From positions 1-35,808 of the forward strand of contig PFRX01000038.1 of assembly GCA_002788775.1 (NCBI GenBank): 35,808 bases of DNA. The letters are read 5' to 3'. Every line of letters starts with the position of its first letter. Within the stretch, counting starts at the first letter, position 1. Below are positions 1 to 35,808 of the stretch, in pieces. This DNA comes from Candidatus Peregrinibacteria bacterium CG_4_9_14_0_2_um_filter_53_11. Its GTDB lineage: Bacteria; Patescibacteriota; Gracilibacteria; UBA1369; UM-FILTER-53-11. The position numbers and the translations under genes were made by a program. Under the pieces are notes generated by a model. The model did no database searches, was not told the origin of the DNA, and saw nothing but the letters and a program-made list of their open reading frames with translations.

Positions 1-434
1 GAGCCTGAACCCAGGTGGTCGCTGTGGGTGAAGTGGATTGTTGTCTCTGCCGTGCCTGTTTGTGGTGCGCCGCTCAAGGAGCCGCTCGCGCTTCCGCTCG
101 TCTCAATCGTTGCTATAAGCTCCGAGCCGTCGTAGAGGTAGTTGCGGACCGTCGCTGAGCCGTCGGAGCCTGCCTCTACTTCATATGCCCCCGAGATGTA
201 TCGTGTCGTTCCCGAAGGGCCGCTCTTGAGTACACGGCTGCCGCTTGGATCGTATGCGAAGGTGGTTGTTGTCGAGGTGCCCTCTATACTCCTCCGGACC
301 GAGAGGAGCTCGTTTGCTCCGCTCCAGCTCATCGTCCGGCTTCCATCACTGAGCATGTTCCCGTTCGCATCGTATGTGAAACGCTCGATCGTGCCGTCCA
401 CCGCCCGGGTTGCTGTTGTCGCGTGCGGGTTGGC
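1..434 (-). pseudogene. RHS/YD-repeat protein fragment, 5'-truncated and running off the window
   Basis: Reverse-strand translation is open from the codon after the prepilin stop (434) to base 1, about 144 codons. It reads like the interior of an RHS protein: an NPHA segment, then YD-type repeats (FTYDANGNML, FAYDPSGSRVLK), then YLYDGSELIA and finally the RHS core signature HFTHSDHLGS. RHS proteins are large surface or secreted polymorphic toxins or wall-associated proteins whose variable toxic tip follows this core; the tip would lie beyond base 1. No start codon or N-terminal RHS region precedes it, because the reading begins immediately after the TAA of the upstream prepilin gene and in the same frame. 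I therefore read it as a truncated copy, a displaced cassette, or an assembly join. RHS identity is strong; the pseudogene status is inference. Confidence 0.72.
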
Positions 435-1736
435 TTACGGCCTCACCAAGATTGGGGCCGGAATCGGGGCGGCTACTCTGGATTCTATCGTCTCCACCAG
501 AGTGAAGGGCTGGAAGTCGTCGCGACTTCCGAGTACCTCGGGGTTGGGCTCGATCGTTAAGATCACGGTTACTCTAGGCTGTTGCTGGACCTCGGCCTCA
601 CCGAAGGCGTAGTAGGGATCTTCCAAAGGTGAGACTAAAAACTGCAGCCGGCTCACGTTCACACGAAGGGGGCTGATCGGCACAAAGTCTTTTACAAAAC
701 CATCTGCCGGCTTATCACACAGATCGTTGAAGTTGGCATCGGAGGGATACAGCTCTTCGGATGGGCGACGCGGCACCTCTCCGGGAAGATTATTCCCAAC
801 TGAGGGACAGTCGTTAACCGGCCCGGCCGGGGAGTTCACTCCGGCAACATCACCGGTGCCGCGGCAGTTAAATTCGGGGGCGCAAATAAAGCTCTCGATC
901 ACACCATCATTATCAACATCGCGTCCTTCCATCCTCAAAAGTGAGAGGGCATAGATGGGGCTAATTGCTATGCCGCCGATACGTTCGCGAGCCAGCATCG
1001 TCTTTTGGCGGGCATCACCTGAGATCAGGTAGAGCTCGGGGAGCAGTTTTATATCCGCCTGAGTTGGGGCGCGATCTCCACGGCAGGCCGCCAGATTACC
1101 AAACAGAGTAATACCGATATTTCTCAGGAAAGCGTTTCGCCTGTAGCTCACGGTTCCACAAAAAGCGTTTTCCTTATCCCCCACTCCCCCATTCGCGTCC
1201 TTTCCAATAAAGGGATTTTGACCGGTGTTGCGGTCGAGCGTTCGCCTCAACGGGACACAGTCATCGCGATTGCGCTCATCGTCTCGAGCCGCCTGACCAA
1301 CGGCGGGCGGGTTTGCTCCAACCGTATTACAGTCATAGCCGAGCGCCTCGTCATCACCGGGATTGAAAAACGATGAGTAGTAGCGACCGAAGTTCTGACC
1401 ATAGGTTTGCAGGTTACTCGCACCGGGAATGGCGACTCCCTTTCTGAGACTCGTTAAGACTACGTACTGATTGTAATACTCATCATAATCGATCGTCCCC
1501 GAGCGGATCTCATCGGCGATTCTGGCCATAATGAAGCGCGCATCTTCATAGAGCTGGTTCTGGATCGTCGCACGGCGAGACTCACGAAACGAGTCCACAT
1601 AGAGACCGGAGATAACCGTCATCACGATCGCAAAAACACCAATCGAGATCATCACCTCAACCAGCGTAAAGCCCCCCGCGCCGGAGCGTGAAGTAGAAAA
1701 ATGGCGGAGTGAGCTGAGTGCGAAACGCCTCATCAT
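435..1736 (-). CDS. PilW-like type IV prepilin / minor pseudopilin
   Basis: 433 aa. The N-terminus has a class III prepilin signal: a short basic leader, then GAGG|FTLVE near residues 19-27, with the expected Glu at mature position 5. A hydrophobic helix follows (to about residue 47). Prepilin peptidase would cleave after Gly22 and methylate Phe23. The rest is a large non-conserved pilin head with several cysteines, consistent with a PilW-like minor pilin of type IV pili or a T2SS-like pseudopilin. The ATG overlaps the TGA of pilC (ATGA), so the two are translationally coupled as the last gene of the pilus operon. At over 400 residues it is long for a prepilin. It ends with PAPILVRP and a TAA that abuts an RHS fragment. 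Class is well supported; the exact subfamily is not. Confidence 0.8.
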   Translation of the reverse strand: MMRRFALSSLRHFSTSRSGAGGFTLVEVMISIGVFAIVMTVISGLYVDSFRESRRATIQNQLYEDARFIMARIADEIRSGTIDYDEYYNQYVVLTSLRKGVAIPGASNLQTYGQNFGRYYSSFFNPGDDEALGYDCNTVGANPPAVGQAARDDERNRDDCVPLRRTLDRNTGQNPFIGKDANGGVGDKENAFCGTVSYRRNAFLRNIGITLFGNLAACRGDRAPTQADIKLLPELYLISGDARQKTMLARERIGGIAISPIYALSLLRMEGRDVDNDGVIESFICAPEFNCRGTGDVAGVNSPAGPVNDCPSVGNNLPGEVPRRPSEELYPSDANFNDLCDKPADGFVKDFVPISPLRVNVSRLQFLVSPLEDPYYAFGEAEVQQQPRVTVILTIEPNPEVLGSRDDFQPFTLVETIESRVAAPIPAPILVRP

Positions 1737-2974
1737 AACGCGATATCCGTTAGTTGCAGAATCGGTAACATAATAGCGGCCACGATCACCGCAACAATGG
1801 CTCCCAAGATGACGATGATGAGCGGTTCGAGAAGTTTTGAGAGACCGGCAACGGCCACGTCAATCTCCTCTTCGTAGTACTCCGCGATCTTCGCCGCGAT
1901 CGTGTCGAGCTGGGCGGTCTGCTCACCCACGGCGACCATCTGCACCATCATCGCAGGAAATTCCTGCGTGTCGCGAAGACTTTCACCAAGGGGAATACCA
2001 CGGGCGATATCTTCGGAAACGAGCTGAATCCGCCGACGATAGACCTCATTCCCCACAGTGTCCGCGTTGATCGTCAGGCTCTGCGTAATGGGAACTCCAC
2101 TTTTGAGGAGGTTGCTCAGTGCACGATTAAACCGTGCCAAAAGCGACTTCTTCACGATGGGGCCAAAGATCGGCAGACGAATCAAAATCCAGTCGGTCCA
2201 GTAGCGACCGGCGGGGAGACGTCGGATCATAAGAGAAAAACCGATAAGCACGGACAAGCCGATGAGCAGTGAGATCCAGTTCTCGACAAAAATATCGCTG
2301 AGGCCGATCACGAAGCTCGTAATCGCGGGGAGCTCCTTGTCTGCACCCTCAAAAATCTCTGCGATCTTCGGAACGACCGCGACCATCATTCCCACGACGA
2401 CGATGACCATCACAACACCAAGGAAGACCGGGTACATAAGTGCGCCCTTAACTTTTCGGCGAATTGTCGCATCTTTTTCCACCTCGACGGCAAGCTGTTT
2501 GAGTATCTGAGTGAGCTGGCCCGAGGCCTCGGCGGCACGGATCATTCCGATGTGGGCCTGCGAAAAAATATCGCTATACTGCGCGGCACTCTGAGAGAAG
2601 GTCGAACCTTTCTCGATAAAGCGTGCGATGTCGAAGAGTGAGTTTTTAAAACGCACATTCTGCGTCTGCTCCGAAACCGTGTCGAGAGCCTTAACAAGGG
2701 GCACACCGGCCTCGATCATAATCGACATGAGCCGGTAAAAAGTTGCCTTATCGCGCGTCTTCGGCTTCCCAAGCGACTGAAACCAGCCATCAAGTCGACT
2801 ATATAAATTCCCCCTTTTTTCCTGCCTGGGCTTGGGCATAGTCGCTAGGAGCTGGGGCGAGATCCCCCTTTCCTCAATCGAGAGCACGATCTTTTCTTCA
2901 GACTGTCCATCTTTAAGGTTGAAGGACTTTTCTCCCAGCTGGGAGTCTACCAAAAAATCTTGAGCTTTTTTCAT
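1733..2974 (-). CDS. pilC: Type IV pilus inner-membrane platform protein PilC (GspF family)
   Basis: 413 aa polytopic inner-membrane protein on which the PilB ATPase acts to drive pilin polymerisation. Two GspF/T2SSF domains are visible. The first has the phrase FYRLMSIMIEAGVPLVKAL near residue 85 and is followed by a membrane segment (VFLGVVMVIVVVGMMVAVV). The second starts near LARFNRALSNLLKSGVPITQSL and is followed by the C-terminal segment LIIVILGAIVAVIVAAIMLP. The first roughly 75 residues are a charged cytoplasmic extension without recognisable similarity. The gene sits 3 bases after pilB and overlaps the prepilin start by 4 bases, so it is inside one operon. It ends in TGA, which argues that UGA is a normal stop in this organism. 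Start ATG at 2974 is the only good candidate. Confidence 0.93.
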   Translation of the reverse strand: MKKAQDFLVDSQLGEKSFNLKDGQSEEKIVLSIEERGISPQLLATMPKPRQEKRGNLYSRLDGWFQSLGKPKTRDKATFYRLMSIMIEAGVPLVKALDTVSEQTQNVRFKNSLFDIARFIEKGSTFSQSAAQYSDIFSQAHIGMIRAAEASGQLTQILKQLAVEVEKDATIRRKVKGALMYPVFLGVVMVIVVVGMMVAVVPKIAEIFEGADKELPAITSFVIGLSDIFVENWISLLIGLSVLIGFSLMIRRLPAGRYWTDWILIRLPIFGPIVKKSLLARFNRALSNLLKSGVPITQSLTINADTVGNEVYRRRIQLVSEDIARGIPLGESLRDTQEFPAMMVQMVAVGEQTAQLDTIAAKIAEYYEEEIDVAVAGLSKLLEPLIIVILGAIVAVIVAAIMLPILQLTDIAL

Positions 2975-2977
2975 TGT

Positions 2978-4492
2978 TTAAAGTTGAGGTGGAGTCTCGA
3001 GCTGGAGCGCCGCGAGTTCGTTGGGGACCGCAGCGGGCAGACCCATTTCAGGAGTAACCGCCGGAGCAGGAACCTGGGGAGTCTCTAAAACCGGCGTCGT
3101 CACCGGAGCCGGTTCGGCAGGTTGAACTTCAGCCGCGGAAGCCTCTAAAGCTGGGGCCATCGCGGGAGTCTCGGGAGCTGGCGCTGCTGCCGCACCTTCC
3201 GGAGCCGAGACGGCCTCTTTTTTGGGCTCTGAATTCTCGTCCCACTCCACTTCGCGGGCTATGCTGTAGACCTCGTCCAGACTGGTCTCACCTTTGAGCG
3301 CCTTCAGAATTCCGGCCTGCTCAAGCGTGACCATTCCACTCTTCACCGCCTCCTGCTCGATATCGAGCGACTGCCCCTGCTCAAGAATAAGACGGCGGAG
3401 GTGGTTGTTCATCATCATAATTTCGTAAACTCCAAGACGTCCAAAGTAGCCGGTATTTCCACAGACCTCACACCCCTTTCCGATATAAAACTTTGGAGAG
3501 CGGAGGAGTTCGGGCTCGTAGTTTGCGGCCTCGGCGGGAGCCAGATACTCGAGACTTCGCTTCACACGAGCGAGAAGTTCGGGCGAGGTCTGGTCTTCCA
3601 CTCGGCAGTTTGTACAGATTTTCCTAACCAGGCGCTGCGCTATAATCAGGTTGATCGTCGAGGCCATAAGGTAGGCGGGAACGCCCATATTCGCGATACG
3701 AGTGAGCGTCTCGACGGCGCTGTTGGTATGAATTGTCGAGAAGACGAGGTGACCGGTCAGTGATGACTCGATCGCAACATCCATCGTCTCTCGGTCACGG
3801 ATCTCACCGACCATAATTATGTCGGGATCCTGACGAAGTGCGGTTCTTAGACCACTCGCGAAGGTGTAGCTGATGTCGGGATGAACCTGACTCTGATTGA
3901 GCCCGTTCATCTGGATCTCCACCGGATCCTCAATCGTCAGAATATTCACGTCGGGCGTGTTAAGAACACTCAGACACGAGTAGAGCGTCGTGGTCTTACC
4001 CGAACCGGTCGGACCGGTCGTCAGAATAATTCCATTGGGAAGATCCAGCGACTTTTTGATGTATGCCATGTTGAGCCCCTCGAGTCCGAGCTCCTCAAGC
4101 GTTGGAATTTTTCGCGACTTGTCCTGGATACGCATCACAACCTTCTCACCATTGACGGTCGGAAAAGACGAGACACGAAGATCCATCTCACGATTATCTT
4201 TCGTCGTCACCGTTGTGCGTCCGTCCTGGGGGATACGCTGCTCGTCGATCTTCAAGTTCGACATGATCTTGATACGTGAAACAACCGCCGGATGCATGTT
4301 GAGCGGATACTCAACCACACGACGCAAAACTCCATCGATGCGGTAGCGGATCTGAGTCGTCTCTCGCTTGGGCTCAATATGAATATCGGACGAGCGCATG
4401 TCGAGTGCCGCCGAGATCGTCGCAAGCACAATCTGGGGCACGTTGCCCGCCAGAATCGCTTCTTGCAGTTGTTGTAGTTTTATATTTTCCAT
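2978..4492 (-). CDS. pilB: Type IV pilus assembly ATPase PilB (GspE family), lacking the N-terminal MshEN domain
   Basis: 504 aa secretion ATPase that powers pilus extension. Motifs in order: an N2-type region (SSDIHIEPK, residues 34-42), Walker A GPTGSGKTT (160-168), Asp box LTIEDPVE (185-192), Walker B DPDIIMVGEIRD (222-233), His box TGHLVFSTIHTN (246-257), and a tetracysteine zinc site (C293, C296, C341, C344), which is typical of PilB/GspE rather than PilT. Family PilB proteins are usually about 570 aa with an N-terminal MshEN domain; here the core begins almost at residue 1. The C-terminal 80 residues instead form an Ala/Pro/Glu-rich disordered tail. It directly follows the PilO-like gene (the two coding regions abut) and precedes pilC by 3 bases. 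No pilT-like retraction ATPase is in the window. Confidence 0.93.
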   Translation of the reverse strand: MENIKLQQLQEAILAGNVPQIVLATISAALDMRSSDIHIEPKRETTQIRYRIDGVLRRVVEYPLNMHPAVVSRIKIMSNLKIDEQRIPQDGRTTVTTKDNREMDLRVSSFPTVNGEKVVMRIQDKSRKIPTLEELGLEGLNMAYIKKSLDLPNGIILTTGPTGSGKTTTLYSCLSVLNTPDVNILTIEDPVEIQMNGLNQSQVHPDISYTFASGLRTALRQDPDIIMVGEIRDRETMDVAIESSLTGHLVFSTIHTNSAVETLTRIANMGVPAYLMASTINLIIAQRLVRKICTNCRVEDQTSPELLARVKRSLEYLAPAEAANYEPELLRSPKFYIGKGCEVCGNTGYFGRLGVYEIMMMNNHLRRLILEQGQSLDIEQEAVKSGMVTLEQAGILKALKGETSLDEVYSIAREVEWDENSEPKKEAVSAPEGAAAAPAPETPAMAPALEASAAEVQPAEPAPVTTPVLETPQVPAPAVTPEMGLPAAVPNELAALQLETPPQL

Positions 4493-5113
4493 TTAGCGCT
4501 TAACTTTTGGGGTCTGGTAGTAGGAGACCATGTCGACGGTGAAGTTGATCACCTGCTGCTCCTCGTCGATCAGCTCTTCTCCATCGGGAAAGTTCAGCTG
4601 AATCGAACGGATCGCCATCAGACGCTGCTTGCTATTGAGATCACCCGAGTTGGTAATAAAGTCGAGGAAGGCGAAAAAGTTGGAGCGCGTTCCCTGAACA
4701 TTCATCGAGATCGGGAGTTCTGAGATCTGCGGATTTTCGGCAAGCGGCTGTCCCTTTCCAAAGCGAAGACTCGTCTGCAAAAGAGGATTCTTTGCGGAGT
4801 CGTGGGCGGCGAAAAAGTCGTCGAAGGTTCGGGTCAGATCAGTGTAGTTCTCATCGGGAGGAAGAATCGAGGCGATATTCCTGGCAAGCTGGAGCTGCTT
4901 GTCGGCCTGCTCTTCAGCAAAACCAACGAAGGCCTCCTTCTCTGACTGGTAGGCTCCACGAAGCTGAGTTATCGTCTTCTGGCTCTCCACGATCGCACTC
5001 TCCTGAGCATTCCACAGCTGATACTTGGTAACCCCGTAGAAGAGAGCGGCGGCGAGTACCAGTCCGCCAAAGATGTAGTAGAAGGTTGTTCGGCTAAGTG
5101 TGGGCGAGGTCAT
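4493..5113 (-). CDS. PilO-like type IV pilus alignment protein
   Basis: 206 aa with the PilO layout: a short cytoplasmic tail, one N-terminal membrane helix (residues about 11-28, FYYIFGGLVLAAALFYGV), a coiled-coil stretch with many Gln/Glu/Ala (about 35-80), and a C-terminal alpha/beta domain ending in a strand-rich segment (VINFTVDMVSYYQTP). PilO forms a periplasm-facing heterodimer with PilN that links the cytoplasmic ATPase complex to the outer machinery. Sequence similarity to named PilO proteins is weak by eye. The call rests on architecture and on position between a PilN-like gene (18-base gap) and pilB (directly abutting). No recognisable SD precedes the ATG at 5113. Confidence 0.65.
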   Translation of the reverse strand: MTSPTLSRTTFYYIFGGLVLAAALFYGVTKYQLWNAQESAIVESQKTITQLRGAYQSEKEAFVGFAEEQADKQLQLARNIASILPPDENYTDLTRTFDDFFAAHDSAKNPLLQTSLRFGKGQPLAENPQISELPISMNVQGTRSNFFAFLDFITNSGDLNSKQRLMAIRSIQLNFPDGEELIDEEQQVINFTVDMVSYYQTPKVKR

Positions 5114-5131
5114 GAGAGAGTTCGTAAAAGA

Positions 5132-6667
5132 TTAGTTTGCTGGTGGAAGATCGAGGGAGTCGCGTGGATCCGGCTCCTTTTGGAGAGTGAACTCCAGGTT
5201 CAGACCGGCGGAAAAATCTCCACTCTGGTCGCGCGATTTAGAGAATGAGCGGAAGTCGATGTCTTTAAACTGGGGCGACTTCTCGATACTGTCGATAAGT
5301 GTTGCGATGAAGCTGAAGGTCTTGCTGTCGGAGGTTCGAGTTAGACCGCTGAGTGAGATGCGTCCCGTTTTTGAGTCGAAGCGGTATGAGGAGAAGACGA
5401 AGCCGCCTATGGTCTTAAACAAGCCCTGGCCATAGTGGCGGTCGGCGACACGAACAACATCGTGAATCGAGGTGATGACCGACGACCAGTCGATACGCTG
5501 CTTCTTTATCTGTTCAATCGAGGAGAGCGCATCAGTTCCCTGAGCGCGGATCTCTTTAAGCAACTCGACGAGTTGCTCGTCCGTGAGGGCGTTGATGTCC
5601 TGACCGCGAATGAGAAAGCGAAACGTGCGGTTAGCCAGAAGGGAACGGACGGCATCAATACCTCGCACATCTTCGGACGACTGCTTCACGTCGCCGCCAA
5701 AGCTACTCTTCTGACGGTCGAGTTCCGCGAGAGCCAGAGCAGTGTACTGTGCCTCACGATCCTGAGGCAGCACCGGCTCGAGCGAGAAGGTATCGACTCC
5801 GAGCGGCTGATTAAAAATCTTCTGAACTGCCAAGAGGATCGTCTTAACTTCTTGGGCCTGCGTTCCCAGCTCATCCGCTGCTGCACGACGCGTCGACTCC
5901 ACCTGGCCGGCAAGCTGAGTGGTTCGGTGTGAGGCGATCAGCGGATCGATTCTAAGGTTGAGCTCGTCGAGCCAGAGACGTGCCTGACGGTAGCGCACGA
6001 GATTTATATCGGTCTGAATTTTCTGAGTCTCAACAGTCGTCTGGTCAAAACGAAGCGCGGTATTGGGACCGAGCTGTGAGTTGAGGAGGGTAAAGTCGGG
6101 ATCAAGTTGTGTGAAGAAGAAGCCGTAAACCAGGAGGCCGAGTGCAACCGATGTACCGAAAAACAACCGTGCATGTCGGTGTTTGCTGCGACGCTCAGTC
6201 TCTTCGGCGACCTTATCGAAAAGGGGTTTAGGGCCGAGAAGCTGAGAGATAGAAGCAGTGCCGTCGATCTTTTTTGGGGAGGATGGCTGCTCTCCACCGG
6301 ATGACGAGAAGAGCGTCGAAGAGGATGTGGCTGGCGCCGTTTTTTCTTTCGCGTCCAGAGCGGCCGGCAGGTCTCGTTTCAGCAAAACGGATAAGAGGCT
6401 GCGCTTGGGTTTTGCACTCTCTGCCGCTCCATCCAGGTGAAAAACCTCAGTGGGCTTGCCTTCTTCTGCAGGGGCGGCGGCCGGTTCGGAGCTTATCGTG
6501 GCGACAGGAGCCGCTGGGCTAACCTGGGCCTCGGGAGCCGGCAGAACCGTAGGCTCACCTTGGCTAACAGGAGCCGGCACAGCCGACTTCTCGGGCAGTG
6601 CAGCCGCCTGCTTATCAGCAGGCTGCTCGGGGTTTACCTCAACGGGTTGTTTCTGATCGTCCGCCAT
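5132..6667 (-). CDS. PilN-like bitopic pilus assembly protein with long disordered N-terminus
   Basis: 511 aa. Residues 1 to about 75 are Pro/Ala/Glu-rich and followed by a Ser-rich linker to about 155. A single membrane helix follows (about 167-187, RLFFGTSVALGLLVYGFFF), then a long extracytoplasmic helical region. The C-terminal roughly 85 residues have the PilN pattern: a strand ISLSGLTRTSD, a helix with LIDSIEKSPQFKDIDFRSF, and the terminal strand LNLEFTLQKE. In canonical systems PilN is about 180-200 aa and its short cytoplasmic peptide binds PilM; here that tail is about 165 residues and no pilM is in the window. It is the first gene of the pilus operon, and the upstream 117-base AT-rich gap is shared with the divergent Wzy-like gene. 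The assignment is an inference from order and the C-terminal pattern. Confidence 0.6.
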   Translation of the reverse strand: MADDQKQPVEVNPEQPADKQAAALPEKSAVPAPVSQGEPTVLPAPEAQVSPAAPVATISSEPAAAPAEEGKPTEVFHLDGAAESAKPKRSLLSVLLKRDLPAALDAKEKTAPATSSSTLFSSSGGEQPSSPKKIDGTASISQLLGPKPLFDKVAEETERRSKHRHARLFFGTSVALGLLVYGFFFTQLDPDFTLLNSQLGPNTALRFDQTTVETQKIQTDINLVRYRQARLWLDELNLRIDPLIASHRTTQLAGQVESTRRAAADELGTQAQEVKTILLAVQKIFNQPLGVDTFSLEPVLPQDREAQYTALALAELDRQKSSFGGDVKQSSEDVRGIDAVRSLLANRTFRFLIRGQDINALTDEQLVELLKEIRAQGTDALSSIEQIKKQRIDWSSVITSIHDVVRVADRHYGQGLFKTIGGFVFSSYRFDSKTGRISLSGLTRTSDSKTFSFIATLIDSIEKSPQFKDIDFRSFSKSRDQSGDFSAGLNLEFTLQKEPDPRDSLDLPPAN

Positions 6668-6733
6668 AGTTTTTTTTATGTGTATTTATTTTATTCCGAA
6701 TCGCTTTTTGAGCTGTTTTCACCCTGCTCGCAG

Positions 6734-6762
6734 TTGCCTCATAAATATCTGTATATTTTATC
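6734..6762 (+). promoter_or_regulatory. Possible promoter for the Wzy-like gene
   Basis: TTGCCT (6734-6739), 17-base spacer, TTTATC (6757-6762) in the AT-rich divergent gap 6668-6784. The predicted start of transcription near 6769 fits translation from GTG 6785. The -10 match is only moderate. The pilus operon must be transcribed leftward from the same gap; an AT-rich stretch (ATAAAATAAAT in the minus reading, about 6682-6698) may supply its -10. Confidence 0.35.
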
Positions 6763-6784
6763 AAAAAATCGGCAAAATAGCAAT

Positions 6785-8737
6785 GTGCCTAGAGCAGTCA
6801 GCCAAAGCCTTGCCGGAATAAAAAATGCCCCCGAGCGACTCTACCTCATCATCCTCCTGATGCCGCTTGTCTTCAGCTTCTGGGGTGGCGTGAACAGCTA
6901 TGAGCTGCCTCAACAGGTTTGGATGATGCTTTTTGCGACCGTTTTTCTGGCCAGTTTCGGCCTTTTTATGCTGACCGAGAAGAAGCTCTCGCTGGGCTGG
7001 CATAGGGGTGTGATGATAATAACCGGCCTCTGGGCCCTCTCACTTATCGCCTCAACCGTCTTCTCCCCCACCCCACTACAGAGTTTTTGGGGCGACTACC
7101 TGCGCATGCAGGGGCTGTTAACGCATTTTTTCTATGGCCTGCACTTCCTAATCTGCCTCACACTTTTCAGAGATAAAAAACTCCGCGAACTGGTCTTTCC
7201 TGTAATCATCGGCGTTGGAGTTATTGTCGCCCTCTACGCCATTGTTCAGTGGCTGATCTTTGACCCCACGATGGCCTTTGGCCTCTTCGGTCGACGCAGT
7301 TTTTCAACACTGGGTAGCCCCAACGATCTGGGCCAGCTCCTCATCTTCCCCCTGAGCAGCCTGGTCTTTTTTGCCGCCTCACACCTCAGAAAAAAGCCCC
7401 TCCTCAAAAAGACCTCCACCTTCAGAGCACAACAGCTCCTCCTTGTCGGAAGCGGTCTCATACTGGTTGCCGGCCTTCTAACAAGCCAAAACCGCGCCTC
7501 ACTTCTCGGGCTTCTCGTAGCCGGGACGCTCTTACCCCTCTCACGCCTTAAGTCCAAGAAAAGTCTCTTTCTGACCGGAGGCGGCCTCATTCTCCTGACC
7601 ATCGGCCTCCTTGTCCTCCTGAATCCAAGCCTCCGCTCGTTAGGAACCCGCTCCGTCCTCTGGCAGAGCTCCCTCAAGCTCGTCGACGAGCGCCTTATCT
7701 TCGGCCACGGCCTCGAGAGTTTCCAACAGGCTATCCAGCCCGTACTCACACCATCGATAAATCTTTACGAACGCCTTACCGACCTTCCCGACCGAGCTCA
7801 CAACCTTCTCATCGAGGCATTTGTCACCCGTGGCCTCTTTGGCCTCTCTCTGGTTATTATGGCGCTGGTGATCCTGGGCTTCCTCTTGGTTCGCAAAAAA
7901 TGCACGACTCCCGCGGCGCAGGCTGCTTGGTTGGGAGTAACCGCTTACACTATCGCCGTCTTTTTTGGCTTCTCCTCAGCCGTCCACATTATCTTCCTCC
8001 TCAGCTTCTGGACGATTCTCCTCCACGAGACGCTCTCCATTGAGAGCCGCACCATTCCTCTCCCACTTTTCGGACGAGCCGGCCTTGCCCTTCTCACACT
8101 CACCGGACTCGTGGCGACCGGCTTGTACGGCACACGTCTTCTGGCCGCCGACCGCCTCTTCGATCAAGGTATCGGCAGCTTCATCTATGCCCCCCAAGAG
8201 GCCTTTGACGAGCTCCACGAGAGCATCCGGCTCACACCCCAGTTTGCCTATCACTACAAGACGGCCTTTATCTTTTTCACCTCCCCCGCACCACTCACGG
8301 ACGATGCCGGAGAACGGCTGGAAGAGTACGCAAAAAAACTCGGAACAATAACCGGCAACGGTCTCCAATATGAACTTTCTCGGGCCCAGCTCGCCCTCTT
8401 TAATGACCGTTACGAAGAGGCCACAACCCACCTTGCTCGGGCCCACGAGCTGGCTCCAAGCTGGCCAAGCGTTCTCATCCGCTTGGGTGATGCCGCACGC
8501 GAGAATGAAGACTATGTAGGGGCGATCAAGGCCTACGAAAAGATGATTGAGCTCTCCCCGCCCTACTGGCGCTGGCCGGTCGACAAGGGTGAGGAGTTGA
8601 CCGAAGCCGAGCGCGAGCAGGTGAGAATCTTCCGGATATCAAATCAGAGCTTCTATGAAGCTCTGACTGATCTCGTAACAAGTTACGAAGCTGCGGGGCT
8701 CACCGACGATGCGGCAAACCTGGCAGTCTATTTGTAG
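6785..8737 (+). CDS. O-antigen ligase/polymerase (Wzy/WaaL-type) membrane protein with C-terminal TPRs
   Basis: About 650 aa from GTG 6785. It is a polytopic membrane protein with roughly a dozen hydrophobic segments. The Wzy_C/O-antigen ligase signature region is visible: SQNRASLLGLLVAG, then the large loop with FGHGLESF and DRAHNLLIEAFVTRGLFGL, which carries the conserved His/Arg region. The C-terminal roughly 130 residues hold TPR-like helices (YEEATTHLARAHELAP and YVGAIKAYEKMIELSP). Family members transfer or polymerise undecaprenyl-linked glycans, or glycosylate pilins, outside the membrane. Adjacency to the pilus operon makes a pilin glycosyltransferase role possible but unproven. The frame stays open upstream to 6437, but that part lies inside the pilN-like gene; GTG 6785 or ATG 6860 are the realistic starts. 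No SD is seen. Confidence 0.82.
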   Translation: MPRAVSQSLAGIKNAPERLYLIILLMPLVFSFWGGVNSYELPQQVWMMLFATVFLASFGLFMLTEKKLSLGWHRGVMIITGLWALSLIASTVFSPTPLQSFWGDYLRMQGLLTHFFYGLHFLICLTLFRDKKLRELVFPVIIGVGVIVALYAIVQWLIFDPTMAFGLFGRRSFSTLGSPNDLGQLLIFPLSSLVFFAASHLRKKPLLKKTSTFRAQQLLLVGSGLILVAGLLTSQNRASLLGLLVAGTLLPLSRLKSKKSLFLTGGGLILLTIGLLVLLNPSLRSLGTRSVLWQSSLKLVDERLIFGHGLESFQQAIQPVLTPSINLYERLTDLPDRAHNLLIEAFVTRGLFGLSLVIMALVILGFLLVRKKCTTPAAQAAWLGVTAYTIAVFFGFSSAVHIIFLLSFWTILLHETLSIESRTIPLPLFGRAGLALLTLTGLVATGLYGTRLLAADRLFDQGIGSFIYAPQEAFDELHESIRLTPQFAYHYKTAFIFFTSPAPLTDDAGERLEEYAKKLGTITGNGLQYELSRAQLALFNDRYEEATTHLARAHELAPSWPSVLIRLGDAARENEDYVGAIKAYEKMIELSPPYWRWPVDKGEELTEAEREQVRIFRISNQSFYEALTDLVTSYEAAGLTDDAANLAVYL

Positions 8738-8745
8738 GGGTACTC

Positions 8746-9246
8746 CTATTTGGAGAAGTATGCCTTTATCCTAGCACCGTCGCTTGAAGAGTTTACCCTA
8801 GCACCGTCGCTTGAAGAGTTGGGAGAATTTGAGGCGGCTGGGTACTCATTCATACAGGTTGCGTACTGAACCTGGGTGATTGTTCCATAGCGGATCTTTG
8901 CCGAGAGGGTACCTGCAGTGACATAGCGTCGAATATCCCGGCACAGCGCCTCGCTCACCTCAACCGGAGCAGGCGCGACGTAGAAGAGGTCTGGGTACTC
9001 ATTCAGACACGCTGAGTACTGGGCCCGGGTGATCGTTCCGGCTGCAATCTTCGCTGAGACGATACCTGCATCGACGTAGAGTCGAACATCACGGCAGAGC
9101 TCTTCGCTGAGGGGTGCCTGATCCTCGTGTGAGACATTACGGAATGCTCCCTTAAAGGTACCTGCGGCACCGAAAACTCCAACAGACAAGACGACGGCAA
9201 CGAGGCCGAAGGCGAGCCATCCTTTATTAGCTTTAGTAAGCTTCAT
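8746..9246 (-). CDS. Secreted or membrane-anchored protein with two 40-residue Cys repeats
   Basis: 166 aa, no family recognised. An N-terminal membrane or signal segment (residues 10-29, WLAFGLVAVVLSVGVFGAAG) is followed by two tandem copies of a module of about 40 residues at 47-86 and 98-137. Each has the pattern SEx-LCRDxRxYVxAG, then SAKI, then GTITxxQY and CxNEYP. The two cysteines in each copy are 28 residues apart (C51-C80 and C102-C131), which suggests one disulfide per module. The C-terminus carries a recent 9-residue duplication, NSSSDGAR twice, encoded by a perfect 24-base direct repeat. It has its own promoter and converges on the Wzy-like gene with an 8-base gap. Export is inferred from the N-terminal segment and paired cysteines; the function is unknown. 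Confidence 0.78.
   Translation of the reverse strand: MKLTKANKGWLAFGLVAVVLSVGVFGAAGTFKGAFRNVSHEDQAPLSEELCRDVRLYVDAGIVSAKIAAGTITRAQYSACLNEYPDLFYVAPAPVEVSEALCRDIRRYVTAGTLSAKIRYGTITQVQYATCMNEYPAASNSPNSSSDGARVNSSSDGARIKAYFSK
8770..8820. repeat. Tandem 24-base perfect direct repeat inside the Cys-repeat protein gene
   Basis: The 24-base unit at 8770-8793 recurs exactly at 8797-8820, with a period of 27 bases (9 codons). It encodes the doubled SSSDGAR motif at the C-terminus of the 8746-9246 gene. Exact identity at the DNA level points to a recent slippage duplication. Confidence 0.9.
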
Positions 9247-9317
9247 GTTCGTATTTGTTTTACGATATAAATTAAAGATTTTGTAATGATGCGAAAAATT
9301 TAATTACGCATTGGATA

Positions 9318-9346
9318 ATTATAGCAGAAAAAGCCTCGGATTACAA
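9318..9346 (-). promoter_or_regulatory. Promoter of the Cys-repeat protein gene
   Basis: Minus-strand TTGTAA (9346-9341), 17-base spacer, perfect TATAAT (9323-9318). It predicts a transcript start near 9311 and an AT-rich leader of about 65 bases before ATG 9246. No SD is visible in that leader. Confidence 0.65.
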
Positions 9347-9400
9347 GGCGTGGGCTGGAGCACACCTCAGGACAACAAAATTTAAGGCCTCAAGCGCGAC

Positions 9401-9772
9401 CTAAACCGAAGCCTCTGGACTCGCAGCAACATCGGGGTCAACCGCATCTGTTCCGGTTAGGCGAACACAAACATAGGGAAGCAGCGGCCTGTCTTGCGGA
9501 AGCTCAACCTGACCGGCCCGATCAAGAACGAGGCCGTCAACTCCTGCCTGAAGATCCGCTACAACCGGAGTGAGACGGTCCTGGCGACCGAGAAGCACAA
9601 CCTGGTCCGGGCGAGCTCCGGGACGAGCTGTTATCCACTGGGGAAGAGCCAGCTTATTTCGAACCACCCTAACCGCTGCGGAATTGTCCGGAGCCTGGAC
9701 CTTCTGCGGTCCCTGACTGGGGCTTGTTACGCGCTCCATTCCATCCGATGCTGGCATCTGATCTGCTGCCAT
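9401..9772 (-). CDS. Small protein of unknown function downstream of rplL
   Basis: 123 aa, not recognised. The first 30 residues are polar and Pro/Ser/Gln-rich. The remainder alternates hydrophobic and polar residues in a way that suggests a small alpha/beta fold (ITARPGARPDQVVLLG, VADLQAGVDGLVLDR, LLPYVCVRLTG). There is no signal peptide or membrane helix. The minus frame is chosen over the overlapping plus frame (from 9494) because a good promoter points into it and lies 60 bases before ATG 9772, and because the plus frame runs through the rplL terminator and into rplL. The gene has its own promoter just downstream of the rplL terminator, so it is probably a separate unit. Confidence 0.55.
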   Translation of the reverse strand: MAADQMPASDGMERVTSPSQGPQKVQAPDNSAAVRVVRNKLALPQWITARPGARPDQVVLLGRQDRLTPVVADLQAGVDGLVLDRAGQVELPQDRPLLPYVCVRLTGTDAVDPDVAASPEASV

Positions 9773-9807
9773 GAAAGTGTGTGGTTGGGTAATTACTATC
9801 TCCCATT

Positions 9808-9837
9808 ATCTTACACCACTAATAGTAGGCCCGTCAA
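9808..9837 (-). promoter_or_regulatory. Promoter of the 123-aa unknown gene
   Basis: Minus-strand TTGACG (9837-9832), 18-base spacer, TAAGAT (9813-9808). It lies between the rplL terminator and ATG 9772 and predicts a leader of about 30 bases. Confidence 0.55.
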
Positions 9838-9844
9838 CTTTGGG

Positions 9845-9892
9845 GGAGAAAAAATAAAGACCGCGGTGGCTTTTAACCTGACCGCGGCCTTT
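9845..9892 (-). terminator. Intrinsic terminator of the rplJ-rplL operon
   Basis: A 12-bp inverted repeat (AAAGACCGCGGT at 9856-9867 against ACCGCGGCCTTT at 9881-9892, one G-U pair) forms a GC-rich stem. In the minus-strand reading it is followed by ATTTTTTCTCC. It lies 25 bases after the rplL stop. Confidence 0.85.
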
Positions 9893-9916
9893 AAAAAGTT
9901 GCTTTGTAATGAGCAA

Positions 9917-10321
9917 TTACTGAAGCTCAACCTTGGCACCTGCCTCCTCAAGCTTCTTCTTGAGTTCGGTTGCCTCGGCCTTGTCGATACCCTCTTTGAC
10001 AGGCTTAGGAGCGCCATCTACGAGATCCTTAGCCTCCTTGAGACCAAGACCGGTAATCTCACGAACCGCCTTGATAACGGCGATCTTCTGAGCACCTGAA
10101 TCGGTGAGGACGACAGTAACGAGACCATCCTCGTCTGCTGCAGCGGCTCCACCAGCTGCAGGAGCGGCGGCCATGGCTACAGGAGCGGCAGCTGAAACAC
10201 CGAACTTCTCTTCCATAGCCTTTACAAGGTTGGCAAGATCAAGAACGGACAGCTTCTCGACTGCGTCGAGGATCTTCTGTGCATCTGCACTAAGTTCCGG
10301 AGTTGTTTTTTCGTCTGACAT
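9917..10321 (-). CDS. rplL: 50S ribosomal protein L7/L12
   Basis: 134 aa. The N-terminal dimerisation domain ([22 protein letters not shown]) is followed by an Ala/Gly hinge ([14 protein letters not shown]) and the C-terminal domain, which carries the conserved [28 protein letters not shown] segment in two parts and ends in the usual helix-strand pair. L12 forms the flexible stalk, bound through L10, and recruits translational GTPases. The gene follows rplJ by about 48 bases and is followed by a strong intrinsic terminator, so this is a two-gene rplJL operon. ATG 10321 has no clear SD. Confidence 0.97.
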
Positions 10322-10369
10322 GCGTACGTTGGATTAAAATGTAGTTAAAATAAATTGTTGATAGGGGGA

Positions 10370-11074
10370 TTAGGCGGCTGCCTCGTCTGCGGACTTTTCT
10401 TCTGCTGCGGGGGCCTCAGTCTCTGGAGCTGGCATCTCGGCTGTGGCCATCTCAGGTGCGGGAGCTGACGCATCTGCTGCCGGCATCTCGGCCTCAGCTA
10501 CTGCGGGAGCCTCTTCCGGGATGGGGGCCGGAGCGCCTCCGAGCTCACCTGATCCTTTCTTCTTGGCGACCTCACTGAGTGCGCAAACAAAGCTGCGCAT
10601 AACTCCGTGAAGAACTCCATGGAATCCTGAGATAGGTGACATCATAAGTCCGACCAGCTGAGTAAGAAGAACCTGGCGGCCTGGGAGCTGTGCGATTTGT
10701 TGTGCCATAGCGGCATTCAGACATTTTCCTTCGAAAATGGCACCGATAATCTTGAGTGTCTCAACGTCTTTTCCAAGATCGTGAAGGGTTTTTGCTCCGA
10801 TAACCTCATCATTCTTTGCGAATGCGAGACCAACGGCTCCCTCCAAAACCGAAGGATCGAGATCTCCGAATCCGGCCTCCTTGGCCGCAAGCTTTACGAG
10901 GGTCTTTCGAGCAACTTTGAACTCAACCTCGTTCTCACGAAGTTTGCTGCGAAGATTTTCCATCGCCTTAACACTCGTTCCCTGATACTGACTAAAGACA
11001 ACTGACTTGGCTGCTTTAAAGTCTTCGATCAGCTCTGCGAGCTGTTCCTGTTTTTTCGCTTTTGTTACGGCCAT
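10370..11074 (-). CDS. rplJ: 50S ribosomal protein L10 with Ala/Glu-rich C-terminal extension
   Basis: 234 aa from ATG 11074 (MAVTKAKKQEQ). Family features: the KSVVFSQYQGTSVKAMENLR segment and FKVARKTLVKLAAKEAGF in the RNA-binding domain, then the helix that holds L12 dimers (about residues 145-165). Most L10 proteins end near 165-180. This one adds about 55 residues made almost only of Ala, Glu, Pro, Met and Ser, so it is an acidic disordered tail. The frame stays open upstream to 11194, but that stretch is the structured L10 leader RNA, so 11074 is the start. L10 anchors the L12 stalk on 23S rRNA and represses its own operon by binding the leader. The rplK and rplA genes are not adjacent. 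Confidence 0.95.
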   Translation of the reverse strand: MAVTKAKKQEQLAELIEDFKAAKSVVFSQYQGTSVKAMENLRSKLRENEVEFKVARKTLVKLAAKEAGFGDLDPSVLEGAVGLAFAKNDEVIGAKTLHDLGKDVETLKIIGAIFEGKCLNAAMAQQIAQLPGRQVLLTQLVGLMMSPISGFHGVLHGVMRSFVCALSEVAKKKGSGELGGAPAPIPEEAPAVAEAEMPAADASAPAPEMATAEMPAPETEAPAAEEKSADEAAA

Positions 11075-11229
11075 AGGTTCGAAGGGTGAAGATAAAAAAA
11101 CTCGACGGGGAGAGACGTCGAGTACACCATGCACAGCCGCAGGGCCGTACGAATCATAAGTGATTTGGTGTCTCGGTAGGTCTTCCATTCCCACCGAGGT
11201 GGAAACTGCCTACTGTCTCTGACGGGCGA
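11075..11229 (-). ncRNA. Ribosomal protein L10 leader RNA (autoregulatory)
   Basis: The transcript from the rplJ promoter has a leader of about 150 bases. Its core is a long hairpin at 11213-11176: GTAGG pairs with CCTAC at the base, with an inner stem TTTCCACC/GGTGGGAA. This agrees with the known L10 leader fold, which binds the L10-L12 complex. It is followed by a terminator hairpin just before the coding region, so excess L10-L12 would probably act by attenuation. Confidence 0.8.
11094..11122 (-). terminator. Attenuator terminator within the L10 leader
   Basis: Perfect 7-bp stem CTCGACG/CGTCGAG (11122-11116 and 11107-11101) with an 8-base loop. It is followed in the minus reading by TTTTTTT (11100-11094). 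It lies 20 bases before the rplJ ATG. Confidence 0.85.
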
Positions 11230-11259
11230 AGTCTAGCTCAAGGGTGCGGGAAGAGTCAA
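11230..11259 (-). promoter_or_regulatory. Promoter of the rplJ-rplL operon
   Basis: Minus-strand TTGACT (11259-11254), 18-base spacer, TAGACT (11235-11230). The -35 box overlaps the TGA stop of the upstream CX10C gene. Transcription would start near 11223, giving the L10 leader. Confidence 0.6.
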
Positions 11260-11831
11260 TAAAAAAAAGCGGCTGGACTGCCTTCGTTGCTTGCGCGAGC
11301 TCGGCCCTGCCTGATCATGCGCAAAGGAAGACGGTCATGGCGAGGCTCAGGTGTGAGCTTCCGAGGAGGATCGATGCACTCCATCGCGAGGGCACGCGCC
11401 TCACTGCCGCAAAGTTCACGTATAAAACGGGCCGCGTCGTCTTCTCCCGGCAGGGAGCTACAGATATTCTCAAGGGGTCGTGCGCGGTCGATACAGTCGT
11501 CGATAGCCGCGTCCGGGTCGGCTGAAGATGCCCTCAAAGGGCCCTCCACTCCCCCGAGACACCTGACGAAGTTTGCGCTAGCGCTCGTCAGACAGTAATC
11601 TCGCCCCTGAGGAGCGCGTATATCACAGAAATTCACCTGAGTATCAAGACGCTTAAAGCAGGCGAAATAGGCATCACTAGCAGTCTGAGCCTGAACCGCG
11701 TCGGGAGTAGGCTGCTCTCCAAGCTGAGCGAGTTGTTTGCCATGAGCGGTCGGGGAGGCAAGGCTGGCGGCCGTCGCCACAGCGAGGACGAGGGGCGCTA
11801 GAGGTGATAATCGTGTGTGTTCCTTCTCCAT
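11256..11831 (-). CDS. Secreted protein with regular CX10C cysteine motifs
   Basis: 191 aa, no family recognised. A signal-peptide-like N-terminus is visible: basic start, hydrophobic LAPLVLAVATAASLA, then a likely cleavage near SPTAHG. The mature part has eight cysteines at 58, 69, 80, 91, 113, 124, 141 and 152. Five successive intervals are exactly CX10C (58-69, 69-80, 80-91, 113-124, 141-152). Such spacing is typical of disulfide-stapled helical hairpins in general (compare twin CX9C proteins), but I do not recognise this variant. The C-terminal 35 residues are basic and Arg/Pro-rich. AGGA lies 4 bases before ATG 11831, one of the few SD-like sites here. It is transcribed divergently from the HD-domain gene, and its stop overlaps the rplJ promoter. 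Confidence 0.75.
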   Translation of the reverse strand: MEKEHTRLSPLAPLVLAVATAASLASPTAHGKQLAQLGEQPTPDAVQAQTASDAYFACFKRLDTQVNFCDIRAPQGRDYCLTSASANFVRCLGGVEGPLRASSADPDAAIDDCIDRARPLENICSSLPGEDDAARFIRELCGSEARALAMECIDPPRKLTPEPRHDRLPLRMIRQGRARASNEGSPAAFFY

Positions 11832-11874
11832 CTGATCCTAAAGAAAAAGCGAAATAAGACTTAAGGGGCCATGA

Positions 11875-11903
11875 TAGACAAAAACCTCAATTTAGGCTAG
11901 TAA
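11875..11903 (+). promoter_or_regulatory. Promoter of the HD-domain gene, probably leaderless
   Basis: TAGACA (11875-11880), 17-base spacer, TAGTAA (11898-11903). Only 8 bases separate the -10 box from ATG 11912, so the mRNA would start at or next to the start codon. Confidence 0.45.
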
Positions 11904-11911
11904 ATAGTTAT

Positions 11912-12469
11912 ATGATGAGTTTCGAGGAGGCTCTCTCACTCCTGAGAGAACATGTAAAAACCGAGAATATTATTAAGCACCTTTTCGCGACCCAGGTTTT
12001 AATGCAGGCACTGGCGCGGAAGTTTGGCGAAGACGAGCACCGCTGGGGGCTGGCCGGCCTCCTTCACGATCTGGACTGGGACTACACGAAGCCGACGCCC
12101 GACAGGCACGGACTGATGTCTTTTGAAATGCTGGCCGACAAAGACCTCGACCCGGAGATCTGCTCTGCGATTAAGCTCCACAACTACATGCTCGACATCG
12201 AGCCTCAGACCCTTATGGAAAAGGCACTCTACTGCAGCGAGATGATGACGGGATTTATCGTAGCCGTCGCCCTGGTGAAGCCGAGCAAGAAGCTCGACGA
12301 CGTGAAGGTCGAGTCGGTTCTGAAAAAATTCAAAGAAAAGAGCTTTGCCTCCGGTGCCAGACGCGAAATTATGGAGCGATGCGAGCCCTACCTGGGGATA
12401 ACACTCGAGGAGCTCGTGACGATCTGCCTCGCCGAGATGAAGAAGATCAGTGGCAAACTCGGACTCTAA
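11912..12469 (+). CDS. HD-domain (HDIG-type) phosphohydrolase
   Basis: 185 aa small HD protein. Metal-binding motif: H23, then H52-D53 in GLLHDLDWDY, then H90. The family phrase ALYxxDxxTGFIxAxAL is present, but the position usually held by Asp is Glu110 (ALYCSEMMTGFIVAVAL). The downstream PSKKLDDVKVESV and KSFASGARRE segments match this subfamily closely. Such proteins are presumed metal-dependent phosphohydrolases acting on nucleotides or phosphoesters; the substrate is not known. The Asp-to-Glu change could keep metal binding or weaken it. Two ATG codons start the frame (11912 and 11915). The gene precedes miaA by 33 bases, but the two may be separately transcribed. Confidence 0.85.
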   Translation: MMSFEEALSLLREHVKTENIIKHLFATQVLMQALARKFGEDEHRWGLAGLLHDLDWDYTKPTPDRHGLMSFEMLADKDLDPEICSAIKLHNYMLDIEPQTLMEKALYCSEMMTGFIVAVALVKPSKKLDDVKVESVLKKFKEKSFASGARREIMERCEPYLGITLEELVTICLAEMKKISGKLGL

Positions 12470-12502
12470 CTCAGCCGGACCGGCTCTCAAACGTATAAAA
12501 TC

Positions 12503-13426
12503 ATGAACGTACCAGACATCCGTGCACAGATCAGCTCCTTTTTAAAAGAGACGAGCGACCCGCGTCCGCCCTTACTCGTACTACTGGGCCCAACCGCCTC
12601 GGGCAAGACGGCACTCTCAGTCCCACTGGCTCAGGAGTTCGGTGCGGAGGTTATCTCGGCCGACAGCCGTCAGGTCTACAGAAAAATGGATGTGGGAACG
12701 GATAAGATCATGCCGAAGGAGCAGGCGGGCGTTCCTCACCACCTTTTGGACGTTGCCGAGCCCGATGAGCGCTTCACTCTTTTTGAGTACAAGCGGGCGG
12801 CCGAGAAAGCTACCAAGGAGATCACTGAGCGCGGTCGACTCCCCTTTTTGGTGGGCGGAACCGGGCTCTACATCAAGGCGCTGACCGAGAACTTCGACCT
12901 GCCACCGGAAGATGCGAAGCTCCGCGAGGAGCTGATGGCGGAGCTGGAGGAGGTTGGGAACGAGGCCCTCCACGACCGCCTCCGCTCGGTTGACCCGGAG
13001 AGTGCCGAGCTCATTCACCGAAACAACGTCCCCTACCTTATTCGGGCTCTCGAAATCGTCAAACTCACCGGGAAACCCAAGAGTGAGCTCAAAAAGCCCT
13101 CCCCCTATCGCCTCCTGAAAATCGGCATAACACGGCCGCGCGAAGAGCTCTACCGACGCATTAACGAACGTGTAGACCGGCAGATCGAGGAGGGTGGACT
13201 CGTCCGGGAGACGCAGGAGCTTCTCGATGCCGGCTACGGGGTCGACCTGCCCTCGATGCAGTCGCTTGGCTATAAAGAAATTGCCGACCACCTCATCGGG
13301 CCGCTCACACTCCTTGAGGCGCGTGAGCTCCTCAAGCAAAATACCCGCCACTTTGCAAAACGGCAGCTCACTTGGTGGCGACGTGCGAGCGAGAGTGACG
13401 TTCAGTGGTTTGACCGGTTCGACTAA
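12503..13426 (+). CDS. miaA: tRNA dimethylallyltransferase MiaA
   Basis: 307 aa, the usual length. It adds dimethylallyl to N6 of A37 in tRNAs that read UNN codons. Visible motifs: P-loop GPTASGKT (29-36), the catalytic region ISADSRQVYRKMDVGTDK (51-68), VPHHLLDV (77-84), LVGGTGLYIKAL (116-127), and the C-terminal SLGYKEI and FAKRQLTWWRR segments of the tRNA-binding part. A TATAAA sits only 2 bases upstream of ATG 12503, too close for a standard -10 of this start, so expression probably depends on the HD gene upstream. Its last 4 bases overlap the 3' end of the convergent pentapeptide-repeat gene. Confidence 0.96.
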   Translation: MNVPDIRAQISSFLKETSDPRPPLLVLLGPTASGKTALSVPLAQEFGAEVISADSRQVYRKMDVGTDKIMPKEQAGVPHHLLDVAEPDERFTLFEYKRAAEKATKEITERGRLPFLVGGTGLYIKALTENFDLPPEDAKLREELMAELEEVGNEALHDRLRSVDPESAELIHRNNVPYLIRALEIVKLTGKPKSELKKPSPYRLLKIGITRPREELYRRINERVDRQIEEGGLVRETQELLDAGYGVDLPSMQSLGYKEIADHLIGPLTLLEARELLKQNTRHFAKRQLTWWRRASESDVQWFDRFD

Positions 13427-14127
13427 GCCGTCCTGAGCGCATCCTGCCACGTCGCCCAGAGAGACCTCATCACAGCCTCTGCCATGGGCGGATCCAGCTT
13501 AACTTGATGCAAAACAGCGTGCGTTAGCTGAGCGGGCTCCAGCCCCTGGACTCCGCGCAAGTCGGCCTCGGCAAAGTTCATCGTACCGCTCAGACGAACA
13601 CCCTCAAAACGAGCTCCGCTCAGGTCGGAAAGCGAGAAGGTACAGTTAAAGAAGTTGGTATTTGCAAAGTGCGCTCCACGCAGATCAGCCGAAGCGGCAC
13701 TGAGATTATTGATCGCACATCCCTCAAAGTGGGCGCCATCGAGCCGTGCTGCAAATAGGTTAACTCCCTCGAACGTCACATAGTGAAACTTCGCTCCTCT
13801 AAGATTTGCATTGCACAGATCGAGACGGTTGAATGTTCGTCGCTCAAACGTTGGCGTCCAGTCAGGATTCTCACACCGCAACTCGTTAAATGCCGAAATT
13901 CCACAGGCAGTCAGCAACGAAGCCGCGCGACTATTCAATGCCTGTTCCGAAATAGCGCTACGATGCTCGTCAAGTGAAACAACCTCTGATCCACCACGAA
14001 GTATCGAGAGGGCCTCTCCATCCAGGTGAGGGTGCTGAGCAACGGGGGTCCTAAGGCCTGTACCTGGGCCAGAATTCACATCTCTTGTAGGTGCCGAGCC
14101 GACATCAAGATTGCGAGCTATTCTCAT
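13423..14127 (-). CDS. Pentapeptide-repeat protein
   Basis: 234 aa from ATG 14127. The N-terminal roughly 90 residues are not recognised. From about residue 100 on there are successive A(D/N)LXX pentapeptides (LCNANLRGAKF, VNLFAARLDGAHF, ASADLRGAHFANTNF, LSDLSGARFEGV, FAEADLRG), which predict a right-handed quadrilateral beta-helix. A short helical C-terminus follows (MAEAVMRSLWATWQDALRTA). No signal peptide is seen. Family members include gyrase-protecting DNA mimics, but most have no known role and none is assigned here. The longer frame to 14166 begins at a TTG that is the -35 box of its own promoter, so ATG 14127 is preferred. It converges on miaA with a 4-base overlap. Confidence 0.85.
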   Translation of the reverse strand: MRIARNLDVGSAPTRDVNSGPGTGLRTPVAQHPHLDGEALSILRGGSEVVSLDEHRSAISEQALNSRAASLLTACGISAFNELRCENPDWTPTFERRTFNRLDLCNANLRGAKFHYVTFEGVNLFAARLDGAHFEGCAINNLSAASADLRGAHFANTNFFNCTFSLSDLSGARFEGVRLSGTMNFAEADLRGVQGLEPAQLTHAVLHQVKLDPPMAEAVMRSLWATWQDALRTA

Positions 14128-14138
14128 GATTAAGGACA

Positions 14139-14166
14139 ATGATACTACTATGAGTTCCTCTGTCAA
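14139..14166 (-). promoter_or_regulatory. Strong promoter of the pentapeptide-repeat gene, near-leaderless
   Basis: Minus-strand perfect TTGACA (14166-14161), 16-base spacer, TATCAT (14144-14139). The -10 box ends 11 bases before ATG 14127, leaving a leader of only a few bases. Confidence 0.7.
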
Positions 14167-14191
14167 TTTCGGTGAGAGAACAAGTTAATAA

Positions 14192-14215
14192 AAGTGTGCT
14201 AACGTTCACACACTT
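14192..14215 (+). promoter_or_regulatory. 24-bp dyad abutting the recJ start (possible operator)
   Basis: Near-perfect inverted repeat. Outer arms AAGTGTG/CACACTT and inner arms AAC/GTT are separated by one 2-bp mismatch on each side, so 10 of 12 position pairs are complementary. The last base is directly before ATG 14216. It could be a repressor site or an RNA hairpin that masks the start; the regulator is unknown. Confidence 0.6.
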
Positions 14216-15883
14216 ATGTCGGTACTGGGGAAAAAATGGTGTGTAAAAAATAAGGAAAGTGAGCTCCCGCTTCTCGAAAGACTACTGAGAAACCGCGGCC
14301 TCACTGAGGTGGGCGAGGTAACACGCTTTCTCAATCCCAATCGTGAAAAAGACTTCCACGATCCCTTTTTGATGGACGATATGACCAAGGCCGTCGAGCG
14401 CATCACCAAGGCGATCGAGCAGAAGGAGCGCATTATGATTTTTGGTGACTATGACGTTGACGGAATCACGGGAAGTGCAATTCTCTTCAGGGCACTGCGC
14501 ACGCTGGGAGCTCAGGTTTCATGCCGTCTCCCCCATCGTATTGAAGATGGCTACGGTCTGCGCAACAAGTTCATAGAAGAGTTTAAGGAGTTGGGCGTCG
14601 GGCTTATTATAACGGTCGACAATGGGATCTCATGTGCCGACCAGGTTGATTTCGCGCTTTCCCATGGCATCGAGACGATCATCAGCGACCACCACACCGT
14701 CCCCGAGCGACTTCCCAATGCGGTGGCGATCCTGCACCCGAAGCTCCCTAAGGCCAGCTACCCCTGCACAGAGCTCACCGGTGCGGGCGTTGCACTTAAG
14801 CTGGCTCAGGCACTCTTGTCGGCCCTCGCTCCCGAAAGCGAGCTGATCAACGACCTTTTTGACCTGGCGGCTATGGGAACGATCGCAGATATGGGAGAGC
14901 TCCGCGGCGAGAACCGCCTTATTGTTAAAGAAGGACTTCAGCGCATGCAGCATACGCGCTGGCCCGGACTCTCACGGCTCAAAAAATATGCGGGTGTTTC
15001 GGGAGTCGTAAACACCGAGGATATCGGCTTCATGATCTGCCCTCGAATCAATGCGGCCGGACGCATCGCCGACCCCATGCACGCTTTCAGACTACTCATT
15101 CACGATGGCCAGCAGAGCGATCGCCTGGCCTACAACCTGGATCAGCTCAACCAACAGCGCCAGACACTTATGCAGCAGCTCTTTATTCTTGCCGATGTGC
15201 AGGCTGCCACTCAGACGGCGCTCCCCGCCACAGTGATCTGGGATAAAGAGTTCCATGGCGGAATTATCGGACTGATCGCAGCACGACTCTGTGATAAGTA
15301 CCAGAAACCTGCGATCGTTATGGAGCAGCGAAAGGATATTCTCATCGGCTCATGTCGCTCGGTGGCCGGCGTAAATATCGTTGAGGCACTCGCCGCAGTT
15401 AAGCATACGCTGACCGCCTTTGGTGGGCACAGTGCGGCAGCCGGCTTTGAGGTCTCAAAGAAAAATCTGAATGATTTTGTTGCGGCACTCAGCAAGGTTC
15501 TCCGAAAAACGGTACGCAAGGCGCCGACCGAGTTTATTTTGGATATAGACTGCGAGCTCTCACACGCCGAGGTTGCCGATAAGACCGTCGAGGCGATCAA
15601 AACTCTTCAGCCCTTTGGCGTGGGCAACTCCGCCCCCCTCTTCCTCTGCAGAAATATTACGATTATAGATCCGTCGACAGTGGGAAAAGAAAAAAAACAC
15701 CTCAAGTTTAAATCAACTATAAATGGACTGGAGGTTGATGTAATCGGCTTTAAGTTCGGAGAGTTCTATAAAGAGCTCAGGCAAGGCATGACGATGGATG
15801 TCGTGGGCCAGCTCGAGCACAATATCTGGCGAGGACGAAAAAGGCTTCAACTCAAGCTGACTGATTTCGCACTGAGAAATTAG
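14216..15883 (+). CDS. recJ: Single-stranded-DNA-specific 5'-3' exonuclease RecJ
   Basis: 555 aa, normal for RecJ. It degrades single-stranded DNA 5' to 3' in recombination and mismatch or base-excision repair. DHH-domain motifs: DYDVDG (78-83), TVDNG (133-137), SDHH (157-160), and AAMGTIADM followed later by CPRINAAGRI. The DHHA1 domain has the GGHSAAAGF motif, and an OB-fold segment forms the C-terminus. All expected metal ligands are present. It is transcribed divergently from the pentapeptide gene. A 24-bp dyad ends at its ATG, so regulation at this site is likely. The first ATG is kept because MSVLGKKW fits the RecJ N-terminus. Confidence 0.96.
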   Translation: MSVLGKKWCVKNKESELPLLERLLRNRGLTEVGEVTRFLNPNREKDFHDPFLMDDMTKAVERITKAIEQKERIMIFGDYDVDGITGSAILFRALRTLGAQVSCRLPHRIEDGYGLRNKFIEEFKELGVGLIITVDNGISCADQVDFALSHGIETIISDHHTVPERLPNAVAILHPKLPKASYPCTELTGAGVALKLAQALLSALAPESELINDLFDLAAMGTIADMGELRGENRLIVKEGLQRMQHTRWPGLSRLKKYAGVSGVVNTEDIGFMICPRINAAGRIADPMHAFRLLIHDGQQSDRLAYNLDQLNQQRQTLMQQLFILADVQAATQTALPATVIWDKEFHGGIIGLIAARLCDKYQKPAIVMEQRKDILIGSCRSVAGVNIVEALAAVKHTLTAFGGHSAAAGFEVSKKNLNDFVAALSKVLRKTVRKAPTEFILDIDCELSHAEVADKTVEAIKTLQPFGVGNSAPLFLCRNITIIDPSTVGKEKKHLKFKSTINGLEVDVIGFKFGEFYKELRQGMTMDVVGQLEHNIWRGRKRLQLKLTDFALRN

Positions 15884-15949
15884 CCCGGAAAGTTTGGTGG
15901 TTTGACGCTGATCTCCGCCTATGAAAAGTGCCTTAGTGACTTGGTTTCT

Positions 15950-15978
15950 TTGCCTTTTTTTCTTTCTGTTGTTAAGAT
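15950..15978 (+). promoter_or_regulatory. Candidate hicBA promoter
   Basis: TTGCCT (15950-15955), 17-base spacer, TAAGAT (15973-15978). A second possible -10, TATAAA at 15986-15991, ends 9 bases before the hicB ATG and would give a leaderless mRNA. Which one is used cannot be decided by eye. Confidence 0.35.
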
Positions 15979-16000
15979 TTGATTGTATAAAATTCCCCCT

Positions 16001-16225
16001 ATGAAAACCGCACAATTTACCGTGTATATAGAGCAAGATGAGGACGGCATCTTCATCGGTTCCATCCCCGCAATCCCCAGTTGCCATGCAGAAGGGAAGA
16101 CGCAGGCCGTGATGCTCAAAAATCTTTCTGAGGTCTTGGAATTATGTCTTCGCAATATAGATAAAAAAGAAATCATGAAGACAAAGTTCATCGGGATACA
16201 AAACTTAGAGCTGTCTCATGCCTAA
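16001..16225 (+). CDS. hicB: HicB-family antitoxin
   Basis: 74 aa. The pattern FTVYIEQDEDGIFIGSIPAIPSCHAEGKT followed by AVMLKNLSEVLELCL matches the partial RNase H-like fold of HicB antitoxins. It neutralises the HicA mRNA interferase by direct binding. It is short and has no obvious C-terminal DNA-binding domain, so autoregulation by HicB alone is uncertain. The frame is open to a TTG at 15983, but ATG 16001 gives the standard N-terminus. It overlaps hicA by 8 bases, in antitoxin-first order. Base composition is clearly more AT-rich than the flanking recJ and DHH genes. Confidence 0.9.
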   Translation: MKTAQFTVYIEQDEDGIFIGSIPAIPSCHAEGKTQAVMLKNLSEVLELCLRNIDKKEIMKTKFIGIQNLELSHA

Positions 16226-16475
16226 ATTAATACCGATCAAACCAAAGAAGCTCATCAAAATCTTGCTGTCGCTCGGTTTTGTTGAAAGAGATGCACAAGG
16301 ATCACATGTGTTTTTCCTGCATAAAGATGGAAGGACAACTGTGGTCCCCATTCATAATCGGGAACTGAGCAGGGGGCTGCTGAGGAAAATTCTAAATGAT
16401 GTCCAGCTATCTGTTGATGAATACGAAAAATTGAGAAAAAAAAGGCACGTAAACCTCACTCAAATTTTGCACTAA
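16218..16475 (+). CDS. hicA: HicA-family mRNA interferase toxin
   Basis: 85 aa. A double-stranded-RNA-binding-like fold is indicated by KLIKILLSLGFVERDAQGSHVFFLHKDGRTTVVPIHNRELSRGLLRKIL, written here across the family's conserved blocks: PKKLIKILLSLGF, the GSH motif with the catalytic His, VVPIHNRELSRG, and LLRKIL. HicA cleaves mRNA and tmRNA independently of translation. It is slightly longer than many HicA proteins because of a Lys/Arg-rich C-terminus. With hicB it forms a type II toxin-antitoxin pair in an AT-rich islet between recJ and the DHH gene, so lateral acquisition is likely. Confidence 0.92.
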   Translation: MPKLIPIKPKKLIKILLSLGFVERDAQGSHVFFLHKDGRTTVVPIHNRELSRGLLRKILNDVQLSVDEYEKLRKKRHVNLTQILH

Positions 16476-16562
16476 GCAGCCTATCGCGCTATTTTAGCAT
16501 TGCACACATCGCATACATGCGAGCATTAGCCGAAATACTTACTACCTTTTTGATACAAGTTA

Positions 16563-17132
16563 ATGAAAAAGAATATTTTTTTATTATGCTGTATTACGCT
16601 CCTTCTTTCGGCTTGTTCTTTAGAGGGGGCGGATTATTTAGTATACGATGAGCAAATCCCCTCACCAGATAGCGAGAATGTATTTGCTTTATTTCACGAC
16701 AGAGTTATATGGGGTGGCGATCCGGGATGGTATGTTTTGAAATTCGATCAAGGCACAGATCTGAAAAAATTAAATATTCCGACTAGCTATATAAGTGGGG
16801 CATCAGAAGAGGAAAAAGAATGGTTAAATAAAAGCGTGCTATGGAATTGGTCCGAAGCCGGAGATGATACAAGAAACCCCCATATTAAAATAATAGAAAA
16901 TCGATGGCTTGTTTTTATCCGTGGGGGACTCTATTATGGTTTGTATGATATCAAGGAAAACAGGACTATCGTTGACATTCACAGCCCATGGCACACTTGG
17001 ATTTACTCCCTGGATGATGATAAGTATGAGGCACTAACTATAGATGAAAGAAAAAAGGATTTTTCTAACTGGAAAAAGCAAAATATGCAAAAAGTTATTG
17101 AAAATACAATAAATTCGGATCATCCACTATAA
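16563..17132 (+). CDS. Lipoprotein of unknown function, AT-rich
   Basis: 189 aa. Typical lipoprotein signal: MKKN basic start, hydrophobic IFLLCCITLLL, lipobox LSAC with Cys18 as the predicted lipidated residue. The mature part is mixed alpha/beta and rich in Trp, Tyr, Asp and Lys (VIWGGDPGWYVLKF, NRWLVFIRGGLYYGLYDI, SPWHTWIYSL), possibly a small beta-rich domain; no family is recognised. Codon use is strongly A/T-ending, unlike flanking genes but like the adjacent hicBA, supporting shared recent acquisition. A small inverted repeat (TCGCAT/ATGCGA, 16509-16522) lies in the upstream gap. Surface exposure is inferred from the lipobox. Confidence 0.8.
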   Translation: MKKNIFLLCCITLLLSACSLEGADYLVYDEQIPSPDSENVFALFHDRVIWGGDPGWYVLKFDQGTDLKKLNIPTSYISGASEEEKEWLNKSVLWNWSEAGDDTRNPHIKIIENRWLVFIRGGLYYGLYDIKENRTIVDIHSPWHTWIYSLDDDKYEALTIDERKKDFSNWKKQNMQKVIENTINSDHPL

Positions 17133-17203
17133 GTTGTTTAGTATATTTACTAGTGGCGTGTACCTGGCAGATTAGTTTCTTTGAGAAACATCAAACCCCC
17201 TCA

Positions 17204-17225
17204 CTCTTTCACCATGGTGAAAGAG
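17204..17225. repeat. Perfect 22-bp palindrome between the lipoprotein and DHH genes
   Basis: The half-site CTCTTTCACCA and its exact complement meet at the centre CATG. In RNA it would be a strong hairpin. A TTTTT run occurs about 14 bases further on (after a small CAC/GTG stem), so it may be part of a terminator for the lipoprotein gene; alternatively it is a protein-binding site. The gap 17133-17353 holds nothing else except the downstream promoter. Confidence 0.6.
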
Positions 17226-17295
17226 CACGAACAGTGGTGTTTTTGGGCTTTTCTTGCTACGATCACACCTTACTCTACTGCCACTCTCGCGGGGG

Positions 17296-17324
17296 TTGAC
17301 TCAATCATTAAAATGTTCTATAAT
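17296..17324 (+). promoter_or_regulatory. Near-consensus promoter of the DHH phosphoesterase gene
   Basis: TTGACT (17296-17301), ideal 17-base spacer, perfect TATAAT (17319-17324). The leader to ATG 17354 would be about 23 bases and has no SD. Confidence 0.8.
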
Positions 17325-17353
17325 TAATCAATAGCTCGAACTAAAACCAACCA

Positions 17354-19102
17354 ATGCACCTGACACAAACACAACTAGATGTTATCGCTCTCCTGAAGAA
17401 GTCGGAGAACCTCTTAATCCTCCCCTCTTCACCGATCGATGGCGATAGTCTTGGTTCGGCCCTCTCCCTCTACATGCTTCTTAAGAAGATGGGGAAGAAG
17501 GTTACCGTCGTTGCCGAAGAAGAGGTGCCCGAGAGCTACGCCTTCCTTCCACAAATTAAGACCGTTTCAAATGAGCTGCACTTCCTGCGCGACTTCATCG
17601 TAACGATCGACTGCCGTGCGGCTAACATCTCCCCCGAACACATTCGCCACGAGATTCAGGGCGACAAGGTTAACATTATCGTGAAGCCCGGCAACAGTCC
17701 GATCCACAAAGAGCACGTTAGTTTTTCCGAGGGCCCACCTCCTTTTGACTGCATAGTCATGGTAGACGCCGGCTCTCCTGAGCAGTTCGGGAAGATTTAT
17801 GATGAGTCGACCGAGCTTTTCCACCTGGCTCCCGTTATTAATATCGACCACCACGCAAGCAACACGGGCTTCGGCAAGATCAACCTTGTCGATATCATGG
17901 CCCCCTCAACAACGACGATGATCCTCCCTCTTCTTGAAGAGCTCGGCAAGGAGCTTATTGACGAGGATATTGCGACCCTTCTGCTCGCCGGGCTTATTAC
18001 CGACACGGGCAGCTTCCAGAATGCGAACACAACCCCCGACGCCTTCTCACTCGCCGCTAAGATGATCGGCTACGGCGCACGCCAACAGGAGATCATTCAA
18101 CACATCTACAAGACCAAGAAGCTGACAACCCTCCGACTCTGGGGACGCACGCTCAGCAAGATTCAGTATGACGAGGCCCACAAGATGGTCTGGTCGAGCC
18201 TGAGTAAGTCTGACTTTGATGAGATTGGCGGAACGTCAGATGAGACCGAGGGCGTTATCGACGAGCTGATGAGCAATGCTCCCGGCGCGGAGATCGTCTT
18301 CTTACTCAAGGAACGTGCCGACGGTGAGATTGGCGGAAGCATCCGCACCCTTACCCCGACAATCGACGCAAGCAAGCTCGCCGGACTCTTTGGGGGCGGT
18401 GGCCACCTTCAGGCGGCCGGCTTCCGTGTAAAAGACAAAAGCTTCGAAGAAGTTGAGTCGATGGTTATTGAGAAGATCCGCGAGTTCCAGGCAAAGCGCC
18501 TGCGCCTCATGCCCGAGGCGGGAGCTCAGGAGCCCGCTCAAGAGCCAGTACACGAAGCTGCCCAGGAGCCCGAGCCGGCGCAGCACAAGCCCATGCCAAT
18601 GCCAATAGGCATGCCCGAACCCGAGGCACATGGGCTTCCCACACCGCCACCTCCTCCAGTTGAGGCCGAAGCGCCAAAACCAGCCCCAATGACAGCCCCG
18701 GCTCCCAGCCCTTCACCCGCAACCCCAGCTCCCGAGCATCCCGCTCCCGCAGCTCCGATGATGCCTAAACCAATGGGGGCTCCACAACCACCGATGACTC
18801 CCATGGCTCCTATGCCCGCACCGGTCGCGCCGCCTCTTCCTCCGCTCCCTCCGCGAGACCCCTCTCTTCCTCAGCCGCCACCAACTCCTCCTCACGAAGC
18901 ACCGATGATACCTCTTCACGAGGCTCCAGTGATGCCCCCACTCCATCCCCTGACTCCTCCTCCCGAGCCAAAGACCTTCGTCGGGCCCGATACCAGCGCA
19001 GCCGAAGCCGAAAAAGCTCCAGCTCAGCCGGCGCCTCCAACACTACCGGCTCCTCCCTTCCCTCCCATGCCTCCGGCGGCTCCGACAAATCCGCTCCTCT
19101 AG
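17354..19102 (+). CDS. DHH/DHHA1 phosphoesterase (NrnA-like) with a ~195-residue Pro-rich tail
   Basis: 582 aa. Residues 1-380 are an NrnA-type DHH phosphoesterase (nanoRNase / phosphoadenosine-phosphate phosphatase family). Metal motifs are present: PIDGDSLGS (27-35), MVDAG (136-140), NIDHHASN (163-170), ITDTGSF (215-221), and DHHA1 GGGGHLQAAGF (347-357). The first motif usually has a His two to four residues before the Asp, and this is Ser here (PSSPIDGD). After residue 385 the chain becomes about 195 residues of Pro, Ala, Glu and Met repeats, low-complexity and surely disordered. Typical NrnA proteins end near 320-330. The join is in frame and codon use is continuous, so the tail looks real. 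Role in degrading short RNA or pAp or c-di-nucleotide products is inferred from the family. Confidence 0.88.
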   Translation: MHLTQTQLDVIALLKKSENLLILPSSPIDGDSLGSALSLYMLLKKMGKKVTVVAEEEVPESYAFLPQIKTVSNELHFLRDFIVTIDCRAANISPEHIRHEIQGDKVNIIVKPGNSPIHKEHVSFSEGPPPFDCIVMVDAGSPEQFGKIYDESTELFHLAPVINIDHHASNTGFGKINLVDIMAPSTTTMILPLLEELGKELIDEDIATLLLAGLITDTGSFQNANTTPDAFSLAAKMIGYGARQQEIIQHIYKTKKLTTLRLWGRTLSKIQYDEAHKMVWSSLSKSDFDEIGGTSDETEGVIDELMSNAPGAEIVFLLKERADGEIGGSIRTLTPTIDASKLAGLFGGGGHLQAAGFRVKDKSFEEVESMVIEKIREFQAKRLRLMPEAGAQEPAQEPVHEAAQEPEPAQHKPMPMPIGMPEPEAHGLPTPPPPPVEAEAPKPAPMTAPAPSPSPATPAPEHPAPAAPMMPKPMGAPQPPMTPMAPMPAPVAPPLPPLPPRDPSLPQPPPTPPHEAPMIPLHEAPVMPPLHPLTPPPEPKTFVGPDTSAAEAEKAPAQPAPPTLPAPPFPPMPPAAPTNPLL

Positions 19103-19222
19103 AGGTCGTCGACTCTTAAAAAAGTGGGCCGGCAGGCTAAAGAAGTGAGCAGGATGAAATAGGCGAACGCAAAATAGCACCATACAAAGGGAATCCGAGC
19201 AAAAGCTCCTGCTCGATAGCGC

Positions 19223-22111
19223 CTAAACTCCGATCTTCTTCAGCCACTTTCCGGTCAGCGAGTTTTTATTTGCGGAGACTTCTTCGGGCGTTCCCGTGGC
19301 CACAATTAAGCCCCCCTTATCCCCGCCCTCCGGACCGAGGTCGATAATATGGTCTACCGACTTTATAACGTCAAGGTTGTGCTCGATTGTGAGCACGGTA
19401 TTCCCACGCTCAACGAGTTCCTGCAGAACGCTCAAGAGCTTCTTAACGTCGTCGAAGTGGAGGCCGGTTGTGGGCTCATCTAAGACATAAAGTGTTTTCC
19501 CGGTAGCACGACGAGAGAGCTCGGTTGCCAGCTTGATACGCTGGGCCTCTCCCCCGGAGAGAGTCGTTGCCGACTGTCCAAGGTGGATATACGAAAGGCC
19601 AACCTCATCGAGTGTCTGAAGTTTTTGTTTAATTGAAGGGATGTTCTCAAAAAACTCCAAGCCTTCAGAGACGGTCATCTCTAGGATGTCCGCGATATTC
19701 TTACCGCGGTAGGTTATCTCCAACGCCTCGGCGTTGTAGCGTCGGCCCTTACATGCCTCACAGGCTACGTAAACATCGGGGAGGAAGTGCATCTCGATCT
19801 TCTTCATACCGTCACCCGAGCACTCCTCACAGCGACCACCTTTAACGTTAAAACTAAAGCGTCCGGCCTTGTAACCGCGCATCTTAGCATCGGGCGTTGA
19901 GGCGAAGAGCTCACGAATATCAGTAAAGACACCGGTGTAGGTTGCCGTATTGGAACGGGGCGTCCGCCCGATTGGTGACTGGTCGATATTAATAATCTTA
20001 TCGAGGTGTTCGATCCCGATTATCTCTTCGTGAGCGCCGGGATGGGCGTGAGACTTGTAGAGCGCCTGGGATATGGCCTTCACCAGAATATCGTTAATGA
20101 GCGTCGACTTACCGGACCCTGAGACGCCAGTGATGCCGACGAAGGTTCCAAGGGGAATCTCCGCAGTAACCTTCTGGAGGTTGTGCTCGGTCGCATTGAT
20201 AATCTTGAGTGAGTTACCGTTCCCCTTGCGACGCACCTTAGGAACGGGGACTTCGAGAGCGCCGGAGAGGTACTGACCGGTTACCGAGTTCTTATTGGCC
20301 ATGACCTCTTTCGGGGTACCGTACGCCACGACTTTTCCACCATGTTTGCCGGCACCGGGCCCGATGTCGATTATATAGTCCGAGACGAGCATGGTATCGA
20401 TGTCATGCTCAACGACGATCACGGTGTTGCCGAGGTCGCGGAGGTTAAGCAGAGTCTTAATGAGCTTGTCGTTGTCGTTTTGGTGAAGACCGATTGAGGG
20501 CTCATCCAAAACATAAATCACACCTGATAGACGTGAGCCGATCTGCGTTGCCAGACGGATGCGCTGAGCCTCTCCACCCGAGAGTGTGTTGGCGGCGCGA
20601 TCAAGCGTCAGATAGCGCAGACCAACGTCAGAGAGGAACTGAAGCCGATCTCGGATCTCATTAAGAATCATCCGCGCAATCTCCTCTTCCATTTTGGAGA
20701 ATTTCAGCTTCTCAAAAAACTCAAAGGCGTGGGCAACGGAGAGCTCGGTAACGTCGATAATCGAGAGCTTGTTGAGCTTCACGGCAAGTGACTCGGGACG
20801 GAGACGCTGCCCGGCACATGCGGGGCACCTCAATATACGCATGTAACGGTCGATCTTCTTGCGAACATACTCAGACTCCGTCTCCAGATAGCGTCGCTCA
20901 AGGTTTGGGATAACTCCCTCAAAACTGGTGGAGTAGGTTCCCTGGAAGGCCGCCTCATCATCACCGAACGGAACCTCATATTTGGCTTTCGAGTCGCCAT
21001 AAAGGACGGTCTGGATTGCCTCATCAGAGAGCTCCTGAACGGGTACGTTGAGCGAGAAATGATGGCGCTGAGCGACCTTCTCCAGAATCTTGTTATACCA
21101 AGAGAGATGCGAGGTGGTAGCTGACCAGGGCATGATAGCTCCCTCGGCCAGAGTCAGCTTCTTATTAGGCAGAACCAGCTCGGGGTCGATCTCGAGCTTG
21201 GTGCCGAGGCCGTGACAGGTCTCACAGGCGCCATGCGGACTGTTGAAGGAGAAGTTGCGCGGGGCTATATCCGGGAGGCTTATATGGCAGTCCGGGCAGG
21301 CAAATCGCTCCGAAAAGACAACCGGCTCGGCCTTGGGATCGTCGTGATCCATAACCATCATCAACCCCTCGCCATAACGCATAGCCGTCTCGATCGAGTC
21401 GGCCAGACGCGTCCTGTTTGGGTTGGTCGTCTCGACCTCCTCACCTGTCGAAAGCTTCTCGGAAGTCTTTTCGAGGTCTTTTATCTGTATACGATCGACG
21501 ACGACCTCGATTGAGTGTTTTTTCTTCTCGTCGAGCTCGGGAACCTCCACAATCGAGTAAACCGTGCCGTCGAGCCTGAGACGTACAAATCCGGCCTTCT
21601 TGATCTTCTCAATAACCTTCGCATGACTCCCCTTTCGATCGCGTACGAGTGGGGCAAGCAGCATAATGCGCTGCCCCTCGGGCATGGAGGCGATCGACTC
21701 GACGATCTGGCTCACCGTCTGGCGCTGAATCGGCTTGCCGCAGAGGTGGCAGTGAGGCTTTCCAACTTTGGCGAAAAGCAGACGGAGGTAGTCGTAGATC
21801 TCGGTGACGGTTCCGACTGTTGAGCGAGGATTTCGGGGCGCCGTCTTCTGGTCGATGGAGATTGCGGGCGAGAGCCCCTCGATCGAGTCGACATCGGGCT
21901 TCTCCATCAGCTGCAAAAACTGCCGTGCATAGGTCGACAGACTCTCGACATATCGACGCTGCCCTTCGGCATAAATCGTATCAAATGCGAGTGAGGATTT
22001 TCCGCTTCCAGAAAGGCCGGTCATTACCGTCATCTTGTCGCGGGGAATCTCTACCGTAATGTTTTTTAGGTTGTGGATGCGGGCACCCTTAACAACGATC
22101 GTGTCTCTCAT
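19223..22111 (-). CDS. uvrA: Excinuclease ABC subunit A
   Basis: 962 aa from ATG 22111 ([18 protein letters not shown]). It is the damage-recognition ATPase of nucleotide excision repair. Two ABC ATPase modules are complete: Walker [10 protein letters not shown] near the N-terminus and GVSGSGKST in the second half, each with an LSGGEAQRI signature. Zinc-binding cysteine sets are visible: CHLCGKP, CPDC...CETCHGLG and CEECSGDG...CEACKGRR. All usual UvrA regions are present. The frame stays open to a TTG at 22153, but the 14 added residues do not resemble UvrA, so ATG 22111 is preferred. It converges on the DHH gene across 120 bases in which no clear terminator was found. uvrB and uvrC are not in the window. 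Confidence 0.97.
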
Positions 22112-22131
22112 ACTTTGGGCACCAAGTGTAT

Positions 22132-22160
22132 CACCTATTTCACGGCGTTTCAACGGTCAA
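22132..22160 (-). promoter_or_regulatory. Possible uvrA promoter
   Basis: Minus-strand TTGACC (22160-22155), 17-base spacer, weak TAGGTG (22137-22132). The predicted leader to ATG 22111 is about 14 bases. The -35 is good and the -10 poor, so this is tentative. Confidence 0.3.
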
Positions 22161-22209
22161 AGCGCGGGCCCCTTAACAGAGGGGAGTCGAGCTCAAAAAA
22201 TCATTCCCC

Positions 22210-23178
22210 CTAGTTCTCATCGCCATCAAAGTTCAAGACGCCCGTAAGTGGATTTCCCCAGGCATCCGTCTCGCTTCCTGCAAAATACTCGGTCCTTGTA
22301 GCAGCCGCAATCTGAATACTAAGCTGTTCCATTGCACCCTGAATCGGATCAAACTCGGGATCTATAGTGTCCGATGTCTTGTTAGGTGCCGCAGGAAGGA
22401 CCGACTCGGGGAGGCAGAAGGGGCGCGCACCTGATAACCAGTAGCCGTAGATTGAGAGGGGGTCCGGATTGGCCGACTCGTCCGCCGACTCCACTGAAAA
22501 AGTGGGCGCATGGGTTGCCCGATCAAGCGGTTCCCAGCCTTTCTTGAGTTCCGAAGAGGGAAAAGGTCGCGCTCCGGCAGGCCGAATACGTCTGTGGAAA
22601 GCGAGTTCCCCATCTCCCTGTGTAAAAAGACGCACCATCTGGCCCCAGTCTCCGGACTCCATTGCCTGCCTCAGCTGGATAGGTGGGGCAACTTGGTTCA
22701 GGAAGCTCAGCACTTCTTTTATCACGGGCGCAACTAGATACTCTGCGGATCTTCCGCCAAAAGCCCGCGCATGATTGCGTCCGGTTACGATGGCCTCGGC
22801 ACAATAATAATCGATAGTAGGAACAACCAGGCCCCTTAGGAAGACCACCACCTCGCGGATTAGCTGGGCGGGTGAGACCCCCTGAGCGAGATATACCTTG
22901 AGCTCGTCCTGCCAGTTATCGGGAAGGAGCCTCAACTCATCAAGAGTCGCATAACGATCGGCAATATCCAAAACACACTGCGCCAAGTGATTATCATAGT
23001 GATAGAGTAGACAGCTGCCGAGTGGAGTCCGTTGAAGGCCAGGGATATGAGTTCCTACCGCATTATCATACTGCGTCTTGAGCTGATTGAGTATAGCTCT
23101 GTCTTCAGGCGAGATAAGCATTAGGACGTCCTGGAACCAGTCCGGAATAGTGGTGCGTGAACCATTTTCATGTGACAT
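22210..23178 (-). CDS. Cytoplasmic protein of unknown function
   Basis: 322 aa, not recognised. There is no signal peptide or convincing membrane helix. The N-terminal two thirds look mainly helical ([62 protein letters not shown]). The last 110 residues are Pro/Ser/Asp-rich and less ordered, ending in a short acidic segment (NFDGDEN). No catalytic motif stands out. It has its own near-consensus promoter and is separated from uvrA downstream by about 100 bases and from the PrsW gene upstream by 114 bases, so it is probably a single-gene unit. Start ATG 23178 is fixed by the promoter position. Confidence 0.72.
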
Positions 23179-23186
23179 AGACTAAT

Positions 23187-23214
23187 ATTGTAAGCTAAAA
23201 TGCAAAATTGTCAA
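23187..23214 (-). promoter_or_regulatory. Near-consensus promoter of the 322-aa gene, predicted leaderless
   Basis: Minus-strand perfect TTGACA (23214-23209), 16-base spacer, TACAAT (23192-23187). Only 8 bases separate the -10 box from ATG 23178, so transcription would start at or one to two bases before the start codon. Confidence 0.75.
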
Positions 23215-23292
23215 CTTCGGCCACTTGAAAACACGTGGACTCGGCGAAAAAACTCCCCCTGCAGTAGGACGAGAGAGCCAATAAAATTGGAC

Positions 23293-24204
23293 CTAGGCCC
23301 GGCCGAATAGACGTTTTAGGCGCCTCACAATTCCTCTTTCAATCGGCTCGTGGTTGTGCTGTTCGGCGTAAACAAGGTCGAGGCGCTTATGATTTTCCTT
23401 AACTTTAAAGAGATGCGAGACGTAGAGGTAGCCGAAGACCAGGTAGGGAACCATGATAAAGGTCCAGTTCATCTCCAGGAAGACGTTGTAAACGGCGTGC
23501 AGACCGACGGCGAGAGTGAATCCCTCCAGCACCTTCTGCTCGTGAAAGAGGCGCTCGGTTCCAAAGTTAATGGCCCGGTGGTACCAGCTCCAAAAGATAT
23601 GCCGATTCGCCTTGAGCTCCTCTTGCAGTAGAGGCTTGGCAAAGTGGGCGATACCGTAGTAGTAGCCAAAGATCGAGGAAAAGAGGATGTGTGCGAAGGT
23701 GGAAAAGACCGAGCGGAAGAGAAAGGGGACCAAAAGTGCCTCATGCCCGACATTGCTCCAAATCGTGTAGAAGTAGAGGATGTTTTCCGTGAATGAGAAG
23801 CCCAGAGCGGCAATAATCGAGAACATGATGGAGTCGTCAATGTGGCGAATCTGCTTATCATCAACCGAGTGAACGACAGACTGCTTCATAACCTCCTCAA
23901 TCACACCCACAAACATAAAGGTAATGATGACGCTGAGGGGAATGAGTGCAAAGCCGGAGATCCCAATGAGGTCGCCCTCGAAGTTTTTCGCATAATTCAG
24001 GATGTTGATCTGCGGAAACGACTTCCAGAGGTATTTGTAGAGGAGGATGGGGAAGACGGCGAGACCCCCGAAGACAAAGGTCATAATCAGGTGTGAGCGC
24101 GACTCCTTTTGCTTGCGGTAAAAGACATACCCCCAGGTTAGTGCGGGGAAAAGTGCAAGGAAGGTACAGGCTGCGATAATCTGGAGAGTTGCGGTAAGTT
24201 GCAT
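23293..24204 (-). CDS. prsW: PrsW-family intramembrane metalloprotease
   Basis: 303 aa with about eight hydrophobic segments. All family blocks are visible: EEVMK (103-107, the Glu-Glu active site), GFSFTENILYF (135-145), the RSVFSTFAH segment (164-172), and GLHAVYNVFLEMNW (234-247) with the third metal-binding His. PrsW proteins belong to the CPBP/Abi superfamily. Bacillus PrsW cleaves an anti-sigma factor in response to stress; no anti-sigma gene is nearby, so the substrate here is unknown. The C-terminus ends in a short basic region. It is transcribed divergently from thrS through overlapping promoters. Confidence 0.88.
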   Translation of the reverse strand: MQLTATLQIIAACTFLALFPALTWGYVFYRKQKESRSHLIMTFVFGGLAVFPILLYKYLWKSFPQINILNYAKNFEGDLIGISGFALIPLSVIITFMFVGVIEEVMKQSVVHSVDDKQIRHIDDSIMFSIIAALGFSFTENILYFYTIWSNVGHEALLVPFLFRSVFSTFAHILFSSIFGYYYGIAHFAKPLLQEELKANRHIFWSWYHRAINFGTERLFHEQKVLEGFTLAVGLHAVYNVFLEMNWTFIMVPYLVFGYLYVSHLFKVKENHKRLDLVYAEQHNHEPIERGIVRRLKRLFGRA

Positions 24205-24212
24205 TTCATTTC

Positions 24213-24241
24213 ATTATAACATTTTATGGGGTTTTACAAAA
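24213..24241 (-). promoter_or_regulatory. prsW promoter, predicted leaderless, overlapping the thrS promoter
   Basis: Perfect minus-strand TATAAT (24218-24213) ends 8 bases before ATG 24204. The -35 is less clear: TTTTGT at 17-base spacing (24241-24236) or TTGTAA at 15. It overlaps the -35 of the divergent thrS promoter, so the two probably compete for polymerase. Confidence 0.55.
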
Positions 24242-24261
24242 GGCCAAAAACTGTTTATGCT
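24233..24261 (+). promoter_or_regulatory. thrS promoter
   Basis: TTTACA (24233-24238), 17-base spacer, TATGCT (24256-24261). The leader to ATG 24288 is about 20 bases, with no SD and no room for a T-box. Confidence 0.55.
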
Positions 24262-24287
24262 AAAGGGCGTATTTTCTTCCCACCACT

Positions 24288-26057
24288 ATGTCAAAACTCG
24301 ACAAATCATCACACCTCTACCAGCTTCGCCACTCATGCAGTCACGCTCTTGCTCAGGCCGTCCTCCAGATGTTCCCGGAGGCAAAACTGGCGATCGGACC
24401 GCCCATTGAAAAGGGCTTCTACTATGACTTCGACCTCCCCCGCCCCCTGATCCCCGAAGACCTGGCGATTCTCGAAAAGAAGATGAAGGAGATAATCCAC
24501 GAGAAGCAGACGTTTGTACGCCGTGAAGAGTCGATCGGCAAGGCGCTGGAAGTCCTCAAAAAGGCCAACCAGCCGTACAAAGTCGACCTGGTTGAGGGGT
24601 GGAAGAAAGACGGCTCAACCTCCGTCAGTTTTTATGAAAATGTCGACCGACACGGCACCGTAAAGTTTGTGGACCTGTGCGAGGGAAATCATGTGGAAAA
24701 TATGGGCGAGATCAAGGCCGTGAAGCTCCTTCACACTGCCGGTGCCTACTGGCGTGGCGACGAGAAGAACCCCATGCTCCAGCGCATTTACGGAACCTGC
24801 TTCGAGACAAAAGAAGAGCTCAACACCTACCTACAGCAGCTCGAAGAGGCGAAAAAGCGCGACCATAAAATTCTGGGGAAGCAGCTCGAGTTGTTTGCCC
24901 ATAGTGCACTTGTTGGCGGTGGCCTGCCCCTCTTCCTTCCCAAGGGAACTCAGCTCCGTGAAAACCTCATGAACTTCATCACAAAAGAGAAGAAGGCCCG
25001 TGGCTACAAGTTCGTCACAATCCCGCATATTGCAAAAGACGAGCTCTACATGCGCAGTGGTCACTTGGGAAAGTACGATGCGATGATGCCCATTATGGAG
25101 ACCGAGGATGGCGACCGACTTGTTATGAAGGCGATGAACTGCCCTCACCATTTTGAGCTCTACAAGGCTCAGGCTCACAGCTACCGCTCGCTCCCCCTTC
25201 GCTACGCCGAAAATACCGTCGTCTACCGCAATGAGAAGAGCGGCGAGATCAACGGCCTCCTTCGCGTACGCGCCCTAACCCAAGACGACACCCACCACTT
25301 CGTCCGCTACAACCAGATCGCCAGTGAGATCGACATGATTTTAGGGCTTATGCAGAAGGTTTACGCTCGCTTTGGCTTTACCAAGTACCGGGCACGCGTT
25401 TCGACTCGTGACCTGAACAATCCCGACAAGTACTTTGGCACCGACGAGGTCTGGAATATGGCTGAAAAGAACTTGATCGAGGGTGTTCAGCGCTGGGGCG
25501 CGGAGTACTTTATCGGTGAGGGAGAGGCGGCTTTTTATGGCCCTAAAATCGACATTATGGTCGAGGATGCTCTCGGACGGGAGTGGCAGCTCACGACCGT
25601 TCAGATGGACTTCATTCAGCCTAAAAACTTCGAGCTCACCTACACCAACGAGGAGGGCAAAGATGAGTACGTCGCCGTCCTTCACGTTGCGATTTACGGC
25701 TCATTCGAAAGGTTTATGGCTATCATAATCGAGCAGTTCGGCGGGGCCTTCCCCTCGTGGCTTGCTCCGGTTCAGGCAAAGCTCCTCCCCGTCTCGGACG
25801 CTTTCTTGGAGTATGCCCACACGATCCGCGAGATCCTTGAGAATAATGACATTCGGATCGAGGTGGACGACGCCAACGACACCCTCGGCAAGAAGATTCG
25901 CAATGCCGAGCTCCAAAAAGTCCCTTACATGCTCGTTATTGGGCAGAAGGAGATGGACGAGCAGAAGATTGCCGTGCGTGACTATGCGACGAAGAAGCAG
26001 GAGGTCATGTCCGTGATGGAGTTTGTAGAGAAGATCAAGGCGGAGGCCGAAGCCTAG
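24288..26057 (+). CDS. thrS: Threonyl-tRNA synthetase without TGS domain
   Basis: 589 aa; full bacterial ThrRS is about 640. The N-terminal TGS domain is absent and the protein starts at the editing domain: HSCSH (15-19, HxxxH), then CEGNHVEN and the HTAGAYWRGDEKN segment. The class II catalytic core is complete: motif 1 region MRSGHLGKYDAMMP, the zinc-site MNCPHHFELY, motif 2 RYAENTVVYRNEKSGEINGLLRVRAL, TQDDTHHF, and motif 3 YGSFERF. The anticodon-binding domain follows (LAPVQAKLLPVSD). In the motif 3 lead-in the common HRA is HVA. Editing residues look intact, so Ser-tRNA(Thr) proofreading is expected. TGS loss is seen in some reduced genomes. Confidence 0.96.
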   Translation: MSKLDKSSHLYQLRHSCSHALAQAVLQMFPEAKLAIGPPIEKGFYYDFDLPRPLIPEDLAILEKKMKEIIHEKQTFVRREESIGKALEVLKKANQPYKVDLVEGWKKDGSTSVSFYENVDRHGTVKFVDLCEGNHVENMGEIKAVKLLHTAGAYWRGDEKNPMLQRIYGTCFETKEELNTYLQQLEEAKKRDHKILGKQLELFAHSALVGGGLPLFLPKGTQLRENLMNFITKEKKARGYKFVTIPHIAKDELYMRSGHLGKYDAMMPIMETEDGDRLVMKAMNCPHHFELYKAQAHSYRSLPLRYAENTVVYRNEKSGEINGLLRVRALTQDDTHHFVRYNQIASEIDMILGLMQKVYARFGFTKYRARVSTRDLNNPDKYFGTDEVWNMAEKNLIEGVQRWGAEYFIGEGEAAFYGPKIDIMVEDALGREWQLTTVQMDFIQPKNFELTYTNEEGKDEYVAVLHVAIYGSFERFMAIIIEQFGGAFPSWLAPVQAKLLPVSDAFLEYAHTIREILENNDIRIEVDDANDTLGKKIRNAELQKVPYMLVIGQKEMDEQKIAVRDYATKKQEVMSVMEFVEKIKAEAEA

Positions 26058-26080
26058 TAAGCCCCTTGACTCGACTGCCC

Positions 26081-26140
26081 AACGAAGTCTCACAAGGAGG
26101 CTTCGTTAAAGCACCCCTGCGCACTAACGGCGGGGGCTTT
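26081..26140. terminator. Paired hairpins between convergent thrS and atpG
   Basis: Hairpin 1 (26081-26107): AACGAAG/CTTCGTT with an inner CTC/GAG. Hairpin 2 (26108-26140): AAAGC/GCTTT and CCCC/GGGG arms with a bulge. Both lie in the gap between the two convergent operons, so a bidirectional terminator is likely; the T tracts are short on both strands. Confidence 0.5.
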
Positions 26141-26173
26141 CGATAAAGAAGCTTGCTCAGCGAGGAGTATGCC

Positions 26174-27127
26174 CTACTCTAGGGCGGCGCGTCCTGCGGA
26201 AATTTCGGCGAGCTCGGCGGTGATTGCGGCCTGGCGGATACCGTTGTAGGTGAGTGTGAGATCCTCCATCAGCTCTTTTGCGTTGTCTGAGGCATTACGC
26301 ATCGCAAACATACGTGCGGCATGTTCTGAGGCGGTGGCCTCAAGAACGGCCTGATAGACCTGCATCTCCGTAAGGCGAGGCAGGAGCATTGCGAGAACCT
26401 CATGGGGTGAGGGCTCGAAGACATACTCCGCACCATTCTCAGGCCCTGCGAGAGGTTTTGCGCCCTTTGGCTGCTCGACAATGTGAGATTCCAGCCCGTC
26501 TACCATCTCCTCGAGTGCGGACTGTGAGAGGGGCAGCAGACGACGAAGGAGAGGACTCTGGCTGAGAGCCGACTTAAAATCTGTGTAGATCAGGATGACC
26601 TTGTCGTAGGTCGCCTTGGCGTAATCATCAATGACCATGCGGCTGATCGGGTAAGTATCGGCGACGAGAGGGTTGTTGCTGAGCGCGGGGTAGGCGGCGA
26701 CGACATGCTTTCCCTGACGGTGCAAAAACTCCTGAGCCTTGCGCCCGATGGCGACAAAAGAGACCTCGGGAGTGAGCTTTTTCTTGTCCTCAGTCTTTAG
26801 GTAGTCGCGGATCTGACGAAAGAGCTGAGTATTGAGACCTCCACAAAGCCCCTTGTCTGTAGAGATGATGACCGCCAAAACACTCTTCACCGGCCGCTCG
26901 GTAAGCAGCGGATGGAGTGAGCTCTCTACGGCCTCACTTCCCTCGGCGGCCTGAGCAAGACGCTTAAGAAGCAGCTGCGCAAGGTGGGCATAGGGACGAA
27001 GAGCAAGGGTGCTCTCAACGGCACGACGCATCTTTGAGGCAGCGACGAGCTCCATCGCCTTGGTAATCTGGCGAGTGTTCTTGACCGACTTGATCTTGCG
27101 CTTAATGTCGCGAGCTCCTTGAGGCAT
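26174..27127 (-). CDS. atpG: ATP synthase F1 gamma subunit
   Basis: 317 aa, a little longer than usual (about 285-300). It forms the rotating central shaft. The N-terminal helix (RDIKRKIKSVKNTRQITKAME, residues 7 to 27) and the C-terminal helix (TLTYNGIRQAAITAELAEI and GRAALE) that form the antiparallel coiled coil are both conserved. The central Rossmann-like part is present (VIISTDKGLCGGLN). A stretch before FEPSP carries a few extra residues compared with the family. It is the last gene of the ATP synthase operon, 38 bases after atpA, and is followed by the paired hairpins. Confidence 0.95.
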   Translation of the reverse strand: MPQGARDIKRKIKSVKNTRQITKAMELVAASKMRRAVESTLALRPYAHLAQLLLKRLAQAAEGSEAVESSLHPLLTERPVKSVLAVIISTDKGLCGGLNTQLFRQIRDYLKTEDKKKLTPEVSFVAIGRKAQEFLHRQGKHVVAAYPALSNNPLVADTYPISRMVIDDYAKATYDKVILIYTDFKSALSQSPLLRRLLPLSQSALEEMVDGLESHIVEQPKGAKPLAGPENGAEYVFEPSPHEVLAMLLPRLTEMQVYQAVLEATASEHAARMFAMRNASDNAKELMEDLTLTYNGIRQAAITAELAEISAGRAALE

Positions 27128-27165
27128 GGGATAGTAGACTAATTACAGAGTAACGAACTGAGAAG

Positions 27166-28692
27166 TTACTTCTCGGTCTCTTCGAAGTTGTGTTCGCTGA
27201 TAAAGGTTTTGATCGAGGTCTTGAGCTTCTCCTCGGCCTCTTCTGTAAGAGTCTTTTCTGCACGGATTGAGGCGAGGACACTCTTCTCGATCGACTCCAT
27301 ATAGTCGATGAAGCCGCGAGCAAAATCACCGATACGAGGAACAGCAATCTTGTCGAGGTAGCCATTAACACCGGCGTAGATCAAGAGAACCTGTCGCTCG
27401 ACAACATAGGGTGCGTACTGTGGCTGCTTGAGAAGCTCGGTAAGAGCGCGTCCACGATCGAGCTGACGCTTGGTTGCGGCATCCAGATCGGAACCGAACT
27501 GAGCAAAAGCGGCAAGCTCACGGAACTGAGCGAGGTCCAGACGAAGACGTCCGGCAACCTTCTTCATAGCTTTGATCTGAGCGGCCGATCCCACACGAGA
27601 AACGGAGAGACCGACGTTAACAGCGGGGCGAATACCCTTGTAGAAGAGGTCCGGCTCGAGGTAGATCTGACCATCAGTGATCGAGATAACGTTCGTAGGA
27701 ATGTAGGCGGAAACATCACCGGCCTGCGTCTCGATGATAGGCAGAGCGGTAAGTGAGCCTCCACCAAAGTCTTTATTCAAGTTACATGCGCGCTCAAGGA
27801 GACGTGAGTGGAGGTAGAAGATATCTCCGGGGTAGGCCTCACGACCCGGTGGGCGGCGGAGCAAGAGTGAGATTTCACGGTAGGCCCAGGCGTGCTTACT
27901 CAGATCGTCATAGACGACGAGAACATCCTTCCCCTGATCGAGGAAGTACTCACCGATCGCACAGCCCGAGAAGGGGGCGATGTAGTTGAGTGAGGCCGGA
28001 TCTGAGGCGCTGGCACTGACGACGATGGTGTAGTCCATGGCGCCACGCTTCTCCAGCTCGGCAACCAGCTTGGCAACCTTCGACTTCTTCTGTCCGATTG
28101 CGACGTAGACACAGATAACATCCTCGCCTTTCTGGTTGATGATCGTGTCGATGGCAATCGCGGTCTTTCCGACCTGACGATCACCGATGATGAGCTCACG
28201 CTGACCTCGTCCGACGGGGATCATCGCATCGATAGCCATGATACCGGTCTGAAGAGGACGGTTAACCGACTGACGGGTAATAACACCCGGAGCGATCTTC
28301 TCAACAGGGTAGTACTTATCGTTTTTAATGGGAGCTTTTCCGTCGATGGGGCGTCCCAGCGCGTCGACAACGCGTCCGATAACCTCCTCGCTTACGGGAA
28401 CAGAGAGGATACGGCCCGTGCCTTTAACGGTATCGCCTTCCTTAACACCCGTGCCATCGCCGAGCAAGACGGCTCCAACGCTATCTTCCTCAAGGTTGAG
28501 AACGACACCAAAAATGTCGTTTCCGAAGTCGAGCATCTCTGCAGACTTCACCTCACCCAGGCCGGCTATTCGAGCAATACCATCACCAACCTCGACGACA
28601 GTTCCAACTTTTTCAACGGTCACTTCGGCGTGGAACTTTTCGATTTCGGACTTAATCAGATGCAGAATATTATCGTTCGTCTTGGTAGTCAT
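27166..28692 (-). CDS. atpA: ATP synthase F1 alpha subunit
   Basis: 508 aa, the normal length. It is the non-catalytic nucleotide-binding subunit of the F1 hexamer. Motifs: P-loop GDRQVGKT (170-177), [39 protein letters not shown], and the arginine finger in [13 protein letters not shown]. The C-terminal helical domain is present. The N-terminus contains the delta-binding helix ([11 protein letters not shown]), consistent with an atpH just upstream. It lies 45 bases after atpH with no clear SD before the ATG. Confidence 0.97.
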
Positions 28693-28737
28693 GAGTATGA
28701 AGGAATAAGTTAATAGTTAGAGTCAGGAGTAAGGGGA

Positions 28738-29127
28738 TCAGTTCCCCGCGAGTTTATCTTTGAGAGTGTTCAAGCGGCCACGAAGGCTGGCGTCTATCAT
28801 CGTATCACCCAGCATAAGGCGGTAGCCACCGATCAGCTCATCCGAAGGACGAGACTTGATGTGGACCTCACCTTCAAGGTGCCGGCCGAGAGCCTTCTCC
28901 AGCTCTTCGAGAGAGTTCTCGAAGCTGGTCGCGTACTCGGCCTCGAGGCGAATGCCTCCTTGCTTGCGGATCCACTCCTCCTCAAAAAGATCAATAATCT
29001 TGGGGAGAAGTTTCATCTGCTTCCGGCGTCGGAGGATCAGCAGAAAGTTATGAATGTACTTTCTGTCATGCTCCGACCCCATGAGTTCGACGAGCGCTTG
29101 AGCGTATTTTTGAGGAGATATCTTCAT
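28738..29127 (-). CDS. atpH: ATP synthase F1 delta subunit, compact form
   Basis: 129 aa; typical delta/OSCP is about 175-185. The N-terminus keeps the KYAQALVELM segment. The C-terminus keeps the OSCP signature (ELIGGYRLMLGDTMIDASLRGRLNTL), written in the family as IGGxxxxxGDxxIDxSxxxxL. The missing roughly 50 residues lie in the N-terminal six-helix domain that binds the alpha subunits. Delta holds the b stalk to the top of F1. It sits 3 bases after atpF and 45 before atpA. The call is secure from the C-terminal motif and position; whether the short helical domain alone suffices is inference. Confidence 0.9.
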   Translation of the reverse strand: MKISPQKYAQALVELMGSEHDRKYIHNFLLILRRRKQMKLLPKIIDLFEEEWIRKQGGIRLEAEYATSFENSLEELEKALGRHLEGEVHIKSRPSDELIGGYRLMLGDTMIDASLRGRLNTLKDKLAGN

Positions 29128-29130
29128 ACG

Positions 29131-29634
29131 TTACTTCACTGACTTCATTTCACTTGAAAGGGCCTCGGCGAGGCGCTTCTGATCTTCTTGGGTAAATTCG
29201 CGCTTTAGAATCTTCTCGGTGGCCATGAGAACGAGCTCCGAGAGCTCACCACGAGCCTCTCCGAGCATGGCCTCTTTCTCTTCGCGGAGCTGGACCTTCG
29301 TCTTCTGCATCATATCTTCGGACTGGGCTCGAGCAGAATCGACGATCTCTTTCTTGAGAGACTCGGCCTCGCTGCGCGCTGTGTCGAGGAGCTCACCAAC
29401 TTTCCTGTGAGCCTCGGCGATCTGTTCACGCTCAGTCTGCTCGGCCTCCTTCAGCCGCTTCTCGCTCTCCTGTGCGTCATGTATACCCTTCTCGATGGTC
29501 TTGGTTCGAGTCTCAAGCATCTTGAGAACGGGGCGGTAGACAAACTTACCGAGGATGAAAAGCAGAATGGCGAAGTTGATTACCTGGGCGATAAGAAGCT
29601 TCCAATCGACGCCAAGTTTATAAAGAAGTTCCAT
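29131..29634 (-). CDS. atpF: ATP synthase Fo b subunit
   Basis: 167 aa. One N-terminal membrane helix (LLIAQVINFAILLFILGKFVYRPV, about residues 13-36, broken here by the usual polar end) is followed by a long charged, helical, dimerising stalk rich in Glu, Lys and Ala (DAQESEKRLKEAEQ, AHRKVGELLDTARSEAES) and a C-terminal segment that contacts delta. It is the peripheral stator. Only one b gene is present, so the stalk is presumably a homodimer. It follows atpE by about 30 bases and precedes atpH by 3. Confidence 0.94.
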   Translation of the reverse strand: MELLYKLGVDWKLLIAQVINFAILLFILGKFVYRPVLKMLETRTKTIEKGIHDAQESEKRLKEAEQTEREQIAEAHRKVGELLDTARSEAESLKKEIVDSARAQSEDMMQKTKVQLREEKEAMLGEARGELSELVLMATEKILKREFTQEDQKRLAEALSSEMKSVK

Positions 29635-29664
29635 GAATCAATTATGTGAGAAATAGTCTTAGGC

Positions 29665-29901
<237 letters not shown>

Positions 29902-29986
29902 TTAATGGATTGATAAAGTGATTTCGAGCTGGGGAGAGTTTAAGGACGGTAAGGGAAAAAATCAAGGGTAGATAGCAGCTCCAAAC

Positions 29987-30760
29987 TTAGTGGGCCGCAT
30001 GGCTAGTAGCCGCCATTTTCATGAAGACCAAGGTCAGAAGTGCAAATACGAGTGCCTGAACAAAGCCTACGAACAGCTCGAGTCCGTAGAAGGGAATAGG
30101 TGCGATAAATGGAGCGAGGAAGCCCATGACAACGAGCAGAACCTCACCGGCGAAGATGTTTCCAAAGAGACGGAAGGAGAAGGAGATGATCTTTGCGAAC
30201 TCAGAGACGAGCTCCAGGAGGCCGACGAAACTTCCCACAAAATCCTTAAACGGATTGACGAAGAACTTGTGTGCATAGCTGGCAAAGCCCAGCGAGGTTA
30301 TTCCGTAAAACTGAGTGAGGATCACGGAGATGATCGCGAGTGCGAGAGTCATGTTGATGTCGGCGAAGCCCGTTCTGAAGAAGTGAACGAGGGCGATGCT
30401 TTCGTGGCCCGCCTCTCCGTGAGGAAGGTAGATCCCTATTGAGCCGACGCCGGGCAGAATCCCCATCCAGTTTGAGGTTATGATAAAGAGAAAGATCGTC
30501 GCACAGACGGCGAAGAACTTCTTGGCCTGTTTTGCATCGTGCACGATCTCTAAGAAAAAGTTATAGAGACCGCCGACCAGTACCTCAACGAGGTTCTGGA
30601 AGCCGCGAGGAACGAGGTTCTCACTTTTTCGACGATAGATAAGCGCCGCGACGATCAGGACGAGCATCGCCAGCCAGGCCATAACCATGCTGTTGCGGAT
30701 AGGGAAACCTGCAATTTCGACGATCGTTTCGGATGAAAGTGTAGGAGGAGTGAAGGCCAT
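29987..30760 (-). CDS. atpB: ATP synthase Fo a subunit
   Basis: 257 aa, five to six membrane segments. It forms the proton half-channels against the c ring. The essential arginine is Arg197 in FSFRLFGNIFAGE. The downstream helix has VGFVQALVFALLTLVFM with the conserved Gln of the channel. The N-terminal segment EIAGFPIRNSMVMAWLAM fits the family start. The gene follows the small AtpI/AtpZ-like gene by 27 bases. The ATG at 30760 has no SD. Confidence 0.95.
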   Translation of the reverse strand: MAFTPPTLSSETIVEIAGFPIRNSMVMAWLAMLVLIVAALIYRRKSENLVPRGFQNLVEVLVGGLYNFFLEIVHDAKQAKKFFAVCATIFLFIITSNWMGILPGVGSIGIYLPHGEAGHESIALVHFFRTGFADINMTLALAIISVILTQFYGITSLGFASYAHKFFVNPFKDFVGSFVGLLELVSEFAKIISFSFRLFGNIFAGEVLLVVMGFLAPFIAPIPFYGLELFVGFVQALVFALLTLVFMKMAATSHAAH

Positions 30761-30787
30761 AATACTAAGCTGAAGTAAGTTGGTTGA

Positions 30788-31039
30788 TTATTTTGGTGAG
30801 CCCATCTCTTTTACCTTGCGGTAGACGCCGAGGCCGGAGATGACGAGCGAGAGGGCGATGCCCAGAAGGAGGAAGAGCGGCGAGGTACCAAGCTTCTTAT
30901 CGAGGAGTGCCCCACCAAAGCCCAGAATCACGATCGGGAGGGCGATGAGGTAGCCGAGCTCCCAGGCGAGGCTGAGCAGTGCGACGAGCGAGTAGGCCTG
31001 CCCTCGAGGCGGACGGTCATGGTGAGGATTAGGCGTCAT
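30788..31039 (-). CDS. AtpI/AtpZ-like small membrane protein of the ATP synthase operon
   Basis: 83 aa from ATG 31039 (MTPNPHHDRPPRG). Two membrane helices (LGYLIALPIVILGFGGALLD and PLFLLLGIALSLVISGLGVYR) are separated by the short loop KKLGTS; the DKKLGTSPLF phrase is typical of the ATPase_gene1/AtpZ family. Such proteins assist c-ring assembly or Mg2+ handling. The start overlaps the atpC 3' end by 11 bases; a longer frame to 31090 lies inside atpC and adds unlikely sequence. In canonical operons atpI comes first; here it stands between atpC and atpB. Confidence 0.78.
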   Translation of the reverse strand: MTPNPHHDRPPRGQAYSLVALLSLAWELGYLIALPIVILGFGGALLDKKLGTSPLFLLLGIALSLVISGLGVYRKVKEMGSPK

Positions 31040-31481
31040 GAGGAAGCGATTGTGGGCTAACCCCTCGTTTACGACGACGGTAGCGTTCAATAACTTTCAT
31101 ACGAGCCATCTCGCGTTCGAGCATGGCTGCCGCCTCGGCATAACCTTCGACATCGCCTCGACGCTTCTCCATTAGGAGGCGCGCCTCTTCTCGGGCCTTT
31201 TCGATCCGCTCCTCTTCGAGCTCATCAGCGCGCTCGGCCGTATCGGCCAAGATGACGACGTTAGCTCCGTCGATCTCGATCACACCCGTTGAGACGGCGA
31301 GAAGCTCCTCCCCCGACTCCTTCTTAACGTGCAGCGTACCTGCGCGGAGAAGGGCTATCATGGGGATGTGCTGAGGAAGAACGGTTATCTCACCCTGCAC
31401 CGTTGGAACGGTGACAGAGAGGATCTCCTCATCGATGAGGATCCGCTCGGGGGTAACAATTTGAAAGTGAAGATTTTTCAT
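31029..31481 (-). CDS. atpC: ATP synthase F1 epsilon subunit
   Basis: 150 aa. The N-terminal beta-sandwich is clear (LHFQIVTPERILIDEE, GEITVLPQHIPMIALLRAGTL, STGVIEIDGANVVILADTAERADEL in separate blocks). A helical C-terminus with many Glu/Arg follows. It is about 10-15 residues longer than usual, ending in a basic RYRRRKRG stretch. Epsilon couples gamma rotation to the c ring and can inhibit hydrolysis. It follows atpD by 24 bases and overlaps the next gene by 11. Confidence 0.94.
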   Translation of the reverse strand: MKNLHFQIVTPERILIDEEILSVTVPTVQGEITVLPQHIPMIALLRAGTLHVKKESGEELLAVSTGVIEIDGANVVILADTAERADELEEERIEKAREEARLLMEKRRGDVEGYAEAAAMLEREMARMKVIERYRRRKRGVSPQSLPHDA

Positions 31482-31505
31482 TAAGTTGAGGAAAAATACG
31501 GCGAA

Positions 31506-32912
<1,407 letters not shown>

Positions 32913-32934
32913 TTAACGATTTTGAATCGCGGAC

Positions 32935-32962
32935 ATTTTACCGATGCGTCACAGAAAGTAAA
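32935..32962 (-). promoter_or_regulatory. Promoter of the ATP synthase operon
   Basis: Minus-strand TTTACT (32962-32957), 16-base spacer, TAAAAT (32940-32935). Leader to the atpD ATG is about 45 bases. The rest of the gap 32883-33106 shows only a weak CCTC/GAGG hairpin with a T-rich loop near 33002-33016, perhaps ending the upstream large gene. Confidence 0.55.
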
Positions 32963-33106
32963 GGGTAGATAGTCGACTACCGTGAAGAAAAACTACCCCA
33001 CCTCAAAAAACGAGGCACCACAAGCATCTCGACGGTATCTGGGCCGTCCTGCCGCGCAAGTTAGGCCCGCTCCTTTAGTTAGAAACGCCTATGGTGAAGC
33101 CACTCA

Positions 33107-35808
33107 CTAACCTCCTCCTCCCCTGCTCTGGCGCTGAATAAGGGCTTCACGCGCTCTCTTGCGGAGATCACGTAACTCGTCCGGACTTGGACGCTTACTG
33201 CCCTTAATACCACGCAAACCTTCGGATGAGTCAGGATTATTGGCCTGAAGACGCTGTATTACCTCGAGCGCCTTCTTACCTTTGTCTTCGCTGATCATTT
33301 GAGTGATGAGCTCGGGGAGCTCTTGAACTCGTCGCTCGTAATCTTTTTGTCGGGCCGCCTCCTTCGGATCCAAAATTGAGCCGGTTTTTTCCGTATACAG
33401 AAAGGCAAACTCCTCACCGTAACCGTAGGCCTCCGCGAGCTCCATAACGAGGTTTCGCAGCTGAGCCTGGTGAACCTTGAGCTTAACCGAAGAGTCGGTA
33501 ACCGCCGAGCGCTCAAAATGGTGGGCATCGAGACGGGCATACTCACCTTTTCCTTTGTTGTAACGGTTGTCCATAATCAGGTCGTATCGAATAAAGGAGT
33601 TTATAGCACCATGCAGAGCGCTGATGCGCTGAGCCCGCTTCTCGTCGTTATGCTCCTCGGAAAGGGCGTTGGCGATACTATTGATGTACTGGTTGAAACC
33701 GGGGTAGGCGTTTGCGTATCCCTCAGTTGTGAAGAACTTCTTACTACCGGTTGTGGAGGTTGTAAGCTGCTCGACCTCCTGCATATCACCGGGTGGAATG
33801 TAGAGATGGGCGTCGTCATGATCGATATTTTCAGCATTGCGGAGCCCCTTACTAATACGCGTACGTACCGAATTGGAGAGGAGCATAACCTCCCAAACGA
33901 AGCGGCTGAACTGATTTCCCGGAGCACCTTTTTTGAAGTCGTCGGGGAAGTACTTCTCCTTCATCTCCATGTAATCGGAGAGGTTGAACTTGCGGTCGCG
34001 CTTGAGGAACGGATCGTAGATCATCTCCTGAGTGAAGAAGTCCAGAAGCGGGAAGTTGTTGAGGTATTTGGAGTTCAGTTCTCCAAGACGGTCGATATGT
34101 AAGAGGGTCTCGCCGTCGTGATGCCCCTTGTTCTCACCGTGTCGAGTTGTAACACCGGCCAAGAGGTAGAACATTTTAGCCTCGGCTCCCATCTTACCGA
34201 ACTTGATAGCTCCATCCAGAATGGCCTCGTACTCCTGAGGATTGACGTACTCTCCATCGCGGAACGACTTGAGCATGCGCTCCAACTCACCCTTCGGACC
34301 ACCAATACCTTTCGGATCGTTCTCAAGCTGCTTAAACTTGTACTCGAAGTTATTCTTGTGGCTGTTGTACTTACTGATATTGTCCATGTACCACTCGGCG
34401 GCTCCACCCTCACCCCAGAGGGCGTCAATGGCGGGGCGCACAAGATCTTCACCACTCTCTCCGGGCGGCATGTGCTCGGGATCGGGAATGTACAGCTTCG
34501 TGCCTTTCGTCGTGTAGCGCGCCGTCAGGCGGTTGAGAGCCCGCCACAAGGCAGGCTGATCCCAGCGCATCTCACCCTTGGAGACGAGAACGATAATACA
34601 GGACTTGGCTACGTCTTTATCGTTCGTGTCGTAGAGAGTCCTCTGCAGCTGAGGAATACCCCAGCTCTCCATAGCCTCTTTATATTTGTTAACCTCACCA
34701 TGCTCGGCCTCCTCAGCCACACGATTGAACTCAGTTCCAAGAACCCCGGGAAGACCGGCTCCGACAGATGAGTAACGGGCCTTCGTTCGACGCTCATGGC
34801 GACGTTTCACGAAATCACGAACCTCGACGACCATGTTCCAGATATCGCGGAGCGAGAGAAGGTGCGTCTGCCACCAGATTTCGCGGATCCTCTTAAGGGG
34901 CGTCACCGCCTCAACCTCACGCTTATGTTTGTAAATGTCTTCAAAACGGTCGTGTGCGATCTCCTTTTTGATATCGAGGCGAAGCATGTCTTCCATCTTC
35001 TTCTCTTGCGTTTCCTTTTCTCTCTCCACCTCAAGCTTGAGCTCTTGGGGACTCTGATAGTCGGGGGGGACGCGCTCAACGTGGTTATTCTTCACCCAGT
35101 AAAAAAACTCGGGAAAGTTATAAAAGCTTCCATCGTTGAGTTTAACTCCGTCCGAGGTGATATCGGTGATTACCAAGATCATCTTGCTGTCGTCGGGATA
35201 CCAGAGACGCTCACCTTTTTCTAGGGTAATGGGGGGATTTTCATCATCACCAATTCCATAGTGATGATTTTCCATCGAGTTCCACTTTTCAAGTCGCTCG
35301 CGGAGCGTCTCCTGGCTGAGAGTCTCGCTGACATCATAGCGATGCCACCACTTAACGAACTCGCCGAACCTGAGGTTACTACGCAGTTCAAAAGTATCCG
35401 CATCCTCAAAACCGGGAGCGTACTGTATCTCCGTATTAAAGAAGATCGAGTCCTGGCCGATTTCGGTGACGGTCACATACTGAGGACGAGAGGCGATCTT
35501 CCCGTCCTTATCACGTGATCGCTGCATATACATAAGACTCATACCGGGCTTGATACTCATCCCATAATCAGAGAGACCGGTGGCCTTGTTGATCTCTGCC
35601 GCTGAGTTAATTTCTTCAGTCGCGTCTACCGCATCAACCCACTTCTTGAACCGTCCCAGGGTATAAGGGCGGAGGGCGTGACCGTTCTGAAGGGTAATGA
35701 CGGGAACTCCCAGGCGGTAGTCGATCGTGTTACCGCTGGCGTCGAAGATGGGAATCTCCTCCACTTCAACCTTCGTGATCTTGACGGTAGTCTTTTTGGG
35801 AATGGGGA
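33107..35808 (-). CDS. Large protein of unknown function, 5' end outside the window
   Basis: At least 899 residues; the frame stays open past a GTG at 35764 to the window edge (PIPKKTTVKITKVEVEE precedes it), so the true start is outside. Counting from the GTG, residues 21-231 hold what look like three repeats of a small beta module ending in an aromatic FxxW(V/W) helix: FKKWV (39-43), FVKWW (136-140), FFYWV (220-224). A charged coiled-coil follows (about 238-300), then a long helical region without membrane segments, and a basic C-terminus (SKRPSPDELRDLRKRAREAL) ending in GGGG. No catalytic motif, signal peptide or known domain is recognised. It could be a cytoplasmic scaffold. It is followed by the ATP synthase operon but probably not cotranscribed, since that operon has its own promoter. 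Confidence 0.85.
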   Translation of the reverse strand, partial: PIPKKTTVKITKVEVEEIPIFDASGNTIDYRLGVPVITLQNGHALRPYTLGRFKKWVDAVDATEEINSAAEINKATGLSDYGMSIKPGMSLMYMQRSRDKDGKIASRPQYVTVTEIGQDSIFFNTEIQYAPGFEDADTFELRSNLRFGEFVKWWHRYDVSETLSQETLRERLEKWNSMENHHYGIGDDENPPITLEKGERLWYPDDSKMILVITDITSDGVKLNDGSFYNFPEFFYWVKNNHVERVPPDYQSPQELKLEVEREKETQEKKMEDMLRLDIKKEIAHDRFEDIYKHKREVEAVTPLKRIREIWWQTHLLSLRDIWNMVVEVRDFVKRRHERRTKARYSSVGAGLPGVLGTEFNRVAEEAEHGEVNKYKEAMESWGIPQLQRTLYDTNDKDVAKSCIIVLVSKGEMRWDQPALWRALNRLTARYTTKGTKLYIPDPEHMPPGESGEDLVRPAIDALWGEGGAAEWYMDNISKYNSHKNNFEYKFKQLENDPKGIGGPKGELERMLKSFRDGEYVNPQEYEAILDGAIKFGKMGAEAKMFYLLAGVTTRHGENKGHHDGETLLHIDRLGELNSKYLNNFPLLDFFTQEMIYDPFLKRDRKFNLSDYMEMKEKYFPDDFKKGAPGNQFSRFVWEVMLLSNSVRTRISKGLRNAENIDHDDAHLYIPPGDMQEVEQLTTSTTGSKKFFTTEGYANAYPGFNQYINSIANALSEEHNDEKRAQRISALHGAINSFIRYDLIMDNRYNKGKGEYARLDAHHFERSAVTDSSVKLKVHQAQLRNLVMELAEAYGYGEEFAFLYTEKTGSILDPKEAARQKDYERRVQELPELITQMISEDKGKKALEVIQRLQANNPDSSEGLRGIKGSKRPSPDELRDLRKRAREALIQRQSRGGGG

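Follow-up and report, generated by a model that had tools for sequence, protein, structure and literature searches.

The open reading frame at 11256 to 11831 on the minus strand of the window (the whole 35,808-nucleotide stretch of DNA that was analyzed) was read directly and encodes a protein of 191 amino acids, here called P0001. In our best verdict, P0001 is a lineage-specific, exported, disulfide-stabilized helical protein with a presumed role at the cell surface. The more specific reading that we favor, with a probability of about 0.45, is that this orphan protein is exported and folds into two helical hairpins, each of them doubly stapled.

Cysteine layout and coding status of P0001

Translation of the frame (11256..11831, minus strand) gave a signal-peptide-like N terminus, a linker, a core with eight cysteines and a basic tail. 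Residues 1–29 (11745..11831, minus strand; MEKEHTRLSPLAPLVLAVATAASLASPTA) form a putative Sec signal peptide. By eye, residues 11–25 are hydrophobic and small residues follow at 23–29, and a low-confidence model placed a helix at 12–20. Judged in this way, P0001 looks exported, in agreement with the original prediction of a signal peptide. The tail, residues 154–191 (11259..11372, minus strand), is rich in arginine and free of cysteine, with seven Arg and one Lys against four acidic residues, and its mean pLDDT was below 50.

The cysteines are located at residues 58, 69, 80, 91, 113, 124, 141 and 152 (eight, or 4.2% of the protein), an even number with regular spacing. Re-reading of the translation returned the same positions and the same five intervals of exactly 11 residues as had been reported earlier, the full series being 11, 11, 11, 22, 11, 17 and 11. 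The probability of at least five equal consecutive intervals among eight cysteines was 5 × 10−6 with the end cysteines fixed and 1 × 10−5 (about 1 in 100,000) with the cysteines placed randomly in the mature part. Both values are post hoc; by a rough estimate, the probability is perhaps about 10−3 once all genes and noticeable patterns are counted. Among 328 open reading frames of at least 100 amino acids with at least six cysteines (at most 7% Cys) in the DNA compared, one other has five equal intervals out of seven, and it came from a locus picked by a cysteine-spacing pattern. No DNA tandem repeat was found under the spacing of P0001. The four-cysteine spacing, searched as DNA, occurred six times in the genome against five times for the reversed-pattern control, and on translation P0001 alone among the six loci was a regular protein that starts with ATG and has several of these intervals.

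We consider P0001 very probably a real gene. An AGGA is located a few bases 5′ of its ATG, and its frame scored best of the six. The synonymous codon score was neutral (0.013 ± 0.047), lower than that of nearly all recognizable genes of the window and within the range of spurious frames. Together with the lack of a homolog in any collection searched, this score favors the reading that P0001 is a frame left open by accident between rplJ and an HD-domain gene, its regular cysteines having also arisen by chance. We regard this as quite unlikely, given the best-of-six frame, the signal-peptide-like start, the cysteine regularity of about 10−5 and a chance of about 5 × 10−4, by our own estimate, of a run of 191 codons without a stop at this GC content. 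Moreover, a 322-amino-acid orphan beside uvrA (22210–23178, minus strand), with no Pfam match, is just as neutral in codon score (−0.02). Neutral codon usage thus does not decide whether P0001 codes.

Helix geometry and the proposed pairing of the cysteines

An alpha helix has 3.6 residues per turn, and 11 residues make almost exactly three turns. Both cysteines of a CX10C doublet would therefore lie on one helix face, where they could meet a partner doublet. Two cysteines 11 residues apart on one helix are about 16 Å from each other and cannot bond, so the staples must join different doublets. The original prediction of a chain of stapled helices is partly supported: the signs of export and the regular, even-numbered cysteines agree with it, but five CX10C units in a chain are not supported, as one of the intervals of 11 is a loop that connects two doublets. 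We prefer to read the layout as four doublets, separated by loops of 10, 21 and 16 residues, that is, CX10C-X10-CX10C followed by CX10C-X16-CX10C. Putative hairpin A (residues 52–92; 11556..11678, minus strand) contains C58-X10-C69-X10-C80-X10-C91, and low-confidence model helices fall at 43–65 and 84–92. Putative hairpin B (residues 106–153; 11373..11516, minus strand) contains C113-X10-C124-X16-C141-X10-C152, with low-confidence model helices at 106–116, 118–124 and 130–153 (pLDDT about 61–72). MAFFT did not bring the cysteines of hairpin A into register with those of hairpin B, and internal duplication of P0001 is unsupported.

A search for a thiol oxidase in the same genome, suggested earlier as a check, was successful. 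One locus encodes VKOR with an extra C-terminal part that, by analogy with known fusions, appears to be thioredoxin-like (L200, 1135–1914, partly masked as N, E = 2.6 × 10−27), and another encodes an exported DsbA-like protein with a CPFC motif and an N-terminal hydrophobic anchor (L201, 1414–2190, E = 3.4 × 10−33). Disulfides outside the cell are plausible in this genome, and these oxidases are not specific to P0001. In the proposed mechanism, the signal peptide would send P0001 out through Sec, and its eight cysteines would be oxidized by the DsbA-like protein, which the VKOR-thioredoxin fusion would recharge. Two antiparallel helical hairpins would then form, with disulfides closing both ends of each one; by analogy with COA6, the pairs would be C58-C91, C69-C80, C113-C152 and C124-C141. 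The product, a domain both small and rigid, would lie outside the membrane, where the basic tail could hold it to the anionic cell surface, and its use would probably be in surface contact.

Several features of the sequence speak for the two hairpins. A small or aliphatic residue is present at i + 4 in all four doublets (L62, A84, A117 and A145), and an aliphatic or aromatic residue at i + 7 or i + 8, again in all four (V66, F88, L120 and L148); this second position is i + 8 in both helices of hairpin A and i + 7 in both helices of hairpin B. These residues would continue the cysteine stripe along each predicted helix. Other exported proteins with repeated cysteine pairs are also present in the order. 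AlphaFold without an alignment gave low confidence, with a pLDDT of 51.6 when the whole protein was modeled and 53.9 when the core was; both low-confidence models were all-helical, with helices near 51–65, 84–92, 106–124 and 130–153, at or near the CX10C segments. Other results count against the two hairpins. The third CX10C contains Pro119, at which the modeled helix is interrupted. In hydrophobic moment the helices were only weakly above shuffled sequences (p = 0.10, 0.11, 0.04 and 0.51), and the non-cysteine hydrophobic face of the fourth helix is some 80–100 degrees off the cysteine stripe. The lack of a homolog and the pLDDT of 52–54 also count against them, as does the fold search with the low-confidence model against the PDB, in which nothing was significant (best E = 3.9).

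If P0001 is exported and disulfide-bonded, neighboring doublets could instead be paired (e.g., 69–80, 91–113 and 124–141) in a chain or small solenoid, in which the regular intervals of 11 would reflect repeated helices. The first two doublets and the gap of 22 are all multiples of 11, which suits such an arrangement, as does the low confidence of the models. However, the spacing is exact within doublets and irregular between them (10, 21 and 16), as expected of paired helices, and apart from the cysteines and scattered small or aliphatic positions the four doublets have no sequence in common; we therefore think this pairing unlikely. It is less probable still, in our view, that the cysteines are reduced and bind Cu(I) or Zn in a four-helix bundle like that of copper storage proteins, whose many inward cysteines include close pairs. 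The core of a bundle could be lined by cysteines that share a helix face, and copper storage proteins did appear in the fold search at E values of 5.9–9.3, which are meaningless alone. P0001, however, has eight cysteines only, with no CXXC or CXXXC pairs or other close pairs, no Pfam match and no significant fold match, and it is apparently exported into an oxidizing space.

Relatives and comparison with known cysteine-hairpin proteins

No credible homolog of P0001 was found in 99 relatives, in 89 genomes of the order or in 353 genomes of the class. Peptide patterns searched in GTDB genome contigs, and searches of plasmids, phages and viral contigs, likewise gave none, and there was no match in Pfam, NCBIfam or PHROGs and no significant one among the PDB sequences. 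The original prediction named the absence of homologs with the same cysteine spacing as evidence against it; the collections searched have as yet yielded no homolog at all, which counts against it. The best match of the class search (L202, E = 0.003) was rejected, as it is antisense to a longer open frame and lacks the cysteine layout; we take that longer frame, by eye, to be a DUF368-like membrane protein. The weak matches in L002–L004 (E about 0.03) are either short or interrupted by stop codons. A seven-cysteine DNA pattern occurred in at least 118 stretches of the GTDB genome contigs; among the matches listed, these were repetitive or low-complexity sequences, alternative frames or long unrelated cysteine-rich proteins, and none was like P0001. 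A four-cysteine pattern searched family-wide returned nothing comparable among the matches listed.

A close likeness is to the CHCH or twin CX9C proteins, especially COA6 and COX6B (CX9C-CX10C), which have two CXnC doublets with a loop between them, as in hairpin A. CHCH proteins reside in the mitochondrial intermembrane space and are imported by Mia40, whereas P0001 is a bacterial protein that a signal peptide apparently sends out of the cell, and it would carry two hairpins in one chain. COA6 has cysteines at 58, 68, 79 and 90 (CX9C-X10-CX10C), paired 58–90 and 68–79 (PMC6743065); hairpin A is CX10C-X10-CX10C, so COA6 is one residue shorter in helix 1. Yeast Mic19 also carries a CX10C (PMC6362269). 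Members of the CHCH family have two CX9C motifs, with CX9C-CX10C tolerated, whereas all four doublets of P0001 are CX10C. Neither the whole protein nor either hairpin matched any Pfam family, CHCH and COX6B included, and no match to PDB sequences, those of solved members included, was significant. As both the spacing and the profile tests fail, P0001 is not a member of the CHCH family, although it would work like CHCH hairpins if the fold is right. That P0001 is an independently arisen, exported bacterial counterpart of the CHCH hairpin, with two CX10C/CX10C hairpins and VKOR/DsbA in place of Mia40, is an idea we hold only tentatively and with some doubt.

Plant alpha-hairpinins also consist of a helix-loop-helix held by two disulfides, with the motif C-X3-C-X4-20-C-X3-C (PMC11591084). 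They differ as short single-hairpin plant peptides with CX3C, which P0001 does not contain. A secreted helical-hairpin protein that acts against other cells in the manner of these peptides would be small, exported and orphan in sequence with a cysteine-stapled hairpin layout, as P0001 appears to be, and alpha-hairpinins sometimes keep the cysteines alone (PMC11591084). We consider such a function most improbable for P0001, which has CX10C rather than CX3C, is 191 amino acids long and has no adjoining immunity-like or dedicated export gene.

Candidatus Peribacter has a high cysteine content and exported cysteine-rich proteins, together with one disulfide-forming protein, and a role in attachment was proposed (PMC4736985). 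P0001 resembles these proteins as an apparently exported cysteine-rich protein of a small-genome, probably candidate-phylum bacterium. The Peribacter proteins are large and have signal peptides, with a mean of 1,655 amino acids and 7.2% Cys (PMC4736985), against 191 amino acids and 4.2% Cys in P0001, which does not belong to that class.

Genome setting and a family of exported or anchored cysteine-pair repeat proteins

The host genome assembly has 49 contigs, a size of 1.2 Mb and 99% completeness. Judging by this size, its composition and its relatives, the host is probably a candidate-phylum (CPR) bacterium, possibly close to Peribacteria. P0001 precedes rplJ-rplL, which share its strand, and is divergent from the HD-domain gene; beyond the latter come miaA and a recJ-like gene. 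A promoter-like site, TTGACT-18-TAGACT (11230..11259, minus strand), overlaps the stop codon of P0001 and is possibly the rplJ promoter, although one found against 0.4 expected by shuffling is a weak excess. With a promoter there, rplJL need not be co-transcribed with P0001. Immediately before the rplJ start is a strong terminator-like hairpin (11123–11100); these two elements make it probable that rplJL is served by a separate promoter and leader. The region at 11074–11259 (minus strand) is a probable rplJ (L10) leader, with AGACAGTAGGC and GAGACA-type motifs that resemble those before rplJ in relatives, and no Rfam match was found, the leader region included.

The segment at 11074–11912 and its equivalents in relatives (L023, L024 and L025) form a variable slot before rplJ that holds unrelated small genes, some of them exported. 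In the same family, G002 has a 196-amino-acid exported protein and G003 a 149-amino-acid non-exported protein between rplJ and miaA, and G004 has a 232-amino-acid, apparently exported protein before rplJ. None of the three resembles P0001. Synteny traced from the HD-domain gene in relatives was not conserved.

Elsewhere in the window, a type IV pilus cluster (435–6667, minus strand) encodes PilC/GspF, PilB/GspE, PilO- and PilN-like proteins and a pilin-like protein with eight cysteines. A pentapeptide-repeat protein (13423–14166, minus strand) slightly overlaps the end of miaA on the opposite strand. Two DHH-DHHA1 (RecJ-type) proteins are encoded close together at 14216–15883 and 17354–19102 (plus strand), and the RecJ OB domain is present in the former only.

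Near P0001, the gene at 8746–9246 (minus strand) encodes a protein, either anchored or exported, that contains two copies of a repeat, each carrying one cysteine pair (C51-C80 and C102-C131). The repeat is 40–47 residues long, with one CX24-32C pair and the signature C..YK.....G.LT..............C...YP..W. Profile searches detected three copies each in G003 (L206) and G074 (L205), five cysteine pairs in G019 (L204) and six in G058 (L207); G064 (L218), G004 and G032 probably contain more members. The family thus ranges from two to at least six copies, was clearly matched in five or more of the order's genomes, and had no Pfam match above the cut-off. It is an uncatalogued family and a more solid find than the fold of P0001. 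Like P0001, its member in this genome is exported or anchored and has regular cysteine pairs, probably forming hairpins; it differs in having one pair per repeat and the YK...GxLT...YPxxW signature, and the two share no sequence similarity. As this family has homologs, unlike P0001, it is a better handle on the exported cysteine-hairpin proteins of the lineage.

Should the fold proposed for P0001 be wrong, the gene would be one more orphan exported gene. If it is right, the double-stapled helical hairpin, best known from mitochondrial proteins, would have had a separate origin in a bacterium that maintains its own disulfide machinery in a genome of 1.2 Mb, as a compact scaffold with strict three-turn (11-residue) spacing. 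The exported cysteine-pair repeat family, found across the order, is open to alignment tests now.
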